Source: Flagellimonas marinaquae
GTDB taxonomy: Bacteria; Bacteroidota; Bacteroidia; Flavobacteriales; Flavobacteriaceae
Direction: 5' to 3'
DNA length: 64,000 nucleotides
NCBI RefSeq assembly: GCF_003992675.1
Contig: NZ_RZMZ01000014.1
Coordinates: 203,760 to 267,759, forward strand
In this document: positions 1 to 64,000 of the stretch, piece after piece
How the letters are laid out: each line of letters opens with the position of its first letter
How positions within the stretch are numbered: the stretch's first letter is position 1
The notes under the pieces: generated by a model
The model's database searches: none
Told to the model about the DNA's origin: nothing
What the model saw: the letters and a program-made list of their open reading frames with translations, nothing else
Translations under genes and position numbers: made by a program

Positions 1-327
1 GCCATAGACCCAAGTGCCGGGAACAGCGTAATCACTGATGTTACAGACCCAACAAACCCTCAGGACGCTGCCACCAAAAACTATGTGGACAACGAAATAA
101 CAAACAATGCCGCGGATGGGTCGGAAACATTGATCAACGCGGGCACCGACATCAACATCACGGGGGACGGCACCACTGGAACCCCCTACGTAATAAATAG
201 CACGTTTACCGAGGCACAAGACCTGGCCGATGTCATAGCCATCGACCCAAGTGCCGGAAACAACGCAATCACAGACGTGACCGACCCAACAAACCCTCAG
301 GATGCTGCAACAAAGGCATACGTGGAT
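1..327 (+). repeat. 79-codon in-frame coding repeat
   Basis: Bases 1-90 and 238-327 are near-identical copies at a period of 237 bp. Most differences are at third codon positions, and a few change residues (for example SV versus NA after SAGN). The stretch between them carries a GDGTTGTPYVINSTFTEAQDLADV-type sequence that would complete one unit. More copies are expected upstream of the window. Confidence 0.8.
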
Positions 328-594
328 TCCGTAACGGATGAAATAGCATTATCAGGGCAAGTGGCCTCAGGAACAAGTACAAGTACTGGAGAGTACACGA
401 TAAATAATGATGCCATTACAACTTCATCAATTATTCATCTTACTGTAGAGGAAAATGCATCAGGTGATGCTATCATGATACAACTAACCTCTCAAAATAA
501 TGGTGATTTTTCTGTTAAAGTATATGAGTTTACCGGTGGAGGCCCACCAACACTCACGGATGCAAATTGGCAATACATCGTTGTAAATCCTTAG
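1..594 (+). CDS. repetitive tail-fibre-like surface protein, C-terminal part (5' end outside window)
   Basis: The reading frame is open from base 1, so the gene begins upstream; the GTG at 85 is internal. A block of about 30 residues (AIDPSAGN, then DVTDPTNPQDAATK, then YVD) occurs at bases 1-90 and again at 238-327, exactly 237 bases apart, giving a 79-residue repeat. DPTNPQDAATKAYVD-type motifs are common in phage tail-fibre proteins and in long repetitive surface proteins of Flavobacteriia. After the last repeat comes a unique C-terminal domain of about 85 residues with no recognisable T9SS sorting domain. The stop at 592-594 lies one base before the ATG of the next gene, so the two are probably translationally coupled. 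Function unknown; an adhesin or fibre role is inference. The full repeat number cannot be seen. Confidence 0.75.
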   Translation, partial: AIDPSAGNSVITDVTDPTNPQDAATKNYVDNEITNNAADGSETLINAGTDINITGDGTTGTPYVINSTFTEAQDLADVIAIDPSAGNNAITDVTDPTNPQDAATKAYVDSVTDEIALSGQVASGTSTSTGEYTINNDAITTSSIIHLTVEENASGDAIMIQLTSQNNGDFSVKVYEFTGGGPPTLTDANWQYIVVNP

Positions 595-595
595 A

Positions 596-1762
596 ATGAA
601 ACCCCTCCTCTACATAACCGCCCTCCTTTCGGTCTCTTTTTGTTTGGCCCAGAGCGGGCTGTACAATAGTGGCAACTTTACGGTGCACAACAATGCCCAG
701 ATCGGGTTGCATACCGATTTTATCAACGATGCTAATTTTGACCAAACCAACGGACTGGTCGGATTTTATGGGAATAGGCCCATCATCGTTTCCGGAAGCA
801 TTCCCCCCACCCTATGGGACACCGAGATTTTGATGAACAGTAACGTTTTTTTGCAAAACGCCCTGTTGGTGCGCAATAATATAAATTTTATTGATGGGGA
901 CTTTTTATCGCCTACGAATATTTCGGCAGTGAACCTCAACTTTGTGGACACCGGGTTTTTTGCCGGCGAAAGCGATGCCTCCAAAGTCACCGGCTTTGCC
1001 GCTATTACCAATCAGGATGTGTTTTCCTTCCCTGTGGGTGATTCGGCGCAGCTCAGACCCCTTATTCTAAACTCCCAAGGCAATACGCCTTTGGCCGTTT
1101 GCGCCTATTTTTTTGAGGACCCTTCCAATCCTGAATCCATTTTACAAGGTTTCGATACCGAACAAAAAGTCAGGGATATTGGAACGGTATCGGACCGTGA
1201 ATTTTGGATCATCCAAAGCGATGTCCCAGCACAGGTGACCATTTCCTGGAACACAAGAAGCGACCTGGCCACCATACCCAATGCCACACCCGAATCCATT
1301 ATTGTGGTAGGTTGGAGCAAAGCATCCAACCAATGGGTCATTATAGGAAATTCGGCCATTAGTGGTGACCTTGCACAGGGGTTTATCACCTCACAGACCT
1401 TTGTTCCCAGTGATTTTGCGGCCATTACCTTTGGCACCATTCCATTGCCCACCGATACATTTGCCGTGGAAAATCCGACCCTCGGTAATTATTTTTTAAG
1501 TCCCAACGGGGACGGTATCAACGATTTTTTGGTGATCGATGGCATGGAGGAATCACCGAACAACAGTTTGCGCATCTTTAACCGTTTTGGGCAAAAGGTG
1601 TTTGAAAAGTTCAACTACATCAACGAGTTTAATGGGGTATCCAACACGGGAAGTTTTGTGGTGAGCCAAGATGCTGGTCTGCCCGAAGGTGTCTATTTTT
1701 ACTTGGTTTCCTTGGATGACCTAGAGTTGGAATACACTGGCTTCCTCTTTTTGGACAGATAA
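596..1762 (+). CDS. secreted protein with gliding-motility-type (T9SS type B) C-terminal domain
   Basis: A 388-residue protein with a clear signal peptide (MKPLLYITALLSVSFCLAQ, cleavage near AQ-SG). The body is beta-rich and has no enzyme motif I recognise. The last 85-90 residues match the gliding-motility-associated C-terminal domain: NYFLSPNGDGINDFL, then LRIFNRFGQKVFE, then GVYFYLVSL and a short basic end (FLFLDR). In Bacteroidota this domain sends cargo through the type IX secretion system to the surface. It starts one base after the upstream repeat protein stops, so the two probably act together, perhaps as secreted subunit and fibre. No mature-domain function can be assigned. Confidence 0.85.
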   Translation: MKPLLYITALLSVSFCLAQSGLYNSGNFTVHNNAQIGLHTDFINDANFDQTNGLVGFYGNRPIIVSGSIPPTLWDTEILMNSNVFLQNALLVRNNINFIDGDFLSPTNISAVNLNFVDTGFFAGESDASKVTGFAAITNQDVFSFPVGDSAQLRPLILNSQGNTPLAVCAYFFEDPSNPESILQGFDTEQKVRDIGTVSDREFWIIQSDVPAQVTISWNTRSDLATIPNATPESIIVVGWSKASNQWVIIGNSAISGDLAQGFITSQTFVPSDFAAITFGTIPLPTDTFAVENPTLGNYFLSPNGDGINDFLVIDGMEESPNNSLRIFNRFGQKVFEKFNYINEFNGVSNTGSFVVSQDAGLPEGVYFYLVSLDDLELEYTGFLFLDR

Positions 1763-1831
1763 TTTACCGAACAAAAACTTTTCAAAAGACGAATTAAAAA
1801 TACTTCTTAACTTGGGTCAAAATTCATTTTC

Positions 1832-2566
1832 ATGAGAAGAAGGACCTTTATCAAAACTACGTCGGCCTCAGGATTGGCCTGTGCCCTACCCCCTGTATTT
1901 CCAACTATTTTTGACCCAAATTACTCTACCGAAGAGTTAATGGGAAAAGCCAAAATAGAATTATTTGGTGAAGGCATCAACCTTAGAAAAGAGGCCTATG
2001 AGTCCTTCTTGGAAATGAAAAAGGCCGCTTATTCGGACGGTTTTGACATTAAAATGGTGTCCAGTTACCGGGATTTTTTCCGTCAGCGGACGATTTGGGA
2101 ACGAAAATATCTTGCCTTTACCGAAGAGGATGGGATGACACCCTTGGATGCCATTGACAAAATCATTGAATATTCTACCATACCTGGCACAAGTCGCCAT
2201 CATTGGGGTACCGACATTGATATTATCGATGGTTATCCTGAAGTTTCAGGAGATGTGCTGGTCGCAGAGAAATTCGAGGCAGGTGGTCCTTTTGAAGGCT
2301 TAAAACTTTGGTTGGATGAGAATTCGACCAAATATGGGTTCTATCTGGTCTACACCAACAATCCTAAACGAAGAGGATTCAAATATGAGCCATGGCACTA
2401 CAGCTATGCCCCACTTTCCATCCCCATGCTTACCGAATACCGAAGGTTGAACATTTTGAAACTACTCCAAAAAGAGGATTTCTTCGGTAGCGAACATTTT
2501 ACCAATAGGTTTGTTCGCACCTACATTCAGGACAATATTTTGGACATCAACCCCGTATTGCTATAA
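1832..2566 (+). CDS. M15 family D-Ala-D-Ala carboxypeptidase (VanY-like)
   Basis: A 244-residue zinc peptidase acting on peptidoglycan stem peptides. The N-terminus carries a twin-arginine-like motif (RRRTFIK) before a short hydrophobic stretch, suggesting Tat export. The M15B signature SRHHWGTDID spans residues 121-130 (zinc ligands H123 and D130), and EPWHY at 186-190 supplies the catalytic Glu and third zinc ligand H189. All key residues are present and the length is normal for the family. It is a stand-alone gene, 69 bases after the T9SS cargo gene and 40 bases before the M48 peptidase. Carboxypeptidase versus endopeptidase specificity cannot be told from sequence. Confidence 0.88.
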   Translation: MRRRTFIKTTSASGLACALPPVFPTIFDPNYSTEELMGKAKIELFGEGINLRKEAYESFLEMKKAAYSDGFDIKMVSSYRDFFRQRTIWERKYLAFTEEDGMTPLDAIDKIIEYSTIPGTSRHHWGTDIDIIDGYPEVSGDVLVAEKFEAGGPFEGLKLWLDENSTKYGFYLVYTNNPKRRGFKYEPWHYSYAPLSIPMLTEYRRLNILKLLQKEDFFGSEHFTNRFVRTYIQDNILDINPVLL

Positions 2567-2606
2567 GCGTTTTTTTGTATCTTCCAGTAGCTAGAACACT
2601 AACATC

Positions 2607-3371
2607 ATGAAAAGAGGAAGTTGGAGGATACGCATCCTTATCGGCTTGGCTATAGTGGCCTTCGCCTTTATTCGGCGCTGCAGCAACCAAGAGAAAAACC
2701 CCTATACCGGCCGGACCCAGAATATTGACATGACGGCAGAGCAAGAAATTGCCATAGGACTGCAAAGCGCACCCGAAATGGCGCAACAGCATGGAGGACT
2801 CTACCCCGACGAGCAATTACAGGCTTTTGTAGACGCCGTAGGCAGCAAACTGGTCAACAATAGCGTGGCCCGCGAAACTCCGTACCGGTACGAATTCCAT
2901 CTTTTGGCAGACGATAGAACCATTAATGCCTTTGCGCTGCCAGGCGGACAGATTTTTATCACTTACGCACTTTTTTCCCAGTTGAACGAGCCACAATTAG
3001 CGGGTGTTTTAGGTCATGAGATAGGCCACGTGCTGGGAAGGCATTCCGCCGAACGTATCGCGGAGAGCAGTTTTTGGCAGACCTTGGCCACGGGAGCCTC
3101 TGTTGGTGGAGACATGGGGAACCTGGTCGCTGGGATTGGGCAAAACACCTTATTGAAAAACGGGAGGGGAGACGAACTGGAAAGCGACGAACTGGGTGTC
3201 CTTTTTATGATTGAATCCGGATACGACCCCAACGAAATGATCAGCGTAATGGAAATCTTAAAATCGGCCGCGGGCCCAAACAGGGTGCCGGAGTTCCAAA
3301 GCACGCATCCCGATCCCGAGAATAGGATTGAAAAAATAAAAGAGGCCATCGAAAAATATTCAGGTCGATAG
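2607..3371 (+). CDS. M48 family zinc metallopeptidase
   Basis: A 254-residue protein with one N-terminal membrane-spanning or signal segment (residues 7-22), followed by a Cys at 25 in a poor lipobox context. The catalytic HEIGH lies at residues 137-141, followed by GRHSAER and by the ESDELG motif near 192-197 that supplies the third zinc ligand. It resembles periplasmic M48 proteases of the YcaL/LoiP type, which take part in outer-membrane quality control. It ends 114 bases before the next small gene and has no obvious operon partner. Confidence 0.87.
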   Translation: MKRGSWRIRILIGLAIVAFAFIRRCSNQEKNPYTGRTQNIDMTAEQEIAIGLQSAPEMAQQHGGLYPDEQLQAFVDAVGSKLVNNSVARETPYRYEFHLLADDRTINAFALPGGQIFITYALFSQLNEPQLAGVLGHEIGHVLGRHSAERIAESSFWQTLATGASVGGDMGNLVAGIGQNTLLKNGRGDELESDELGVLFMIESGYDPNEMISVMEILKSAAGPNRVPEFQSTHPDPENRIEKIKEAIEKYSGR

Positions 3372-3416
3372 AATTGGCTGTTTATCGATAAAAAAGGCAT
3401 TCTATCTTTTATTCCT

Positions 3417-3424
3417 TATCTTTG
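3417..3424 (+). promoter_or_regulatory. Bacteroidota -7 element (TATCTTTG)
   Basis: An exact TAnnTTTG match 61 bases before the start codon at 3486. No good TTG is seen 17-23 bp upstream. Confidence 0.45.
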
Positions 3425-3485
3425 AGTAAACCCGAATCCTACCTACGTTCTCTTGACCTTTTTGTGCGGTAAAAAGAGAGAACAT

Positions 3486-3653
3486 ATGGGAACACTAGTA
3501 CACTTTAAAGATCTCTATTTAGAGGCATTTGACGATTGCAAACCTAGCTTTGTCGTATATTTCTTGAAGGGATATTCGATATTTTGCGCGGTCATGTTGT
3601 TCATGGCCTTTTACGCATTTTTGTACAGAGCTTTTACAGGCTTTGAATTCTAA
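3486..3653 (+). CDS. small membrane protein, 55 aa (DUF6747-like)
   Basis: A short protein with a conserved-looking soluble start (MGTLVHFKDLYLEAF), one strongly hydrophobic segment (about residues 24-46) and an RAFTGFEF end. I chose ATG 3486 because a purine-rich stretch (aaagagagaac) precedes it; an upstream in-frame TTG at 3453 would add 11 charged residues. From memory it resembles a short Flavobacteriaceae family filed as DUF6747; I could not check this. It has its own -7 element upstream and a strong hairpin terminator downstream, so it is probably a single-gene transcript. Function unknown. Confidence 0.65.
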   Translation: MGTLVHFKDLYLEAFDDCKPSFVVYFLKGYSIFCAVMLFMAFYAFLYRAFTGFEF

Positions 3654-3703
3654 GCCGCGAGACACACTCTTTTGCAAGGACACTATAATTATTTAAAATG
3701 AGC

Positions 3704-3735
3704 AAAGGCCCCATCCGTTTGGATAGGGCCTTTTA
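3704..3735. terminator. bidirectional hairpin terminator
   Basis: GGCCCCATCC pairs with GGATAGGGCC around a 4-base loop, with A's on the left and TTTT on the right. It sits between the plus-strand small gene and the convergent ankyrin gene and can serve both. Confidence 0.8.
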
Positions 3736-3758
3736 CATTAGACGAATAAACTCCTTTT

Positions 3759-4151
3759 CTATTTTTTCATAGCAGCTTCCAATACGGCTTGTGCATCGGT
3801 GGCATTGGACACCTTGGCATACTTCATAGCGGTCATCCCCCCATCGCAGCGCATTTTTAGGTTGGCGCCGTTTTCAATGAGTACTTTCAAAACTTCCGCC
3901 TTGTTATACCGGGCGGCATAATGAATAGGTGCCTTTCCCAAAGATTTTTGGTTGACATCCTCTCCCAGTTCAATAAACTTTTTTACAGTCTCTACATCTC
4001 CTTGCATCACTGCTTTGCAAAAAGCGCTGAGCTCATCGGGAGTTACGATTTCAAGATTGGCTGTACTGTTCGCGGAAACAGGTTCGTGGGCAGCAACGCC
4101 GCTTAGGGCCAACATGGATAATGCAGCCACTGTGAAAATTGTTTTTTTCAT
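3759..4151 (-). CDS. exported ankyrin-repeat protein
   Basis: A 130-residue protein with a signal peptide (MKKTIFTVAALSMLALSGVAA). The mature part holds about three ankyrin repeats: VMQGDVETVKKFIELGEDVN, then APIHYAARYNKAEVLKVLIENGAN, then a shorter GMTAMKYAK unit. Ankyrin repeats bind proteins; the partner is unknown and no neighbour suggests one. It is divergent from gpmI across 207 A+T-rich bases and convergent with the small membrane gene, sharing that terminator. Confidence 0.85.
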   Translation of the reverse strand: MKKTIFTVAALSMLALSGVAAHEPVSANSTANLEIVTPDELSAFCKAVMQGDVETVKKFIELGEDVNQKSLGKAPIHYAARYNKAEVLKVLIENGANLKMRCDGGMTAMKYAKVSNATDAQAVLEAAMKK

Positions 4152-4333
4152 GATGAATGTTTTTGATTAATGAATTTACTTGTTATAAAAATAGACTCTC
4201 AAAAACCCATCATGTTACAGGATTAACAGTTATATAACCAAATTTTAACAATACTTCAATTTTAACATAAAATAATTAACAAGTTCGTAATTAGAATTTT
4301 AACAAAAAGCTAGGGCATCCAAGGAGAACATTT

Positions 4334-4341
4334 TACTTTTG
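4334..4341 (+). promoter_or_regulatory. gpmI -7 element (TACTTTTG)
   Basis: Exact TAnnTTTG match 17 bases before the gpmI start, implying a 5' UTR of only about ten bases. Confidence 0.6.
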
Positions 4342-4358
4342 TAATACAACTTTCAACT

Positions 4359-5876
4359 ATGAGCAAAAAGGTAATTCTTATGATTTTGGATGGATGGGGA
4401 AAATCTCCCGATCCAAACGTTTCAGCCATTGAAAAAGCCAACACACCATTCGTTGATTCACTCTATAAAAACTACCCAGATGCGGACTTGCTTACCGATG
4501 GCATGAACGTGGGACTGCCCGAAGGGCAAATGGGCAATAGTGAAGTGGGCCACATGAATTTGGGTGCCGGACGTATTGTGTACCAAGATCTGGCCAAAAT
4601 CAACAAGGCCGTAAAGGAAGACACCTTAAAAAATGAACAGGTCCTAAAGGATGCATTTGAATATGCCAAAACCAACAACAAACCAGTCCATTTCTTAGGA
4701 TTGGTGAGCGATGGCGGGGTGCATAGCCATATAGACCATTTAAAGGCATTGATTAAGGCGGCCGACGAGAGTGGCGTACAACAGTCCTTTGTCCATGCCT
4801 TTACCGACGGCCGCGATGTGGACCCCAAAAGTGGTAAGGGCTTTTTAGTGGACTTGGACCAATTCTGCTCAGACAAAAAAACCAAATTGGCCACGGTAAT
4901 CGGAAGATACTATGCCATGGACCGTGACAAACGTTGGGAGCGCGTCAAAATGGCCTACGAGGTATTGGTAAACGCCGAAGGCGAAAAAACCCAGAATATT
5001 GGGGAAGCCATGCAAAACAGCTATGATGAAGGTGTAACAGATGAGTTCATCAAACCCTTGGTGATGACCGATTCCAATAACGAACCGCTTACAAAAATCA
5101 AGGATGGTGATGTCATCATCTTTTTTAATTTCAGGACGGATAGGGGCCGTGAGCTTACCCAAGTCCTGAGCCAGATGGATTTTCATGAGCAGAACATGCA
5201 CAAATTGGATTTGTATTATGTGACCATGACCAATTATGACGAATCCTTCAAGGGCATCAAAATCATTTTCAACAAAGAAAATATTAAGGACACCCTCGGG
5301 GAAACCCTTGCCAAGCATGGAAAAAAGCAGATTCGCATTGCCGAGACCGAAAAATATCCGCATGTTACCTTCTTCTTTAATGGTGGACGTGAGGAACCTT
5401 TCGAAGGCGAACAGCGTATTCTTTGCCCGTCGCCTAAAGTGGCCACATACGATCTTCAGCCCGAGATGAGCGCTTATGACATTCGGGACGCCATCATTCC
5501 CAAGCTCAAAAAAGGGGAAGCCGACTTTGTGTGCCTTAATTTCGCCAATCCGGATATGGTAGGCCATACTGGAATTATGGAAGCAGCCATAAAAGCTTGT
5601 GAAACTGTTGATGAATGTGCCAAGGATGTAATTACCGCCGGTTTGGAAAACGGTTATTCCACTATCGTAATCGCAGACCACGGCAATTGCGACACCATGA
5701 TCAATCCTGATGGCAGTCCCAACACTGCCCATACCACCAATCCTGTTCCGCTTATTTTGGTAGATAAGGATATTAAAGAAGTAAAAAATGGTGTGCTTGG
5801 GGATATTGCACCTACGATTCTGAAAATGTTGAACGTTCCACAGCCCGAAGCAATGACCCAAAAGCCATTGGTTTAG
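4359..5876 (+). CDS. gpmI: 2,3-bisphosphoglycerate-independent phosphoglycerate mutase
   Basis: Interconverts 3- and 2-phosphoglycerate in glycolysis and gluconeogenesis using two Mn ions. The 505-residue length is normal. LDGWG (metal ligand D11) is followed by the phosphoserine motif MGNSEVGH with the nucleophile at S61. VSDGGVHSH, DGRDVDP and RYYAMDRDKRWER follow, and the C-terminal metal motifs NPDMVGHTG and IADHGNCD are intact. The gene has its own promoter with a very short leader. It lies 43 bases before map, which appears to have a separate promoter. Confidence 0.97.
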   Translation: MSKKVILMILDGWGKSPDPNVSAIEKANTPFVDSLYKNYPDADLLTDGMNVGLPEGQMGNSEVGHMNLGAGRIVYQDLAKINKAVKEDTLKNEQVLKDAFEYAKTNNKPVHFLGLVSDGGVHSHIDHLKALIKAADESGVQQSFVHAFTDGRDVDPKSGKGFLVDLDQFCSDKKTKLATVIGRYYAMDRDKRWERVKMAYEVLVNAEGEKTQNIGEAMQNSYDEGVTDEFIKPLVMTDSNNEPLTKIKDGDVIIFFNFRTDRGRELTQVLSQMDFHEQNMHKLDLYYVTMTNYDESFKGIKIIFNKENIKDTLGETLAKHGKKQIRIAETEKYPHVTFFFNGGREEPFEGEQRILCPSPKVATYDLQPEMSAYDIRDAIIPKLKKGEADFVCLNFANPDMVGHTGIMEAAIKACETVDECAKDVITAGLENGYSTIVIADHGNCDTMINPDGSPNTAHTTNPVPLILVDKDIKEVKNGVLGDIAPTILKMLNVPQPEAMTQKPLV

Positions 5877-5886
5877 GTGAAATACC

Positions 5887-5915
5887 TTGAAATCCACAGA
5901 ATCAATTTATCTTTG
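5887..5915 (+). promoter_or_regulatory. map promoter (TTG -18 bp- TATCTTTG)
   Basis: TTG at 5887-5889 and TATCTTTG at 5908-5915 are 18 bp apart, a full match to the Bacteroidota consensus. The map ATG is at 5920, so transcription would start at or next to the start codon. Confidence 0.7.
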
Positions 5916-5919
5916 CCGC

Positions 5920-6738
5920 ATGATTCAAGTAAAAACAGCAGAGGAAATTGAGTTGATGCGGGAAAGCGCGTTGGTGGTATCCCGTACCTTGGGTATGTTG
6001 GCGAAAGAGATAAAACCTGGTGCCAACCCCTTGAAATTGGATAAAATGGCCGAGGATTTCATCCGGGAACAAGGAGCCAAACCCGGTTTCTTAGGGATGT
6101 ATGACTTTCCTAACACGCTCAACTGGAGCCCCAATGCACAAGTAGTACATGGCATTCCGGGAAATGAACCCCTAAAGGAAGGAGATATCATTTCTGTGGA
6201 TTGTGGGGCCGTAAAAAATGGCTTTTATGGTGACCATGCCTATACATTTGAAGTGGGTGAAGTGGCCGAGGAAACCAAAAAACTGCTTAAAGTAACCAAG
6301 GAATCGCTTTACATCGGGATACGGGAATTTAAATTGGGTAACCGTGTAGGTGACGTGGGTTATGCCATTCAAAAATATACAGAAGACCACGGCTACGGAG
6401 TTGTCCGGGAATTGGTGGGTCATGGTCTGGGCCGAGAGCTCCACGAAGATCCTCAAATGCCCAATTATGGCAAAAGAGGTCGCGGTAAAAAGTTTGTCGA
6501 CGGAATGGTAGTGGCCATAGAGCCCATGATCAATATGGGAACCAAGCGTATCAAGCAATTACGTGATGGATGGACCATATTGACTGCTGATGGCAAACCT
6601 AGCGCCCACTTTGAACACGATGTTGCCCTGATTGATGGAAAACCAGAACTGCTGTCTACTTTCCAATATATTTACGAAGCTTTGGGCATCACCAGTGATG
6701 AAGAGGATGAATTTCGTAGTAAGAAGTTGGTGCTTTAA
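5920..6738 (+). CDS. map: type I methionine aminopeptidase
   Basis: Removes the initiator Met from new proteins in the cytosol. With ATG 5920 the protein has 272 residues, and the five metal ligands fall at D94, D105, H168, E201 and E232, each three less than in E. coli, with H77 in VVHGIP also present. The longer reading frame from TTG 5887 is rejected: that TTG is the -33 element of the promoter and the extra residues have no family match. The probable leaderless transcript is notable. A palindromic repeat element follows in the gap before the next gene. Confidence 0.96.
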   Translation: MIQVKTAEEIELMRESALVVSRTLGMLAKEIKPGANPLKLDKMAEDFIREQGAKPGFLGMYDFPNTLNWSPNAQVVHGIPGNEPLKEGDIISVDCGAVKNGFYGDHAYTFEVGEVAEETKKLLKVTKESLYIGIREFKLGNRVGDVGYAIQKYTEDHGYGVVRELVGHGLGRELHEDPQMPNYGKRGRGKKFVDGMVVAIEPMINMGTKRIKQLRDGWTILTADGKPSAHFEHDVALIDGKPELLSTFQYIYEALGITSDEEDEFRSKKLVL

Positions 6739-6757
6739 GTGAGTTTCTGATAAAATT

Positions 6758-6847
6758 TGTCAATTCGAGTGATTTTTAGGAGTGAAACGAAGAAAAATTG
6801 TATCGAGAATTAAAGTATCAGAAAAAAACTCCAGTTCTTGAACTGAC
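6758..6847. repeat. TCGAG-type intergenic palindromic element (long form)
   Basis: Starts TGTCAATTCGAGTGATTTTT and ends its first half with AAAAATTGTATCGAGAATT (to 6811), giving a long imperfect stem. A second small palindrome AGTTCTTGAACTGACA follows at about 6833-6847. It belongs to the same family as the elements at 9076, 36777, 40683 and 58285. Confidence 0.6.
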
Positions 6848-6890
6848 ATTTTGCATTCAAACTTTACCATAGGCAATAACCACTTAATTC

Positions 6891-7655
6891 GTGTCAAAAC
6901 TGTTTAAATATTTTCTGAATCTAATCCCTCGTCCTTTACTCATCCGACTGAGCTATTGGGTGCGGCCGTTGATTGCATTTTCCCTAAAGGGAAAAACATA
7001 TACCGACCCCATCGATGGAAAAAGTTTCAGGAAGTTTTTGCCTTACGGATACGAAAACCCCCGTGAAAATGTTCTCTCTCCTTCGACCCTATCCCTGGAA
7101 AGGCATCGCCTTTTATGGCTCTATCTCAAAAATGAAACGGATTTCTTTACCAAGCCTATTCAACTGTTGCACTTTGCGCCCGAACAAGCCTTTTACAAGC
7201 GGTTTAAAAAGTTGAACCATATTACCTACACCACCACTGACCTGAATTCACCTTTGGCAGATGTGAAAGCGGATATCTGTGACTTGCCATTTGATGACAA
7301 CTTCTTTGACGTAATCCTTTGCAACCATGTCTTGGAACATATCCCGGATGATACCAAAGCGATGCAGGAGCTTTACCGTGTAATGAAACCGGGAGGCTGG
7401 GGCATATTCCAAATTCCACAGGACCTTAAACGAGAGCAAACCTTTGAGGACAACACCATTACCGACCGAAAGGAGCGAGCACGGATTTTTGGCCAATATG
7501 ACCATGTGCGCATTTACGGCAGGGACTATTTTGACAAACTTCGTAGCATTGGCTTTACGGTAGAAGAGGTAGATTACACCAACAGGCTTCCAAAGGAAGA
7601 TGTGGAAAAATACCGTTTGGCCAAGGGGGAAATCATCCCGCTGGTAAAAAAGTAA
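6891..7655 (+). CDS. class I SAM-dependent methyltransferase
   Basis: A 254-residue protein from a GTG start, the first codon that gives a sensible N-terminus. Residues 1-35 are hydrophobic and basic (FKYFLNLIPRPLLIRLSYWVRPL), possibly a membrane-associated segment. The central part has methyltransferase motifs: TTDLNSPLADVKADI, then LPFDDNFFDVILCNHVLEHIPDD, then LYRVMKPGGWGIFQIP. This fits the Methyltransf_11 family. The substrate is unknown, and neither neighbour (map, apbE) indicates one. It is convergent with apbE: its stop codon abuts the apbE stop with no gap. Confidence 0.85.
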   Translation: MSKLFKYFLNLIPRPLLIRLSYWVRPLIAFSLKGKTYTDPIDGKSFRKFLPYGYENPRENVLSPSTLSLERHRLLWLYLKNETDFFTKPIQLLHFAPEQAFYKRFKKLNHITYTTTDLNSPLADVKADICDLPFDDNFFDVILCNHVLEHIPDDTKAMQELYRVMKPGGWGIFQIPQDLKREQTFEDNTITDRKERARIFGQYDHVRIYGRDYFDKLRSIGFTVEEVDYTNRLPKEDVEKYRLAKGEIIPLVKK

Positions 7656-8663
7656 TTACTTCTTGACCAAAGCTTCAAAGCCAGGGGTGAAATACTCTTG
7701 AGTCACACCATTGCTATCCAAATAGATGATATAGGCCTCAAGTTCATCATGGCCCTCAAGTATGGCCTTGGAGTCTTCCAAATCTAGCGCCATAAATGTG
7801 GTGGCATAGGCATCAGCCACGGCACAGGTCTTAGCAACCACACTGGTGGCCAATACATTGGAATTTTTGGTGTATCCTGTTTTTGGGTTAATAGTATGCA
7901 CAAACTTTTCACCAGTTTCAGGGTCTACCCTAAATTTTCTATAGTTTCCTGATGATGCCATGGCCACATCCTTGAGCGAAACTATTTGCTTAAGCTGACG
8001 ACCTGTCTCCACTTGGGGATCATCAATACCTACGGTCCATTGTTTTCCGGACACCAAATTGGTTCCCTTGGCCAAGACTTCGCCGCCAACCTCAACGAGA
8101 TAATTATCAATGCCTTTCTGGTCGAGCATAGCCCCCAATCGATCAATGGCATAGCCTTTGGCCACGGCATTGAAATCGAAACGGATGGATGGATGTTCCT
8201 TAGTGATAGTATTATTCGCATTCAGTTTTACCTTGTCCCACCCTACATATTGCAACAAACTGTCTACACGAAGGCTATCGAGCTGCATTTGCTCACCTGG
8301 GCCAAATCCCCACGCATTTACCAAAACACCGATAGTAGGGTCAAAATAACCGTCCGAGGCTTTATAGACCTCACTGGACACCTCAAAAACCTCCCGGAAC
8401 ATATCATCTACCTGAATGGTGGAGTCCCCGGTATTGATCTTTGAAATATCTGAAGTAGGGATGTAAGTGGACATGGATTGGTTGAGTACTTGAAACACCG
8501 AGTCGATTTCTTGTTGGTAATCCAACTCCTCGTCTGCAATATAGATGATGGAATAGGTGGTTCCCAGGGCATTGCCCCAAGATTGGTTCTTTACATGCGC
8601 TTCGGGGGTACACCCGGCCAAAAAAAGTACTGTCAACACTGAAATGATCCAATTGTTCTTCAT
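7656..8663 (-). CDS. apbE: FAD:protein FMN transferase (lipoprotein)
   Basis: Transfers FMN from FAD to Thr side chains of secreted or membrane flavoproteins, notably NqrB and NqrC. The 335-residue protein begins with a lipoprotein signal (VLFLAGC, lipid Cys 18). Family motifs include QSMSTYIPTSDISKIN, GYFDPTIGVLVNAWGFGPG, DFNAVAKGYAID and the Mg-binding region near AYATTFMALD. It lies just downstream of the nqr operon, on the same strand, which fits the known NQR maturation role. Its start codon directly abuts the stop of the small gene at 8664-9023, so these two form one unit. Confidence 0.95.
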   Translation of the reverse strand: MKNNWIISVLTVLFLAGCTPEAHVKNQSWGNALGTTYSIIYIADEELDYQQEIDSVFQVLNQSMSTYIPTSDISKINTGDSTIQVDDMFREVFEVSSEVYKASDGYFDPTIGVLVNAWGFGPGEQMQLDSLRVDSLLQYVGWDKVKLNANNTITKEHPSIRFDFNAVAKGYAIDRLGAMLDQKGIDNYLVEVGGEVLAKGTNLVSGKQWTVGIDDPQVETGRQLKQIVSLKDVAMASSGNYRKFRVDPETGEKFVHTINPKTGYTKNSNVLATSVVAKTCAVADAYATTFMALDLEDSKAILEGHDELEAYIIYLDSNGVTQEYFTPGFEALVKK

Positions 8664-9023
8664 CTAAATCTCTATTAATCCTTGATAATCCACTACGTAC
8701 TCCTCGTTCAGATACAGGGGTTCGGTCCTATCCGCGGCATTGGAAAGCCCTACACCGGCAAAATAGGTCCTTGCTTCGAACTTTTCTGCGTGATTTTTCA
8801 CCTTGTGCATCAGTTCTTTATCGTACTCCCTCGGGTTGAATGGAAACTCCACATTACGCACTACGATAAAGTGCAGTACTTTCTCCTTAAGGCATACGTA
8901 CTGCGGATTCTTTTTGAGTTTACTGTTGATGGCCATAAACTCAAAACCATCGGCCTCGAGTTCCCTGCCCACAATGTTCATGGCCAAGTTATGAAGTTCC
9001 TGTTCCGTTAATTCTCTTCCCAT
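8664..9023 (-). CDS. uncharacterised NQR-linked protein, 119 aa
   Basis: A small soluble-looking alpha/beta protein. It has no signal peptide or membrane segment, only one Cys (YVCLK), and ends QGLIEI. I believe similar proteins are sometimes named NQR subunit F in databases, but nothing of NqrF is here: no 2Fe-2S cysteines, no FAD or NADH motif. It lies 92 bases downstream of nqrF past a strong terminator, and its stop codon abuts the apbE start. A role in NQR or flavin assembly is inferred from position only. Expression needs terminator read-through or a promoter I cannot identify. Confidence 0.8.
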   Translation of the reverse strand: MGRELTEQELHNLAMNIVGRELEADGFEFMAINSKLKKNPQYVCLKEKVLHFIVVRNVEFPFNPREYDKELMHKVKNHAEKFEARTYFAGVGLSNAADRTEPLYLNEEYVVDYQGLIEI

Positions 9024-9038
9024 AGCATAGCTAACAAA

Positions 9039-9070
9039 AAAACCGATGCTGGGAGCATCGGTTTGGTTTT
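9039..9070 (-). terminator. nqr operon terminator
   Basis: AACCGATGCT / AGCATCGGTT is a perfect 10-bp stem with a 3-base loop. On the minus strand it is followed by a run of T's. It separates nqrF from the 8664-9023/apbE pair. Confidence 0.8.
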
Positions 9071-9075
9071 ATTAT

Positions 9076-9100
9076 ACCTCTCGACAATGCTCGAGGTGAT
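9076..9100. repeat. TCGAG-type palindrome
   Basis: ACCTCTCGACAATGCTCGAG with flanking GTGAT: TCGA arms of the dispersed family, placed between nqrF and its terminator. Confidence 0.6.
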
Positions 9101-9115
9101 ATTCAATTTTGGTTT

Positions 9116-10426
9116 CTATCCACCAAAGTCATCAAATCTGATATTCTCATCGGGAATACCAAAGTCCTCGCCCATTTTTTGAACGGCCTTGTTCATCAAT
9201 GGTGGTCCACAGAAATACAATTCGATGTCCTCCGGGGTTTCATGATGGTTCAGGTAGTTATCGATAACGCAGTTGTGGATAAATCCAACAAATCCATCAC
9301 CTTCCTCATCATTGATATCCTTCTTCACCTTCCAGTTATCTTCTTCCAATGGCTCAGAAAGTGCCATGTAGAATTTAAAGTTGGGGAATTCCTTCTCCAA
9401 TTTCTTAAAGTGGTCAATGTAGAACAACTCTCTCTTGGAACGTCCTCCATACCAATAGGTCACTTTTCTATCCGTTTTCAAGGTCTTGAACAAATGGTAC
9501 AAGTGGGAACGCATCGGAGCCATTCCAGCACCACCTCCTACGTAAAGCATCTCTGCTTCGGATTCGTTGATGAAGAATTCACCAAAAGGTCCAGAAATGG
9601 TTACAGGGTCACCTTCCTTCAAACTAAATATGTAAGAGGAAGCAATACCCGGGTTTACGTCCATCCATCCATTTTTATTACGATCCCATGGTGGGGTCGC
9701 AATACGAACGTTCAACATAATTTCCCTTCCTTCCGCAGGGTAAGAGGCCATGGAATAGGCTCTCTCAACGGTTTCAGGGTTCTTCATGACCAATGGCCAC
9801 AAGTTAAATTTATCCCACTCTGCTTGAAACTTGTCTGGTGTTTCGTGCTCTTCTGGGTGAGCGGTGATATCGATATCCGAATATTTTACCTCACATGGCG
9901 GAATTTCAATTTGGATATATCCACCTGCTTTGTAGTTCATATCCTCAGGAATTTCCACTACAAATTCCTTGATAAAAGAGGCCACGTTATAGTTACGCAC
10001 CACTTTGGCATCCCATTTTTTGATACCAAACACCTCTTCTGGAATCGTGATTTCCATATCCTGCTTTACTTTGACCTGACAGGCCAATCGTGCTCCTTCT
10101 TGCAATTCCTTTTTGGAAAAATGAGGGGTTTCGGTAGGCAATGCCTCTCCTCCCCCGGAAAGCACATGGCACTCGCATTGGATACAGGTTCCACCACCAC
10201 CACAAGCGGATGGCAAGAATATCTTTTGATTACCTAAGGTGGACAACAATGATCCACCGGAACCCACTTCCAATTCCTTTTCGCCATTAATGGTAATGGT
10301 TACAGGTCCCGAGGGTGATAATTTTTCCTTAGTGAACAGCAACAACGCCACCAACACTAACAACAAAACAAGAAATGCAACTACTGTGATCAAGATAGTA
10401 CCTCCGGTACTTGCGGCTAATATCAT
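9116..10426 (-). CDS. nqrF: Na+-translocating NADH:quinone reductase subunit F
   Basis: The NADH-oxidising entry subunit of NQR. The 436-residue protein has one N-terminal transmembrane helix (about residues 8-31) and a 2Fe-2S ferredoxin domain with ligands C75, C81, C84 and C116. An FAD domain (RAYSMASYP) and an NADH domain ([28 protein letters not shown]) follow. All cofactor motifs are intact and the length is normal. It is the last gene of nqrABCDEF, three bases after nqrE, and is followed by a strong terminator. Confidence 0.97.
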
Positions 10427-10429
10427 CTT

Positions 10430-11170
10430 TTATTTGTTTAAGGCTTCGTTATAAGAGATTGCTTTTTCATCTTCATCAATCTCTTTTTTAATTTCTTTTT
10501 CCTTTTGGGTCTCCGCAGTGGTGCTTTGGGTCTCCTCTGGCGGTTCGTTATCCCCGGTAAGCATTCCACCGAAGCTTTGGAACCCGATTCCCATCAAACC
10601 TGTTATGATAAAGGTAATACCCAATCCTCGCAATGGGGCGGGCACGTTGGAGTAACGAATCTTTTCACGGATAGCTGCAATGGCCAAAATAGCCAAGAAC
10701 CAGCCGATACCGGAGCTAATTCCGTAGTTCAACGCCAAACCGATGTTAGGGATATCCCTGGTCTGCATGAACAACGAGCCCCCAAGAATGGCACAGTTTA
10801 CCGCAATCAACGGCAAAAAGATACCCAAAGAGTTATACAAGGATGGAGAAAATTTCTCCACTACAATTTCTACCAGCTGAACCATAGTCGCAATGGTCGC
10901 GATAAATAGGATAAAGGACAAAAAGCTTAGGTCATAATCGGCATATTCTGGACCCAACCAGACTAAGGCTCCATCTTGAAGCAAATATTTGTCCAACAAC
11001 CAGTTCAACGGTACGGTTACACCCAATACGAATATTACGGCGGCTCCCAAACCTACGGCTGTGGTCACTTTTTTGGATACGGCCAAATAGGAACACATGC
11101 CCAAAAAGACCGCAAACACCATATTGTCTACGAAGATTGACTTAAAAAATAGTTCTAAATGCTCTAACAT
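10430..11170 (-). CDS. nqrE: NQR subunit E, with charged C-terminal extension
   Basis: An integral membrane subunit with six transmembrane helices, related to NqrD; the pair holds the intramembrane iron centre. MCSYLAVSK near the start and CAILGGSLF further on contain the conserved Cys residues. The protein has 246 residues, while NqrE is usually about 200. The extra 40 or so after the last helix are charged and low-complexity (ETQSTTAETQKEKEIKKEIDE). The gene lies 11 bases after nqrD and three before nqrF. Confidence 0.95.
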   Translation of the reverse strand: MLEHLELFFKSIFVDNMVFAVFLGMCSYLAVSKKVTTAVGLGAAVIFVLGVTVPLNWLLDKYLLQDGALVWLGPEYADYDLSFLSFILFIATIATMVQLVEIVVEKFSPSLYNSLGIFLPLIAVNCAILGGSLFMQTRDIPNIGLALNYGISSGIGWFLAILAIAAIREKIRYSNVPAPLRGLGITFIITGLMGIGFQSFGGMLTGDNEPPEETQSTTAETQKEKEIKKEIDEDEKAISYNEALNK

Positions 11171-11181
11171 GCTTCCTCAGT

Positions 11182-11829
11182 TTATGCTTCTTCAATTAAT
11201 GCCCTGTTTCTGGAGCGTTGTACCCAAATGATGACTCCTACTACAATCAAAGCTGCAGGAGGTATAATCATAAATCCATTATTCTCATATCCGATGGAGT
11301 ACAATCCAGTTTTGGCGATGGGGTCTCCAAGCACTTTGATTCCGAACAAGGTTCCGGAACCTAAAAGCTCCCTAAAGAAACCAACAATAACAAGGATAAC
11401 TCCATATCCCAACGCGTTACCGATTCCATCAAGGAAAGCTCTTCTTGGGCCATTTCCGAGTGCGAATGCCTCAAAACGTCCCATGATGATACAGTTGGTA
11501 ATAATAAGTCCAATAAATACGGACAAGGTTTTACTAAGGTCATAGGCAAATGCCTTCAACACTTGATCCACAATAATTACCAAGGCGGCAACAACCACCA
11601 ACTGAACAATAATCCTGATTTTGGAAGGGATAATGTTCCTGATCAATGAAATTACCACGTTACCTACTCCCATTACAAACAATACGGATATCGCCATAAC
11701 TACCGAAGCTTTCAATTCTGCGGTAATCGCCAAGGCAGAACAGATACCCAATACCTGAATGGTAATCGGGTTGTTATCGGCCAACGGGTCTTTTATAAGA
11801 TTTGCATCTTTTTTTGATAGTAGCGCCAT
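11182..11829 (-). CDS. nqrD: NQR subunit D
   Basis: An integral membrane subunit of Na+-NQR, homologous to NqrE and RnfE/RnfA. The 215 residues contain six hydrophobic helices. The conserved Cys residues lie in LGICSALAIT (helix I) and TNCIIMGRFEAFALGN (helix IV) and help hold the iron centre that carries electrons across the membrane. The start follows the nqrC stop by one base. The length and helix pattern are normal. Confidence 0.96.
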   Translation of the reverse strand: MALLSKKDANLIKDPLADNNPITIQVLGICSALAITAELKASVVMAISVLFVMGVGNVVISLIRNIIPSKIRIIVQLVVVAALVIIVDQVLKAFAYDLSKTLSVFIGLIITNCIIMGRFEAFALGNGPRRAFLDGIGNALGYGVILVIVGFFRELLGSGTLFGIKVLGDPIAKTGLYSIGYENNGFMIIPPAALIVVGVIIWVQRSRNRALIEEA

Positions 11830-11830
11830 A

Positions 11831-12580
11831 TTAATTGGATCTAATAGTTTGTAAATAAGGTTTGTAAAGCTTCAAGCTCTCTTTGATCATGGCACTTACC
11901 CCGTTTCCGGTAATGGTAGCACCCGCCAAAGCATCCACTTCATTATCTTCTTTATTTTCGTTTAGGGGATCGTTGTTTCCTTTGGCTACCTGAACACCTT
12001 CGTATGTATCCCCGTCCATTACGGATTCTCCTTTAAAGTCATCCATAAAGAAACGTTGGTTGATGTTGGAACCAAGTCCGGGCGTTTCCCCTTTGTGATC
12101 AAAAAAGACCCCTTTGATTTCCATATTCTCCCCAACGGACATGTATCCCCAAATAGCATCCCAAAGACCTTTACCGTACATCGGGATGATATAATACTTT
12201 TCGCCATCCTTTTCTCCGACCAAGAGTGGGAGTTCAGTATTTCCCCCGCTTTTGGCTTGTGCTAGTGCCTTTTCTACATTAATAAGGTAAGCGTTGTCCT
12301 TTTCAACCACCTGGGACCCGTCCCAAACCAATTGCTGGGTGATGTATTTTGAAAATGCGCCCTCTACCTCGGAAGTAGGTACAAAAGACACATCTCCATC
12401 GCCTTCATTCTCGTTGACTCCCATGGCATAAAGGATGTTCTGTTGCTTTTCAAAGCGCACGTTCTCATCGATCATTGGCTTTAGGCCCGAAGCCATAAAG
12501 GCAAGCAAGGAGCCGACAACCACAACCATTAGCACTGCAAAAATTACAGTATAGCCATTCTTTTCTGTATTGATTGCCAT
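11831..12580 (-). CDS. nqrC: NQR subunit C (covalent FMN)
   Basis: A single-pass subunit (helix about residues 11-32) with a periplasmic FMN-binding domain. The flavinylation motif is DALAGATITG, with the FMN-bearing Thr at about T222. The 249-residue length is normal for Bacteroidota. The FMN would be attached by the ApbE encoded at 7656-8663. It lies two bases after nqrB and one base before nqrD. Confidence 0.96.
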   Translation of the reverse strand: MAINTEKNGYTVIFAVLMVVVVGSLLAFMASGLKPMIDENVRFEKQQNILYAMGVNENEGDGDVSFVPTSEVEGAFSKYITQQLVWDGSQVVEKDNAYLINVEKALAQAKSGGNTELPLLVGEKDGEKYYIIPMYGKGLWDAIWGYMSVGENMEIKGVFFDHKGETPGLGSNINQRFFMDDFKGESVMDGDTYEGVQVAKGNNDPLNENKEDNEVDALAGATITGNGVSAMIKESLKLYKPYLQTIRSN

Positions 12581-12582
12581 AA

Positions 12583-13842
12583 TTACGCTGTTTCCGTTTT
12601 TAGTGAATCAACCTCATCCGAAGCTTTGGGATAGATGGTTGCTGTTTTCAATCTCTTCAATCTCTTTTTGATATTGCCCTTCACCACGTAGTGATCGATG
12701 GTAGGTGCAAACACGTTCATCAACAAGATGGCCAAGAATACGCCTTCCGGATACCCTGGGTTGAACACCCTGATCATCACGGACAGGAACCCGATAAAGA
12801 ATCCGTAGTACCACTTTCCTTTATTGGTTTGGGAGCCCGTTACAGGGTCGGTCGCCATGAAGACGATACCGAAAGCCAAACCTCCAACAATTAAATGCTG
12901 CCAGAAAGGAAAGCTCATCAACGAGTAGAACTTACTGTACTCCGGAAGCCATCCAGCATCCACGATACCATTAAATATAAGTCCCATAGCCAAAGCACCG
13001 ATAACGGCACTCACCATGATTCGCCATGAAGCTATTTTGGAGAAAATCAAGAAAAGTCCTCCCAATAGAATCAACAAGGTAGATGTTTCACCTACGGAAC
13101 CAGGTATAAATCCATAGAACATATCTGCCAGTGAATAGGAATAATCCGAACCTTGGGCCAATGACCCAAGAATGGTTTCCCCGGAAATAGCATCTGCAGT
13201 ACCCGCTCTTTCAACTGCTTCGTGCACCCATACCTTATCCCCGCTCATCCAAGTTGGATAGGCAAAGAACAAGAACGCACGAATCGTTAATGCTGGGTTC
13301 AAAATATTCATTCCGGTACCTCCGAAGACTTCCTTACCGATAACAACGCCGAATACAACGGCGATGGCCAACATCCAAAGTGGAGTATCAACAGGTACAA
13401 TCAAAGGAACCAACATACCTGTCACCAAGTATCCTTCCTCTACCTCGTGGCCCTTAATTACGGCAAACAAGAATTCGATAGCCAAACCGACACCGTAGGA
13501 AACGATGACCAGTGGCAATACGGTCGTAACCCCTACCCAGAAATTGTCCCACGTCAAGAAATGCTCGAAAAGGGAAAAGTTCTCTGGGAAACCGTTGATC
13601 GCAGAATAATGTTGATATCCTGCATTGAACATTCCGAACAACAAACAGGGCACCAATGACAAAATAACGGTGTTCATGGTACGCTTTAAATCGTCCGCAG
13701 CACGAACGTGAGCCCCTGAATGGGTGGTTTCGTTCGGGGTATAAAGAAAAGTATGCAGTGCGTTAAAGGCCGGGGCCATCTTTTTGCCCTGATACTTAAG
13801 TTTTAACTGATGTAATTTTTCTTTCAAAGCCATATTATCCAA
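12583..13842 (-). CDS. nqrB: NQR subunit B (covalent FMN, riboflavin, Na+ path)
   Basis: The largest membrane subunit, 419 residues with about ten helices. It has the usual soluble N-terminal segment, GKEVFGGTGMNILNPALTIRAFLFFAYP and MATDPVTGSQTNKGKW. The expected flavinylation site reads DAISGETILG at residues 217-226, so the FMN-bearing Thr would be T223. The residue before that Thr is Glu, where the general ApbE target motif has Ala (SGAT). The gene overlaps the end of nqrA by eight bases. See the finding on the motif. Confidence 0.96.
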   Translation of the reverse strand: MDNMALKEKLHQLKLKYQGKKMAPAFNALHTFLYTPNETTHSGAHVRAADDLKRTMNTVILSLVPCLLFGMFNAGYQHYSAINGFPENFSLFEHFLTWDNFWVGVTTVLPLVIVSYGVGLAIEFLFAVIKGHEVEEGYLVTGMLVPLIVPVDTPLWMLAIAVVFGVVIGKEVFGGTGMNILNPALTIRAFLFFAYPTWMSGDKVWVHEAVERAGTADAISGETILGSLAQGSDYSYSLADMFYGFIPGSVGETSTLLILLGGLFLIFSKIASWRIMVSAVIGALAMGLIFNGIVDAGWLPEYSKFYSLMSFPFWQHLIVGGLAFGIVFMATDPVTGSQTNKGKWYYGFFIGFLSVMIRVFNPGYPEGVFLAILLMNVFAPTIDHYVVKGNIKKRLKRLKTATIYPKASDEVDSLKTETA

Positions 13843-15190
13843 GTTCTTTTTGTAACAAATCCAATCCTTCCCTGATTATTTGTTGGTGCGGTTGTTTTGA
13901 GATACAGATGAATTCCGTCAAAGAGAAATCCTCAGGGGCCACTTCATAAAGGCCCAATTGTTCCATTTCGTCCAAATCCTTTACCATGCAGGCCTTTAAC
14001 AGTTGAAGCGGGTAGATATCCATTGGAAAAACCTCCTCATACCTTCCCGTTACCACGAAAGCCCTGTGCTCGCCATTGGTATTGGTATCCAAATCATATT
14101 TCTTTTTGGGCTGCAACCAAGAAAAGGTCAATGCCCTTGTGGACGATATTTTATCGAAAACCGGCTTGTTCCATCCAAAAAACTCATAATCGTCGCCTTC
14201 TGGAATGGCCGTAACCGTATTATTGTAGAAGCCCAAATATCCTTCGGTATTGGTTTTGGTACCCGTAAGCACATCGCCATTGATCAACCTGAACCTATCT
14301 TCCGTTACGCCACTGGCATACAAAAAGGTAGAAATTTCAGCTCCAATCTTGGTTCTATAGTATTTTGGTGCCTTGATCACAGAACCAGCCAACGCGACCA
14401 CTCGCTCCGCATTGAACTTACCGGTCAACAAAAGCTCACCCAACATGACAACATCTTGCGGTGAAAGGGTCCAAACCACTTCTCCCTTGTTGATCGGGTC
14501 AATTTTATTGATCTGTGTTCCCACCAATCCTGCAGGGTGCGGACCTGAAATCCTATGAAGCTCGATTCCTTTTATATCAACAAAAGGAGACCTTGCATTG
14601 CCCTTACCTACTGATACGTGTATTTTTCCTGGTGTCAGCTTGCTCAAGCCCATTACTGCTGCTTGGATTTCCTGCTCCTTGCCTCTCAAGGCAAAATCCG
14701 GGTCGGCCTCTAAAGGAGCCGTTGAATAGGCGGAAATAAAAATAGCTTTGGGAGTGGCGCTGGGATCAGCGATCACATCATAAGGTCGTTGTTTGATGAA
14801 GGGCCATCCACCACATTGCAAAAGGTAGGATTTAATGGCCTCACCATCCGCCGTGTCCAAATCCGGCACCTTGTTGATCATGTACTGTTGTTCCTTGTCG
14901 GCAAGGATTTTTAGCGTTAAGATTCGCCTTCTTGCCCCCCTAACGATTTCCACCAACTCACCGCTGACAGGGGAAACGAAGTGCATGTCTTCGTTGTTCT
15001 TGTTATAAAAGATGGGCTCGCCCGCCTTTATCTCTTCCCCTTCCTTAATCAACATTTTTGGAGTGATTCCATGGAAATCATCTAGGTTCAGGGCATATAC
15101 GTTACTCGCAACGGCATTGGAAATAGTCTGCTCTGCTGCCCCAACGAGGTTGATATTCAACCCCTTTTTAATCCGGATGTCTTTAGACAT
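13835..15190 (-). CDS. nqrA: NQR subunit A
   Basis: The cytosolic-side subunit of Na+-NQR, implicated in quinone binding. The 451-residue protein begins IRIKKGLNINLVGAAEQ and contains the family motifs VSPVSGELVEIVRGARRRILTL, HPAGLVGTQINKIDPI and WLQPKKKYDLDTNTNGE. It is the first gene of the operon, with a -7-like element upstream on the minus strand (15225-15232) and a gap of about 150 bases to the divergent Plug gene. Confidence 0.96.
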   Translation of the reverse strand: MSKDIRIKKGLNINLVGAAEQTISNAVASNVYALNLDDFHGITPKMLIKEGEEIKAGEPIFYNKNNEDMHFVSPVSGELVEIVRGARRRILTLKILADKEQQYMINKVPDLDTADGEAIKSYLLQCGGWPFIKQRPYDVIADPSATPKAIFISAYSTAPLEADPDFALRGKEQEIQAAVMGLSKLTPGKIHVSVGKGNARSPFVDIKGIELHRISGPHPAGLVGTQINKIDPINKGEVVWTLSPQDVVMLGELLLTGKFNAERVVALAGSVIKAPKYYRTKIGAEISTFLYASGVTEDRFRLINGDVLTGTKTNTEGYLGFYNNTVTAIPEGDDYEFFGWNKPVFDKISSTRALTFSWLQPKKKYDLDTNTNGEHRAFVVTGRYEEVFPMDIYPLQLLKACMVKDLDEMEQLGLYEVAPEDFSLTEFICISKQPHQQIIREGLDLLQKELG

Positions 15191-15224
15191 ATTATTGTAG
15201 ACCTTTTATTATCAAAATCGAACG

Positions 15225-15232
15225 CAAAAATA
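15225..15232 (-). promoter_or_regulatory. nqr operon -7 element (TATTTTTG on minus strand)
   Basis: Exact TAnnTTTG match on the minus strand, 35 bases before the nqrA ATG. No clear TTG at the expected distance. Confidence 0.4.
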
Positions 15233-15341
15233 GCACTAAAAGGATTGTTTTCATAATAATTAACTATAAAATTGGGATTATAACGAGCTTAGTTCACAAA
15301 GCACACTTTTTGTTTAACTTTACCACAAAATAGTGTCCCAG

Positions 15342-16586
15342 ATGCGTTTAACCTACATTTTAGTTCTACTCGTTTTGATGGCCAGGCCAACTTTTGGCCA
15401 AGTGATGGAGGAGGTGGAGCCACCAGAGAATATCAAATCGATAGTCTTTAAAGGTCCCACGGAAGACCAGTTTCCCGTCATTCAAATGGGCGAGTCCATC
15501 ACCTTGGAGTTCGACGATCTTTTGGCCAATGAACAAGACTACTATTACAAAATCTTTCACTGCGATTACGATTGGACCCCGTCACAATTGTTGAAATCCC
15601 AGTATTTGGACGGAGCGGACAACCAGCGCATTATTGATTACGAAAACAGCTACACCACCCTACAGCCCTACTCCAACTATCGACTCACCATTCCCAATCA
15701 AAACGTACGATTGAGGGTGAGCGGCAACTATGTACTGGAAGTCTACAATAGCTATGGCGACCTTCAATTTTCAAGAAGGTTTGTTGTATACCGCAATGTG
15801 GTGAATGTGGCCGGTGTGGTAAAAAGGTCAAGGGACTTCAATTTCATCAACACCAAACAAGTGGTGCAGTTTACCATAAACACTGCTGGCTTTAACGTAG
15901 TCAACCCAAAGCGGGAAATCAAGGTAGCCATCATCCAAAACCACCAATGGCCAACGGCACTTTACAACATTCCGCCCCAATTTACCATTGGCACCGAACT
16001 CGTATATCGTTACAACGAGGAAACCAGTTTTTACGGCGGCAACGAATACCTGAATTTTGACACCAAAGACCTCAGGTCACCTACATTTGCCATTTCCAAG
16101 ATTGAAATGAGAGAGGTGTACCATCACTATCTATTTACCAATCAATACAGATTCGATCAAGAGTATACCTATTTTCCCGACATCAACGGAGATTTTGTGG
16201 TGAGAACAATGCAAGGAGAAGATGTTTCCCGCGAAGCGGAATATTCCAAGGTACACTTTAGCCTACCCTACAGCAACTTAATTGGATTGGACAATGTATA
16301 CGTTATCGGAAAGTTCAACAACTACGCACTTTCCGAGGAGAACAAGATGACCTTTAATGAAGAAAGCGGGAAATTTGAAGTAACCCTTCCCATTAAACAA
16401 GGCTTTTACAACTACAAATATGTGGTGCAGCGCGAAGACGGCACCATAGAACCCAATTTGGTCAGCGGAAATTTCCATTTCACAGAGAACAACTACCTCA
16501 TCCTCGTATACTATCGTGATTTTGGCGAAATGTATGACAGTATAATAGGTATAGGCTCCGTAAACTCTCAAAATATCAGCAATTAA
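15342..16586 (+). CDS. type IX secretion system Plug protein (DUF5103)
   Basis: A 414-residue exported protein with a signal peptide (MRLTYILVLLVLMARPTFGQ). It matches what I know of DUF5103: a SIVFKGPTEDQFPVI start, YYYKIFHCDYDWTPSQLLKSQYLDG, and a C-terminal beta sandwich (GLDNVYVIGKFNNYALSEENKM). In Flavobacterium johnsoniae the homologue was found as the plug closing the periplasmic end of the SprA translocon. I chose ATG 15342 rather than the in-frame GTG at 15333 because it gives a clean signal peptide. The weak promoter element TAACTTTA lies just upstream. Confidence 0.88.
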   Translation: MRLTYILVLLVLMARPTFGQVMEEVEPPENIKSIVFKGPTEDQFPVIQMGESITLEFDDLLANEQDYYYKIFHCDYDWTPSQLLKSQYLDGADNQRIIDYENSYTTLQPYSNYRLTIPNQNVRLRVSGNYVLEVYNSYGDLQFSRRFVVYRNVVNVAGVVKRSRDFNFINTKQVVQFTINTAGFNVVNPKREIKVAIIQNHQWPTALYNIPPQFTIGTELVYRYNEETSFYGGNEYLNFDTKDLRSPTFAISKIEMREVYHHYLFTNQYRFDQEYTYFPDINGDFVVRTMQGEDVSREAEYSKVHFSLPYSNLIGLDNVYVIGKFNNYALSEENKMTFNEESGKFEVTLPIKQGFYNYKYVVQREDGTIEPNLVSGNFHFTENNYLILVYYRDFGEMYDSIIGIGSVNSQNISN

Positions 16587-16617
16587 TTATCTTTACCCTA
16601 TCCTTATCTAAATTCTC

Positions 16618-17874
16618 ATGGCTAAAAAGGGTGGGTTGATTACCAAAGGAAGGTACGAACTAAAGTTCCGTGGCGTGGAGTGCCTTAACTGCGGCCATCC
16701 ATTGGACATTAGTGACAGGTATTGCCCCAATTGCTCACAGGCCAATAGTACTAAAAAGCTAACACTTAAAGACTTTCTGGATGAGTTCTTCTCTGGGCTG
16801 ATCAACTATGACTCCAAACTACTGAAGACCCTTTCCGCACTGCTACTTAGGCCCGGAAGCATCACTAAGGATTATGTAAACGGAAAACGAATCACTTACA
16901 CCAATCCATTCCGTTTTTTATTGAGCTTGGCCTTCCTCTACTTTTTGATGTTCACCTACAACAATAGTTTTTCCGGTTTGGACAAGGCCGCACGGGAATT
17001 CGACGGGAATATTTATGATGGCTCCCCCATCAGTTTTGATGTGGACTCGGGCAATTTTGAGGTGGATAGCACGGCCCTTGAGGAACAATCCGACAAAACC
17101 AAAAAAATGTTGGACTCCTTAAAGAAGACAAATCCCGGTGTTTTGATGGGCATGAACAAGTTGGACTCCATAAAGGAAGCCGACCCAAAACTGTCCGAAC
17201 AGCTCCAATATATGGACTCCATCGGGGTGTTTGTACAAAGCGCCCAACGTAAAGAAAGGCAAAAGGATTCCTTGATGCATGCAGACCCTAGGGCCTATTT
17301 TAAAAGTCTGGGGAATGGTTCAGGAATCGAAAACTTTTCCAAAAAAGCGGAATTTTTTGGGTATTTCATTAAACAGGACACCTTGTATAGTTTTGATGAA
17401 GCACGGGAAAAATATGGCGTGGAAGAAACCACGACCAACAAAATGGCCTTTAACTTTTCCAATAGCATTTGGAAGATAATGAGTTCACCCGGACGATGGA
17501 TCAACAGCACCATTTCCAAGCTTCCGTTTATCATATTTTTCTTTATGCCGGTCTTCACGGTTTTCATTTGGTTGGTGTACATCAGAAATAATAATACCTA
17601 CACCGATCATCTTATTTTTAGTTTTCACAATCAGTCCCTCTTATTTATCTTGCTCATCCTTAGCCTAACATTGGATACCATTTTCAACTGGAACAGCTCG
17701 GGAATCTTTCTTTTGATTTTTGGCATTTACCTGTACAAGGCCATGCGAAAATTTTACGGCCAGGGAAGATTTAAAACTATTGTGAAATATATTTTTCTGA
17801 ACACCATATTTATGATTTTGGCCTTTTTGACCATAATCGTGACGTTCACGGGAAGTGTCTTTACCTACAATTGA
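16618..17874 (+). CDS. DUF3667 membrane protein with zinc ribbon
   Basis: A 418-residue protein beginning with a four-Cys zinc ribbon (CLNCGHPLDISDRYCPNC, about residues 22-39). The signature DSKLLKTLSALLLRPGSITKDYVNGKR and a first membrane helix (FRFLLSLAFLYFLMF) follow. A long charged, mostly extramembrane segment then leads to about four C-terminal helices. This layout is DUF3667, common in Flavobacteriia, function unknown. The element TATCTTTA at 16588-16595 may be its promoter. The apaG ATG follows its stop after one base, so the two are likely co-transcribed. Confidence 0.85.
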   Translation: MAKKGGLITKGRYELKFRGVECLNCGHPLDISDRYCPNCSQANSTKKLTLKDFLDEFFSGLINYDSKLLKTLSALLLRPGSITKDYVNGKRITYTNPFRFLLSLAFLYFLMFTYNNSFSGLDKAAREFDGNIYDGSPISFDVDSGNFEVDSTALEEQSDKTKKMLDSLKKTNPGVLMGMNKLDSIKEADPKLSEQLQYMDSIGVFVQSAQRKERQKDSLMHADPRAYFKSLGNGSGIENFSKKAEFFGYFIKQDTLYSFDEAREKYGVEETTTNKMAFNFSNSIWKIMSSPGRWINSTISKLPFIIFFFMPVFTVFIWLVYIRNNNTYTDHLIFSFHNQSLLFILLILSLTLDTIFNWNSSGIFLLIFGIYLYKAMRKFYGQGRFKTIVKYIFLNTIFMILAFLTIIVTFTGSVFTYN

Positions 17875-17875
17875 T

Positions 17876-18262
17876 ATGTTTACACAAGTAACGAAAGGAA
17901 TCAAAGTTTCGGTCCGCACCACTTTTGAAGGTACGTTCTTCAAAAACTACAAGGTGCACTATGCGTTTGGCTACACCATCTGCATTGAAAATCTCAGCAA
18001 GGATACCGTGCAGCTTACCGCAAGGCATTGGGACGTATTCGACGCCCTTAAGGAAATGGAGACCATAGATGGCGAAGGCGTTATTGGTAGAAAGCCAGTA
18101 ATCAAGCCGGGCGGCTCACACACCTACAGTTCCGGTTGCCTTTTGGCTTCGCCCGTAGGCGCCATGCGCGGCCACTACCACATGGTCAACTTTACCGACG
18201 CCAAGGAATTTGAGGTAGAAATCCCCACTTTTAAGTTTGCCGCACCATTTGCGATAAACTAA
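17876..18262 (+). CDS. apaG: ApaG domain protein
   Basis: A 128-residue protein with the fibronectin-type ApaG fold: GIKVSVRTTFEG at the start, YTICIENLSKDTVQLTARHW, and the glycine-rich PGGSHTYSSGCLLASPVGAMRGHY. In enterobacteria apaG mutants have altered Co/Mg resistance, but the biochemical role is unsettled. I chose ATG 17876, one base past the DUF3667 stop; an upstream in-frame start would overlap that gene and add residues not found in the family. Confidence 0.93.
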   Translation: MFTQVTKGIKVSVRTTFEGTFFKNYKVHYAFGYTICIENLSKDTVQLTARHWDVFDALKEMETIDGEGVIGRKPVIKPGGSHTYSSGCLLASPVGAMRGHYHMVNFTDAKEFEVEIPTFKFAAPFAIN

Positions 18263-18295
18263 CGCAGGCCATTTTATATTCCCTACAGGTTTCAC

Positions 18296-18303
18296 TACCT
18301 TTG
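18296..18303 (+). promoter_or_regulatory. pruA -7 element (TACCTTTG)
   Basis: Exact TAnnTTTG match 32 bases before the pruA start codon. No TTG is present at the standard distance. Confidence 0.5.
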
Positions 18304-18335
18304 ATAGAATTGTAAAACTCTAAAAATACATTTCT

Positions 18336-19964
18336 ATGGGAAAAGGATTTTTTCAAGTTCCGACGGCTTACAACGAACCTGTATTGAGCTATGCTCCAGG
18401 TTCTCCCGAACGAGAAGAAGTACTGAATCAATATAAATCATTCTACAACCAGAAAGTGGACATTCCACTATATATCGGTAGCGAAGAGATAAAGACGGGC
18501 AATACCAAGCCACTTTCTCCTCCACACGACCATAAACATATCTTGGGCCATTACCATTTGGCAGAAAAAAGTCATGTGGAAAAGGCCATTTCCAACTGTT
18601 TGGAAGCAAGAAAGCGATGGGCAGACCTTACTTGGGAGCAACGTGCTGCCATTTTCTTAAAGGCCGCCGAGCTTATTGCCGGACCGTACCGCCAGAAAAT
18701 GAACGCTGCCACCATGTTGGGGCAATCCAAGAATATTTATCAGGCCGAAATCGATTCTGCATGTGAGATTATCGACTTTTTGCGTTTCAATGTGGAGTAC
18801 ATGTCACAGATTTACGGGGAGCAACCGGAATCATCCGAAGGCGTTTGGAACCGCGTAGAGTATCGTCCGCTGGAAGGATTTGTTTACGCCATCACTCCTT
18901 TCAACTTTACCGCCATTGCAGGGAACCTTCCCGCCAGTGCTGCGATGATGGGCAATGTAGTGGTCTGGAAACCAAGTGATAGTCAAATCTATTCCGCAAA
19001 AATCATTGTGGATGTGTTCAAGGAGGCCGGACTGCCCGATGGCGTCATCAACGTGGTGTACGGCGACCCTGTGATGATTTCCGATACCGTGCTTGCCAGC
19101 CCGGATTTTTCAGGTATTCACTTTACAGGCTCTACGGATGTTTTTAAATCCCTTTGGAAACAGATTGGAAACAACATCCACAACTATAAAACCTACCCAA
19201 GAATTGTTGGGGAAACCGGAGGTAAGGATTTCATCATTGCCCACCCAACGGCAAAGCCGCAACAAGTGGCCACCGCTATCACACGAGGTGCGTTTGAGTT
19301 CCAAGGACAGAAATGTAGCGCCGCATCCCGCGTATACTTGCCCAAGTCCACAGCCAACGAAATCTTGGAATTAGTCAAGAAGGATATTGCTTCCTTCAAT
19401 AAGCCTGGTTCGCCTGAGGATATGAGCAACTTTATTACCGCTGTAATCCACGAAGGGGCTTTTGATAAATTGGCAAAATACATCGACAAGGCAAAAGAAG
19501 ATAAAGATGCCGAAATCATCGCCGGTGGCAATTACGATAAATCCGTGGGCTACTTTATTGAGCCGACCGTGATCTTGACTACCAATCCACAATATGAGAC
19601 CATGTACACCGAGCTTTTTGGGCCTGTGGTCACCGTATATGTGTATGAAGACAACGACTGGAGCGAGACCTTAAAATTGGTAGACGGCACCTCCGAATAT
19701 GGGTTGACAGGAGCTGTCCTATCAGGTGACCGCTACTCCATCGACGAAGCCACGAAAGCATTACAGAATGCTGCCGGTAACTTCTATATCAACGACAAAC
19801 CGACAGGGGCCGTTGTGGGACAACAACCCTTCGGCGGGGCTAGGGCTTCCGGAACCAATGATAAAGCCGGGTCTATGCAAAACTTATTGCGATGGGTATC
19901 CCCTCGATTGATCAAGGAAACGTTTGTGACCCCTGAGGATTACCGCTATCCATTTTTGGGATAA
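18336..19964 (+). CDS. pruA: L-glutamate gamma-semialdehyde dehydrogenase
   Basis: Oxidises glutamate-5-semialdehyde (from P5C) to glutamate with NAD+, the second step of proline breakdown. The 542 residues match the stand-alone bacterial and eukaryote-like P5C dehydrogenase length. The NAD and active-site motifs are ITPFNFTAIAGNLP, FTGST, VGETGGKDF with general base E293, and GQKCSAASR with nucleophile C327. No proline dehydrogenase lies nearby. A -7 element precedes it and a hairpin terminator follows. Confidence 0.96.
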   Translation: MGKGFFQVPTAYNEPVLSYAPGSPEREEVLNQYKSFYNQKVDIPLYIGSEEIKTGNTKPLSPPHDHKHILGHYHLAEKSHVEKAISNCLEARKRWADLTWEQRAAIFLKAAELIAGPYRQKMNAATMLGQSKNIYQAEIDSACEIIDFLRFNVEYMSQIYGEQPESSEGVWNRVEYRPLEGFVYAITPFNFTAIAGNLPASAAMMGNVVVWKPSDSQIYSAKIIVDVFKEAGLPDGVINVVYGDPVMISDTVLASPDFSGIHFTGSTDVFKSLWKQIGNNIHNYKTYPRIVGETGGKDFIIAHPTAKPQQVATAITRGAFEFQGQKCSAASRVYLPKSTANEILELVKKDIASFNKPGSPEDMSNFITAVIHEGAFDKLAKYIDKAKEDKDAEIIAGGNYDKSVGYFIEPTVILTTNPQYETMYTELFGPVVTVYVYEDNDWSETLKLVDGTSEYGLTGAVLSGDRYSIDEATKALQNAAGNFYINDKPTGAVVGQQPFGGARASGTNDKAGSMQNLLRWVSPRLIKETFVTPEDYRYPFLG

Positions 19965-19987
19965 TCACAAAAACCACTATTTTCAAG

Positions 19988-20016
19988 GCCGTCATTCACC
20001 AATGGCGGCTTTTTTG
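19988..20016 (+). terminator. pruA terminator
   Basis: GCCGTCATT pairs with AATGGCGGC (one G-T pair) around CACC, followed by six T's. Confidence 0.85.
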
Positions 20017-20038
20017 TTCAACCTAATCCCGAGTATTC

Positions 20039-20803
20039 ATGCCCAGACCCTATATTTTGGCCGAGACCAATTGGAAACACCTAAAAAACGAATCTTTCGA
20101 TTTGGCCATACTGCCTTGGGGCGCTACCGAAGCCCATAATTACCACCTGCCATACGCCACCGATGTAATCGAAGGGACCTCTATTGCCGAGGAATCTGCG
20201 CGCATTGCCTGGGAGAAAGGAAGCAAGGTAGTAGTGCTGCCCACCATCCCTTTTGGAGTAAACACAGGGCAATCGGATATCTATTTGGACATGAACCTGA
20301 ACCCCAGCACCCAATTTGCCATACTCAAGGACATCCTGACGGTATTGGACCGTCAGGGAGTGAAAAAGTTCATGATTTTGAACAGCCACGGTGGAAACAA
20401 TTGGAAGGCCATCGTTCGGGAATTAGGGCTTCTTTTCCCCGAAATGTTCCTTTGCATCACCAACTGGTTTAAACTAGGCAGTGAATCTGGAGTATTTGAA
20501 CTACCAGGTGACCATGCCGATGAAATGGAGACCAGTTTAATACTGCACTTGGCCCCTGAACTAGTATTGCCCAGAGAAGAATGGGGAAGCGGCAAGGAAC
20601 TCAAGAACAAAATCAAAGCCTTTACCGAGGGCTGGGCTTGGTCCGAACGCCCATGGTCCAAAATAAGTGAAGATACCGGAGTTGGCGACCCTAGTAAAGC
20701 GACCAAAGAAAAAGGGGAAGTATTTTTTAATATGGTCTGTGCGAAGATGGGACAACTTTTTGTGGATATAGCCCAAACAGATATGGACGAACTATACCAG
20801 TAA
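20039..20803 (+). CDS. creatininase-family amidohydrolase
   Basis: A 254-residue member of the creatininase fold, which includes creatinine amidohydrolase, FAPy deformylase and MftE-type peptidases. GATEAHNYHLPYATD supplies metal-binding E31, H33 and D42; ILNSHGGNNW and GDHADEMETS give the remaining His and Glu positions. No creatine pathway genes are nearby, so creatinine is not an obvious substrate. It starts 22 bases after the pruA terminator. The exact reaction is not assignable. Confidence 0.85.
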   Translation: MPRPYILAETNWKHLKNESFDLAILPWGATEAHNYHLPYATDVIEGTSIAEESARIAWEKGSKVVVLPTIPFGVNTGQSDIYLDMNLNPSTQFAILKDILTVLDRQGVKKFMILNSHGGNNWKAIVRELGLLFPEMFLCITNWFKLGSESGVFELPGDHADEMETSLILHLAPELVLPREEWGSGKELKNKIKAFTEGWAWSERPWSKISEDTGVGDPSKATKEKGEVFFNMVCAKMGQLFVDIAQTDMDELYQ

Positions 20804-20893
20804 GACCGTTGCACCATGTGGAGGCATTACCATAAAAAAGTGCCTAAAAGAGTGTTGTCAGCGCAATATCAATGTAAATTTAACGTTAACTAA

Positions 20894-20924
20894 TTGTAAA
20901 TTAAACGTAATCTAACTATATTTA
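20894..20924 (+). promoter_or_regulatory. likely promoter of the 40-codon ORF (TTG -20 bp- TATATTTA)
   Basis: TTG at 20894-20896 and TATATTTA at 20917-20924 (7 of 8 to TAnnTTTG) are 20 bp apart, ending 20 bases before the ATG at 20945. Confidence 0.4.
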
Positions 20925-20944
20925 CGTTTCAAAATCAATTTGTT

Positions 20945-21067
20945 ATGACAGCAGGAATAAGTGCATGGGGAAAATTGATGATCAAAAAGTATCAGCAATT
21001 ATGGCAATATGCCAAGGAATACGCCAGAAAATGTAGATTGGTGTATAAAAGGATGTACAGTATTTAA
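20945..21067 (+). CDS. small basic ORF, 40 aa, function unknown
   Basis: A 40-codon frame, MTAGISAWGKLM at its start, rich in Lys, Arg, Tyr and Gln (KKYQQLWQYAKEY, then RKCRLVYKRM), which would form one basic amphipathic helix. A consensus-like promoter sits at the right distance upstream, and the stop codon exactly abuts the stop of convergent rsmG. It fills what would otherwise be an empty 264-base gap. I recognise no family. Coding status rests on promoter spacing and composition only. Confidence 0.45.
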   Translation: MTAGISAWGKLMIKKYQQLWQYAKEYARKCRLVYKRMYSI

Positions 21068-21703
21068 TTACCCCTTATACTTTTGGGGCAGATACACTAC
21101 TTTTTTGGTCTCGAAAAACTCTTCTTCAAAATATTCATTTAAATCGAATACCTGAACGGTCTCATAGCCTTTCAATTCTTCGGTAAGGTCTCCGCCCTTA
21201 AGGTAAAGTATGCCGTTTTTTCGTTGGTGGGACGAATCTTTTTTGATTTTTCCCTTGGTCCAGTGCACAAAGGTTGGCATAGCGGCCACGGCCCTGCTTA
21301 CGATAAAATCGAACTGGCCAGGAATATCCTCCACTCGGGAATGATAGGTTTTAACATTGGTCAGGCCCAAGCCTTCTACCACTTCATCTACCACCTTAAT
21401 TTTTTTTCCTATGGCATCTACCAAGGTGAACTTCACATTTGGAAATAGTATGGCCAAAGGGATGCCCGGAAAGCCGCCACCAGTACCGACATCCAAAATA
21501 TGGGAACCTTCATTGAACGATTGAATCTGCGCAATGCCTAGAGAATGCAGCACATGGCGCAGGTACAGCTCATCAATATCCTTTCTGGAAACCACATTTA
21601 TCTTTTGGTTCCAATCCTTGTACAACGCTTCAAGCTTAGCGAACTGCTCTTGCTGTTCTTCATTGAGCGTCGTAAAATATTTAAAGACAAGTTCCGCTTT
21701 CAT
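21068..21703 (-). CDS. rsmG: 16S rRNA (guanine-527-N7)-methyltransferase
   Basis: Methylates G527 of 16S rRNA with SAM. The 211 residues show the GidB family order: DWNQKINVVSRKDIDELYLRHVLHSLGI, the SAM-binding ILDVGTGGGFPGIPLAI, TLVDAIGKK and DFIVSRAVAAMPTF. The length is normal. A TAGTTTTG element lies on the minus strand at 21723-21730, just upstream. Confidence 0.96.
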   Translation of the reverse strand: MKAELVFKYFTTLNEEQQEQFAKLEALYKDWNQKINVVSRKDIDELYLRHVLHSLGIAQIQSFNEGSHILDVGTGGGFPGIPLAILFPNVKFTLVDAIGKKIKVVDEVVEGLGLTNVKTYHSRVEDIPGQFDFIVSRAVAAMPTFVHWTKGKIKKDSSHQRKNGILYLKGGDLTEELKGYETVQVFDLNEYFEEEFFETKKVVYLPQKYKG

Positions 21704-21722
21704 CTACAACCATTATTTTTGA

Positions 21723-21730
21723 CAAAACTA
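21723..21730 (-). promoter_or_regulatory. rsmG -7 element (TAGTTTTG on minus strand)
   Basis: Exact TAnnTTTG match, 19 bases before the rsmG ATG on the minus strand. Confidence 0.45.
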
Positions 21731-21767
21731 ATACTTTTAACGACCTTAACACCGTTCTAACATAACC

Positions 21768-21801
21768 TTGTTAACCTAAAGAAGCTTTTTAGTTACCTTT
21801 G
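21768..21801 (+). promoter_or_regulatory. desaturase promoter (TTG -23 bp- TACCTTTG)
   Basis: TTG at 21768-21770 and TACCTTTG at 21794-21801, 14 bases before the start codon. Both elements match the Bacteroidota consensus. Confidence 0.65.
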
Positions 21802-21815
21802 TAAAAATTTTTAAT

Positions 21816-22919
21816 ATGAATACGAATACCGTCCGGTTTTCTAGAAAGGATTCCGCGCAATTTTTCAGAACGCTGAACAAAAGAGTAAACGAATACTTTA
21901 AAGAAAATAACCTCAAGAAAACCGGGAACTGGAAACTTCACTTGAAAACCATTGTGATGTTTGCCCTCTTTTTGACCCCTTATTTTTTGATGTTGACCTT
22001 GAACCTGCCCTTCTGGGGCTATTTGTTACTCTCCATAACCATGGGTGTGGGAATGGCCGGAGTGGGAATGAACGTGATGCATGATGGCAACCACGGTGCC
22101 TACTCCAATAAGAAATGGGTAAACAAACTAATGGGCAGCAGCATCTACATTTTGGCTGGAAACGTTTACAACTGGCAAGTACAGCACAATGTGCTGCACC
22201 ATACCTATACCAATATCCACGAACATGACGAGGACATGGAAGCGGGAAGGATATTACGATTTTCAAAACACGCTGAGTGGAGAAAACACCATAAATTTCA
22301 ACATTATTATTCCATTTTGCTATATGGCCTATTGACCTTTAACTGGGCAATTACTACAGATTTCCAACAGATGTATCGCTACATGAAACGGAAACTGAGC
22401 TACGGAAAACTGCCAAATCCAGTAATCAACTGGAGTACATTGGTCATCACAAAAGTGATTTATATAACCATTTGGATTGTACTACCATTGATTTTTGTGG
22501 ACATAGCTTGGTGGCAAGTTTTGCTTGGATTCTTTATCATGCACTATGTGGCAGGGGTTATCCTTAGCGTTGTTTTCCAATTGGCACACATTGTGGATCA
22601 TGCAGACACACCGCTTCCCGATGAAGCCGGAAATATGAAAAATACGTGGGCTATCCACCAATTGTTCACCACTGTGAATTTTGGTACCAAGAACCGCATC
22701 GTAAACTGGTTTACCGGCGGATTGAACCATCAGGTAGAGCACCATATTTTCCCGAACATCAGCCACATTCATTACACAAATATTTCCAAAATTGTGAAAC
22801 AAACGGCACGGGAATTCAATTTGCCCTACCACGAGTATAAAACTACCAGAAAAGCTATAATTTCGCACTTCAAACACCTAAAGGAACTGGGCAAAAATCC
22901 AGCCCTTCAGTATCAGTAA
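21816..22919 (+). CDS. membrane fatty-acid (acyl-lipid) desaturase
   Basis: A di-iron desaturase of 367 residues, introducing a double bond into membrane fatty acids. The three His boxes are intact: HDGNH at 89-93, HNVLHH at 124-129 and HQVEHH at 305-310. Hydrophobic segments flank them (about 45-90 and 200-260). HQVEHH is the FADS2/DesA3 pattern often seen in front-end or delta-type desaturases, but no cytochrome b5 domain is fused. Regiospecificity cannot be told. It has its own promoter and lies 13 bases before the aminotransferase gene. Confidence 0.92.
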   Translation: MNTNTVRFSRKDSAQFFRTLNKRVNEYFKENNLKKTGNWKLHLKTIVMFALFLTPYFLMLTLNLPFWGYLLLSITMGVGMAGVGMNVMHDGNHGAYSNKKWVNKLMGSSIYILAGNVYNWQVQHNVLHHTYTNIHEHDEDMEAGRILRFSKHAEWRKHHKFQHYYSILLYGLLTFNWAITTDFQQMYRYMKRKLSYGKLPNPVINWSTLVITKVIYITIWIVLPLIFVDIAWWQVLLGFFIMHYVAGVILSVVFQLAHIVDHADTPLPDEAGNMKNTWAIHQLFTTVNFGTKNRIVNWFTGGLNHQVEHHIFPNISHIHYTNISKIVKQTAREFNLPYHEYKTTRKAIISHFKHLKELGKNPALQYQ

Positions 22920-22932
22920 AAAAGAAGCATCA

Positions 22933-24120
22933 ATGAGCAACCATCTATCTGACAGGATCAAGAACATGTCCACGTCAGCAACTTTGGCCATGGCTGCCAA
23001 AGCACGGGAATTACGAAATGAAGGAAAAGATATTATCGGCTTGAGCTTGGGGGAACCCGATTTCAACATTCCCGATTTTATAAAGGATGCCGCCAAACAG
23101 GCCATCGACGAAAATTATAGCAGTTACACGCCAGTGGATGGATATGCGGAGCTAAAGACCGCCATTTCCAACAAGTTCAAAAGGGACAATAATCTTGATT
23201 ACGGACCCAACCAAATCGTGGTTTCTACAGGGGCAAAGCAGTCGCTCTTCAATGTGGCCATGGTGGTTCTCAATCCAGGAGACGAGGTGATATTGCCCGC
23301 ACCCTACTGGGTAAGTTATAGCGATATCGTTAAATTGGCCGAAGGGGTGCCCGTAGAGGTCCTTACCCAAATCGATACCGATTTTAAAATGACGCCCGAG
23401 CAATTGGAAGCGGCTATTACTCCAAAAACCAAAATGCTTTGGTTCAGCTCGCCCTGTAACCCTAGTGGTTCGGTTTACAGTAAGGAAGAATTGGAAGGTT
23501 TGGCCGAGGTACTCAAAAAGTATCCAGACATTTATGTAGTATCGGATGAAATCTACGAGCACATCAATTTTGCTGGCGGACATGTAAGCATAGCTGGGAT
23601 TGATGGGATGTATGACAGAACAGTAACCGTGAACGGCGTATCCAAAGCTTTTGCCATGACAGGCTGGAGGATTGGGTACATTGGTGCTCCCGAATGGATT
23701 GCCAAAGGATGTACCAAACTCCAGGGACAGGTAACCAGTGGAGCGAACGCCATTGCACAACGGGCCGTTATAACCGCTTTGGAAGCACCCGTAAGCAAAA
23801 TCAAATACATGATTGACAAGTTCCATGAAAGAAGGGACCTTGTCCTTGAACTTTTAGGAGAAATCGAAGGATTCAACCTAAACGTGCCAGAAGGAGCATT
23901 TTATGTATTCCCGGATATCTCTGCATTTTTTGGAAAAAGCTTGAATGGGGTGACCATTAATAATGCTTCCGATTTTTCACTGTATCTATTGGAACATGCC
24001 AATGTAGCCACCGTTACGGGCGAAGCCTTTGGAAATCCAAATTGCATTCGAATTTCTTATGCGGCATCGGAAAATGAATTGAAGGAAGCCATTGTGCGGA
24101 TTAAAAATGCATTGACCTAA
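22933..24120 (+). CDS. class I/II PLP-dependent aminotransferase (aspartate aminotransferase-like)
   Basis: A 395-residue fold-type I aminotransferase. PLP is held by Lys in VSKAFAMTGWRIGY (K238), with SSPCNPSGSVYSKEEL (Asn for the PLP ring), VVSDEIYEHI and the C-terminal substrate-binding Arg in NCIRISYA. The family (subgroup Ib) includes aspartate and prephenate aminotransferases. It starts 13 bases after the desaturase stop, probably on the same transcript though metabolically unrelated, and is followed by a strong terminator. Confidence 0.93.
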   Translation: MSNHLSDRIKNMSTSATLAMAAKARELRNEGKDIIGLSLGEPDFNIPDFIKDAAKQAIDENYSSYTPVDGYAELKTAISNKFKRDNNLDYGPNQIVVSTGAKQSLFNVAMVVLNPGDEVILPAPYWVSYSDIVKLAEGVPVEVLTQIDTDFKMTPEQLEAAITPKTKMLWFSSPCNPSGSVYSKEELEGLAEVLKKYPDIYVVSDEIYEHINFAGGHVSIAGIDGMYDRTVTVNGVSKAFAMTGWRIGYIGAPEWIAKGCTKLQGQVTSGANAIAQRAVITALEAPVSKIKYMIDKFHERRDLVLELLGEIEGFNLNVPEGAFYVFPDISAFFGKSLNGVTINNASDFSLYLLEHANVATVTGEAFGNPNCIRISYAASENELKEAIVRIKNALT

Positions 24121-24140
24121 TATGGATCCAAAAGTATATC

Positions 24141-24174
24141 AAGGGCCTTAGCTTAAGCTAGGGCCTTTTTTTTT
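24141..24174 (+). terminator. aminotransferase terminator
   Basis: AGGGCCTTAGCTT pairs with AAGCTAGGGCCT, followed by nine T's. Confidence 0.88.
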
Positions 24175-24335
24175 GGATACAATTCAGACCATAATTTCTA
24201 CCGCATATCCTAAAAATAAAACGATTCGGTACCAATCATGTTCGCTTCAACCTGACCTTTACTATATTTACGCTGAATAGGGGTGTTTCCTGAATTATCA
24301 TTTTTACCTACTTCATAATTTTAGTGTCATCTGCC

Positions 24336-26807
24336 ATGTACTATAAAATTATTTTCTTATTGCTTTTGATGGTGGTCAGTATCGACTGCAACGCACAGGT
24401 GTTTGGAAAAGTAACGAATTCCGAACAAGAGCCACTTCCATTTGTAAACATTTATGTTGAAGGTACCCTAAATGGTACAACCACCAATGACGCGGGTACG
24501 TATCAATTACCTTTGTCCGCCGATGAAGAACAAGTGATCGTATTTAAATATTTGGGGTACAAGACAGAGAAAAGAACTCTTACAGCTAGTCAAAACAAGG
24601 TAGAATTGAACATGGTACTCGAAGAGGAATCTGTACAATTGGGCGGTGTTGAAGTAAACGCCAAAGAAAATCCGGCCAATAATATCATTCAAAAAGCCAT
24701 TGAAAAAAGAGCAGACATCAAAGAAAAGTTGGCCACTTACACGGCAAATTTCTATTCCAAAGGACTTATCCGTATCGAGGGTGCCCCCGAACGAATCCTA
24801 GGTCAGGATTTGGGTGATTTTGGAGGAGGACTGGATTCGACACGTACAGGCATTGTGTATCTATCCGAAACCGTTTCCAATATTTCAAAAAAAGACAAAC
24901 ACTTTACCGAGACCATTGTAGCCTCCAAAGTGGCCGGAGATGACAATGGCTTTAGTTTCAACGCAGCTTCTGACGTTGACTTTTCTCTGTATGACAATTC
25001 CTTTTCGCTCGGAGGGGCCACTCAGCTCGTATCGCCCATCGCGGAAAATGCCTTTAGCTACTACAACTACAAGCTGGTCGGTACTTTTTACGAAGACGGC
25101 AATGTTTTGATCAACCAAATAGAAATCACACCAAAGCGGGAGCAGGACAAGACGTTCAGCGGGACCATTTATATTGTTGAAAATGACTGGTCCATTTATG
25201 CTGCAGACCTTCAAACTACCGGACAGCAAGCCCAGATTATTCCGGTAGATACTTTTTTTCTAAAACAACGTTACAATTACTCCCCCAAACAAAAGTTGTG
25301 GCTCAAAGTATTACAAAGTCTGGATTTTAAATATTCAATTTTGGGCTTTAAAGGGGATGGCAGGTTCACAGCGGCCTACAAGAATTATGATCTAGAGCCC
25401 CAACTAACAAAATCAGACTTTACCAATAAAATTCTGGATTTTGAGGAAAACGCCAATAAGAAAGACTCCCTATACTGGTCCAGTCTCCGCCCTGTTCCGT
25501 TGACGCCTGAGGAAAAAAAAGACTACCTAAGAAAAGACAGTATTCAGGTTATTCGAAAATCAGAACAATATTTGGACTCGATAGATGCCAAGGGGAATCG
25601 GTTTAAATGGTCAAACCTATTTTTGGGCTACACCTACAGCGATACGTTCAATGAGACCTATTATGTGGTGGAATCACCTATTCAGAATCTGCTTTTCAAT
25701 ACCGTGCAAGGATGGCATGGCTCGCTAACACTGGATTATATAAAATTGAATGAGGAAAAAGGCAGTCGTTTTGGTCTTGGTGGAACACTTAATTATGGCC
25801 AATCCGACAAACGCTTGAGACCCACTTTCTCCATGTCGTACCGTTTCAATAAGTTCTCTAGGCCCTATATAAGGTTCAGAGCTGGAACAGAGGTAGTTCA
25901 ATTTAATAATGAAGAACCCATTACCCCTCTAGGGAATACCATTACTACTATTTTCTTTGAAAATAATTTTGCAAAATTCTACGACCGTACCTTTACAGAG
26001 GTTTTCCATTCCATAGAATTGACCAATGGGATTCGAGGCAATGTGTTGGTCGTTTACGAAGACCGGAAGCCGCTCTTCAATACCGTATCGAGCACCCCTT
26101 TTAGTTCCGACCCGGCTGATTTCTCGTCCAACAACCCTTTAGACCCTACCGATACCAACAACGCCGGGATTGTAGATCATACCTTGGTGCGTATGGATTT
26201 GGGGTTCCGTATTCGGTTTGGGCAAAAATATCTGAGCTATCCAGACGAAAAAATAAATATTCCCAATGAACGGTATCCTACGCTATCACTGGGCTATGAA
26301 AACGGATTTTTGTCAAACAACAGCGATAATCACTTCCACCAGTTCAAGGCTGGCTTGTCCCAAGCCTTTAACATCGCCGACAAGGGCCGTTTTGCCTATA
26401 ATTTTAGGGGCGGAAGCTTTTTAAACGCGGAAAATATATCATTTGTGGATTATCAGCATTTCAACGGAAACGAATCCCACATCACATTAAGGAGCTACAT
26501 GGATTCCTTTTTCCTACTGCCCTATTATAACTTTAGTACCAATCAAAGCTATTTTGAAGGGCATCTCGAGCATAATTTCAAGGGTTGGGTCATGAACAAG
26601 CTACCCCTACTGCGCAAACTGAACGCCCATTTGATTTTTTCAGGGAAACTTTTGGCTACTGAAGGGAACACCCCCTACTCCGAATTTGGCGTTGCATTGG
26701 GTAACCTGGGTATTAAAAAGTTCCGCTTTTTACGAGTAGGATATGCCCAAAGCTATTTTAATGGTACAGTGGAAAGAGGTATCAACATAGGACTGAGCTT
26801 TCCGTAA
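24336..26807 (+). CDS. DUF5686 outer-membrane protein with carboxypeptidase-regulatory-like domain
   Basis: An 823-residue exported protein with a signal peptide (MYYKIIFLLLLMVVSIDCNAQ). Residues about 22-110 are a CarboxypepD_reg-like domain of the TonB-receptor type (VFGKVTNSEQEPLPFVNIYV, GTTTNDAGTYQLPL). The remainder is DUF5686 and ends in beta-barrel-like strands with a terminal aromatic-rich strand (GINIGLSFP), typical of outer-membrane barrels. No TonB box or plug domain is seen, so it is not a classic TonB-dependent receptor. I chose ATG 24336 over GTG 24324 for a clean signal peptide. Function unknown; it is a single gene. Confidence 0.87.
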   Translation: MYYKIIFLLLLMVVSIDCNAQVFGKVTNSEQEPLPFVNIYVEGTLNGTTTNDAGTYQLPLSADEEQVIVFKYLGYKTEKRTLTASQNKVELNMVLEEESVQLGGVEVNAKENPANNIIQKAIEKRADIKEKLATYTANFYSKGLIRIEGAPERILGQDLGDFGGGLDSTRTGIVYLSETVSNISKKDKHFTETIVASKVAGDDNGFSFNAASDVDFSLYDNSFSLGGATQLVSPIAENAFSYYNYKLVGTFYEDGNVLINQIEITPKREQDKTFSGTIYIVENDWSIYAADLQTTGQQAQIIPVDTFFLKQRYNYSPKQKLWLKVLQSLDFKYSILGFKGDGRFTAAYKNYDLEPQLTKSDFTNKILDFEENANKKDSLYWSSLRPVPLTPEEKKDYLRKDSIQVIRKSEQYLDSIDAKGNRFKWSNLFLGYTYSDTFNETYYVVESPIQNLLFNTVQGWHGSLTLDYIKLNEEKGSRFGLGGTLNYGQSDKRLRPTFSMSYRFNKFSRPYIRFRAGTEVVQFNNEEPITPLGNTITTIFFENNFAKFYDRTFTEVFHSIELTNGIRGNVLVVYEDRKPLFNTVSSTPFSSDPADFSSNNPLDPTDTNNAGIVDHTLVRMDLGFRIRFGQKYLSYPDEKINIPNERYPTLSLGYENGFLSNNSDNHFHQFKAGLSQAFNIADKGRFAYNFRGGSFLNAENISFVDYQHFNGNESHITLRSYMDSFFLLPYYNFSTNQSYFEGHLEHNFKGWVMNKLPLLRKLNAHLIFSGKLLATEGNTPYSEFGVALGNLGIKKFRFLRVGYAQSYFNGTVERGINIGLSFP

Positions 26808-26894
26808 CGAAAGATATGGTCCTCTTGTGATTGGATTCTCGTGCAGGTCCCAAACTGTTTTTATGGGAATACTTTCATGTATTGTTTTGCCCAC

Positions 26895-26927
26895 AAAAAG
26901 AAAAACAAAAGTCTCTTTTTAAGAGAT
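26895..26927 (-). terminator. trkH terminator
   Basis: TCTCTT and AAGAGA pair around a three-base loop (26912-26926); on the minus strand a T-rich tract follows. It lies ten bases past the trkH stop. Confidence 0.65.
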
Positions 26928-26936
26928 TCTTTAACC

Positions 26937-28427
26937 TTAAGTCTTTTTCCAGAAGTACGGGGTAAGGACAATCAGTACGGTAAATAGTTCCAATCGCCCC
27001 AAGAGCATCAAAAAGCCACACCACCATTTTCCAGCCGCTGGGAGACTGTTATAGTTGCTCACGGGGTTTAAACTTCCTAAAGCAGGACCTACATTACCCA
27101 GAGAAGAGGCCGAACCACCTACCGCAGAAACAAAGTCCAGTCCTAAAAACCCTAGCACCAATGACCCTATTATAAACAACAGCATGTAGAGCACAAAAAA
27201 AGCGATTACGTTGTACACGATATGCTCTGTTACCGTTTTTTGATTGTAGCGAACGGGAATCACCGCATTGGGGTGAAGTGTACGCTTAAATTCCAAAATA
27301 CCATTCTTAATGATGAGCAGGTGCCGCATCACCTTGATTCCACCAGCCGTGGAACCCGCAGATCCGCCGAGAAACATCAAACCAAAAAAGAAAACCGTTA
27401 AAAATGGGGTCCATGAGGTAAAATCTGCCGACACAAAACCTGTGGTAGTAATGACCGCTATCACTTGAAAAAGACTATGCCTAAAGGCACTTTCGGCCTC
27501 CCCAAGCACCTTCGGATGAAAATCAGAGATGGGAACATCTGCCTTAAAGTAAACCCCGAGTGCGGCAATCAGGGTGAATATCACGATAAATCCAAAATAG
27601 TACTTGAACTCTTCATCCCTTAAGATACGCTGTCCGCGGCCCGTGAGGGCAAAATAACTGAGTACAAAATTACTTCCTGCCAGAAACATAAACAGGATAA
27701 CGATATATTGAATCAAGGGTTGGTCGTTCCAGTAGGCCAAACTGGCATTTTTGGTGGAAAACCCTCCTGTGGACATGGTAGCCAGCGCGTGGTTGATGGC
27801 ATCAAAAAATGACATTCCAGCAAATTTTAGCAACAAGCTTTCCAATACGGTATAGCCGAAATAGATAAGCCAAAGACGCTTTGCAGTATCGGTAATCCTG
27901 GGATGCAGTTTATCCCCGCCAGGGCCTGGTGCTTCTGCAGCGAATAGCTGCATCCCTCCAATGCCCAGCAGCGGTAATATGGCGATGGCCAAAACGATGA
28001 TTCCCATCCCCCCGATCCAGTGCGTAAGGCTCCTCCATAGCAAAATGCCTTCTGGCAAGGCCTCAATATCATCCAAAATGGAAGCTCCTGTTGTGGTATA
28101 TCCCGACATGGTCTCAAAAAAAGCATCGGTAATGGAGGGTATGGCACCGGAAAAAAGATAAGGCAGCGTGCCTGAGATAGACATGATAATCCATCCAAAG
28201 GTCACTACAATATACCCTTCCTTTCTTTTGACTTCTTTTTTATGACCTCTAGTGTAGAACATGGCCATGACCCCAAAAAGCATGGTGACTATGGCAGCAA
28301 GCATGATATCCATTGTCACACCATCCTTGTAGATACCACTCGCCAGTGCGGCCAATAACATAAAGGAACCATTGCAAAGCAGCAATAGTCCCATAATATG
28401 AATAATGATCTGTGTATTGAGCTTCAT
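26937..28427 (-). CDS. trkH: Trk/Ktr potassium uptake membrane subunit
   Basis: A 496-residue K+ translocating subunit with about ten to twelve helices arranged as four M1-P-M2 repeats. Selectivity-filter glycines appear in TTTGAS, STGGFS, TTTGFV and SLGNVGPALG. MFLGGSAGSTAGGIKV is also typical. It overlaps the trkA stop by one base (TAATG), a standard coupling. It takes up K+ at the inner membrane under TrkA control. Confidence 0.95.
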   Translation of the reverse strand: MKLNTQIIIHIMGLLLLCNGSFMLLAALASGIYKDGVTMDIMLAAIVTMLFGVMAMFYTRGHKKEVKRKEGYIVVTFGWIIMSISGTLPYLFSGAIPSITDAFFETMSGYTTTGASILDDIEALPEGILLWRSLTHWIGGMGIIVLAIAILPLLGIGGMQLFAAEAPGPGGDKLHPRITDTAKRLWLIYFGYTVLESLLLKFAGMSFFDAINHALATMSTGGFSTKNASLAYWNDQPLIQYIVILFMFLAGSNFVLSYFALTGRGQRILRDEEFKYYFGFIVIFTLIAALGVYFKADVPISDFHPKVLGEAESAFRHSLFQVIAVITTTGFVSADFTSWTPFLTVFFFGLMFLGGSAGSTAGGIKVMRHLLIIKNGILEFKRTLHPNAVIPVRYNQKTVTEHIVYNVIAFFVLYMLLFIIGSLVLGFLGLDFVSAVGGSASSLGNVGPALGSLNPVSNYNSLPAAGKWWCGFLMLLGRLELFTVLIVLTPYFWKKT

Positions 28428-29776
28428 TAGAGGAACAGCTTTTCTATCCTAGGTATGGCTTTTGGCAAGCAGCAGACCACAACCTTATCCCCTTCCATAA
28501 TTCTAAAATCACCAAGGGCAATAATCCCTTCGCCATTTCTGATGACCCCACCGATACTGGCTTCTCTCGGAAAGTTCAACTCCCGGATAATCTCTCCGTT
28601 CACCAAAGAAGTGGCCTTCACCTCAAATTCCAAAATCTCGGCATTCAAGTTGTTCAAACGGGTCAATGCCAATACCTCGCCCTTACGAATGTATCTGAAA
28701 ATACTGTTGGCGGCAAGCAGCTTTTTATTGATCAAGGTGTCAACTCCAATAGAGTGGGACAACTGGAAGTAATCCATATTTTCTACCAAGGCGATGGTCT
28801 TCTTAATTTTTTTGTTCTTCGCCACCAGGCATGACATAATATTGGTTTCGGAGTTCCCAGTTACCGCGATAAAGGCATCCATGGATTCGAGATTCTCCTC
28901 CTCCAGAAGCTCCACGTTGCGTCCATCTCCATTAATAACCAAGGCGTGTGGCAATTCATCCGCAATATCAAAGGCCTTTTCCTTGTTCTTTTCAATCAAC
29001 TTTACATTGAATTTTTTATTGCAGAGATCGCGTGCCGTTTTAAATCCGACCTTGCTTCCTCCCAAGATCATCACATTTTTGATGTCCTGTTTTTGCATAC
29101 CGGAGAGTTTGTACAACTCCTCCACTCCTTTGTCTGAAGTAATGAAATACACCTGATCACCTTCCTTGAAAATGGTATCACCCCGAGGAATCAAGGTAAA
29201 TTGGGTGCCCGTACGCTGCAGGGCGATAGGCATAAAATTGAGTTCAGGAAAAATTCTTGCAGCTTCTTTGACCATTTTACCGACAAAGGGTGCCGTTTTG
29301 GGGAGAATTACCCCAAACATGGTCAACAAGCCTTCTTCAAATTGGTAGGTATCGTTAAAAGCCGACTGATTGAGCATTAGCTGGATTTCCATGGCGGCAA
29401 GGCGTTCAGGGGAAATCAGTTCATCGATGCCCAATTCCTCAAACTTGATCAAATCCCGGTTGTCCATAAACTCGGTGTTGGAGATACGTGCCATGGTCCT
29501 TTTGCAACCAAGCTGCTTCGCAAGAACACACAAGGTCAAATTTGTGGTCTCCGAAGCCGTAACACCGATTACAAGATCGGAACCATCTACTTGGGCATCC
29601 TGCAAAACCTGTATGGAAGTGGCATCGCCACGAAGCACACGGATGTCCAAGTGGTTATCCGCATAGGACAAGCGTTCCTTATCGGTATCGATCAAGGTGA
29701 TTTCTTGGGCTTCGTAGGACAGTAATTTTGCCAAATGAAATCCAACTTCACCAGCACCTGCAATAATGATTCTCAT
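28427..29776 (-). CDS. trkA: Trk system regulatory subunit
   Basis: A cytosolic nucleotide-binding regulator of TrkH. The 449 residues form two tandem RCK units: MRIIIAGAGEVGFHLAKLL with the acidic IDTDKE at the N-terminus, and NVMILGGSKVGFKTARDL with IEKNKE in the second half. Each is followed by a TrkA_C domain. NAD(H)/ATP-binding glycines are intact in both. It lies upstream of trkH in a two-gene operon. I see no clear promoter in the 168 bases before it. Confidence 0.95.
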   Translation of the reverse strand: MRIIIAGAGEVGFHLAKLLSYEAQEITLIDTDKERLSYADNHLDIRVLRGDATSIQVLQDAQVDGSDLVIGVTASETTNLTLCVLAKQLGCKRTMARISNTEFMDNRDLIKFEELGIDELISPERLAAMEIQLMLNQSAFNDTYQFEEGLLTMFGVILPKTAPFVGKMVKEAARIFPELNFMPIALQRTGTQFTLIPRGDTIFKEGDQVYFITSDKGVEELYKLSGMQKQDIKNVMILGGSKVGFKTARDLCNKKFNVKLIEKNKEKAFDIADELPHALVINGDGRNVELLEEENLESMDAFIAVTGNSETNIMSCLVAKNKKIKKTIALVENMDYFQLSHSIGVDTLINKKLLAANSIFRYIRKGEVLALTRLNNLNAEILEFEVKATSLVNGEIIRELNFPREASIGGVIRNGEGIIALGDFRIMEGDKVVVCCLPKAIPRIEKLFL

Positions 29777-29921
29777 GGATTAGAATAGGATGTGTTCTTA
29801 AATAAGTTCAATTTGCACGGCACAACCGTGGCAAAGATTGGTATGCCCAACGTAAAGTCCATACTTTTAAACAACTACGGAAAAACAAAATCCGTTAGGG
29901 GGCAAAATTACACAAATATTT

Positions 29922-29955
29922 TTGTCTTCATCCCCTAACCTAAGTTGTATATTTG
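29922..29955 (+). promoter_or_regulatory. ubiE/menG-porT promoter (TTG -23 bp- TATATTTG)
   Basis: TTG at 29922-29924 and TATATTTG at 29948-29955, 16 bases before the ATG at 29972. The TTG at 29945, which could be read as a start codon, falls at the -7 element. Confidence 0.65.
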
Positions 29956-29971
29956 CGATCAAATTAAAGCG

Positions 29972-30700
29972 ATGTCAAAAAAGGTAACCCCCTACAAAGA
30001 ATCAGAGCTGGGAAAAAAGGAGCAAGTAAGACAAATGTTCGATAATATATCTGGAAGTTACGATGGTCTCAACCGGGTAATTTCCTTTGGAACGGACGTT
30101 AAATGGCGCAAGCGCATCGTTACCTTTTTAAAAGAAAAATCCCCGGATTCCATCTTGGACATCGCCACTGGTACAGGCGACCTGGCCATCGCCATGGCCC
30201 ATACAGGGGCCAAAAAAATTGTGGGCCTCGATCTTTCTCCCGGTATGCTGGAGGTGGGAAAGCACAAAGTGGCACATAAAAATCTCGAAAGTACCATTGA
30301 GATGGTGGTAGGCGACAGCGAAAACCTCCCTTTTGAGGACAATTCGTTCGATGCGATTACCGTGGCCTTCGGTGTGCGTAATTTTGAAGACCTTGAAAAA
30401 GGATTGGAAGAAATCTATAGGGTACTCAAACCAGAAGGACATTTTGTGGTATTGGAAACTTCGGTGCCCACAAAAACCCCATTTAAGCAAGGTTACAACA
30501 TCTATACAAAACACATTATGCCCACCATTGGCAAACTGTTCTCCAAGGACAGGTCCGCCTATACCTATTTAAGCGAATCGGCCTCTGTTTTTCCACATGG
30601 GGAGGCTTTCAACAATATTTTGAGGAAAATCGGGTTTATAGGAGTAGAGAACAAACCACAGACAATGGGTGTTGCATCCATTTATGTTGCTTCAAAATAG
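29972..30700 (+). CDS. ubiE: demethylmenaquinone methyltransferase
   Basis: Makes menaquinone from demethylmenaquinone with SAM (also named menG), feeding the quinone pool used by NQR. The 242-residue protein has [24 protein letters not shown] near the start, the SAM motif [13 protein letters not shown] and the family signature [27 protein letters not shown] chose ATG 29972 because the upstream TTG at 29945 overlaps the promoter. porT follows four bases after the stop, a coupled arrangement. Confidence 0.95.
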
Positions 30701-30704
30701 ATTG

Positions 30705-31403
30705 ATGAAAAATCTCCTGATTTTCTTAGGACTGATCGTGTTATCAAGCCCAATGGCCAATGCCCAATTTGGCAGCGACCCTATTTTAAACCTTCAGAAT
30801 GAGGACAAAAAATTTCTGAACTGGGGGTATTATCTTGGTTTTAACCAGTACGATTTTCAGTTTGAATACAAGGAGGATATAGGAAGGGATATCTTGGTCG
30901 ACAAGAGTTTTGGCTTCAATGTGGGGTTGATTGGCGAACTGCGAATCAATGAATTTTTGGATGCGCGGTTTGAGCCTGGCCTACTTTACACAGCCCGAAC
31001 TTTGGGCTTTCCTGGCTTCACCAATCAAGTGGATGCTATCCGTGAGGTGCGTTCCACCTACATTCGATTTCCGTTTTTGCTCAAGGCCAGTACTCGACGC
31101 ATCGGTAACTGGAAACCATTTATTACAGCTGGGGTGTACACATCCATCAACCTGGGCAGCAACGAAGATAGTTTGGATGACAACAGCACGGGACAGTTCC
31201 GCATGAAGCAGAACGTATATGGATATGAACTTGGGTTTGGAATCGATTTTTACACCGAATATTTCAAATTTACCCCATCCATAAGGGGCGTTTTCGCACT
31301 TACGGACGAGCTGGTCCCAGATAATGACCCCAATAGCCCATGGACCGGTAACATAGCAGCCATGCGAACCAGGGGCATTTTTATCAACTTTACTTTTGAA
31401 TAA
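30705..31403 (+). CDS. porT: type IX secretion / gliding protein PorT (SprT)
   Basis: A 232-residue exported protein with a signal peptide (MKNLLIFLGLIVLSSPMANAQ). Its beta-strand-rich body, including NWGYYLGFNQYDFQFEY and KSFGFNVGLIGELRINEFLDARFEPGLLY, fits the PorT outer-membrane beta-barrel family needed for T9SS. I recall porT following the menaquinone methyltransferase gene in Flavobacteriia, and this spacing of four bases agrees. ATG 30705 gives the signal peptide; the in-frame start at 30669 lies inside ubiE. Confidence 0.88.
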   Translation: MKNLLIFLGLIVLSSPMANAQFGSDPILNLQNEDKKFLNWGYYLGFNQYDFQFEYKEDIGRDILVDKSFGFNVGLIGELRINEFLDARFEPGLLYTARTLGFPGFTNQVDAIREVRSTYIRFPFLLKASTRRIGNWKPFITAGVYTSINLGSNEDSLDDNSTGQFRMKQNVYGYELGFGIDFYTEYFKFTPSIRGVFALTDELVPDNDPNSPWTGNIAAMRTRGIFINFTFE

Positions 31404-31404
31404 C

Positions 31405-32124
31405 CTATTCCCTTCTAATTTCGTTCAACAGGATGGCAGTTGCCGTGGCGACATTCAAGCTTTCGGTAGTGACTCCTCCAAATTGCGGAATTGAGATACG
31501 TTCGGCAATCAATTTCCCGACTTTTTCCGAAATACCATTGGCCTCGTTGCCCATGACCAAAATGCCGTTTTTACCCAAATTGGAATGATAAATAGAGGCT
31601 CCGTCCATATAGGCGCCATAAACCGGACGTTCTGTTTGGGTAAGATAGTCAACCACATCGGTATAGCTAACGGAAACTCTGGCAATGGACCCCATGGTCG
31701 CCTGTAACACTTTGGGATTGTAACAATCTACTGTATCCGTGGAGCACACCAATTCAGATATACCGAACCAATCGCATAAACGGATGATGGTTCCTAAATT
31801 TCCTGGATCTCGGACAGCATCCAAAACCACTGTCCAATCCGCTTTTACTTTATCTTTGGGCTCCATCATGTGAAAAACCCCCAAGACCCCACTAGGACGG
31901 GTCAAACTGCTCATTTGCTTCAGCACTTGGGCGGAAACAAGCTTTGCCTGGTCAAACTGTTTCAGAAGTTCTGGTTCGTCCACAAATAGTCCAAAGGGTT
32001 TTACAGCGGCTTCTATCAACTCACGAACCACCTTTTCGCCTTCCACCACAAAAAGACCATGTTGAGATCGGTACTTTTTTTGCTTCAAGCTTACAACTAG
32101 TTTAATTTGGTTTTTTGTAACCAT
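31405..32124 (-). CDS. TrmH/SpoU-family RNA 2'-O-methyltransferase
   Basis: A 239-residue SPOUT methyltransferase with an N-terminal substrate-binding domain (KLVVSLKQKKYRSQHGLFVVEGEKVV). The knotted SAM-binding domain has VLDAVRDPGNLGTIIRLCDWFGI, VMGNEANGIS and ISIPQFGGVTTESLNVATATAIL. These are the three SpoU motifs, all intact. It probably acts on 23S rRNA, but the target base is unknown. It is convergent with porT (one base between stops) and divergent from tamL. Confidence 0.92.
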   Translation of the reverse strand: MVTKNQIKLVVSLKQKKYRSQHGLFVVEGEKVVRELIEAAVKPFGLFVDEPELLKQFDQAKLVSAQVLKQMSSLTRPSGVLGVFHMMEPKDKVKADWTVVLDAVRDPGNLGTIIRLCDWFGISELVCSTDTVDCYNPKVLQATMGSIARVSVSYTDVVDYLTQTERPVYGAYMDGASIYHSNLGKNGILVMGNEANGISEKVGKLIAERISIPQFGGVTTESLNVATATAILLNEIRRE

Positions 32125-32142
32125 CTAAATCGTGTATTTTTG
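32115..32142 (+). promoter_or_regulatory. tamL promoter (TTG -17 bp- TATTTTTG)
   Basis: TTG at 32115-32117 and TATTTTTG at 32135-32142, six bases before the ATG at 32149; the transcript is predicted to start close to the ATG. Confidence 0.6.
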
Positions 32143-32148
32143 GCGTCT

Positions 32149-34734
32149 ATGAGTGGTTTTGGTGTATCGTGCAACTGGGCAAAAATAGGATTATTGTTGC
32201 TTTTGCTAAGCATTTTGGGTTGCAATACCTTAAAAAAGGTGGGGGAGGATGAATTATTGCTCACCAAAAACACCATTTTGGTCGATGACGAAAAAGTGAC
32301 CAGCAGCGAAATAAAAGGTCTTATCACCCAAAAACCCAATAGCAATGTACTTGGGTACCCGCTAAAGCTTAATCTTTATAACCTTGCCAAAGAAAATCCC
32401 GACTCTTCCTTTGAAGATTGGCTGAACCGAAAAGAAAAAAGGGAAAAACGCCTGAACAATCTGCTCTCCGAAAAACAGGTAAATCGCCTAAGGGAATCAT
32501 TTATGGTAAAAGGAGCTAGTGAATTTCTCAAACGTATCGGGGAACCACCGGCGATTATCGACACCGCAAAAACGAACAAATCTGTAAGTAAGATAGAGGC
32601 GTTCTACAACACCAAGGGATACTTCAACAACTCGGGGGAATATGAAATCATCCCAGGGAAGAACAAAAAAAAGGCAGAGATCGAATATCGTGTTACACTG
32701 AACAAACCTTTTATTGTGGACACCATTCAAAAGAACATTACCTCTCCGGAGTTGGATTCCATTTACAAAAGTGCGGAGCGCAGTAGTCTCGTAAAAGAAG
32801 GCGAACAGTTCGATTTGGAAAAATTCACCATGGAACGGGAACGCTTGACCAACCTCTTCCGAAACTCTGGGGTGTATAATTTTCAGGAAAGCTCCATCAA
32901 CTACAACATTCTGCGAGATACTACGCTTGCTGCCGACGACCAATCAATGGATGTACAGTTGAACATTAAAAAATTCCGAAGCACCAACGACAGTACTGAC
33001 ACCAGTATGCCCTATAAAGTGGCACGACATAAAGAAATCAACATTTATGCAGATTATGATATTGGCAGCGGCACGGACACTTTACAAAAAGTTCAGCATG
33101 ACAATTACAACATTTACTACAAAGGAAAATTAAAGTACAGGCCAAAAGCACTTACCGATGCCGTTTTCTTTGAAAAAGATAGTATCTATAGGGATTTGGA
33201 CCGTATTCGCACCTACAGACAAATTACGAACCTCAATACCTTTAAGTATCCGAACGTTGAGTTTATACCCGATTCCACACACACCCATTTGGAATCGAAC
33301 ATTTATTTGGCGGCAAAGCCCAAATATTCACTGAACCTGAACTTTGATGTGACCCACTCCAACATTCAGCGGGTGGGTACGGCATTCAGTGCCGGTGTAA
33401 TCACCAGAAATGTGTTCGGCGGAGCAGAAACCCTAAATATCTCAGCTAGGGGTTCCATTGGTCTGTTGAGCGATGGCTCCCTGTCCGACGAACCCTTTAC
33501 CTCAGAACTTGGGGGCGATATCAATATCACCTTCCCACGGATTTGGCTTCCGTTTAATACGGAAAGAATCATCCCTTACTATATGTTGCCGCAAAGTAGG
33601 TTGTCCGTAGGTACCAATTTTCAAAAGAACATCGGTCTGGACAGGCAATCCCTCAACTCCATACTTTCGTTCAATTGGTCTCCCACAGAACGATTGAAAA
33701 ACAATATCGAGTTGCTCAACGTGGAATTTGTGCGCAATGTGAACCCTAACAATTTCTTCAACGTCTACCGGAATACATTTTCCAATTTGGACAACATCGC
33801 CGATGCCTTTCAGGACGATCCACAGTATGCGGACTTATTCAATCCCGTGGATGAAGAGGGTGAAAATCCCCGATTGAACATTCCCAGAGGTGCCAACGAT
33901 TTTGTGAGTCGTGTATTGAACGGTGAGATCCCAGTGAGCAATGAAGACTTTGAGCAAGTGAACAGCATTGCCGAAAGACGTAGGCGACTTACAGAAAACA
34001 ACCTCATTTTCGCTACCAACTTCACCCATACGAAGAACAGCAAATCCGGAATCAATGATCTGGATTTCTATCAATATCGCATCAAACTGGAAAGCGCAGG
34101 AGCAATGCTATCCCTGCTCACCAATGTGATTCCCTACAATAGAAACGACCAAGGCCAAAACCTTGTTTTCGGGGTACCCTTTTCCCAATATGTAAAAACG
34201 GAATTTGACTACATCCGTCATTGGAGCATTGGAGGTGGACAGGTAATTGCGTTTCGGAGTTTTTCAGGTATTGCGATTCCGTATGGCAATGCGGACAATA
34301 TTCCCTTTGTACGAAGTTACTTTGCCGGTGGCTCCAACGACAACCGTGCCTGGAACGCCTACGAATTGGGCCCGGGAAGAACCAATAACATCAATGATTT
34401 TAATGAAGCCAACCTAAAACTTGCCTTAAATCTGGAATATCGATTCCCCATTGCCGGAGACGTAAAAGGTGCCCTTTTTGCCGATGCTGGGAATATTTGG
34501 AACGTATTCGATAACGAGAACAATCCCGAAGCCGTATTCAGCGGATTCTCCTCATTGGCCGACATTGCATTGGGCACTGGATTGGGGTTACGTTACGACT
34601 TCACCTATTTTGTGTTTAGATTGGATGTAGGATTTAAAACCTACAATCCTGCCAGGGAAGGTTCCGATCGCTGGTTCGATGGCTATAACTTTAAGAGGGC
34701 CGTGTTTAACATAGGGATCAATTATCCGTTCTAG
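32149..34734 (+). CDS. tamL: lipoprotein BamA/TamA-family outer-membrane barrel (TamL)
   Basis: An 861-residue Omp85-family protein. It has a lipoprotein signal (LLSILGC, lipid Cys 25), which in Bacteroidota marks TamL as distinct from BamA. POTRA-like repeats span roughly residues 35-340 (VDDEKVTSSEIKGLI, IEAFYNTKGYFNN, FRNSGVYNF), followed by a D15-type 16-strand barrel. The barrel carries RSYFAGGSNDNRAWNAYELGPG, the VRGF-equivalent loop, and a final strand NIGINYPF. I chose ATG 32149 because the upstream in-frame start lies within the promoter. No tamB follows; fbaA comes next. Confidence 0.9.
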   Translation: MSGFGVSCNWAKIGLLLLLLSILGCNTLKKVGEDELLLTKNTILVDDEKVTSSEIKGLITQKPNSNVLGYPLKLNLYNLAKENPDSSFEDWLNRKEKREKRLNNLLSEKQVNRLRESFMVKGASEFLKRIGEPPAIIDTAKTNKSVSKIEAFYNTKGYFNNSGEYEIIPGKNKKKAEIEYRVTLNKPFIVDTIQKNITSPELDSIYKSAERSSLVKEGEQFDLEKFTMERERLTNLFRNSGVYNFQESSINYNILRDTTLAADDQSMDVQLNIKKFRSTNDSTDTSMPYKVARHKEINIYADYDIGSGTDTLQKVQHDNYNIYYKGKLKYRPKALTDAVFFEKDSIYRDLDRIRTYRQITNLNTFKYPNVEFIPDSTHTHLESNIYLAAKPKYSLNLNFDVTHSNIQRVGTAFSAGVITRNVFGGAETLNISARGSIGLLSDGSLSDEPFTSELGGDINITFPRIWLPFNTERIIPYYMLPQSRLSVGTNFQKNIGLDRQSLNSILSFNWSPTERLKNNIELLNVEFVRNVNPNNFFNVYRNTFSNLDNIADAFQDDPQYADLFNPVDEEGENPRLNIPRGANDFVSRVLNGEIPVSNEDFEQVNSIAERRRRLTENNLIFATNFTHTKNSKSGINDLDFYQYRIKLESAGAMLSLLTNVIPYNRNDQGQNLVFGVPFSQYVKTEFDYIRHWSIGGGQVIAFRSFSGIAIPYGNADNIPFVRSYFAGGSNDNRAWNAYELGPGRTNNINDFNEANLKLALNLEYRFPIAGDVKGALFADAGNIWNVFDNENNPEAVFSGFSSLADIALGTGLGLRYDFTYFVFRLDVGFKTYNPAREGSDRWFDGYNFKRAVFNIGINYPF

Positions 34735-34748
34735 AGGAAATATTTTAT

Positions 34749-34756
34749 TACTTTTG
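34749..34756 (+). promoter_or_regulatory. fbaA -7 element (TACTTTTG)
   Basis: Exact TAnnTTTG match 31 bases before the fbaA ATG and 14 bases past the tamL stop. Confidence 0.55.
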
Positions 34757-34787
34757 TTTCCTATTTAATTTGAAACCAATTTAAACT

Positions 34788-35855
34788 ATGTCCCACAATA
34801 TTAAGCCCGGCGTTGCTACCGGTGACGAAGTACAAGCAATTTTCAACCATGCCAAAGCCAACGGATATGCACTTCCTGCGGTAAATGTGATTGGATCGGA
34901 TACCATCAATGCCGTGATGGAAACCGCAGCTAGCCTAAACTCCCCTGTAATCATCCAATTTTCAAATGGAGGGGCGCAGTTCAATGCGGGAAAAGGACTT
35001 TCCAATGAAAATCAGCAAGCCGCCATTTTGGGAGCTGTTGCGGGAGCCAAGCACATACACCAGTTGGCTGAAGCTTACGGAGCAACCGTTATCCTTCACA
35101 CAGACCACTGTGCGAAAAAATTGCTTCCTTGGATCGATGGGCTGTTGGACGCGAGTGAAAAACATTATAAAGAAACTGGAAAATCATTGTTCAGTTCACA
35201 TATGATCGATCTTTCCGAGGAACCGATCGAGGAAAATATTGAGATCTGCAAAGAGTACCTTAAGCGAATGAGCAAGATGGACATGACTTTGGAGATTGAA
35301 TTGGGAATTACCGGAGGCGAAGAAGACGGTGTGGACAATACCGATGTGGACGATTCCAAATTATATACCCAACCCGAAGAAGTTGCTTACGCCTACGAAG
35401 AGCTTTCAAAAGTTAGCCACAGATTTACCGTAGCAGCAGCATTCGGCAACGTACATGGCGTTTACAAGCCCGGAAACGTAAAATTGACCCCGAAAATCTT
35501 GAAAAACTCCCAAGAGTTCATCACGGAAAAATACGGGGTGGAGCATAACCATATTGATTTTGTATTCCACGGAGGTTCTGGCTCCACTGTGGAGGAAATC
35601 CGCGAAGCCATTGGTTACGGTGTCATCAAAATGAACATTGATACCGACCTGCAATACGCATTTTTGGAAGGTGTACGGGACTACATCCAAGGAAAGGCAG
35701 ATTACCTACAATCGCAAATCGGCAACCCGGATGGCGAAGACCAACCCAACAAAAAATTCTACGACCCACGTGTTTGGCTTCGTGAAGGTGAAAAAACCTT
35801 TATTGCCCGCTTGAAAAAGGCTTTTGAAGACCTGAACAACGTGAACACCCTATAA
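34788..35855 (+). CDS. fbaA: class II fructose-bisphosphate aldolase
   Basis: A zinc-dependent aldolase cleaving fructose-1,6-bisphosphate to DHAP and glyceraldehyde-3-phosphate. The 355 residues contain LHTDHCAKK (catalytic D106, zinc ligand H107), LEIELGITGGEEDGVDNTD, AAFGNVHGVYKPGNVKL (zinc His) and VFHGGSGS (zinc His and phosphate loop). NIDTDLQYAFLEGVRDY is also typical of the E. coli FbaA (class IIA) group. It has its own -7 element and is followed after 27 bases by accD. Confidence 0.97.
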   Translation: MSHNIKPGVATGDEVQAIFNHAKANGYALPAVNVIGSDTINAVMETAASLNSPVIIQFSNGGAQFNAGKGLSNENQQAAILGAVAGAKHIHQLAEAYGATVILHTDHCAKKLLPWIDGLLDASEKHYKETGKSLFSSHMIDLSEEPIEENIEICKEYLKRMSKMDMTLEIELGITGGEEDGVDNTDVDDSKLYTQPEEVAYAYEELSKVSHRFTVAAAFGNVHGVYKPGNVKLTPKILKNSQEFITEKYGVEHNHIDFVFHGGSGSTVEEIREAIGYGVIKMNIDTDLQYAFLEGVRDYIQGKADYLQSQIGNPDGEDQPNKKFYDPRVWLREGEKTFIARLKKAFEDLNNVNTL

Positions 35856-35882
35856 GCCTTTGTCTAACTAAATATTGATTGC

Positions 35883-36743
35883 ATGTCGTCTTGGTTTAAA
35901 AGAAAGGAAAAAGGAATACAAACCGCAACGGAAGAGAAAAAGGACACCCCCAAAGGGCTGTGGTACAAATCCCCGACCGGTAAGATTGTGGAGGCCGAGG
36001 ATTTGGCCAAAAACTTTTATGTAAGTCCAGAAGATGATTACCATGTTAGAATAGGGAGCAAAGAATATTTTGAGATTCTTTTTGATGACAACAAGTTCCG
36101 TGAGCTTGATACCAAAATGACGTCCAAAGACCCTTTAAAGTTTGTGGACACCAAAAAATATTCGGACCGTTTGCAGGCTGCACAGAAAAAAACGGGCCTC
36201 AAAGATGCCGTAAGGACAGCAGTAGGCAAATCCCAAGGGAAAGACATTGTAGTCGCCTGTATGGACTTCGCCTTTATTGGTGGCTCCATGGGTAGCGTTG
36301 TCGGTGAAAAAATTTCAAGGGCCATTGATGTGGCCAAGAGAAAAAAGATTCCGTTCGTCATGATTTCCAAATCCGGGGGCGCCCGTATGATGGAAGCCGC
36401 ACTTTCCTTGATGCAATTGGCCAAAACTTCCGCCAAGCTGGCGCAATTGGCCGAAGCAGGTATTCCCTACATTTCATTGTGCACCGACCCCACCACGGGA
36501 GGAACAACGGCGTCCTACGCCATGCTCGGCGACATCAATATTGCCGAACCAGGTGCTTTGATAGGATTTGCAGGGCCCAGAGTAGTAAAGGACACTACGG
36601 GAAAAGACCTCCCCGAAGGTTTCCAAACCGCGGAATTCTTGAAAGAACATGGTTTCTTGGACTTTATCACGCATCGAAGGGACTTGAAGAAAAAAATCAA
36701 TCTGTATATAGATTTGATTACCAATCAACCCATAAGAGATTAA
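35883..36743 (+). CDS. accD: acetyl-CoA carboxylase carboxyltransferase subunit beta, without zinc ribbon
   Basis: Transfers the carboxyl group from biotin to acetyl-CoA with AccA, making malonyl-CoA. The 286-residue protein has the crotonase-fold signature: [60 protein letters not shown] and [19 protein letters not shown]. The N-terminal four-Cys zinc ribbon usual in AccD is absent: the matching region reads [20 protein letters not shown] then VSPEDDYHV, with Ser, Thr and Asp where Cys is expected. The length is otherwise normal. A strong terminator follows the stop by one base. Confidence 0.95.
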
Positions 36744-36769
36744 AAAAAGCCCCGAAATCGGGGCTTTTT
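36744..36769. terminator. accD terminator (bidirectional)
   Basis: AAAAAGCCCCGA / TCGGGGCTTTTT is a perfect stem directly after the accD stop; the A-tract on the other side lets it serve the minus strand too. Confidence 0.9.
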
Positions 36770-36776
36770 CATTTAC

Positions 36777-36801
36777 TGTCAGTTCGAGCGTTATCGAGAA
36801 C
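36777..36801. repeat. TCGAG-type palindrome
   Basis: TGTCAGTTCGAGCGTTATCG plus AGAAC: same outer arms as the copy at 58285, with a changed centre (CGTTA instead of CGCAG). It lies between the accD terminator and the convergent lipoprotein gene. Confidence 0.65.
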
Positions 36802-36815
36802 CTTTTACTTGAAAA

Positions 36816-37694
36816 TTATTTCCTAAACCGTCGCAAATACATTTCCTCTTCACTTCCATCAGCATAGGTAAGTACGCCTTTGGCATCACAACTACCATCC
36901 CCAAAATCCAGACGTGCTGTGTTCCCCAAACGTGAAATATCCATGATTCCGCTCACTATAAAACGGCATGACAATTCCCTGCGTAAAGGAGCAATCACCT
37001 CTTTTACAAATTCATTTCCTGCTCTACTAACATAGGTGCGTTTACCCGTAATCAAGAACACGTTGTCTCCCCAAAACCCGGTGCCAAATCCTTCAATCCA
37101 TTCTCGGGTTCGGGTACCAGTAAAAGAAGCTGTTTCCCCATTAGGCCATGTCGCCACAAAAATAGCATTGGCCGTTCCTTGTGGATTCCCATTTTCATTG
37201 CTTCGTACCCGAACGATGGTGGCATCACCTTCTACCGAAACGTCGTTAAAGGTGAAATCCTCCAGGGTCAGTTCCACACTATTGGAAGCAGCTGCAAGAT
37301 CAAGAGCATAGCTCAGGTAAACCCTTCCACCCAAAACGTTTCCTGTGGGAAGTTCACAACGTTCACCGAAATCCAAGGTAACCGCCCTCATGCCTTTCTC
37401 CAAAGTAACTGTTACGGTAACGCAATCTGGCAAATAATCCGAGCTGTAGTCTCCCTTGGAGGTACTGGCAATTTCTTCGGTGGCGTACACATCTTCGGCA
37501 ATGCCCATGATTTCATCAGCGATCAAATCAGTTTCATCGCTAAATTGTAGTTCTGTGGCAGACATGACCTCCGCAGTTGTGAGCACCTCTTCATTTGAGT
37601 CATCTTTGCTACAGGAAACAAATCCCAACAACAATGCACCCGTAAACAAAGAAGCGATTCCAGTTAAATGGGTTAATTTTAGTCTCTTTTTCAT
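36816..37694 (-). CDS. uncharacterised lipoprotein, 292 aa
   Basis: Signal with lipobox GFVSC (lipid Cys 28) followed by SKDDSNEE, the acidic start often seen in exported flavobacterial lipoproteins. The mature part is beta-rich, with repeated strands such as VTVTVTLEKGMRAVTLDFGERC and ATFT-like segments. Two CD- or GDGSC-type turns (DFGERC, DFGDGSC) look like paired strands of one repeated fold. It ends MYLRRFRK. No enzyme motif and no SusC/D or T9SS context. It is a single gene between convergent accD and divergent rpsO. Confidence 0.8.
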   Translation of the reverse strand: MKKRLKLTHLTGIASLFTGALLLGFVSCSKDDSNEEVLTTAEVMSATELQFSDETDLIADEIMGIAEDVYATEEIASTSKGDYSSDYLPDCVTVTVTLEKGMRAVTLDFGERCELPTGNVLGGRVYLSYALDLAAASNSVELTLEDFTFNDVSVEGDATIVRVRSNENGNPQGTANAIFVATWPNGETASFTGTRTREWIEGFGTGFWGDNVFLITGKRTYVSRAGNEFVKEVIAPLRRELSCRFIVSGIMDISRLGNTARLDFGDGSCDAKGVLTYADGSEEEMYLRRFRK

Positions 37695-37785
37695 AATGAT
37701 TGAATTTATAGGTTTGCTTCTTGGATAGGAACTTTGGCAAAAGGTTTAATTTGCCGTTAAAATTCGTAGATTAGGAAAAAGAGTT

Positions 37786-37793
37786 TATCTTTG
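37786..37793 (+). promoter_or_regulatory. rpsO -7 element (TATCTTTG)
   Basis: Exact TAnnTTTG match 76 bases before the rpsO ATG, giving a leader of about 70 bases that contains a repeat-like sequence (37810-37829). Confidence 0.5.
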
Positions 37794-37809
37794 CAGGCTG
37801 ATTGCTTAT

Positions 37810-37829
37810 CCTGAGCATGGTGAAGGAAC
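37810..37829. repeat. short dispersed-repeat-like element in rpsO leader
   Basis: CCTGAGCATGGTGAAGGAAC, followed by TGACAATC, resembles a second common flavobacterial intergenic repeat (the CTGAGC...GAAGGA type). It lies inside the predicted 5' UTR of rpsO. Confidence 0.4.
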
Positions 37830-37869
37830 TGACAATCAATACATAAAAATCATTTAAAAAAATATTGGA

Positions 37870-38139
37870 ATGTATTTAACAAAAGAAGTAAAAGCTGAAA
37901 TTTTCAAGAAATACGGCGGCTCCGAGGGCAACACCGGTTCTACGGAAGGACAAATTGCCTTGTTCACGCACCGTATCAACCATTTGACTGGTCACCTAAA
38001 AAGGAACCACAAGGATTACAACACCGAGCGTTCTTTGGTGGCATTGGTAGGTAAAAGACGTAGTCTTTTGGATTACCTAAAGAAAAAAGACATTGAAAAA
38101 TATCGTTCCTTGATCAAGGAATTGAATATTAGAAAATAA
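37870..38139 (+). CDS. rpsO: 30S ribosomal protein S15
   Basis: An 89-residue primary binder of 16S rRNA, exact family length. The S15 signature is intact: GSTEGQIALFTHRINHLTGHLKRNHKDYNTERSLVALVGKRR-type sequence through the middle and DYLKKKDIEKYRSLI near the end. The leader of about 70 bases could hold an autoregulatory structure, as in other bacteria, but I cannot show one. A terminator-like hairpin separates it from pnp, the common rpsO-pnp arrangement. Confidence 0.97.
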   Translation: MYLTKEVKAEIFKKYGGSEGNTGSTEGQIALFTHRINHLTGHLKRNHKDYNTERSLVALVGKRRSLLDYLKKKDIEKYRSLIKELNIRK

Positions 38140-38144
38140 AACAT

Positions 38145-38172
38145 AAGGGGAGGCTTTGGCTTCCCCTTTGTT
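38145..38172 (+). terminator. rpsO hairpin (terminator or attenuator)
   Basis: AAGGGGAGGC pairs with GCTTCCCCTT (one G-T pair) around TTTG, followed by TGTTTT. It starts six bases after the rpsO stop and may be partial, since pnp lies downstream. Confidence 0.7.
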
Positions 38173-38203
38173 TTGATTGAACTTGTTTCAGTCATCCAAA
38201 AGT

Positions 38204-38344
38204 CCTGGGCAACCAGGCAAACACAAAAAGCTACAAATAGTTTTTCATTGGTCAAGTGCCTCCAAGGCACACACAACAACAACACAACCCGACCGCCCGG
38301 ATGGCGGTAGACCAAATGTTTAACGACCCCGCCACAAGGCAGGG
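38204..38344 (+). promoter_or_regulatory. pnp leader with three small hairpins
   Basis: Three potential stems precede pnp: CCTGG/CCAGG at 38204-38217, CCGCC/GGCGG at 38293-38307, and CCC-GCC/GGC-GGG (bulged) at 38327-38344, the last ending 13 bases before the ATG. pnp leaders are processed and autoregulated in other bacteria. No TAnnTTTG is evident here. Confidence 0.4.
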
Positions 38345-38357
38345 TAAGATTATTTTT

Positions 38358-40598
38358 ATGATTCCAAAGACATTCAGAGAGGTCATAGACCTTGGTGACG
38401 GTAGGGAGATTTCTATCGAAACCGGAAAACTGGCAAAGCAGGCCCATGGTTCTGTTGTTGTCCAATCAGGCAAGTGCATGTTACTATGTACGGTTGTCTC
38501 CAATTACAAAGCTTCGGATGTGGACTTTTTGCCACTTACCGTTGATTATCGTGAAAAATTTGCTGCTGCAGGACGTTACCCCGGTGGTTTCTTCAAAAGG
38601 GAGGCCAGACCGAGCGATGGCGAAGTATTGACCATGCGTTTGGTGGACAGGGTATTGAGACCCTTGTTTCCAAAGGATTACCATTCCGAAACACAGGTAA
38701 TGATCCAGCTCATGTCGCATGACGAAGAAGTGATGCCCGACGCAATGGCTGGATTGGCCGCTTCCGCAGCCATCCAACTATCGGACCTTCCGTTCGAGTG
38801 CCCTATTTCTGAGGTACGCGTAGGGAGAGTCAATGGCGAGCTCATTATCAACCCAACCAGAGCCCAACTTGAAGAATCGGACATCGATATGATGATCGGT
38901 GCATCCGCAGATTCTGTGATGATGGTAGAAGGTGAAATGAGTGAGATTTCCGAAGAGGAGATGGTAGAAGCCATCAAATTTGCCCACGAAGCTATCAAAG
39001 TACAATGTGCCGCCCAAGTAAAATTGGCTGAAGCTTTTGGCAAAAAAGAGGTTCGTGAGTACGAACCCGAAGCCGAAGATGCCGATCTGGAAAAGAAAAT
39101 CCACGACATGGCTTACGACAAAGTTTACGAAGTGGCCAAGGCAGGTTCATCCAAAAAAGAACGTAGCGAAGCCTTTGCTGCGATCAAGGAAGAAATCAAA
39201 GCCTCCTTTTCCGAGGAAGAATTGGAAGAGATTGGTGATTTGGTTTCCAAATATTACCATAAAGCCGAAAAAGAAGCCGTTAGAAACCTTACCCTAGAGG
39301 AAGGACTTCGTTTGGATGGCCGTAAAACTACCGATATCCGCCCCATCTGGTGCGAAATCGATTATTTGCCATCGGTACATGGTTCTGCCATCTTTACCCG
39401 TGGCGAGACCCAAGCATTGGCTACGGTCACCTTAGGTACCTCAAGAGAAGCGAACCAAATAGATATGCCATCCTATGAAGGTGAAGAAACATTCTATTTG
39501 CACTACAACTTCCCTCCTTTCTCCACTGGTGAAGCAAGACCCATTCGAGGTACTTCACGTAGAGAAGTAGGTCACGGTAACCTGGCGCAACGTGCATTAA
39601 AAGGCATGATTCCTGCGGATTGCCCATACACCGTTCGTGTGGTGTCCGAAGTATTGGAATCCAACGGTTCCTCATCAATGGCCACTGTATGTTCCGGAAC
39701 TATGGCCTTGATGGATGCTGGTATTCAACTGAAAAAACCAGTTTCCGGTATTGCCATGGGATTGATTACCGATATGGAAACCGGTAAGTATGCCGTATTA
39801 TCCGATATCTTGGGCGATGAAGATCACTTGGGAGACATGGACTTTAAGGTAACCGGTACCGCAGACGGTATCACAGCTTGCCAAATGGACATTAAGGTAA
39901 AAGGACTTTCTTACGAAATCTTGGTAAAAGCATTGATGCAAGCCAAAGATGGTAGAATGCATATTTTGGACAAACTTACGGAGACTATTGCTGAGCCAAG
40001 GCCAGAGGTGAAATCCTACGCACCTAAAATAGTGACCAGAGTGATTCCAGGTGAATACATCGGAGCCTTGATCGGTAAAGGTGGTGAAGTCATCCAAGAA
40101 CTTCAGAAAACAACCAAGACCACTATTGTGATCAATGAAGATCCTGATACCGAAGAAGGTATCGTGGAAATCTTGGGTACAGATCAAGATGGTATCGACA
40201 GGGTATTGGCCAAAATCGATTCATTGATGTTCAAACCGGAAGTCGGTAGCGTTTATGAAGTAAAAGTCATCAAAATGCTTGACTTTGGAGCTGTAGTGGA
40301 ATACACTGAAGCGCCTGGCAATGAAGTTCTGCTCCATGTATCCGAATTGGCATGGGAACGTACGGAAAATGTATCTGACGTTGTCAACATGGGAGATGTG
40401 TTCGATGTGAAATACTTCGGCCTTGACCCACGGACCAAGAAGGAGAAGGTATCAAGGAAAGCCTTGTTGCCCAAACCTGAAGGGTACAAAGAGCGTGCAC
40501 CACGAAATGATAGAGACGGTGACCGCAGAGGCGGCGACCGTAGAGGTGGTGGCGATCGTAGAGGTGGCAACCGCGACAGAAAGCCAAGAAGGGACTAG
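38358..40598 (+). CDS. pnp: polyribonucleotide nucleotidyltransferase
   Basis: A phosphorolytic 3'-5' exoribonuclease trimer, 746 residues. Two RNase PH domains lie at about 1-215 and 310-535 (first with [25 protein letters not shown], second with [20 protein letters not shown] and [20 protein letters not shown]). A KH domain ([20 protein letters not shown]) and an S1 domain ([20 protein letters not shown]) follow. The last 35 residues are Arg/Gly/Asp-rich ([16 protein letters not shown]). I chose ATG 38358, where family similarity begins; the longer frame from 38256 reads through the leader. Confidence 0.96.
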
Positions 40599-40625
40599 TT
40601 TTAATCCTTTCTTTACCAGAAAAAC

Positions 40626-40659
40626 AACCCCGGGGAGACACCTCGGGGTTTTGTTTTTT
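40626..40659 (+). terminator. pnp terminator
   Basis: AACCCCG pairs with CGGGGTT, followed by TTGTTTTTT. Confidence 0.85.
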
Positions 40660-40682
40660 AAGAAGTCTCAGAGTCTTACAAG

Positions 40683-40705
40683 GTCACTTCGAGCGCAGTC
40701 GTGAA
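40683..40705. repeat. TCGAG-type palindrome
   Basis: GTCACTTCGAGCGCAGTCGT plus GAA: the CGAGCGCAGTCG core shared with 58285, with a changed right arm. It lies between pnp and rpoD. Confidence 0.6.
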
Positions 40706-40834
40706 ATGATTGATGTCAATAGCTGGAAATAAGGTTTTTTAAAAAAAATGTAATCAAAATGTAACTTTTTCTGTTTTTTGAACGTATAACCTATTGAGCT
40801 CCGGTTCACAAATTTAATTTGAAGGGATTATTAG

Positions 40835-41698
40835 ATGAGACAGTTAAAGATTACAAAACAGGTTACCAACAGGGAAACCGCGTCGTTGGACAAGTATTTG
40901 CAGGAGATTGGAAAGGTGGATTTGATTACCGCCGATGAGGAAGTGGAATTGGCACAGCGCATTAAAGCGGGAGACCAGGTTGCCCTGGAAAAATTGACCA
41001 AAGCCAACCTTAGGTTCGTGGTTTCTGTAGCAAAACAATACCAAAACCAAGGGTTGACACTTCCTGATTTGATCAATGAAGGAAACTTGGGACTCATTAA
41101 AGCAGCTCAACGTTTTGATGAAACCCGTGGATTTAAATTTATTTCTTATGCTGTTTGGTGGATTCGCCAATCCATTCTTCAGGCCTTGGCGGAGCAGTCC
41201 CGTATTGTTCGTTTGCCTTTGAACAAAATCGGTTCCATCAACAAGATCAACAAAACCTTTGCTTTTTTGGAGCAAGCGCATGAACGTCCACCATCTGCCG
41301 AGGAAATTGCCAAAGAATTGGACATGACCGTGGAAGATGTGAAGCAATCCTTGAAAAACTCGGGTCGCCACGTATCCATGGATGCACCTTTGATCGATGG
41401 TGAGGATTCCAACCTGTACGATGTATTGCGCAGTGGTGAATCCCCTAACCCGGACAAGGAACTTTTGCACGACTCCCTTCGTACGGAAATCGAGCGTGCG
41501 CTGGAGACCTTGACGCCGCGTGAAGCCGACGTTATTAGACTTTACTTTGGTTTGGCAGGTCAACATTCCATGACCTTGGAAGAAATCGGCGAAACTTTTG
41601 ATCTGACAAGGGAACGCGTTCGTCAGATTAAGGAGAAGGCTATCCGAAGGCTAAAACATACTTCCAGAAGTAAGATTTTAAAGACCTATTTAGGATAA
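40835..41698 (+). CDS. rpoD: primary RNA polymerase sigma factor, RpoD/SigA family
   Basis: The short Bacteroidota housekeeping sigma, 287 residues, lacking the region 1.1 and non-conserved insert of E. coli sigma-70. Region 1.2 ([27 protein letters not shown]-type) is followed by region 2 ([49 protein letters not shown]), region 3 ([14 protein letters not shown]) and region 4 ([44 protein letters not shown]). It would read the TAnnTTTG promoters listed here. It is a single gene with a terminator downstream. Confidence 0.97.
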
Positions 41699-41821
41699 AG
41701 TGTAAAAAACACGCTCTAAATTACAGTTAAACTATCCTTAAATTTGATTTTTGGCAGGAAAGTTGTAATTTAGTAAGATATAACAGTTTATCATGACTGT
41801 TCGTTTTTTGATTGATGAATA

Positions 41822-41850
41822 AACTCCGGCTGATTACCGGAGTTTTTTTC
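41822..41850 (+). terminator. hairpin terminator between rpoD and rpe
   Basis: AACTCCGG / CCGGAGTT around a seven-base loop with seven T's. It lies 120 bases past the rpoD stop, so it may end a longer rpoD transcript. Confidence 0.88.
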
Positions 41851-41873
41851 GTTTAAAGATGGCCCTAATTGGC

Positions 41874-41881
41874 TAACTTTG
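41874..41881 (+). promoter_or_regulatory. rpe -7 element (TAACTTTG)
   Basis: Exact TAnnTTTG match only four bases before the rpe ATG, predicting a leaderless or near-leaderless transcript. Confidence 0.6.
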
Positions 41882-41885
41882 TGAC

Positions 41886-42545
41886 ATGAACAAATCAATG
41901 ATTGCCCCTTCGCTACTGGCATCCGACTTTGCCAATCTTCAACAGGAAATAGAAATGGTAAATCAAAGTGATGCCGACTGGTTCCATTTGGACGTTATGG
42001 ACGGGGTGTTCGTGCCCAACATTTCCTTTGGAATGCCCGTGATAGCGGCCATTGCCAAACATGCCAAAAAACCATTGGACACCCATTTAATGATTGTTGA
42101 TCCCGATAGGTACATCAAAACCTTTGCCGATTTGGGGGTGAACCATCTCACGGTTCATTACGAAGCATGTCCACATTTACACAGAACCCTGCAAGCCATC
42201 AAAGCCGAAGGTATGAAAGCAGGTGTGGCCATTAACCCGCATACTTCGATAAATTTACTGGAGGACACCATTCAGGATATTGATATTGTTATTGTGATGA
42301 GTGTAAATCCGGGATTCGGCGGGCAATCGTTTATCGAAAACACCTACCAAAAAGTGGCAGACCTCAAGGCGCTCATCAACCGCAAGAAGGCCAAAACCTT
42401 GATTGAAATCGATGGAGGTGTAAATGCAGGAAATGCAAAAAAACTAATAGACCATGGGGCAGATGTATTGGTAGCGGGCAGTTTTGTTTTCAAAAGTGAA
42501 GACCCAAGGGCTACAATTAAAGAATTAAAGGAAAAAATTGCATAA
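41886..42545 (+). CDS. rpe: ribulose-phosphate 3-epimerase
   Basis: Interconverts ribulose-5-phosphate and xylulose-5-phosphate in the pentose phosphate pathway. A TIM-barrel protein of 219 residues with IAPSLLASDFANLQQEI, WFHLDVMDGVFVPNISFG (metal His and catalytic Asp), THLMIVDPDRYI, VMSVNPGFGGQ and the second catalytic Asp in EIDGGVNAGNAKKL. All catalytic positions are present. Its stop overlaps the next ATG by one base (TAATG). Confidence 0.97.
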   Translation: MNKSMIAPSLLASDFANLQQEIEMVNQSDADWFHLDVMDGVFVPNISFGMPVIAAIAKHAKKPLDTHLMIVDPDRYIKTFADLGVNHLTVHYEACPHLHRTLQAIKAEGMKAGVAINPHTSINLLEDTIQDIDIVIVMSVNPGFGGQSFIENTYQKVADLKALINRKKAKTLIEIDGGVNAGNAKKLIDHGADVLVAGSFVFKSEDPRATIKELKEKIA

Positions 42546-43534
42546 TGCAGGAGTTTGATGTTGTCATCATAGGAGGTGGTCCCATTGGGATTGCGTGCGG
42601 GCTGGAAGCGAAAAAACAAGGGATTTCCTATATCATCATTGAAAAAGGGACCATAGTGAATTCGTTGTTCAATTATCCAGTGAACATGCAATTTTTCTCT
42701 TCCTCGGAAAAACTTGAAATCGACGGGATTCCTTTCATCAGCAAGGAAGCCAAACCCAAACGCAACGAAGCTTTGGAGTACTACCGCCGTATTGTGACCT
42801 CCAACCAACTCAACATTCATCTATTTGAAAAAGTGCTGGATACCGAAAAACAGGAAGATTCCTTTTTGGTAAAAACTGATAAGGGTGAATATGTTGCGAA
42901 AAATGTAGTACTCGCCACTGGCTTTTACGATTTGCCCAACACCATCAATGTCCCCGGGGAGGATTTGCCCAAGGTATCGCATTATTACAACGACCCACAT
43001 TTTTATGCCAGCCAAAAGTTGGCGGTTATTGGTGCCAGTAACTCGGCGATAGACGCGGCATTGGAGTGTTGGCGTAAAGGTGCTGAAGTGACCTTGATCA
43101 TTCGTGGCCCTGAAGTTGGTCCTAGGGTAAAGTACTGGGTGCGCCCCGACATCATTAACCGTATTGAGGAAGGCAGTATTAAGGCTTTTTATAATTCTAC
43201 TGTTCAGGAAATCAGGCCCAATGAGATTATCATCGAAACTCCTGACGGCCAAATTACCTTAGATAACGATTTTGTGCTGGCGCTTACAGGCTATCGCCCC
43301 AATTTTGCTTTTTTGGAAAAATTGGGAATTGCCTTGTCGGATGATTCCAAAAGACTTCCAAAGTATGACCCTGAAACCATGGAGACCAATGTTGACGGTT
43401 TATTTTTGGCAGGCGTCATCTGTGGTGGGATGGAAACCCATAAATGGTTTATAGAGAACTCCCGAATTCATGCACCCATCATCATGACTGCTATCAAGCA
43501 CAAATTGGAATTAGCAGCACAGAAAGCTGAGTAA
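42545..43534 (+). CDS. ypdA: YpdA-family FAD/NAD(P) disulfide reductase (bacillithiol type)
   Basis: A 329-residue flavoprotein of the thioredoxin-reductase fold with an N-terminal FAD motif (VVIIGGGPIGIACGLEAKK) and a second Rossmann motif (LAVIGASNSAIDAALECWRKGAEV). NYPVNMQFFSSSEKLEIDGIPF is characteristic of YpdA, which lacks the CxxC pair of thioredoxin reductases. In Bacillota YpdA reduces bacillithiol disulfide; many Bacteroidota also make bacillithiol, but no bsh gene is in this window. It is translationally coupled to rpe. Confidence 0.9.
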   Translation: MQEFDVVIIGGGPIGIACGLEAKKQGISYIIIEKGTIVNSLFNYPVNMQFFSSSEKLEIDGIPFISKEAKPKRNEALEYYRRIVTSNQLNIHLFEKVLDTEKQEDSFLVKTDKGEYVAKNVVLATGFYDLPNTINVPGEDLPKVSHYYNDPHFYASQKLAVIGASNSAIDAALECWRKGAEVTLIIRGPEVGPRVKYWVRPDIINRIEEGSIKAFYNSTVQEIRPNEIIIETPDGQITLDNDFVLALTGYRPNFAFLEKLGIALSDDSKRLPKYDPETMETNVDGLFLAGVICGGMETHKWFIENSRIHAPIIMTAIKHKLELAAQKAE

Positions 43535-43537
43535 TTC

Positions 43538-44581
43538 TCAATGAAACTTTAAGCGGGACTGCAAGGCACCATTTTGCTTCAGCATAGATCTCCCATCACG
43601 AAAACTTAAGTAGGCATGCCCCTTTTGGTTGTTAAGTATGCTTATTTCACACAACATGCCCCAGTGTCGGGCTACTTCTCGCCAAGCCCACCACAAGGAG
43701 TGCTTGGGGTCGTAAATGTGAGTCGCCTCCCCTCCTGCCCCGTTCACTTCGATGATGCTAAAGTTGCGACCTTCACACAAATCTTCAAAGGAGTTGCACA
43801 GCACATCTAACCGACCATAATAAAATCCGTTCATTTGAGCGCAAATGCCATCAATGGTTTTTATCAAATCAGAATTTATTCGATGACTGATATCCACAAA
43901 TTTGGCTCCTCGGGTATGGCTTCCGTAGGGCACCAAAACCATGGTTTCCTCTGCTTCCAATATGTCATTCAGTCGGGCACCGTATTTCTTTCGCAGTACT
44001 TTTAGTTGTAGATGACTTCTAGGATTTTTCTTGATGAGCTCCAACATATTGTTATGGCCATCGCCGGTAATGGATAGAAACTCCTTGGACACCACACCGG
44101 TAATGGTACCCGATGGTTCTCCAGGCCTTCGCACATAAAAGATGCCCACTTCGTTTTGGTAGGGAATCAGTTCCTGCACCAAAAAATGGGATGGACTCCA
44201 TTGCACATACTGCTCAAATTCCTCCTCGGTATGAATTTTTTCCACGCCAAACGCTTTCATCCCAATATCAGGTTTCGCAATGAACGGAAAATGAATGCCT
44301 TGGTCCATAACACGCTCCAAAGTCACATTAGCGGCGGCATTTTTATCCACGAACAAGGTTTTGGGGATGAACTGTGGAGGGATCATTTGGTAGATGTCCA
44401 TTTTGGAAATCATCGCCATACCACCATTCTTCATGCTAGGATTGGCAGCGTTAAAAAAGAAAATCGACCTCGCCTTGAACGAATAATAGAGCCAAACGGG
44501 AAACATGGGATAATAAATCAACCAGAAGGGCCAATACTCCCAATAGGTGATGCGATGCCATGTCAACTTGAAAAAATCCAT
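43538..44581 (-). CDS. ATP-grasp family protein of unknown substrate
   Basis: A 347-residue protein. The first 45 residues are very aromatic and hydrophobic (WPFWLIYYPMFPVWLYYSF), perhaps a membrane-associated segment. The ATP-grasp fold shows FPFIAKPDIGMKAFGVEKI (ATP-binding Lys and loop), FLVQELIPYQNEVGIFYVRRPGE and the metal-binding end GRNFSIIEVNGAGGEATHI. Such proteins form carboxylate-amine or thiol bonds, as in D-Ala-D-Ala ligase; nothing points to a specific pair here. It is convergent with ypdA (three bases apart) and lies five bases after the NRDE gene. Confidence 0.82.
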   Translation of the reverse strand: MDFFKLTWHRITYWEYWPFWLIYYPMFPVWLYYSFKARSIFFFNAANPSMKNGGMAMISKMDIYQMIPPQFIPKTLFVDKNAAANVTLERVMDQGIHFPFIAKPDIGMKAFGVEKIHTEEEFEQYVQWSPSHFLVQELIPYQNEVGIFYVRRPGEPSGTITGVVSKEFLSITGDGHNNMLELIKKNPRSHLQLKVLRKKYGARLNDILEAEETMVLVPYGSHTRGAKFVDISHRINSDLIKTIDGICAQMNGFYYGRLDVLCNSFEDLCEGRNFSIIEVNGAGGEATHIYDPKHSLWWAWREVARHWGMLCEISILNNQKGHAYLSFRDGRSMLKQNGALQSRLKFH

Positions 44582-44586
44582 GGCCG

Positions 44587-45303
44587 TTAGTGCATGAGTT
44601 GATTGGGCGCGAAAGGTACTTGAAAAAATTTATCGCTTCGCAAATCCAAATGGCGCATTACGGTTTGCTCGGAATGCAAAACCACTTGGGTAACGCTAAA
44701 GGTCTTCAACCCTGTTTGTCGATCAATAATAAAACCGTTTTCAAAGTCACTATGATTGTTGGAATGGAAATCCATTATCTTTTCATGAGAAATGGCATTA
44801 CTGTCCGCTATAAACTTCTCAAACAAGTGCTTCCGGTGTGCAATGACATCATCTCGATATAAAGTTGCGGATGACCATATATGGTTCTCTTGAGGGTCCA
44901 AGGGCTTGAAATATTTCTGGTGACCATCCCATCTAAATTCCAACAATTTCTTATGAAAAAATACTAAAGTAAAGGGCTCAATCTGAAATAAATCCATATT
45001 TTCCAAAAACACGAAGGGCTCTTCCGAAGCTATGATGTCCAACAGCACCAACCCCCTACTTTTGGCATAATTTCCGTTGGATGTGTGATTCACGAAGGCC
45101 CCATTCAGCAAGACGGCAACGGCGCCATCTTCCTTCAGCGCAAACCAGGTACCCCCCGCTTTGGCATCTTTTGGAAAAAGAACCTTTACATTACCGATTA
45201 TCACTTCTTTGGGCTCCAATGCTGACGGTCTCGACACATGTTCATCCCTGTTGGAGGTAATCCAGTAATTTTCACCTTGGGAAATAAAACTTACTGTGCA
45301 CAT
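44587..45303 (-). CDS. NRDE family protein (TANGO2 homologue)
   Basis: A 238-residue protein starting MCTVSF and carrying the name-giving SNRDEHVSRP motif at about residues 17-26. GGTWFALKEDGAVAVLLNG and SRGLVLLDII follow, all typical of the TANGO2/NRDE family. Eukaryotic TANGO2 has been linked to lipid and haem handling; the bacterial role is not settled. The Cys at position 2 could become N-terminal after Met removal, as in Ntn hydrolases, but this is inference. Its start overlaps the end of the DinB-like gene by 13 bases. Confidence 0.87.
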   Translation of the reverse strand: MCTVSFISQGENYWITSNRDEHVSRPSALEPKEVIIGNVKVLFPKDAKAGGTWFALKEDGAVAVLLNGAFVNHTSNGNYAKSRGLVLLDIIASEEPFVFLENMDLFQIEPFTLVFFHKKLLEFRWDGHQKYFKPLDPQENHIWSSATLYRDDVIAHRKHLFEKFIADSNAISHEKIMDFHSNNHSDFENGFIIDRQTGLKTFSVTQVVLHSEQTVMRHLDLRSDKFFQVPFAPNQLMH

Positions 45304-45776
45304 TGCTTTCTATATTGCATGGTGGACGGGGCTACCCCAAAGGACTCCGGTATATTTTGGTTGGAAAAATATTGAATCCCTACCTTGATCAAGGCTTGAT
45401 GATGTATGGTGTGTTCCAAATTGTACATCACCTCCCTAAAATAATTGGAATCCAAATCATTTTCTTCACCTCCCAGTTCGTAGCTAATCCGAATCGGCTT
45501 GTTTGGTTTTTCCAAATGTTGTTGAATGTATGAAATGCATTCCAACGCATAGCTCAAATCCTCTTCAATCTGAAGGTTACGCTCCCTGCGGTCATACGAA
45601 ATTTTGGAAAAATCATACCCTTGGACCAAACAAAGGTATAGTTCAATAATGTGTCGTGTATGCTGGCCAATCGAGGCATCGGACAAGGTTTTGCAGGGTT
45701 GGGAATAACAGTCGGCAGGCAACTCCAAAAGCACTTGCTTAAACTGCTCCAAGGTTTCCATGGATGATTTGAACAT
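45291..45776 (-). CDS. DinB-like four-helix protein
   Basis: A 161-residue all-helical protein of the DinB/YfiT-like fold, with His residues in the expected places for a metal triad: SIGQHTRHIIELY (about residues 36-48) and NLEHTIHHQALIKVG near 127-141. Family members bind divalent metal and act as thiol transferases or remain uncharacterised; some use bacillithiol, and a ypdA-like gene lies 1.8 kb away. It is the first gene of an overlapping pair with the NRDE gene. Confidence 0.78.
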   Translation of the reverse strand: MFKSSMETLEQFKQVLLELPADCYSQPCKTLSDASIGQHTRHIIELYLCLVQGYDFSKISYDRRERNLQIEEDLSYALECISYIQQHLEKPNKPIRISYELGGEENDLDSNYFREVMYNLEHTIHHQALIKVGIQYFSNQNIPESFGVAPSTMQYRKQCAQ

Positions 45777-45842
45777 GATGTTTATTTATTGGTGGTTTCG
45801 ATTCGTTTTTTGATTATTGGTCCATTAAGATAGAAAGAATAT

Positions 45843-46286
45843 TCAATTTTTGATTTGCTCCCAGTTCTCGTCTGCCTTGGAGACCAACTCGTTTGGCGAT
45901 TCGCTGAGCCAAAACTCCAAGGTGTTGTTTTTGCCTTTGTTATAAAACAGATAGAGCCTGCCTTTCCTGATTTCATACGTAAGTGGGTCAACATTCACCT
46001 TCTTCCCATTAACGGCAACAGCATAGGCACAATAGCCCCCATATTTTGGCAAATAGGCCGTTGGGTCGCTCTGGAACTTTTGCAAATGGGCTTTGCTCGC
46101 AAATTGGAATTTGGTACCGTCGTATGTTGTAGTAAACTCCTTTTTTCCCTCGACTGGTTCGCCCTCAAAATAGGAAACCACATCGTAGCCGTGGATGGCG
46201 TAGCCGTTTTTGGTATTGTAATCGATGGACTGTGTCCAACCGGAGGTACTTGTGGACAGTATGAACAGTATTAAAAATATTCGCAT
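45843..46286 (-). CDS. exported YHS-domain protein
   Basis: A 147-residue protein with a signal peptide (MRIFLILFILSTSTSGWTQS). The YHS domain begins YAIHGYDVVSYFEGEPVEG and continues FQFASKAHLQKFQSDPTAYLPKYGGYCAYAVA. The YHS fold is found in metal-handling proteins, and this secreted form is common in marine bacteria, function unknown. The C-terminal part (KGRLYLFYNKGKNNTLEFWL) also fits the family. It lies 66 bases upstream of the DinB-like gene and may begin this transcript. Confidence 0.86.
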   Translation of the reverse strand: MRIFLILFILSTSTSGWTQSIDYNTKNGYAIHGYDVVSYFEGEPVEGKKEFTTTYDGTKFQFASKAHLQKFQSDPTAYLPKYGGYCAYAVAVNGKKVNVDPLTYEIRKGRLYLFYNKGKNNTLEFWLSESPNELVSKADENWEQIKN

Positions 46287-46491
46287 GATTTTCTGATGTA
46301 TTTATGGTAGGAATGAATGCATTACCCAAGGATTAGTCAAGAACCGCATAAAATCCTTTCAGTTGCCTTGCTAATTTCTTCAATTATGAAATGTAATAGT
46401 CCCTAGACACGACTTTCCGTAACCACCCAAAAGATCAAAAGCAATAAAAAATTGTAAGATAATTCGCATCCTGATTTTCACAGATCAACCC

Positions 46492-46533
46492 AAAAGGCCC
46501 ATCCGTCAATTCAAAAGGGGCATCCGTCAATTG
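46492..46533. repeat. tandem 21-bp direct repeat upstream of a promoter (possible operator)
   Basis: Unit 1 (46492-46512) and unit 2 (46513-46533) share AAAAGG, then CATCCGTCAATT, differing at about three positions. The period is exactly 21 bp, two helical turns, and the second copy ends 27 bases before a TAACTTTG element. This layout suits a dimeric activator site, but the binding protein is unknown. Confidence 0.5.
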
Positions 46534-46559
46534 GTTCAAAATCGGATAAAATCTCCATC

Positions 46560-46567
46560 TAACTTTG
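46560..46567 (+). promoter_or_regulatory. -7 element (TAACTTTG) before the collagen-like lipoprotein gene
   Basis: Exact TAnnTTTG. A TTG at 46531-46533 is 26 bp upstream, slightly too far, which would fit an activator-dependent promoter. The leader would be about 110 bases. Confidence 0.45.
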
Positions 46568-46681
46568 ACATCGAAACAAACAACCTCCATCTAAGATTTT
46601 GGCCAACGAAGGGTAAAGAAACACTAACTGTGAAAACCCGAAACCAAGTCCAAAATGGAACCTTAACAAAGATCAAAAATT

Positions 46682-47236
46682 ATGAAAACAACAACTTTGA
46701 ATTTTTTGAAAATGGGTCTGTATGCGATTATGGGCCTTAGTGTACTCTTAACCTCTTGTTCCCCTGAAGACGGAAAGGACGGTATTGATGGCAAAGATGG
46801 TGCCCAAGGGCCAGCCGGACAAGATGGGAATGCCGATGTACTCGCCTCTGAATGGCAAAATATTGAGTGGAACCTAAATTCACAACAAAATTTTGGAGTC
46901 ATGCTTATAGAAGTTAAGGATATCGATTTGCAAGAATTTATCACCACGGGTGGAGTTATCATGGTATATTTTAAGCTAATACTTGATGAATCAGATACTG
47001 TTGTTTATTCACTTCCGGCTACCTTAGGCAACCTGTATGTCGATTTTGCACTTTATGATTCTACTGATACTAGTGGAATCACTATCACAATGAGTAGTTC
47101 AGACAACATTGTTCCAAGTTACGCAAACAACCCGAACTATAATGTCCGTTACGTACTAGTGCCAGCAAACGTATCAGAAGCAAGCGGTTTAAATCTGAAC
47201 AACTATAAAGAGGCATCCAAGATTCTAGGGCTATAA
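46682..47236 (+). CDS. lipoprotein with short collagen-like Gly-X-Y segment
   Basis: A 184-residue protein with lipobox VLLTSC (lipid Cys 26). Immediately after it, residues 31-51 form seven Gly-X-Y triplets (GKDGIDGKDGAQGPAGQDG), a collagen-like stalk. A beta-rich C-terminal domain follows, in which I recognise no family. Lipoproteins of this type are common in Bacteroidota and may trimerise through the stalk. A predicted promoter with an upstream 21-bp tandem repeat precedes it and a strong terminator follows, so it is probably a single regulated gene. Function unknown. Confidence 0.85.
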   Translation: MKTTTLNFLKMGLYAIMGLSVLLTSCSPEDGKDGIDGKDGAQGPAGQDGNADVLASEWQNIEWNLNSQQNFGVMLIEVKDIDLQEFITTGGVIMVYFKLILDESDTVVYSLPATLGNLYVDFALYDSTDTSGITITMSSSDNIVPSYANNPNYNVRYVLVPANVSEASGLNLNNYKEASKILGL

Positions 47237-47267
47237 GCCTACCTACCTATTACATATGGAACCACGC

Positions 47268-47312
47268 AAGCCCGATGCGACATAAACGATGTGCATCGGG
47301 CTTATTCTTTTA
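47268..47312 (+). terminator. lipoprotein gene terminator
   Basis: AAGCCCGATGC pairs with GCATCGGGCTT over a 14-base loop, then a T-rich stretch. Confidence 0.82.
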
Positions 47313-47460
47313 TTCGTTCATCGAAGATTTTGGCATTACATCGCATCATATCCCTAGAAAAGCCTGTTAATCGCATAAAATGAAATAATCCAGGCATTGC
47401 CAACGTTCAAATAAGCAAATATGTTCGCTTTCCCAATGGCGAACCTAAAAAGCCTACTTC

Positions 47461-49863
47461 ATGCGCCGCATAACTCCCCCCACATCCTATGCCGGTATTT
47501 CGGTCCTGTTTTTATTATGGTCCTTCGTTTGCCATGCACAACTGCATCCTGAAAAAATCGATTCCGATATTATTTCCCTTCGTTCCCAGACCTCTCTGTT
47601 TTTCGCAGGTGAAAAAGCTTATAGCTTTAAGGAAATCCAAGGACATAAAGAAGCGGATTTTGTTCCATTGACCAGTGTAAAGGAAAACCTCGGGTTTTCC
47701 AATGAACACTATTGGCTAAAATTTACCTTGGATAATCCATCGGACCAGTTTGCCAATTATTATTTGGAAACTGCCCGACCCATCACGGATGTGGTCGAAT
47801 TGTATGTAGTCAATAAAAATGGCAAAGTAAGTAAGCAAATCAGCGGTGATCAAATCCCGTTTGCCAAAAAGAGTGTCCAACATAGAAAATCCATTTTTGA
47901 CATACGGCTAAAGCCCAATGAAAAGTTACAGGCCTTTTTACATCTAAAAAGTGATGGCGAAGTGGTCATGCTTCCCATGAAACTGTACCAAGAGAGTAGT
48001 TTTTTTGAGCTTACCTACAAAGAACAGGTATTCTATGGTTTCTTTTACGGAATCTTGATCTTGGCCTGCATCATTTACCTATTCTTCTTTTTTGCCTTAA
48101 GGGACCGGGCTTTTTTGTATTACCCGCTTTATGTACTTTTTATTGCATTGATGCAATTCTCGTTAGATGGCTTTTTCCATCAATATTTTACCCCACAGGG
48201 AGGATGGCTGTCCGATCGAGCCGTACTGTTAACGGCTTTTGTTTCCCTTTTCTTTTTTGGCAAATATGGTGGCTCCTACCTCGATTTGAAAAAAAATAGC
48301 CCTGTGTTGCACATCGCCAACAAGGTATTGGCCTTTTCTTTGATTGTAGGTCTCACCCTATTGGCCGTTGCCCCGTCATTTGAGTACTGTTATCCATTGG
48401 CCAATGGTTTGGGCATCTTGGTTTTGGCCCACATGATTGTTTCTATAGTTGTGTTGAAAATCAAAAAAGTAAAAATTGACCCCTACTTCATCATAGGTAT
48501 TTCCTTTTTGCTTATCGGGTTTATTGTTTTTATCCTGAACAATTTCAATGCGATTGAAAATTCGTTCCTTACCAGTAATGGGGCCAAGTTTGGCATAGGC
48601 TTGGAAATTGCATTCCTATCCATCTCCATGATCAACAGGATAAGGGACCTTAGAATGCAAAATGAGCAAAACCAACTATTGGCGCTGCAAAGAGCTGAGG
48701 ACATGAACCAAATCAAATCATCCTTTTTATCCAATATCAGCCATGAATTGCGAACTCCCTTAAACCTGATCATGGCGGTAGCCTCTTCACTTAAAGAGGA
48801 AAAACAGGATAAGGAGCTCGAAGAAAAGTGCAAATTGATCTTGGGCTCATCCAAGAACCTTTTGGGCCATATTGAGGATATCTTGGATTTTACCGTCATC
48901 GAAAAGGGCGATCAAGAACTCAAAGAAGTACCCTTTGAACTGAAACCGACTCTACAAAAAGTAATCGATCAACAGAGAAAGAAAGCACTTGCCAAAGGGT
49001 TGGAGTTTAAGAGCTCAGTTGATGAAAATTTACCTGCCCGCATCGTGGGTGACAAGGCCAAGCTTACCCAAATCTTGAATCATTTAGTGGACAATGCCAT
49101 TAAATTTACCAATGTAGGTGCAGTGGATATAGACATCGCTTGCAAAAAGAAAGATGACAGAGCATCACTCGATTTTACCATTAAGGATACCGGAATTGGG
49201 ATATCTAAAGAAAAGATGAGCACCATCTTTGAATCGTTCACCAAGAAATCCTTCATGGACAAGCGGGAGTTCAGTGGTTTGGGCCTAGGCCTTTACATTG
49301 TAAAAACCTATGTCGACTTACAGAAGGGAACCGTTGAGTTCATTGACAATGATGTTAAAGGTACCATCTGTAAACTGAGTTTGAATTTTGAGATAGAGGA
49401 GGATGAAGAGATTTTGGAGCCAGTTCCAAATGCCATTGTTGATAAGAATGAGTCAAATCAATACAATGTACTGCTTGTGGAGGATAACAAAATGAACCAA
49501 ACCGTGGTAAAACTGTTGTTCAAAAAGAACTTGCCCAATGCGAAACTTAGCATAGCCAACCATGGTAAAGAAGCACTTGAAATACTAAAAGATGGTAGCT
49601 TTGATTTTATTTTGATGGATTTGCAAATGCCCGAAATGGATGGTTTTGAGACCACTTCCATCATACGAAGTGGAAAGGCTCCTTGTGAACCAAAAATTCC
49701 CATTTTAGTGCTCACCGCCGACAATACCGCGAAAACACGTAAAAAGATTTTCCGATTAGGGGCGAACGACCTTCTCACAAAACCTGTTAACGGCCCGCGT
49801 CTGTTGGCAAAAATGCAGAAAATATCGATCGTAGATGCCGCAAAGATTGATAAGGTGGCATAA
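47461..49863 (+). CDS. hybrid sensor histidine kinase / response regulator with 7TMR-DISM sensor
   Basis: An 800-residue protein. A signal peptide (to about HAQ, 27) is followed by a 7TMR-DISM extracellular domain (about 30-180, with NPSDQFANYYLETARPITDVVELY), seven helices (about 185-390) and a short coiled linker. The HisKA domain has phospho-acceptor H428 (ISHELRTPLNL), and HATPase_c has N box NHLVDNAIKFT, DTGIGIS and GLGLGLY. The C-terminal receiver domain carries phospho-acceptor D720 (LMDLQMPEMDGFE). All catalytic residues are intact. No DNA-binding output is fused. The ligand is unknown; DISM sensors are thought to bind small, often carbohydrate-like, molecules. Confidence 0.92.
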   Translation: MRRITPPTSYAGISVLFLLWSFVCHAQLHPEKIDSDIISLRSQTSLFFAGEKAYSFKEIQGHKEADFVPLTSVKENLGFSNEHYWLKFTLDNPSDQFANYYLETARPITDVVELYVVNKNGKVSKQISGDQIPFAKKSVQHRKSIFDIRLKPNEKLQAFLHLKSDGEVVMLPMKLYQESSFFELTYKEQVFYGFFYGILILACIIYLFFFFALRDRAFLYYPLYVLFIALMQFSLDGFFHQYFTPQGGWLSDRAVLLTAFVSLFFFGKYGGSYLDLKKNSPVLHIANKVLAFSLIVGLTLLAVAPSFEYCYPLANGLGILVLAHMIVSIVVLKIKKVKIDPYFIIGISFLLIGFIVFILNNFNAIENSFLTSNGAKFGIGLEIAFLSISMINRIRDLRMQNEQNQLLALQRAEDMNQIKSSFLSNISHELRTPLNLIMAVASSLKEEKQDKELEEKCKLILGSSKNLLGHIEDILDFTVIEKGDQELKEVPFELKPTLQKVIDQQRKKALAKGLEFKSSVDENLPARIVGDKAKLTQILNHLVDNAIKFTNVGAVDIDIACKKKDDRASLDFTIKDTGIGISKEKMSTIFESFTKKSFMDKREFSGLGLGLYIVKTYVDLQKGTVEFIDNDVKGTICKLSLNFEIEEDEEILEPVPNAIVDKNESNQYNVLLVEDNKMNQTVVKLLFKKNLPNAKLSIANHGKEALEILKDGSFDFILMDLQMPEMDGFETTSIIRSGKAPCEPKIPILVLTADNTAKTRKKIFRLGANDLLTKPVNGPRLLAKMQKISIVDAAKIDKVA

Positions 49864-50204
49864 ACCTATGAAAACAAAAATGGTAGGCTGAAAATAAATC
49901 AAGTTTATACCATAACTGCCAAAAAAACAAGAAGCATATCAATCCCCAGCGTACCTGAACCTGAATACCTCAGGTTTGTCCCTTATTACCCATTGATACA
50001 AAACACTATAACAAAAATTTAACCCTTTTTTTCTGAATTAAATAATCGTTTAAAGATTAGTGATATGTATTAATTACTTACAAAATACACCCAACTGAAA
50101 AAATTAGATGATTTATTAAAAAAGTCTCAAAAAAACAGCCAAGAATTGCCTATTTTAATTGAAGTCATTTACCCCATAATGATTTATATAAAGACGGCTC
50201 AATA
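49864..50204. other. 341-base intergenic region between the two kinase genes
   Basis: A+T-rich with no gene. It holds a small hairpin AACCTGA/TCAGGTT at 49958-49976 without a T-tract, possibly a weak terminator of the hybrid kinase gene. I find no full TAnnTTTG promoter before 50205. Confidence 0.55.
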
Positions 50205-52037
50205 ATGAAAAAAGAGAAGCTACAGATAGGGTTTAGTGGTGGAATCTTGTTTTTCGTGTTATTTTTTTTTGTCCAACCGTTAGTCTCGCAAATAGCCCAA
50301 TCAATCCCATATACCATTTTTGAAACTCAATTGGACACGGTCAGTTTCAATGGCAATATGTCACAAATTGATTTCAAAGCTCCCCCTGATTCCAAAACGA
50401 CCTCACCAAAAAATATTTATTGGACCAAACTAGATTTTTCCTCGGTTTTTCCGGAAAAGGCACAAGACGATAGCAAGTGGATTTTGGATATAGGTTATCT
50501 AAACCTTGCCAAAATATACTTTCTTAACGAGGGTAGGCTGGATTCCACTATTCTGGGCAGTTTTGAACTGAATAAAGATTTTACCGGTAGTTTTGAGTTT
50601 TCACGTGATCAATTATTGAATGATCAATTTCTTCTATTAAAGTTTTCTAAGCTAAACAATAGACAAATCCTCGGAAATAAAAAGTTTATGTTGTATCCCA
50701 AAGAGCAACATAAGTTTCTTAAAGATTATGTACACGTAGCACAATCAAACATTATAGCATTGAGCTATTTATTGTGGGGAGGTGTTTTTGTGGGCATTGT
50801 AATAAGCTTAATCTTTTATCGCACTTTCAAACAACGTGAATATATTTATTATAGTTTGTATGCGCTATCATTGGCCCTTTTTCTAGGTCGCTTCGGGATA
50901 GACTGGTATGCCAATCACATAGGAAATTACTCCTTAGTGAATTTTATATTAAATAATGCGTTTGAACTTTTGGCCGGGATGTTTTATGCATTATTCCAGA
51001 AGCACTTTTTAGGAACAACTATTAACTATCCCATATTGGACAAAGTGATTCAAGGAGCTGTGATAATTTTTATTTTCTGGCTCTTGTTTGATACTGCCGT
51101 GATCATTTTTGAAAAATATACGCTTCACCTTGTGCTTTTGGATATAAGAGCAGTTCTTTTATCTATTTTGGTATTGTTCGCCATATTATATCTATCCATA
51201 AACTTTAAATCAAACCTAAATTGGTTTATCATAATTGGGTCTTTGATTTATGGCACGGGTTCCGTTCTGGTATATCTTACTGGAAATGGAAATTATCTTA
51301 GGTTGGCAGCCATAGGAGAAATAACGGTATTTTCTCTCGGTTTGGGCTATAAAGTGCACTTGGAAAACAAAGAAAAAATAAAGACGGAGCAAGAAGCTTC
51401 CATGACATACATCAAGCTTTTACGTTCCCAGCTCAATCCACATTTCCTTTTTAACGCTATGAATTCCATACAACAATTGGTATTGTCCGGGAATAGGACA
51501 AATGCTTTGAATTATCTTGGAAAATTTAGCAAACTAATGAGGTTCACTTTGGAAAGTTCCTCGCAAGAAAGTATCCTTTTGTCAAACGAGATAAGTTTTT
51601 TAAAAACCTATATGGATCTTGAGGCTTTGCGATTTGATAATGGATTTGAATATAGCATTGAAATCGATAAAGAAATCAATCCCAATACAATAGAAATTCC
51701 TCAAATGGTTTCCCAGCCCTTTGTTGAAAATGCCATAATCCATGGATTAATACCCAAAACCAATGGACCCAAAAACATCTGGATTTATTTTAATAAAAAG
51801 GATAATGATATCATTGAATGTATTATCGTGGACAATGGTATTGGGCGTGCAGCCAGTCAAGAACGTAAAACAAACTATACCCGTCATAAATCCATAGGGA
51901 TATCCCTGATAAAAAAGCGCCTAGATAATCTTAGAAAAAATAGTTTCAACGATTCTACTGTAAATTTTGAAGATATTCATGATAGCCATGGTAAACCGCT
52001 AGGCACCAAAGTAACCCTTACCATTTTAGTTAAATAA
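50205..52037 (+). CDS. LytS-type sensor histidine kinase with 7TMR-DISM sensor
   Basis: A 610-residue protein. The N-terminal signal or anchor (residues 10-30) is followed by a diverged DISM-type extracellular domain. Seven helices span about 180-395, including IFYRTFKQREYIYYSLYALSLALF, the DISM hallmark. The His_kinase domain of the LytS/YehU group has acceptor H413 (QLNPHFLFNAMNSIQ) and SKLMRFTLESS. The ATPase domain carries QPFVENAIIHGL and DNGIGR. This class usually pairs with a LytTR response regulator, but none is in the window, so this is an orphan here. Confidence 0.9.
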   Translation: MKKEKLQIGFSGGILFFVLFFFVQPLVSQIAQSIPYTIFETQLDTVSFNGNMSQIDFKAPPDSKTTSPKNIYWTKLDFSSVFPEKAQDDSKWILDIGYLNLAKIYFLNEGRLDSTILGSFELNKDFTGSFEFSRDQLLNDQFLLLKFSKLNNRQILGNKKFMLYPKEQHKFLKDYVHVAQSNIIALSYLLWGGVFVGIVISLIFYRTFKQREYIYYSLYALSLALFLGRFGIDWYANHIGNYSLVNFILNNAFELLAGMFYALFQKHFLGTTINYPILDKVIQGAVIIFIFWLLFDTAVIIFEKYTLHLVLLDIRAVLLSILVLFAILYLSINFKSNLNWFIIIGSLIYGTGSVLVYLTGNGNYLRLAAIGEITVFSLGLGYKVHLENKEKIKTEQEASMTYIKLLRSQLNPHFLFNAMNSIQQLVLSGNRTNALNYLGKFSKLMRFTLESSSQESILLSNEISFLKTYMDLEALRFDNGFEYSIEIDKEINPNTIEIPQMVSQPFVENAIIHGLIPKTNGPKNIWIYFNKKDNDIIECIIVDNGIGRAASQERKTNYTRHKSIGISLIKKRLDNLRKNSFNDSTVNFEDIHDSHGKPLGTKVTLTILVK

Positions 52038-52184
52038 ACTGAGATTCCATTTTTGTAATCCAATTAAAAATCGCCCAATACTTAAAACAGAAGTTTAAAA
52101 CTTGTTGCCAATGGGAACTATTAATTTATCTTAAGCCGAAATCAAAAAGATGAAACAATCAAGATATTCACTTTCCATGAAAAC

Positions 52185-52219
52185 AAAAAAGCAAGCTTAC
52201 AACTAAAGCTTGCTTTTTT
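52185..52219 (-). terminator. strong terminator after tRNA-Arg
   Basis: A perfect 14-bp inverted repeat, AAAAAAGCAAGCTT / AAGCTTGCTTTTTT, around a seven-base loop; its T-tract follows the tRNA on the minus strand by one base. Confidence 0.9.
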
Positions 52220-52220
52220 G

Positions 52221-52297
52221 TGGTGACCCAGGGAGGATTCGAACCCCCAACCCTCAGAGCCGAAATCTGATATTCTATCCAGTTGAACTACTGGGCC
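52221..52297 (-). tRNA. tRNA-Arg (anticodon TCG)
   Basis: On the minus strand a 77-base cloverleaf: acceptor GGCCCAG pairs with CTGGGTC (one G-T). The anticodon stem TCAGA/TCTGA encloses loop TTTCGGC, so the anticodon is TCG, reading CGA-family Arg codons. The T arm is GGGGG-TTCGAAT-CCTCC, and CCA is encoded at the 3' end. It starts only 12 bases past the yqeY stop and is followed by a strong terminator, so it may be cut from the yqeY transcript. Confidence 0.93.
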
Positions 52298-52309
52298 AAT
52301 TATTTTATC

Positions 52310-52762
52310 CTACGAACCCAGTTTTGCCTTGACAATGGCTGAAATGGTCTTCCCGTCAGCCTGACCGGCCAACTCCTTGGAAACAATCCCCATCACCTTG
52401 CCCATATCCTGCATTCCCGAAGCACCAACAGAATCAATGGTCTGTACGACCACTTTTTCTATTTCCTCTTCGGTTAGCTGTTCCGGCAAAAACTTTTCAA
52501 TCACAGCAACCTGTGCCAATTCTGGTTCGGCCAAGTCTTCACGACCTTGTTCTTGGTAAATTACAGCGCTATCCTTGCGTTGCTTTACCAATTTCTGAAC
52601 CAATTTTATCTCATCCTCTTCAGACAATTCTGCTCCACCGCCTTTATCGGTTTTGGCCAGCAAAATAGCTGATTTAATGGCTCGCAACGCTTCCAAGGCA
52701 ACGGTATCCTTCGCCTTCATTGCGGCCTTCATCTCAGTCATTACCTTATCCTGCAAACTCAT
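52310..52762 (-). CDS. yqeY: GatB/YqeY domain protein
   Basis: A 150-residue stand-alone YqeY protein, all-helical: MTEMKAAMKAKDTVALEALRAIKSAI, then DEIKLVQKLVKQRKDSAVIYQEQGREDLAEPELAQVAVIEKFLPEQL, then MGKVMGIVSKELAGQADGKTISAIV. The domain is homologous to the GatB C-terminal tRNA-binding region, but stand-alone YqeY has no settled function. Its place between ftsZ and a tRNA gene is notable. It may have its own promoter (TATCTTCG on the minus strand at 52781-52788, one mismatch). Confidence 0.94.
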   Translation of the reverse strand: MSLQDKVMTEMKAAMKAKDTVALEALRAIKSAILLAKTDKGGGAELSEEDEIKLVQKLVKQRKDSAVIYQEQGREDLAEPELAQVAVIEKFLPEQLTEEEIEKVVVQTIDSVGASGMQDMGKVMGIVSKELAGQADGKTISAIVKAKLGS

Positions 52763-52787
52763 CTATTTCCATTTAGAGCGCGAAGAT

Positions 52788-52824
52788 AAAAAATAAACCC
52801 GAAAGTATGGTCACCTTCGGGTTT
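52788..52824 (-). terminator. ftsZ terminator
   Basis: AAACCCGAA pairs with TTCGGGTTT; on the minus strand the sequence continues ATTTTTTATC. It separates ftsZ from yqeY. Confidence 0.8.
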
Positions 52825-52861
52825 ATGCTTTCCATAAAAATGGAAGTTAATCTAAACACTA

Positions 52862-54850
52862 CTAATCAACATTATCGTGCAAAAAAGAGTTGTTGGAACG
52901 CAGTTGCAGGTCATCGTTGCTGTCCTCCCCCAATGTGGTTCTGGAGACCTTTTGCTCCTTCGGAACATCACTCAAATCCACTCCTTGGCGTTTGTATGCA
53001 GGCTCCTTTTCGATATCATCTATACTGCTCCTGTTATTTTGGAACTTATAGTTGAAATTTTTCAATTTTCTTCTACGCTCATCGGCACGGTTCTTCAAAA
53101 TTTCGCTGATGGAACTGTTCATGGGGTCAAGGCTATCCGTAATTTCCTCTTGCTTGCCAGAACCTTCTTTTTCTTCAACCTTGACCGTTTTTTTCTCAAA
53201 AACAAGCTCGTTCTCCACTAATTTTGGCTCATGGGTCTCCGCTTTGGATTTGGCTCCTGTCAAACGTTCCTCCAACTCCATATACTCTTGAAGATCATAT
53301 CGGGTCTCCCCTTCCTTCTTGTATTCCAGCACAGGTTTTACCTCTACATAATCGTTTACTTCTACATCCCCTAGACCGTCATCATCAAGATTAAAGGTGA
53401 CCGTATGCTGCTTTTCTTCTTCTTCCTCAGTATGGTTCAAAGGCATATCAAAGCTAAGCGTAAACTGGTCTTCATTGCTCTTTGGCGACACCACTTCGGC
53501 ATCGATGACATCAAAACTATCGATAACGTTCTTTGCTTCAATAATGACAAAATCATCTTCAACCTTATCTGCGACCACTTCCTCATAGAACACATTGAAG
53601 TTCCTGATATAGCTGGTCGTCGGAATCAAATCAGGGTCCTTTGCCGGAACTTTGGCCACTGGCTCTTCCTCTTCCATTTCCAAAGTATGTTTCACCACCT
53701 TTGGTTCTGGCTCAGGGGTTGGTTCCGGTTGTGGAGCTGGTACCTTTTCCGTTCTGACTTCCTGCACCGATGTTGATTCGGGTGTTAAATCTTGCTCGGC
53801 GATTTGTTCGTCTTCCAAAGTGTAAAACACCTTTTTGGACTCTGTGTTTACAATATTGTCTTGCTGGTCCACATTGAATCCTGTCGCAATAACAGTAACT
53901 GCAATGGCTTCACCAAGGCTTTCATCTTCTCCTACCCCCATGATAATGTTGGCTCCATGGCCAGCTTCTATTTGGATATGGTCATTGATTTCACCGATTT
54001 CATCTATAGTGATTTCCTGTGAACCGGAAACAATCAATAGCAACACATTTTTGGCACCGTTGATCTTATTATCGTTCAACAATGGTGAATCCAATGCTTT
54101 CATGATCGCTTCTGTTGCCCTTGCAGAACCGGATGCTGTTGATGAGCCCATAATGGCCGTTCCACTGTTTGAAAGCACAGTTTTGGCATCCCTAAGGTCA
54201 ATGTTCTGGGTGTAGTGATGTGTAATTACCTCTGCGATACCCCTTGCCGCAGTGGCCAAAACTTCATCAGCTTTTGAGAAACCTGCCTTAAACCCAAGAT
54301 TACCGTATACTTCCCTAAGTTTATTGTTGTTGATGACGATTAAGGAGTCCACATTGGCACGAAGCTTTTCAATTCCAAGTTGTGCTTGTTTGTTACGCAT
54401 GGCACCTTCGAACTGGAATGGCATGGTAACGATCCCCACGGTAAGAACATCCATCTCCTTGGCCAATTTGGCTAAAACCGGAGCAGCACCAGTACCAGTT
54501 CCTCCGCCCATTCCTGCCGTAATGAATGCCATTTTGGTATTGTGCTCCAACATGGCCTTCAAGTCTTCCATACTCTCCAAGGCAGCTTGTTCGCCAATCT
54601 CAGGATTGGCACCTGCACCCAATCCTTCCGTAAGGGAAACCCCTAGCTGGATTTTGTTGGGCACTGGACTGTTCTGCAAGGCTTGGGCATCTGTATTACA
54701 GATTACAAAATCCACTCCGTTGATACCGGCCTGGAACATGTGGTTGATGGCGTTGCTTCCGCCCCCACCAACACCTATAACTTTAATTACGTTGCTCTTG
54801 TTCTTGGGCAGATCAAAAGCGATGTTGTCAAATTCAGTGTTCTTACTCAT
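52862..54850 (-). CDS. ftsZ: cell division protein FtsZ, long form
   Basis: The tubulin-like GTPase that forms the Z ring. Residues 1-320 are the conserved core, with IKVIGVGGGGSNA, the tubulin signature GGGTGTG at 115-121 and the T7 loop NIDLRDA. All GTPase residues are intact. The 662-residue protein is far longer than the usual 350-400: the last 340 residues are acidic and Pro/Glu/Val-rich (PAPQPEPTPEPEPKVV, MEEEEPVAKVPAKDP). It ends RSNNSFLHDNVD instead of a classic conserved FtsZ C-terminal peptide. Long FtsZ tails are usual in Flavobacteriaceae. It is the last gene of the dcw cluster, 27 bases after ftsA. Confidence 0.96.
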   Translation of the reverse strand: MSKNTEFDNIAFDLPKNKSNVIKVIGVGGGGSNAINHMFQAGINGVDFVICNTDAQALQNSPVPNKIQLGVSLTEGLGAGANPEIGEQAALESMEDLKAMLEHNTKMAFITAGMGGGTGTGAAPVLAKLAKEMDVLTVGIVTMPFQFEGAMRNKQAQLGIEKLRANVDSLIVINNNKLREVYGNLGFKAGFSKADEVLATAARGIAEVITHHYTQNIDLRDAKTVLSNSGTAIMGSSTASGSARATEAIMKALDSPLLNDNKINGAKNVLLLIVSGSQEITIDEIGEINDHIQIEAGHGANIIMGVGEDESLGEAIAVTVIATGFNVDQQDNIVNTESKKVFYTLEDEQIAEQDLTPESTSVQEVRTEKVPAPQPEPTPEPEPKVVKHTLEMEEEEPVAKVPAKDPDLIPTTSYIRNFNVFYEEVVADKVEDDFVIIEAKNVIDSFDVIDAEVVSPKSNEDQFTLSFDMPLNHTEEEEEKQHTVTFNLDDDGLGDVEVNDYVEVKPVLEYKKEGETRYDLQEYMELEERLTGAKSKAETHEPKLVENELVFEKKTVKVEEKEGSGKQEEITDSLDPMNSSISEILKNRADERRRKLKNFNYKFQNNRSSIDDIEKEPAYKRQGVDLSDVPKEQKVSRTTLGEDSNDDLQLRSNNSFLHDNVD

Positions 54851-54877
54851 GACAGTTGTGTTTCTCTATTGGGGTTA

Positions 54878-56212
54878 TTACTCTGCATTGTCCAAAAAGT
54901 CCTTCAACTTTTCTGACCATTTATCAAAAATGGATTTACGCTCCGTATGGGTAACTGTATTGGCTTTAGCTCCCATCTCGGTTTCCTCACCTACCAAGAC
55001 CTCCTCTTCCTTGAGTTCTTCTTCTTGGTGTTTTATTTTTCTATTTTTCTTCTTGGATTCCAAGGAATTCATCAGCAAGCCGACAGCGGTAGCGTACAAC
55101 GGGCTAGCCACTTCCTCGTCCGAATCACCAGCCAAGTGCTCGTTAGGATAACCTATTCTGGTATCCATTCCCGTAATGTATTCGACCAATTGCTTCAAAT
55201 GTTTCAATTGGCTTCCGCCTCCAGTAAGTACGATGCCTGCAATCAATTTTTTCTTTTGCTCTTCGTGACCGTAATTTTTAATTTCCACATACACCTGCTC
55301 GATGATTTCCACCACTCGTGCGTGAATGATCTTGGAAAGGTTTTTCAAGGTAATTTCCTTGGGCTCTCGGCCTCTAAGCCCAGGTATCGATACAATTTCA
55401 TTATCCTTGTTCTCTCCGGGCCAAGCAGAACCAAATTTTATCTTCAACAGTTCAGCTTGCTTCTCGATAATCGAGCAACCTTCTTTGATATCCTCTGTGA
55501 TGACGTTGCCCCCGAAAGGAATAACGGAGGTGTGACGAATGATTCCATCCTTGAAGATGGCCAAATCCGTGGTTCCGCCACCTATATCAATCAAAGCAAC
55601 ACCGGCTTCTTTTTCCTCTTGACTTAAAACGGCATCTGCGGACGCCAATGGTTCCAGCGTGATGTTGCCCAAGTCCAACCCAGCACTTTTGATACATCTT
55701 CCAATATTTTTTATCGAAGAAACTTGGCCTACCACAACATGAAAATTGGCCTCTAATCGACCACCATACATCCCAACAGGCTCCTTGATTTCGGACTGTC
55801 CATCCACTTTGTACTCCTGAGGCAGCACATGGATGATTTCTTCACCCGGAAGCATCACCAACTTGTACACTTGGTTGCACAGCTTGTCCAAATCCTCATT
55901 GTCTATCACTTCTTCAGAATTGGGCCTGGTGATATAATCGCTGTGGTGTAGGCTACGGATGTGCTGACCAGCAATGCCCACGACCACGGAGCCGATTTTT
56001 AGACCGGAATTCAATTCGGCCTGTTCCACAGCTTGCTGTATGGAGGATATGGTCTGTGTAATGTTGTTGACCACACCACGGTGAACACCCAAACTTTTAG
56101 ACCGCCCGGTGCCCAAAATCTCGATTTTTCCATACTCATTTTCCCTACCTATGATCGCTACGATCTTGGTAGTTCCTATATCCAACCCAACTGAATAATT
56201 ACCTTGTTCCAT
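54878..56212 (-). CDS. ftsA: cell division protein FtsA
   Basis: An actin-like ATPase that anchors FtsZ to the membrane. The 444 residues start YSVGLDIGTTKIVAIIGRENEYG (phosphate 1), with SHS2-type ISSIQQAVEQAELNSGLKIGSVVVGIAGQHI, phosphate 2 (ALIDIGGGTTDLAIF) and the adenosine motif GIVLTGGGSQLKHL. The C-terminus after a charged linker ends SIFDKWSEKLKDFLDNAE, an amphipathic helix that fits a membrane-targeting sequence. It lies three bases after ftsQ and 27 before ftsZ. Confidence 0.96.
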   Translation of the reverse strand: MEQGNYSVGLDIGTTKIVAIIGRENEYGKIEILGTGRSKSLGVHRGVVNNITQTISSIQQAVEQAELNSGLKIGSVVVGIAGQHIRSLHHSDYITRPNSEEVIDNEDLDKLCNQVYKLVMLPGEEIIHVLPQEYKVDGQSEIKEPVGMYGGRLEANFHVVVGQVSSIKNIGRCIKSAGLDLGNITLEPLASADAVLSQEEKEAGVALIDIGGGTTDLAIFKDGIIRHTSVIPFGGNVITEDIKEGCSIIEKQAELLKIKFGSAWPGENKDNEIVSIPGLRGREPKEITLKNLSKIIHARVVEIIEQVYVEIKNYGHEEQKKKLIAGIVLTGGGSQLKHLKQLVEYITGMDTRIGYPNEHLAGDSDEEVASPLYATAVGLLMNSLESKKKNRKIKHQEEELKEEEVLVGEETEMGAKANTVTHTERKSIFDKWSEKLKDFLDNAE

Positions 56213-56215
56213 ACG

Positions 56216-56935
56216 TTATATTTTGGTGCAAACCACTTGATTGTTGAATTCCAAACTCACCGTTGCATAATCCTCCAAGGAATTGTCCTTGGCCGCCTTT
56301 GCATAAAAGGCCATAAAATTTTTGAACTTTTTGTTCAAATTGTCCACTCCGCCCAGGTTCACCACAAAGTTTTCCATGCGGAACCTAAGCTGATATTTAC
56401 TTTCTTCCTCTATATGTATCCCAATGACATTCTTTCTCAAAAAATCATCATTGTTGATATAATCCAAAATCACGTAGGCATCCTCGAGGGTTTTTCCCGT
56501 GATTTTCCCTGTAATGATGGGCACCCTTGCCGAATGGTATCTCGACAACGGCATGCGTTTGCCCTCATCATCCAAATAAAATTTGGAGGTGCCTTCTATT
56601 CTTCCAATTGGCTTTCGCTGAACAATCTTGGATACAAGTTCCCCGTTTACAGTGAGATAGACCTGGGCATTTTTGACCATATCGTTGGATAGTATAACCT
56701 CCTCTATGTTATTCAAAACTAACTGTTCTTTGGACCTATTCTCTAGAGCTCCGTATTTTTGTATTAACAATTTATTAACCGCATCTTCAGTTAAATACAA
56801 ATTGTTTTCACCCACAAATTTTACGGTCACTCCCTGTACCGTTCTGCGTTCGTTTCTTTGGCCGGCAAACCCGTAAAGCGCAATTACGGCAACCGACAAA
56901 AATGCAAGTTTTATGTAATCCCAATTAATGCGCAT
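56216..56935 (-). CDS. ftsQ: cell division protein FtsQ/DivIB
   Basis: A bitopic protein of 239 residues with a single N-terminal helix (LAFLSVAVIALYGFA) and a periplasmic domain containing a POTRA-like region and FtsQ beta strands (VYLTVNGELVSKIVQRKPIGRI). In the divisome it links early and late proteins (FtsB, FtsL). FtsQ sequences are poorly conserved; position between murC and ftsA supports the call. It overlaps the end of murC by 11 bases. Confidence 0.9.
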   Translation of the reverse strand: MRINWDYIKLAFLSVAVIALYGFAGQRNERRTVQGVTVKFVGENNLYLTEDAVNKLLIQKYGALENRSKEQLVLNNIEEVILSNDMVKNAQVYLTVNGELVSKIVQRKPIGRIEGTSKFYLDDEGKRMPLSRYHSARVPIITGKITGKTLEDAYVILDYINNDDFLRKNVIGIHIEEESKYQLRFRMENFVVNLGGVDNLNKKFKNFMAFYAKAAKDNSLEDYATVSLEFNNQVVCTKI

Positions 56936-58274
56936 AACCCACTATTTTTTTGATTTTTGGCACTTCCATTCCAATATCCCCTGCACCAAGAGCAACCAAC
57001 ACCCCTGTTTTACAGTTCTTTACCTCTTTCAATAATTCCAATTTTGACATCAGTTTTTTATTGGGGTTTTCTATTTTGTCCAACAGCCATTGCGATGTAA
57101 CACCCTCAATAGGCTCTTCGCGGGCCGGGTAAATGTCCAACAGGATGATTTCATCAAAATCGGAAAGGCTTGCTGCAAAATCATCCGCAAAATCCTGCGT
57201 ACGTGAAAAAAGGTGGGGCTGAAAAATGACGGTTATCTTTTGTCCTGCGTGCATCTCACGAATCGCTTGGTGCACCGCACTAATTTCCGTTGGATGGTGC
57301 GCATAATCATCGATGAAAACAAAATTCTCCTCCTTAATTTGGTATGAAAATCTGCGTTGTACCCCCTTAAAGGTTTCCAAAGCTTTGGCAAGGCGGTGAG
57401 GTGGGCAACCTGTTTGCACCGCCATCGCAAAAGCAGCTAATCCATTGAGCAGATTGTGTCTACCCGGCTTGTTGAACTTTACGTCCCTGATCACCTCGGA
57501 AGGTGTTACGATATCAAATATGTAGGCTCCATGTTCAATTTTGATGTTTTCTATGCAGTAATCGGCTCCATCCTCTATGCCAAAAGTGGTTCCTTCCAAA
57601 GGAAGTCCCTTTCGCACGAACAGCTTTCCGCCCGGCTTGATTAGTTCCACAAATTCGCGGAATGAATGCTCCAATTCTTCCTTTGTCCCATAAATATCCA
57701 AATGGTCGGCATCCATGGATGTGATACAAGCCACTGTTGGCGTCAATCGTAAAAACGAACGATCGAACTCATCAGCCTCCACTACCGAATATTCGGTGCC
57801 ATCCAACACAAAGTTGCTATCGAAATCTTCCGAAATACCGCCCAAAAATGCGGTCATGGGCAATTCACACTCCTTGAGCAAATGTGCCAAAATACTGGAT
57901 GCAGTGGTTTTACCATGTGTGCCAGCAACGGCCAAACAAAAGGAATCTTTAGTGATGATACCCAACACCTCGGAACGCTTTTTAAGGTTGAAACCTCCGT
58001 TTTTGTAAAACTGGAATTCGGAATGTTTCGAAGGAACTGCAGGGGTATAGACCACCAAGGTGTCCGGATGTTTGAAAGTATCGGAAATCAAATCGACGTT
58101 GTCCTCAAAATGCACGGAAACACCATTTTCCATCAAACCATCGGTGATGGGCGTAGGGGTGCGATCATACCCAGCCACCTCTTTGCCCACGAATGTGAAA
58201 TAGCGCGCCAAGGCGGACATTCCGATACCACCAATACCTATAAAATAAACGCTATGTATATCCTTCAAATTCAT
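56925..58274 (-). CDS. murC: UDP-N-acetylmuramate-L-alanine ligase
   Basis: Adds L-Ala to UDP-MurNAc with ATP, the first peptide step of peptidoglycan synthesis. The 449 residues contain the UDP-binding YFIGIGGIGMSALARY, the ATP loop VAGTHGKTTASSIL, the metal and Lys region VEADEFDRSFL and the C-domain IDDYAHHPTEI. The length matches MurC. An unusual 115-base gap with an inverted repeat separates it from murG, while other dcw genes are nearly joined. Confidence 0.97.
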   Translation of the reverse strand: MNLKDIHSVYFIGIGGIGMSALARYFTFVGKEVAGYDRTPTPITDGLMENGVSVHFEDNVDLISDTFKHPDTLVVYTPAVPSKHSEFQFYKNGGFNLKKRSEVLGIITKDSFCLAVAGTHGKTTASSILAHLLKECELPMTAFLGGISEDFDSNFVLDGTEYSVVEADEFDRSFLRLTPTVACITSMDADHLDIYGTKEELEHSFREFVELIKPGGKLFVRKGLPLEGTTFGIEDGADYCIENIKIEHGAYIFDIVTPSEVIRDVKFNKPGRHNLLNGLAAFAMAVQTGCPPHRLAKALETFKGVQRRFSYQIKEENFVFIDDYAHHPTEISAVHQAIREMHAGQKITVIFQPHLFSRTQDFADDFAASLSDFDEIILLDIYPAREEPIEGVTSQWLLDKIENPNKKLMSKLELLKEVKNCKTGVLVALGAGDIGMEVPKIKKIVGYAH

Positions 58275-58284
58275 ACAGTCTTCC

Positions 58285-58357
58285 TGTCAGTTCGAGCGCA
58301 GTCGAGAACATTGCTTGGGAACATTATTGCCACCTCTCGACTGCGCTCGAGGTGACA
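58285..58357. repeat. inverted pair of TCGAG-type repeats inside the dcw cluster
   Basis: The left copy (58285-58309, TGTCAGTTCGAGCGCAGTCG plus AGAAC) and right copy (58333-58357) are inverted; CGAGCGCAGTCGAGA and its reverse complement match exactly and TGTCA flanks both outer ends. Together they can form a hairpin of about 25 bp with a 23-base loop. It lies between murG and murC on the transcript. Confidence 0.8.
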
Positions 58358-58389
58358 CTTTTCCATATTTTGCAAATCGTTTCCCTGCA

Positions 58390-59481
58390 TTATTTCTTTA
58401 ATAATTTTTCAATTTCATCCACAATATGTTCCGTAGCCTTGGGCATAGCCATTTTTTTGATGTTTTTTCCCAATTTTTCTCGTAACTCTTCGGAGGCCAT
58501 TAAGTTTGAAAAACGGGTTTCAAATTCCGCATCCAAGTCATACTCCTTAAGCATGATTGCAGCATCTTTCGCAACCAAGGCTTTGGCATTTTGAGTTTGA
58601 TGGTCCTCCGCCACATTGGGCGATGGAATAAAAATGACTGGTTTACCCACCAAACAAAGCTCAGAGACCGACCCCGCACCTGCCCTTGAGATGATAACAT
58701 CGGCGGCGGCGTAGGCCAAATCCATTCGGTCGACGAAGGCCATGACCTTTACCGTATCGGATTCGTGCTTGGCGTATTCTTCATGATATAATTTGCCACA
58801 TTGCCAAAGCACCTGCAATCCTTGTTCTTCAAAAAATTCTAGTTCCTTTTCAATCAATTGATTGATTCGTCTTGCCCCAAGACTACCACCAAGTATCAGT
58901 ACGGTTTTTCTACTGCTATCCAATCCAAAAAAGGTAGCTGCTTCATCCTTGCCTACTTTCGTGTTCACTAAATCGGTACGGATAGGATTACCAGTCTTCA
59001 CAATCTTTTCCTTTGGAAAAAATCGCTCCATGCCATCATAGGCCACACAGATTTTCTCCGCTTTTCCAGCCAATAGTTTGTTGGTGATTCCCGCAAAGGA
59101 ATTCTGCTCTTGAAGCACACAGGGAACGCCCGAGCTCTCGGCCATTCTCAACAATGGTCCGCTGGCAAACCCTCCAGTGCCTATGGCAACATGGGGCTTG
59201 AACTGCTTCACTATTTTGCGTGCTTCGAACAAACTACTTATCAATTTAAAGGGAAACATGAGATTATTAAATGTCAGTTTCCGTTGTATTCCACTTATCC
59301 ACAAGCCCTTTATTTCATATCCGGCTTGTGGTACTTTTTCCATTTCCATTTTATCCTTGGCTCCTACGAACAAGAATTCTGCATCGGGATATCTCCGTTT
59401 CAACTCATTCGCAATAGCCACGGCAGGGTAAATATGTCCTCCCGTTCCTCCCCCAGAAAGTATAAACCTATATCTGTCCAC
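58390..59481 (-). CDS. murG: UDP-GlcNAc transferase (lipid II synthase)
   Basis: Adds GlcNAc to lipid I on the cytosolic face of the inner membrane. A GT-B protein of 363 residues with [18 protein letters not shown] (first G-loop), [30 protein letters not shown] (second G-loop) and the UDP-GlcNAc site [23 protein letters not shown]. All are standard. It overlaps the end of ftsW by 14 bases, showing tight coupling upstream but not downstream. Confidence 0.97.
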
Positions 59482-60673
59482 TTAATACTTCTAAAGGGTT
59501 TGTTTCATCTATTCCATGGGATTGCTCCTCTAAATTTTCTTTTTTGTTACTCGCGCTCAATACGATTCCGATGGCCATACAGGTCATCCAAATGGAGGTT
59601 CCCCCCATACTTATCAATGGCAACGGCTGACCGGTAACCGGGAACAACTGCACCACCACGGCCATATTGATAAAGGCCTGAAACACAATCGGCAGCCCTA
59701 CGCCAATCACCAATAATTTTGAAAAAACCGTTTTGGATGAATGTGCCACAACCACGATACGGAACAGCAATAAGAGATAAAAGAAGAGCAAAGCTCCCCC
59801 GCCCAACAATCCATATTCTTCAATGATGATGGCAAAAATGAAATCCGATGTACTTTGCGACAACATATTCTTCATCACACTCTTCCCTGCTCCTTTGCCC
59901 ACCACGCCACCTTCGGCTACCGCTATTTGGGCCAGGGTCAACTGGTGCAGGTCGTCCTTGTCGGCTTGCTCAGGATGAATAAAGGTCTCTATCCGTGATT
60001 TCCAAGTTCCAGCACGTTGTGGCAATACCTCCGGTGCTTTGAACAGTACAAACAGAAACATTCCCGCAAATACGATTCCCGTAGCTACCATAGCAAACAG
60101 ATATTTTAACGGGTATCCGCCCAAAAAGCATAGTACCAGCACCATCAAACTGATAATGGCGGCCGTAGAAAAGTTTTCGGGCAAAATCAATAGTACTACC
60201 AAGGCCACAGGCAGCCAGAGCGGCAAAATACTTTCTTTAAAAGTAATCTTGACATCCTTGATCTTGGTAAGGTATCGTGCTATCCAAATCATCAAAACCA
60301 CAGCTGCCAGTGTTGATGTCTGAAAATTGACCCCGACCAAAGGAATCTTGATCCATCGGTTGGCCGTAACCCCACCAATTCGGGTTTCAACCGTTAAGGT
60401 GTAAATCAACAATAGAATTACGATGGGCATGGCGATAATGGACAAGCCTTTAAAATAATGCGTAGGTATCCTGTGCACGGCATAGATAATTCCGAAGCCC
60501 AAAAAGAGCAGTACGGCATGCTTGACCAAATGCCCAAAAGTGGTCCCATCCCCGTTTACATAAACCAAATTGGTACTAGCGCTGTATACAGGCAAAAATG
60601 AGAAAAGTGCCAAGAGGGCCACTACGCCCCAAATGGCTTTATCACCTTTCAGATTTTTGAAAATTGCGAACAC
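59468..60673 (-). CDS. ftsW: SEDS peptidoglycan polymerase FtsW
   Basis: A ten-helix SEDS-family membrane protein that polymerises lipid II at the septum with its PBP partner. The 401 residues include YLLLLFRIV-type helices, [32 protein letters not shown] (extracellular loop with conserved residues) and [25 protein letters not shown], the FtsW/RodA signature. Position between murD and murG supports FtsW over RodA. The partner PBP gene is not in the window. Confidence 0.95.
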
Positions 60674-60676
60674 GTT

Positions 60677-62011
60677 CTACAAATTTTTTACGGCGTTTTT
60701 AAATTGATTTCCCCTATCCTCATAATTTTTGAACAGGTCGAAGCTGGCACATGCCGGGGACAGCAATACGGCATCCCCTCGTTCGGCGATTTTGTAGGCA
60801 ACTTTAACGGCCTCTTCCATGGAATAGGTCTCTACCATCAAGTCGATTACGTTGCCAAAAGCATCGATCAATTTGGAATTGTCAACGCCCAAGCAAACAA
60901 TGGCCTTTACTTTTTCTCGTACCATTGGCATTAACTCAGCATAGTCGTTCCCTTTATCCACACCACCGACAATCCAAACAATGGGCTTCTTGATACCATC
61001 CAAAGCATAATACGTAGCGTTCACGTTAGTGGCTTTTGAATCGTTGATGTATTCCACATGATTGATCTTCAACACTTTTTCCAATCTATGGGGTACGCCC
61101 TGAAACGATTGAATACTGTCGCGAATGGCCTCTTTTCTGACCTTCACCAACATGGCAGCCATACTTGCGGCCATTGTGTTTTTTACGTTGTGCTGACCTT
61201 CCAAGGCCAAAATATCTTCACTCATTTCCAAGGTTTTATGTTCTAATTTTATTTTTATCGTTTTGTCTTCCAACCAAGCTCCTTCTTCCAATTTTTGCTT
61301 TACCGAAAAGGGCACCAATTTGGATTGAATAGGGTGCTTTTTCAATGCCTCCCGAATCACGTCATCATCAGCATCATAAATCAAATAATCGTTGGCATCT
61401 TGATTCATGCCTATCCTACATTTGGAGGCGATATAGTTTTCAAATTTGTACTCATATCGGTCCAAATGGTCGGGTGTGATGTTGGTGATTATGGCGATAT
61501 GCGGTTTGAAATCCACAATACCGTCCAACTGAAAACTGCTTATCTCCAACACATAGTGGTCAAAGTCCTTTTCGGCCACCATTTTGGCGTAACTGTCGCC
61601 GATGTTCCCTGCCATACCTACATCCAGACCTCCATTTTTCAGAAGGTGATAGGTAAGCATGGTCGTGGTGGTTTTTCCGTTGCTCCCAGTGATTCCGATC
61701 AAAGTGGCATCCGTATATTTCGATGCAAATTCAATTTCCGAAATCACGGGCACCCCTTTTTCAACCAGTTCCTTTACCAACGGCACCTTATCTGGAATGC
61801 CAGGGCTTTTCATCACCAGGTCGGCATTCAAAATTTTGGCTTCGGTATGCTCACCGGATTCCCATTCAATCTCAAAATGTTCAAGAACTTCTTTATATTT
61901 TTCTTGGATTTCGCCTTTGTCCGAAACAAAGACCTCAAATCCTTTTTGCTTCCCCAAAATGGCTGTTCCAACGCCACTTTCTCCTCCTCCGAGTATCACC
62001 AAACGACCCAT
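60677..62011 (-). CDS. murD: UDP-N-acetylmuramoylalanine-D-glutamate ligase
   Basis: Adds D-Glu to UDP-MurNAc-Ala. The 444 residues begin LVILGGGESGVGTAILGKQKG (UDP-binding) with the ATP loop GITGSNGKTTTTMLTYHL, VLEISSFQLD and NDSKATNVNATYYAL in the C-domain, a MurD hallmark. It lies two bases after mraY and three before ftsW, in a fully coupled part of the cluster. Confidence 0.97.
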   Translation of the reverse strand: MGRLVILGGGESGVGTAILGKQKGFEVFVSDKGEIQEKYKEVLEHFEIEWESGEHTEAKILNADLVMKSPGIPDKVPLVKELVEKGVPVISEIEFASKYTDATLIGITGSNGKTTTTMLTYHLLKNGGLDVGMAGNIGDSYAKMVAEKDFDHYVLEISSFQLDGIVDFKPHIAIITNITPDHLDRYEYKFENYIASKCRIGMNQDANDYLIYDADDDVIREALKKHPIQSKLVPFSVKQKLEEGAWLEDKTIKIKLEHKTLEMSEDILALEGQHNVKNTMAASMAAMLVKVRKEAIRDSIQSFQGVPHRLEKVLKINHVEYINDSKATNVNATYYALDGIKKPIVWIVGGVDKGNDYAELMPMVREKVKAIVCLGVDNSKLIDAFGNVIDLMVETYSMEEAVKVAYKIAERGDAVLLSPACASFDLFKNYEDRGNQFKNAVKNL

Positions 62012-62013
62012 GC

Positions 62014-63234
62014 CTATCGAATTTTAAGGGTAACGATACTGATGATGGCCAGCATAATTCCGATAATCCAAAAACGGGTCACTATTTTGCTTTCGTGATA
62101 AGATTTCTTCTGATAATGATGATGCAACGGCGCCATCAAGAATATGCGCTTGCCCTCTCCATATTTCTTCTTGGTATGCTTAAAGTAGCCCACCTGCAAC
62201 ATCACGGATAAGGACTCAGCAAAGAAGATTCCGCATAAAATGGGAATCAATAGTTCTTTTCTGACTATGATGGCGATTACGGCAATGACGCCCCCGATGG
62301 TCAAACTGCCCGTATCTCCCATAAATACTTGAGCCGGAAAGGTGTTGTACCATAAAAAGCCCACCAAAGCTCCAGCGAAAGCGGCAATGAACACCACTAA
62401 TTCCCCTACCCGAGGTATATAGAAAATATCGAGATAGCCTGAGAACAGTATGTTTCCAGATATCCAGGCAAAAATCCCAAGGGTCAATACTATAATTGCC
62501 GATGAACCTGCTGCCAGTCCGTCGATGCCATCGGTCAAATTTGCACCGTTGGATACGGCTGTCACGATCAAAATCACCACAGGAATAAAGATGAGCCACG
62601 CATAGTCTTCCGCTCCTTCACCCATCCATGAAATGAAATCGGCATAATCTAGTTCGTTGTTCTTGAAAAACGGGACGTTGGTCCTAAGTGTTTTGGTCTC
62701 TTTGCCGTAGACCTGCTCCACTTGAAAGTTTTTGGTTATGGTGGTGGTGTCCTTCTCTTTGATGGTTACTGCAGGATGGAAATAGAGGGTGAGCCCAACA
62801 ATCAGTCCCAAGCCCACTTGGCCCATCACTTTAAACCTTCCTTTAAGACCTTGTTTGTCCTTTTTAAAGATTTTAATATAGTCATCAACAAAACCGATAA
62901 TGCCCATCCAAATAGTGGTCACGATCAACAGGATGACGTAAATATTTTTAATGTCAGCAAAAAGAATCACGGGCAAAAGGGTCGAGATGATGATGATCAA
63001 TCCGCCCATGGTAGGCGTTCCTGCTTTTTGTTTCTGCCCTTCCAAGCCAAGGTCACGTATACTTTCGCCTATTTGTTTTTTCTGAAGGAAAATAATGATA
63101 CGCTTTCCGTAGACCATCGCTATCAACAGGGACAACAATACGGACATGGCCGCCCTAAAGGTGAGGAACTGAAAAAGTCCCGCTCCGGGAAGCTGGTATT
63201 GTTTCTCTAGATATTCGAACAGATAGTATAGCAT
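62014..63234 (-). CDS. mraY: phospho-MurNAc-pentapeptide transferase
   Basis: Makes lipid I by moving phospho-MurNAc-pentapeptide to undecaprenyl phosphate. A ten-helix protein of 406 residues with [43 protein letters not shown], the catalytic [12 protein letters not shown] and [11 protein letters not shown] (His cluster). It is about 45 residues longer than E. coli MraY because of an extra periplasmic loop near residues 170-220 ([20 protein letters not shown]). It follows murE by eight bases. Confidence 0.96.
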
Positions 63235-63242
63235 GGACTACA

Positions 63243-64000
63243 TTACTTTTTTAGGCTTTCCAGCGCTTCTTTTACTTCTTTAAAATCGTCAAACTCTACC
63301 CGGACCCCATTGGTTTCCTGATAGGTTTCGTGGCCCTTTCCCGCCACTAGGATAATATCGTTGGGCACCGCCAATTTGCAAGCGGCCTTAATGGCCTGTC
63401 TTCTATTTTCTATGGACAGCACCTTGCGAACGTTCTGCGCTTCCACTCCAGCCTCCATCTCTTCGATGATGGTTGTGGGCGATTCGGTTCTTGGGTTATC
63501 CGAAGTAAATATGGCCTGGTTGCTCATTTCGGATGCGATATGACCCATAACCGGACGCTTAGACTTGTCACGGTCACCACCACACCCCACTACGGTGATG
63601 ACGTTTTCATTTCCAGTCCTCAATGCATTGATGGTTATCAACACATTTTTTAGTGCATCCGGCGTATGGGCATAATCAACAATAGCCGTTATCTTATCTT
63701 TTGATATGTAATATTGAAACCTGCCATCCACATTTTCCAGCTCACTCATCAATCGTAGGATCTCCATTTTTTCGAGACCCAAAATATCGGCGGTGGCGTA
63801 AATGGCCAGTAAATTGTACGCATTGAAGTCCCCAATTAGCCTAGACCACAATTCATTGTCATCTACCTTTAACAACTGACCGTTGAATTGTTTTTCCAAA
63901 ATTTGGGCCCTGTAATCAGCAAAGGATTTTAAGGCGTAGGTATATTTTTTGGCCTTGGTGTTCTGCAGCATCACCAAACCATTTTTATCGTCGTTATTTA
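63243..64000 (-). CDS. murE: UDP-MurNAc-tripeptide synthetase MurE, C-terminal part (5' end outside window)
   Basis: The frame is open to the window edge (reading NNDDKNGLVMLQNTK at its visible start), so the N-terminal UDP-binding domain and ATP loop lie outside. Visible MurE features: NAYNLLAIYATADILGL, ITAIVDYAHTPDALKNVLI, VVGCGGDRDKSKRPVMGHIAS, DNPRTESPTTIIEEM and AGKGHETYQE. DNPR is the motif associated with meso-diaminopimelate as the added amino acid, normal for Gram-negatives. It lies at the upstream end of the visible dcw cluster. Confidence 0.95.
   Translation of the reverse strand, partial: NNDDKNGLVMLQNTKAKKYTYALKSFADYRAQILEKQFNGQLLKVDDNELWSRLIGDFNAYNLLAIYATADILGLEKMEILRLMSELENVDGRFQYYISKDKITAIVDYAHTPDALKNVLITINALRTGNENVITVVGCGGDRDKSKRPVMGHIASEMSNQAIFTSDNPRTESPTTIIEEMEAGVEAQNVRKVLSIENRRQAIKAACKLAVPNDIILVAGKGHETYQETNGVRVEFDDFKEVKEALESLKK

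Follow-up and report, generated by a model that had tools for sequence, protein, structure and literature searches.

Class II operators of AraC-family activators, such as araI1-I2, consist of direct repeats that adjoin the promoter at a spacing of about 21 bp, and class II AraC sites usually overlap the -35 region. To our knowledge, the operators of specific activators have been little mapped in marine Bacteroidota. LytTR regulators, as set out in those sections of PMC6193735 drawn on here, bind 9-bp repeats separated by a gap of mostly 12 bp, which lie mostly 10 bp (4-11 bp in S. mutans) upstream of the -35 region, and they often activate their own operons. The flavobacterial sigma-A consensus, as given in the corresponding sections of PMC9723704, is TAnnTTTG at positions -12 to -5.

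Here, we describe a 21-bp repeat in Flagellimonas marinaquae, located in a window of 64,000 nucleotides (the whole stretch of DNA that was analysed). It is one of about 36 near-identical arrays in the genome and is very probably bound by a regulator of surface proteins that all of them share. We place the probability that these arrays are the operators of an activator of surface genes at roughly 90%. The features behind this reading were computed directly: a recurrent array with a 21-bp period, a distance of 27-28 bp to the -7 element, conservation across the genus and enrichment before genes for surface proteins.

The array at the window locus

The initial annotation had described a 21-bp tandem repeat placed as an activator site before a collagen-like lipoprotein gene, with an exact -7 element 27 bases further on. 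Both the repeat and the element were found as described, and the locus is composed of the following features:

46479..46499, + strand: degenerate distal (third) 21-bp unit CACAGATCAACCCAAAAGGCC, read from the sequence
46500..46520, + strand: 21-bp unit CATCCGTCAATTCAAAAGGGG, found by Tandem Repeats Finder and matching the pattern with 0 mismatches
46521..46532, + strand: promoter-proximal half-site CATCCGTCAATT, from the sequence and the pattern search
46533..46559, + strand: 27-base spacer, in which the usual position of the -33 element shows no conserved TTTG (alignment of 22 arrays)
46560..46567, + strand: -7 element TAACTTTG, an exact TAnnTTTG, 27 bases past the array end
46682..47236, + strand: controlled gene, a collagen-like (Gly-X-Y) lipoprotein of 184 aa (open reading frame, first ATG at 46682)
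47461..49863, + strand: hybrid kinase (7TMR-DISM, HisKA, HATPase and receiver by Pfam), a neighbour whose linkage to the array is only a candidate
50205..52037, + strand: LytS-type kinase (His_kinase PF06580 and 7TMR-DISM_7TM), likewise a neighbour with only candidate linkage to the array

Tandem Repeats Finder reported positions 46491-46532 with a period of 21, 2.0 copies and 90% matches, and the pattern search of the own genome (G000) returned the same array at G000:C14:250259-250291 with 0 mismatches. The half-site CATCCGTCAATT is among the most conserved blocks across the 36 arrays of this genome, and the degenerate third unit recurs nearly identically in the array upstream of a paralogous lipoprotein (L021). 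The lipoprotein itself was recognised from its sequence by a Gly-X-Y run and the lipobox LLTSC, and matched no Pfam family at E<=0.001.

Positions 46503-46512, within the array, read CCGTCAATTC, a sequence that also forms the core of the region targeted by the universal 16S rRNA reverse primer. This resemblance is taken as coincidence because the array sits upstream of a -7 box. The window holds a second tandem repeat at 20873-20915, with two copies of a 22-bp unit (TGTAAATTAAACGTAAACTAAT; 85% matches).

Recurrence across the genome

The genome comprises 3.42 Mb in 18 contigs. Searching it with a dyad pattern at up to 3 mismatches gave 25 matches, and the reversed pattern gave 0. The genome-wide search for repeat pairs that the initial annotation had proposed therefore returned a recurring element and not a random scatter. 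Overlapping matches were merged into 22 arrays, whose alignment (A1) yielded a sequence-only profile (R1). This profile found 50 matches at E<=0.01, collapsed by hand into 35 arrays, or 36 with the inclusion of one at E=0.0103.

The dyad patterns and R1 presuppose the 21-bp period, which was therefore retested with the spacing left free. Among units with up to 2 mismatches in the fetched loci of this genome, scored for successive distances up to 60 bp, 34 of 39 distances were 21 bp and the other 5 were 42 bp, with no other value; an earlier gapped-pattern search had given a spacing of 21 in 4/4 cases. Under a looser rule (up to 4 mismatches per unit), three units were seen in 28 of the 36 arrays and two units in the other 8. 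At one locus (L069; G000:C2:187000-198000), three arrays (4292, 4826 and 5440) lie within about 1.2 kb among small open reading frames, which looks like local duplication. For the window repeat, an origin by chance or local duplication is ruled out by the genome-wide recurrence, the promoter phasing and the reversed-pattern controls.

Promoter phasing

Given that R1 includes the -7 box, the distance to the promoter was tested only on sites found by the pattern alone. When TAnnTTTG was scored at offsets 0-59 after the 22 pattern-only arrays, six exact copies fell at offset 28 and one, the window's own, at offset 27, and none was found at the other 58 offsets. Approximately 0.03 exact copies would be expected by chance in those 44 places, at the TAnnTTTG frequency of the window, and the mean score at offset 28 was 4.09 of 6. 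Relatives were represented by 29 pattern-only sites from 29 other genomes, out of the 38 others with a pattern match. In these, TAnnTTTG matches of at least 5/6 peaked at offsets 27 (8 sites) and 28 (6 sites), and another 17 were distributed among 13 further offsets; exact copies occurred once each at offsets 27, 28 and 10.

The arrays thus carry the -7 box of a Bacteroidota sigma-A promoter, exact in the window and phased in the 22 arrays, and the 22-array alignment held no conserved TTTG or TTG at the expected -33 position. Since the -7 box occupies -12 to -5, the distance from array to box places the end of the repeats at about -41. An array at about -41, with a -7 but no -33 element, is what an activator requires. 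The reading of the repeat as an activator site, put forward in the initial annotation, is therefore well supported as regards a recurrent and promoter-phased operator, from which we infer activation itself.

As a mechanism, we propose that one transcriptional activator would bind these arrays and control a regulon made up mainly of genes for the cell surface. Two or three protomers might line up head-to-tail along the same face of the DNA, as 21 bp corresponds to two helical turns. The proximal repeat would then end at about -41, immediately upstream of the would-be -33 box, where the activator could help the housekeeping sigma factor at promoters with a TAnnTTTG-like -7 element and no proper -33 element.

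Target genes

A first gene in the direction of the array was present at 33 of the 36 arrays, and the remaining three, with no clear first gene, were left out of the target table. The 33 first genes comprised 10 lipoproteins (LIPO), 15 with a signal peptide or early membrane segment (SP/TM) and 8 with neither, compared to 19, 54 and 125 respectively among 198 other open reading frames from the same stretches and the window. Lipoprotein genes were enriched behind the arrays (Fisher p=0.0027), an enrichment that the initial annotation had proposed looking for, as were both surface classes together (25/33 versus 73/198; p=4e-5); the classes derive from crude ad hoc signal-peptide rules, with gene starts partly set by hand and two of them not Met.

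Four of the targets are collagen-like lipoproteins, as judged by their Gly-X-Y runs (the window's own, two in L079 and one in L160); three of them were scanned with Pfam, which named the collagen repeat in one. Further targets include an alpha-2-macroglobulin-like lipoprotein, lipoproteins with TIG, cadherin-like and DUF285 domains, outer-membrane beta-barrels, comM/YifB (Mg_chelatase) and a pyridine-nucleotide-disulphide oxidoreductase, here called trxB. At L160 (G000:C16:274000-279500, positions 1198-2918), an AraC-type gene (HTH_18) lies divergent to the array-controlled collagen-like lipoprotein.

Arrays of this kind might also be a dispersed repeat family, similar to REP or RUP elements, with no regulatory role. 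Such a family would explain near-identical 33-mers, spacer included, at unrelated loci, as well as the array at C13:13228, which faces the 3' end of a convergent gene and has no gene in its own direction. We consider it very improbable, given the 27-28-bp distance to TAnnTTTG, the first gene found in the array's direction at 33/36 arrays of this genome and the conservation of the array at orthologous promoters across species.

Conservation in relatives

The sample comprised 118 genomes, 71 of the window's genus and 47 of other families in the order, with other genera of the same family absent. Judged by the named relatives of the type-A AraC gene described below, the genus is Allomuricauda/Muricauda/Flagellimonas. 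The strict pattern occurred in 39/118 genomes, all within the genus (39/71, with 0/47 in the other families), and the controls gave 0. At E<=0.01, R1 found at least one match in 69/71 genomes of the genus, ranging from 0 to 50 per genome; seven of the 71 had a single match, and some of these are weak (E about 1e-3) and may be due to chance.

A relative of the lipoprotein was present in 32/71 genomes, and an R1 array was found at 14 of the 30 lipoprotein loci fetched, including one (L180) in which it precedes a neighbouring paralogue. Part of the loci without an R1 array were inspected (L176, L188 and L198-L202). Two genomes without an R1 report (G029 and G040) show a diverged 21-bp repeat before the lipoprotein, so that in diverged species the R1 counts are minimum values and a low count is no sign of absence. 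In the intergenic region of L188 (G029), a related lipoprotein is preceded by a three-unit array, CAAATATCAATTCATATACCT, in which the operator sequence has diverged at unchanged spacing.

The targets are shared in kind between species. Collagen-like and TIG-like lipoproteins, trxB and comM also carry arrays elsewhere, and the arrays of G064, G056, G034 and G067 precede genes of the same kinds as those of the own genome, seven rows of this comparison (L283-L289) being covered in part at most. Orthologues of trxB with an array were found in G064 (L268) and G056 (L297), and those of comM in G056 (L300) and G067 (L332). Conservation in relatives with the same lipoprotein gene, on which the initial annotation had staked its reading, was seen; neither of the refuting outcomes that it had named, a repeat not conserved in such relatives or a motif scattered at random, was observed.

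A LytTR-family regulator as a possible reader

The initial annotation had likened the repeat to LytTR-type operators and noted, 3.6 kb downstream, a LytS-type kinase with no visible regulator. The kinase is present as described, at 50205-52037, with His_kinase PF06580 and 7TMR-DISM_7TM domains, and its link to the array is not supported. In a synteny comparison of ten loci picked for carrying an array, together with the inspected loci that have no R1 array, the lipoprotein of G029, G055 and G037 lies directly beside yqeY with no LytS gene between (in G029 the following gene is YqeY by Pfam). The window LytS kinase is thus not supported as the partner of the array. No LytTR gene was found on the window's contig at E<=0.001, and the domain scan found no DNA-binding domain in the hybrid kinase. 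A gene resembling this hybrid 7TMR-DISM kinase, as judged by its N-terminus, adjoins the lipoprotein in G018, G070, G017, G067 and G066.

The likeness to LytTR operators stands in its spacing and position, which fit the published geometry. The array consists of direct 9-bp repeats with a 12-bp gap (TCCGTCAAT-12-TCCGTCAAT), within the 11-13-bp gap of LytTR operators. The repeat ends 28-29 bp before -12 and, there being no -33 element for reference, its equivalent position would fall inside the 4-11-bp range. The likeness does not extend to a strong consensus match or to the neighbourhood of LytTR genes. The LytTR consensus is [TA][AC][CA]GTTN[AG][TG], from which the array unit differs by 1 mismatch; among shuffled units, 27% reach 1 mismatch and 2% reach 0. 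With 29% of shuffled units matching as well or better, the consensus match was set aside as too weak to serve as proof of a LytTR site.

Eight LytTR genes were found in the own genome, of which four adjoin a LytS-like gene and four do not (BLAST with the window's kinase). The array nearest to any of them is 7.8 kb away, one of the eight sits on an array-free contig of 8.4 kb, and with filters off the flanks of the eight loci gave a best R1 score of 8.9 bits (E 0.046) and no array. At none of these loci does a LytTR gene stand next to an array or under its control. Self-control is common in the LytTR family and is not known to be obligatory.

In G056 and G067, an array promoter stands upstream of a 5'-truncated LytTR gene, beside a siroheme-synthesis gene (Sirohm_synth_M by Pfam in L299). 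At the first of these loci (L299; G056:C4:301660-304060), the array promoter is followed by the start of an outer-membrane-like gene that runs into a LytTR gene without a start. At the second (L327; G067:C82:236600-239000), the LytTR gene is 5'-truncated and an array fragment lies at the break; the gene had seemed to be a LytTR gene right behind an array, and was rejected as a truncated remnant. The siroheme locus of the own genome (L081; G000:C13:8500-18500) has kept the array, with no gene behind. Truncated LytTR genes behind arrays may be accidental neighbours, and arrays may act as break or recombination points (L299, L327 and L081).

In three further genomes (G011, G048 and G050; L198, L199 and L202), a LytTR regulator and a 7TM kinase-like gene lie divergent to collagen-like lipoproteins. 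These clusters contain no R1 array, nor was such a repeat found by eye. The regulator of G011 shares 47% identity with the LytTR protein encoded at G000:C7:460189. Considering the geometry together with these gene neighbourhoods, a LytTR-family response regulator would be the likeliest single family for the reader, at odds a little short of even.

AraC-type genes: reader or target

A second candidate is an AraC-family activator that would activate both itself and the surface regulon through direct repeats. Two types were distinguished: type A, a short HTH_18 protein of 210 aa whose hydrophobic N-terminus appears to span the membrane (G000:C2:130125-130754), and type B, a short soluble AraC relative in other species. 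The second-best array of the own genome stands before the type-A gene. Full-length relatives of type A (E<1e-52) number 35 genes in 34/71 genomes, and a 21-bp direct-repeat pair lies upstream of 33/35 of these genes in 34 genomes, with 0/35 in the reversed-upstream and gene-body controls (up to 3 mismatches, counted against a consensus built on the very same promoters). R1, which was trained on the own genome, finds arrays at 25/35 type-A genes at E<=1. Behind the type-A gene of L072 (4006-8254) follow a TonB-dependent receptor gene (Pfam) and a gene with weak TPR matches only, for which a SusD-like label was dropped on these Pfam results; the start of a similar receptor gene lies behind the type-A gene in L065 (G032).

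Type-B genes show the same arrangement. Arrays stand 56-65 bp before the short type-B genes in G005, G016, G031, G050 and G070, and with G001 and G012 the array is present at 7/9, a count that leaves out a short fragment in G005; in the other two cases, G041 has a single-unit remnant and G035 lies at a contig edge. Three long type-B genes are also preceded by an array (L280, L320 and L340). Genomes with type A have a median of 15 R1 matches (n=34) versus 4 in those without (n=37; Mann-Whitney p=1e-5, uncorrected for relatedness). AraC-type genes are therefore more consistent regulator-gene neighbours of the arrays than LytTR genes. Both the 21-bp period, two helical turns, at a fixed distance to -7 and the array before an AraC gene (33/35 type-A genes, controls 0/35) are what an AraC operator would show.

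Against an AraC reader, neither type A nor type B accompanies the regulon throughout. Full-length type A is missing from 37/71 genomes, including four (G064, G034, G056 and G067) that carry 20-26 R1 matches and keep the same kinds of array targets. No type-A relative was found in 77 stretches downstream of most arrays of these four genomes, and type B is missing from them at E<=1e-16. Type-A AraC as the sole regulator was dropped, since some array-rich genomes without it share the kinds of targets. Thirteen more distant long type-B relatives have no clear array, two of them scoring slightly above the 99% null. The arrays end at about -41, whereas class II AraC sites usually overlap -35. Furthermore, the recognition helices of types A and B, read from sequence, differ, which makes it easier to see both types as targets than to have both read one motif. 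Types A and B are likely array targets, possibly self-reinforcing ones, and an AraC-family reader is a serious if less likely rival explanation.

The persistence of the regulon in species without type A or B is also what would be expected if the reader came from another family that binds head-to-tail repeats, such as a response regulator of the OmpR/PhoB type or a Bacteroidota DNA-binding protein yet to be characterised. In that case, the AraC genes would be no more than targets, as would the truncated LytTR gene. With no LytTR gene of the own genome near an array, neither LytTR nor AraC is genetically tied to the arrays, which is in keeping with such a family. On the other side, no candidate protein was identified for it, and PhoB-type boxes repeat at 11 bp, whereas no 11-bp unit pair was found in the loci of the own genome. 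We consider a reader of this kind improbable. Whichever family supplies the reader, the arrays themselves are best read as operators of an activator of surface genes.

Significance and comparison with known systems

The array offers a testable regulon: it has a consensus and a fixed geometry relative to the promoter, counts about 36 targets in a single genome and varies naturally over 71 genomes. It could lead to the regulator of surface lipoproteins of the collagen-like, TIG, cadherin-like and alpha-2-macroglobulin kinds. More speculatively, a global activator that has not been described so far might drive a surface regulon in one genus of marine flavobacteria through phased 21-bp arrays. This regulon would have been rapidly remodelled between congeners (0 to 50 profile matches per genome) and have captured several AraC-type regulator genes as members under array control, with regulator and operator possibly co-evolving; we hold this wider picture to be tentative.

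The kind of element is already known, and the regulon and its consensus are without a description in the literature searched. Neither the array nor the regulon is described among the titles and abstract starts of the literature matches listed. The F. psychrophilum promoter paper describes no such repeat array in the passages covered, those around TANNTTTG and the terms for repeats and regulators (PMC9723704).

The arrays share with AraC class II operators (e.g., araI1-I2) direct repeats approximately 21 bp apart and next to the promoter. There the regulator gene is often self-regulated, and here arrays precede AraC-type genes. Unlike those operators, the array ends at about -41 and does not overlap -35, and the candidate AraC genes are absent from several array-rich genomes.

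The LytTR-regulated (LRS) promoters of S. mutans HdrR/BrsR and others, in the sections of PMC6193735 drawn on, have head-to-tail repeats with the same 21-bp period. Those repeats sit just upstream of the -35 region, and the present arrays end just upstream of where a -33 element would be. The LytTR operators covered there are activating, and their regulators activate their own operons (PMC6193735). The present arrays differ in often having three units, in a Bacteroidota -7 element with no -33, in their surface lipoprotein targets, and in that no LytTR gene of the own genome lies near an array; their TCCGTCAAT resembles the LytTR ACCACTTAC/ACCGCTTAT only loosely. With the sigma-A promoter motifs SM1-3 of F. 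psychrophilum, as presented in the passages covered, the arrays' promoters have the -7 box in common, TAnnTTTG at positions -12 to -5 (PMC9723704).
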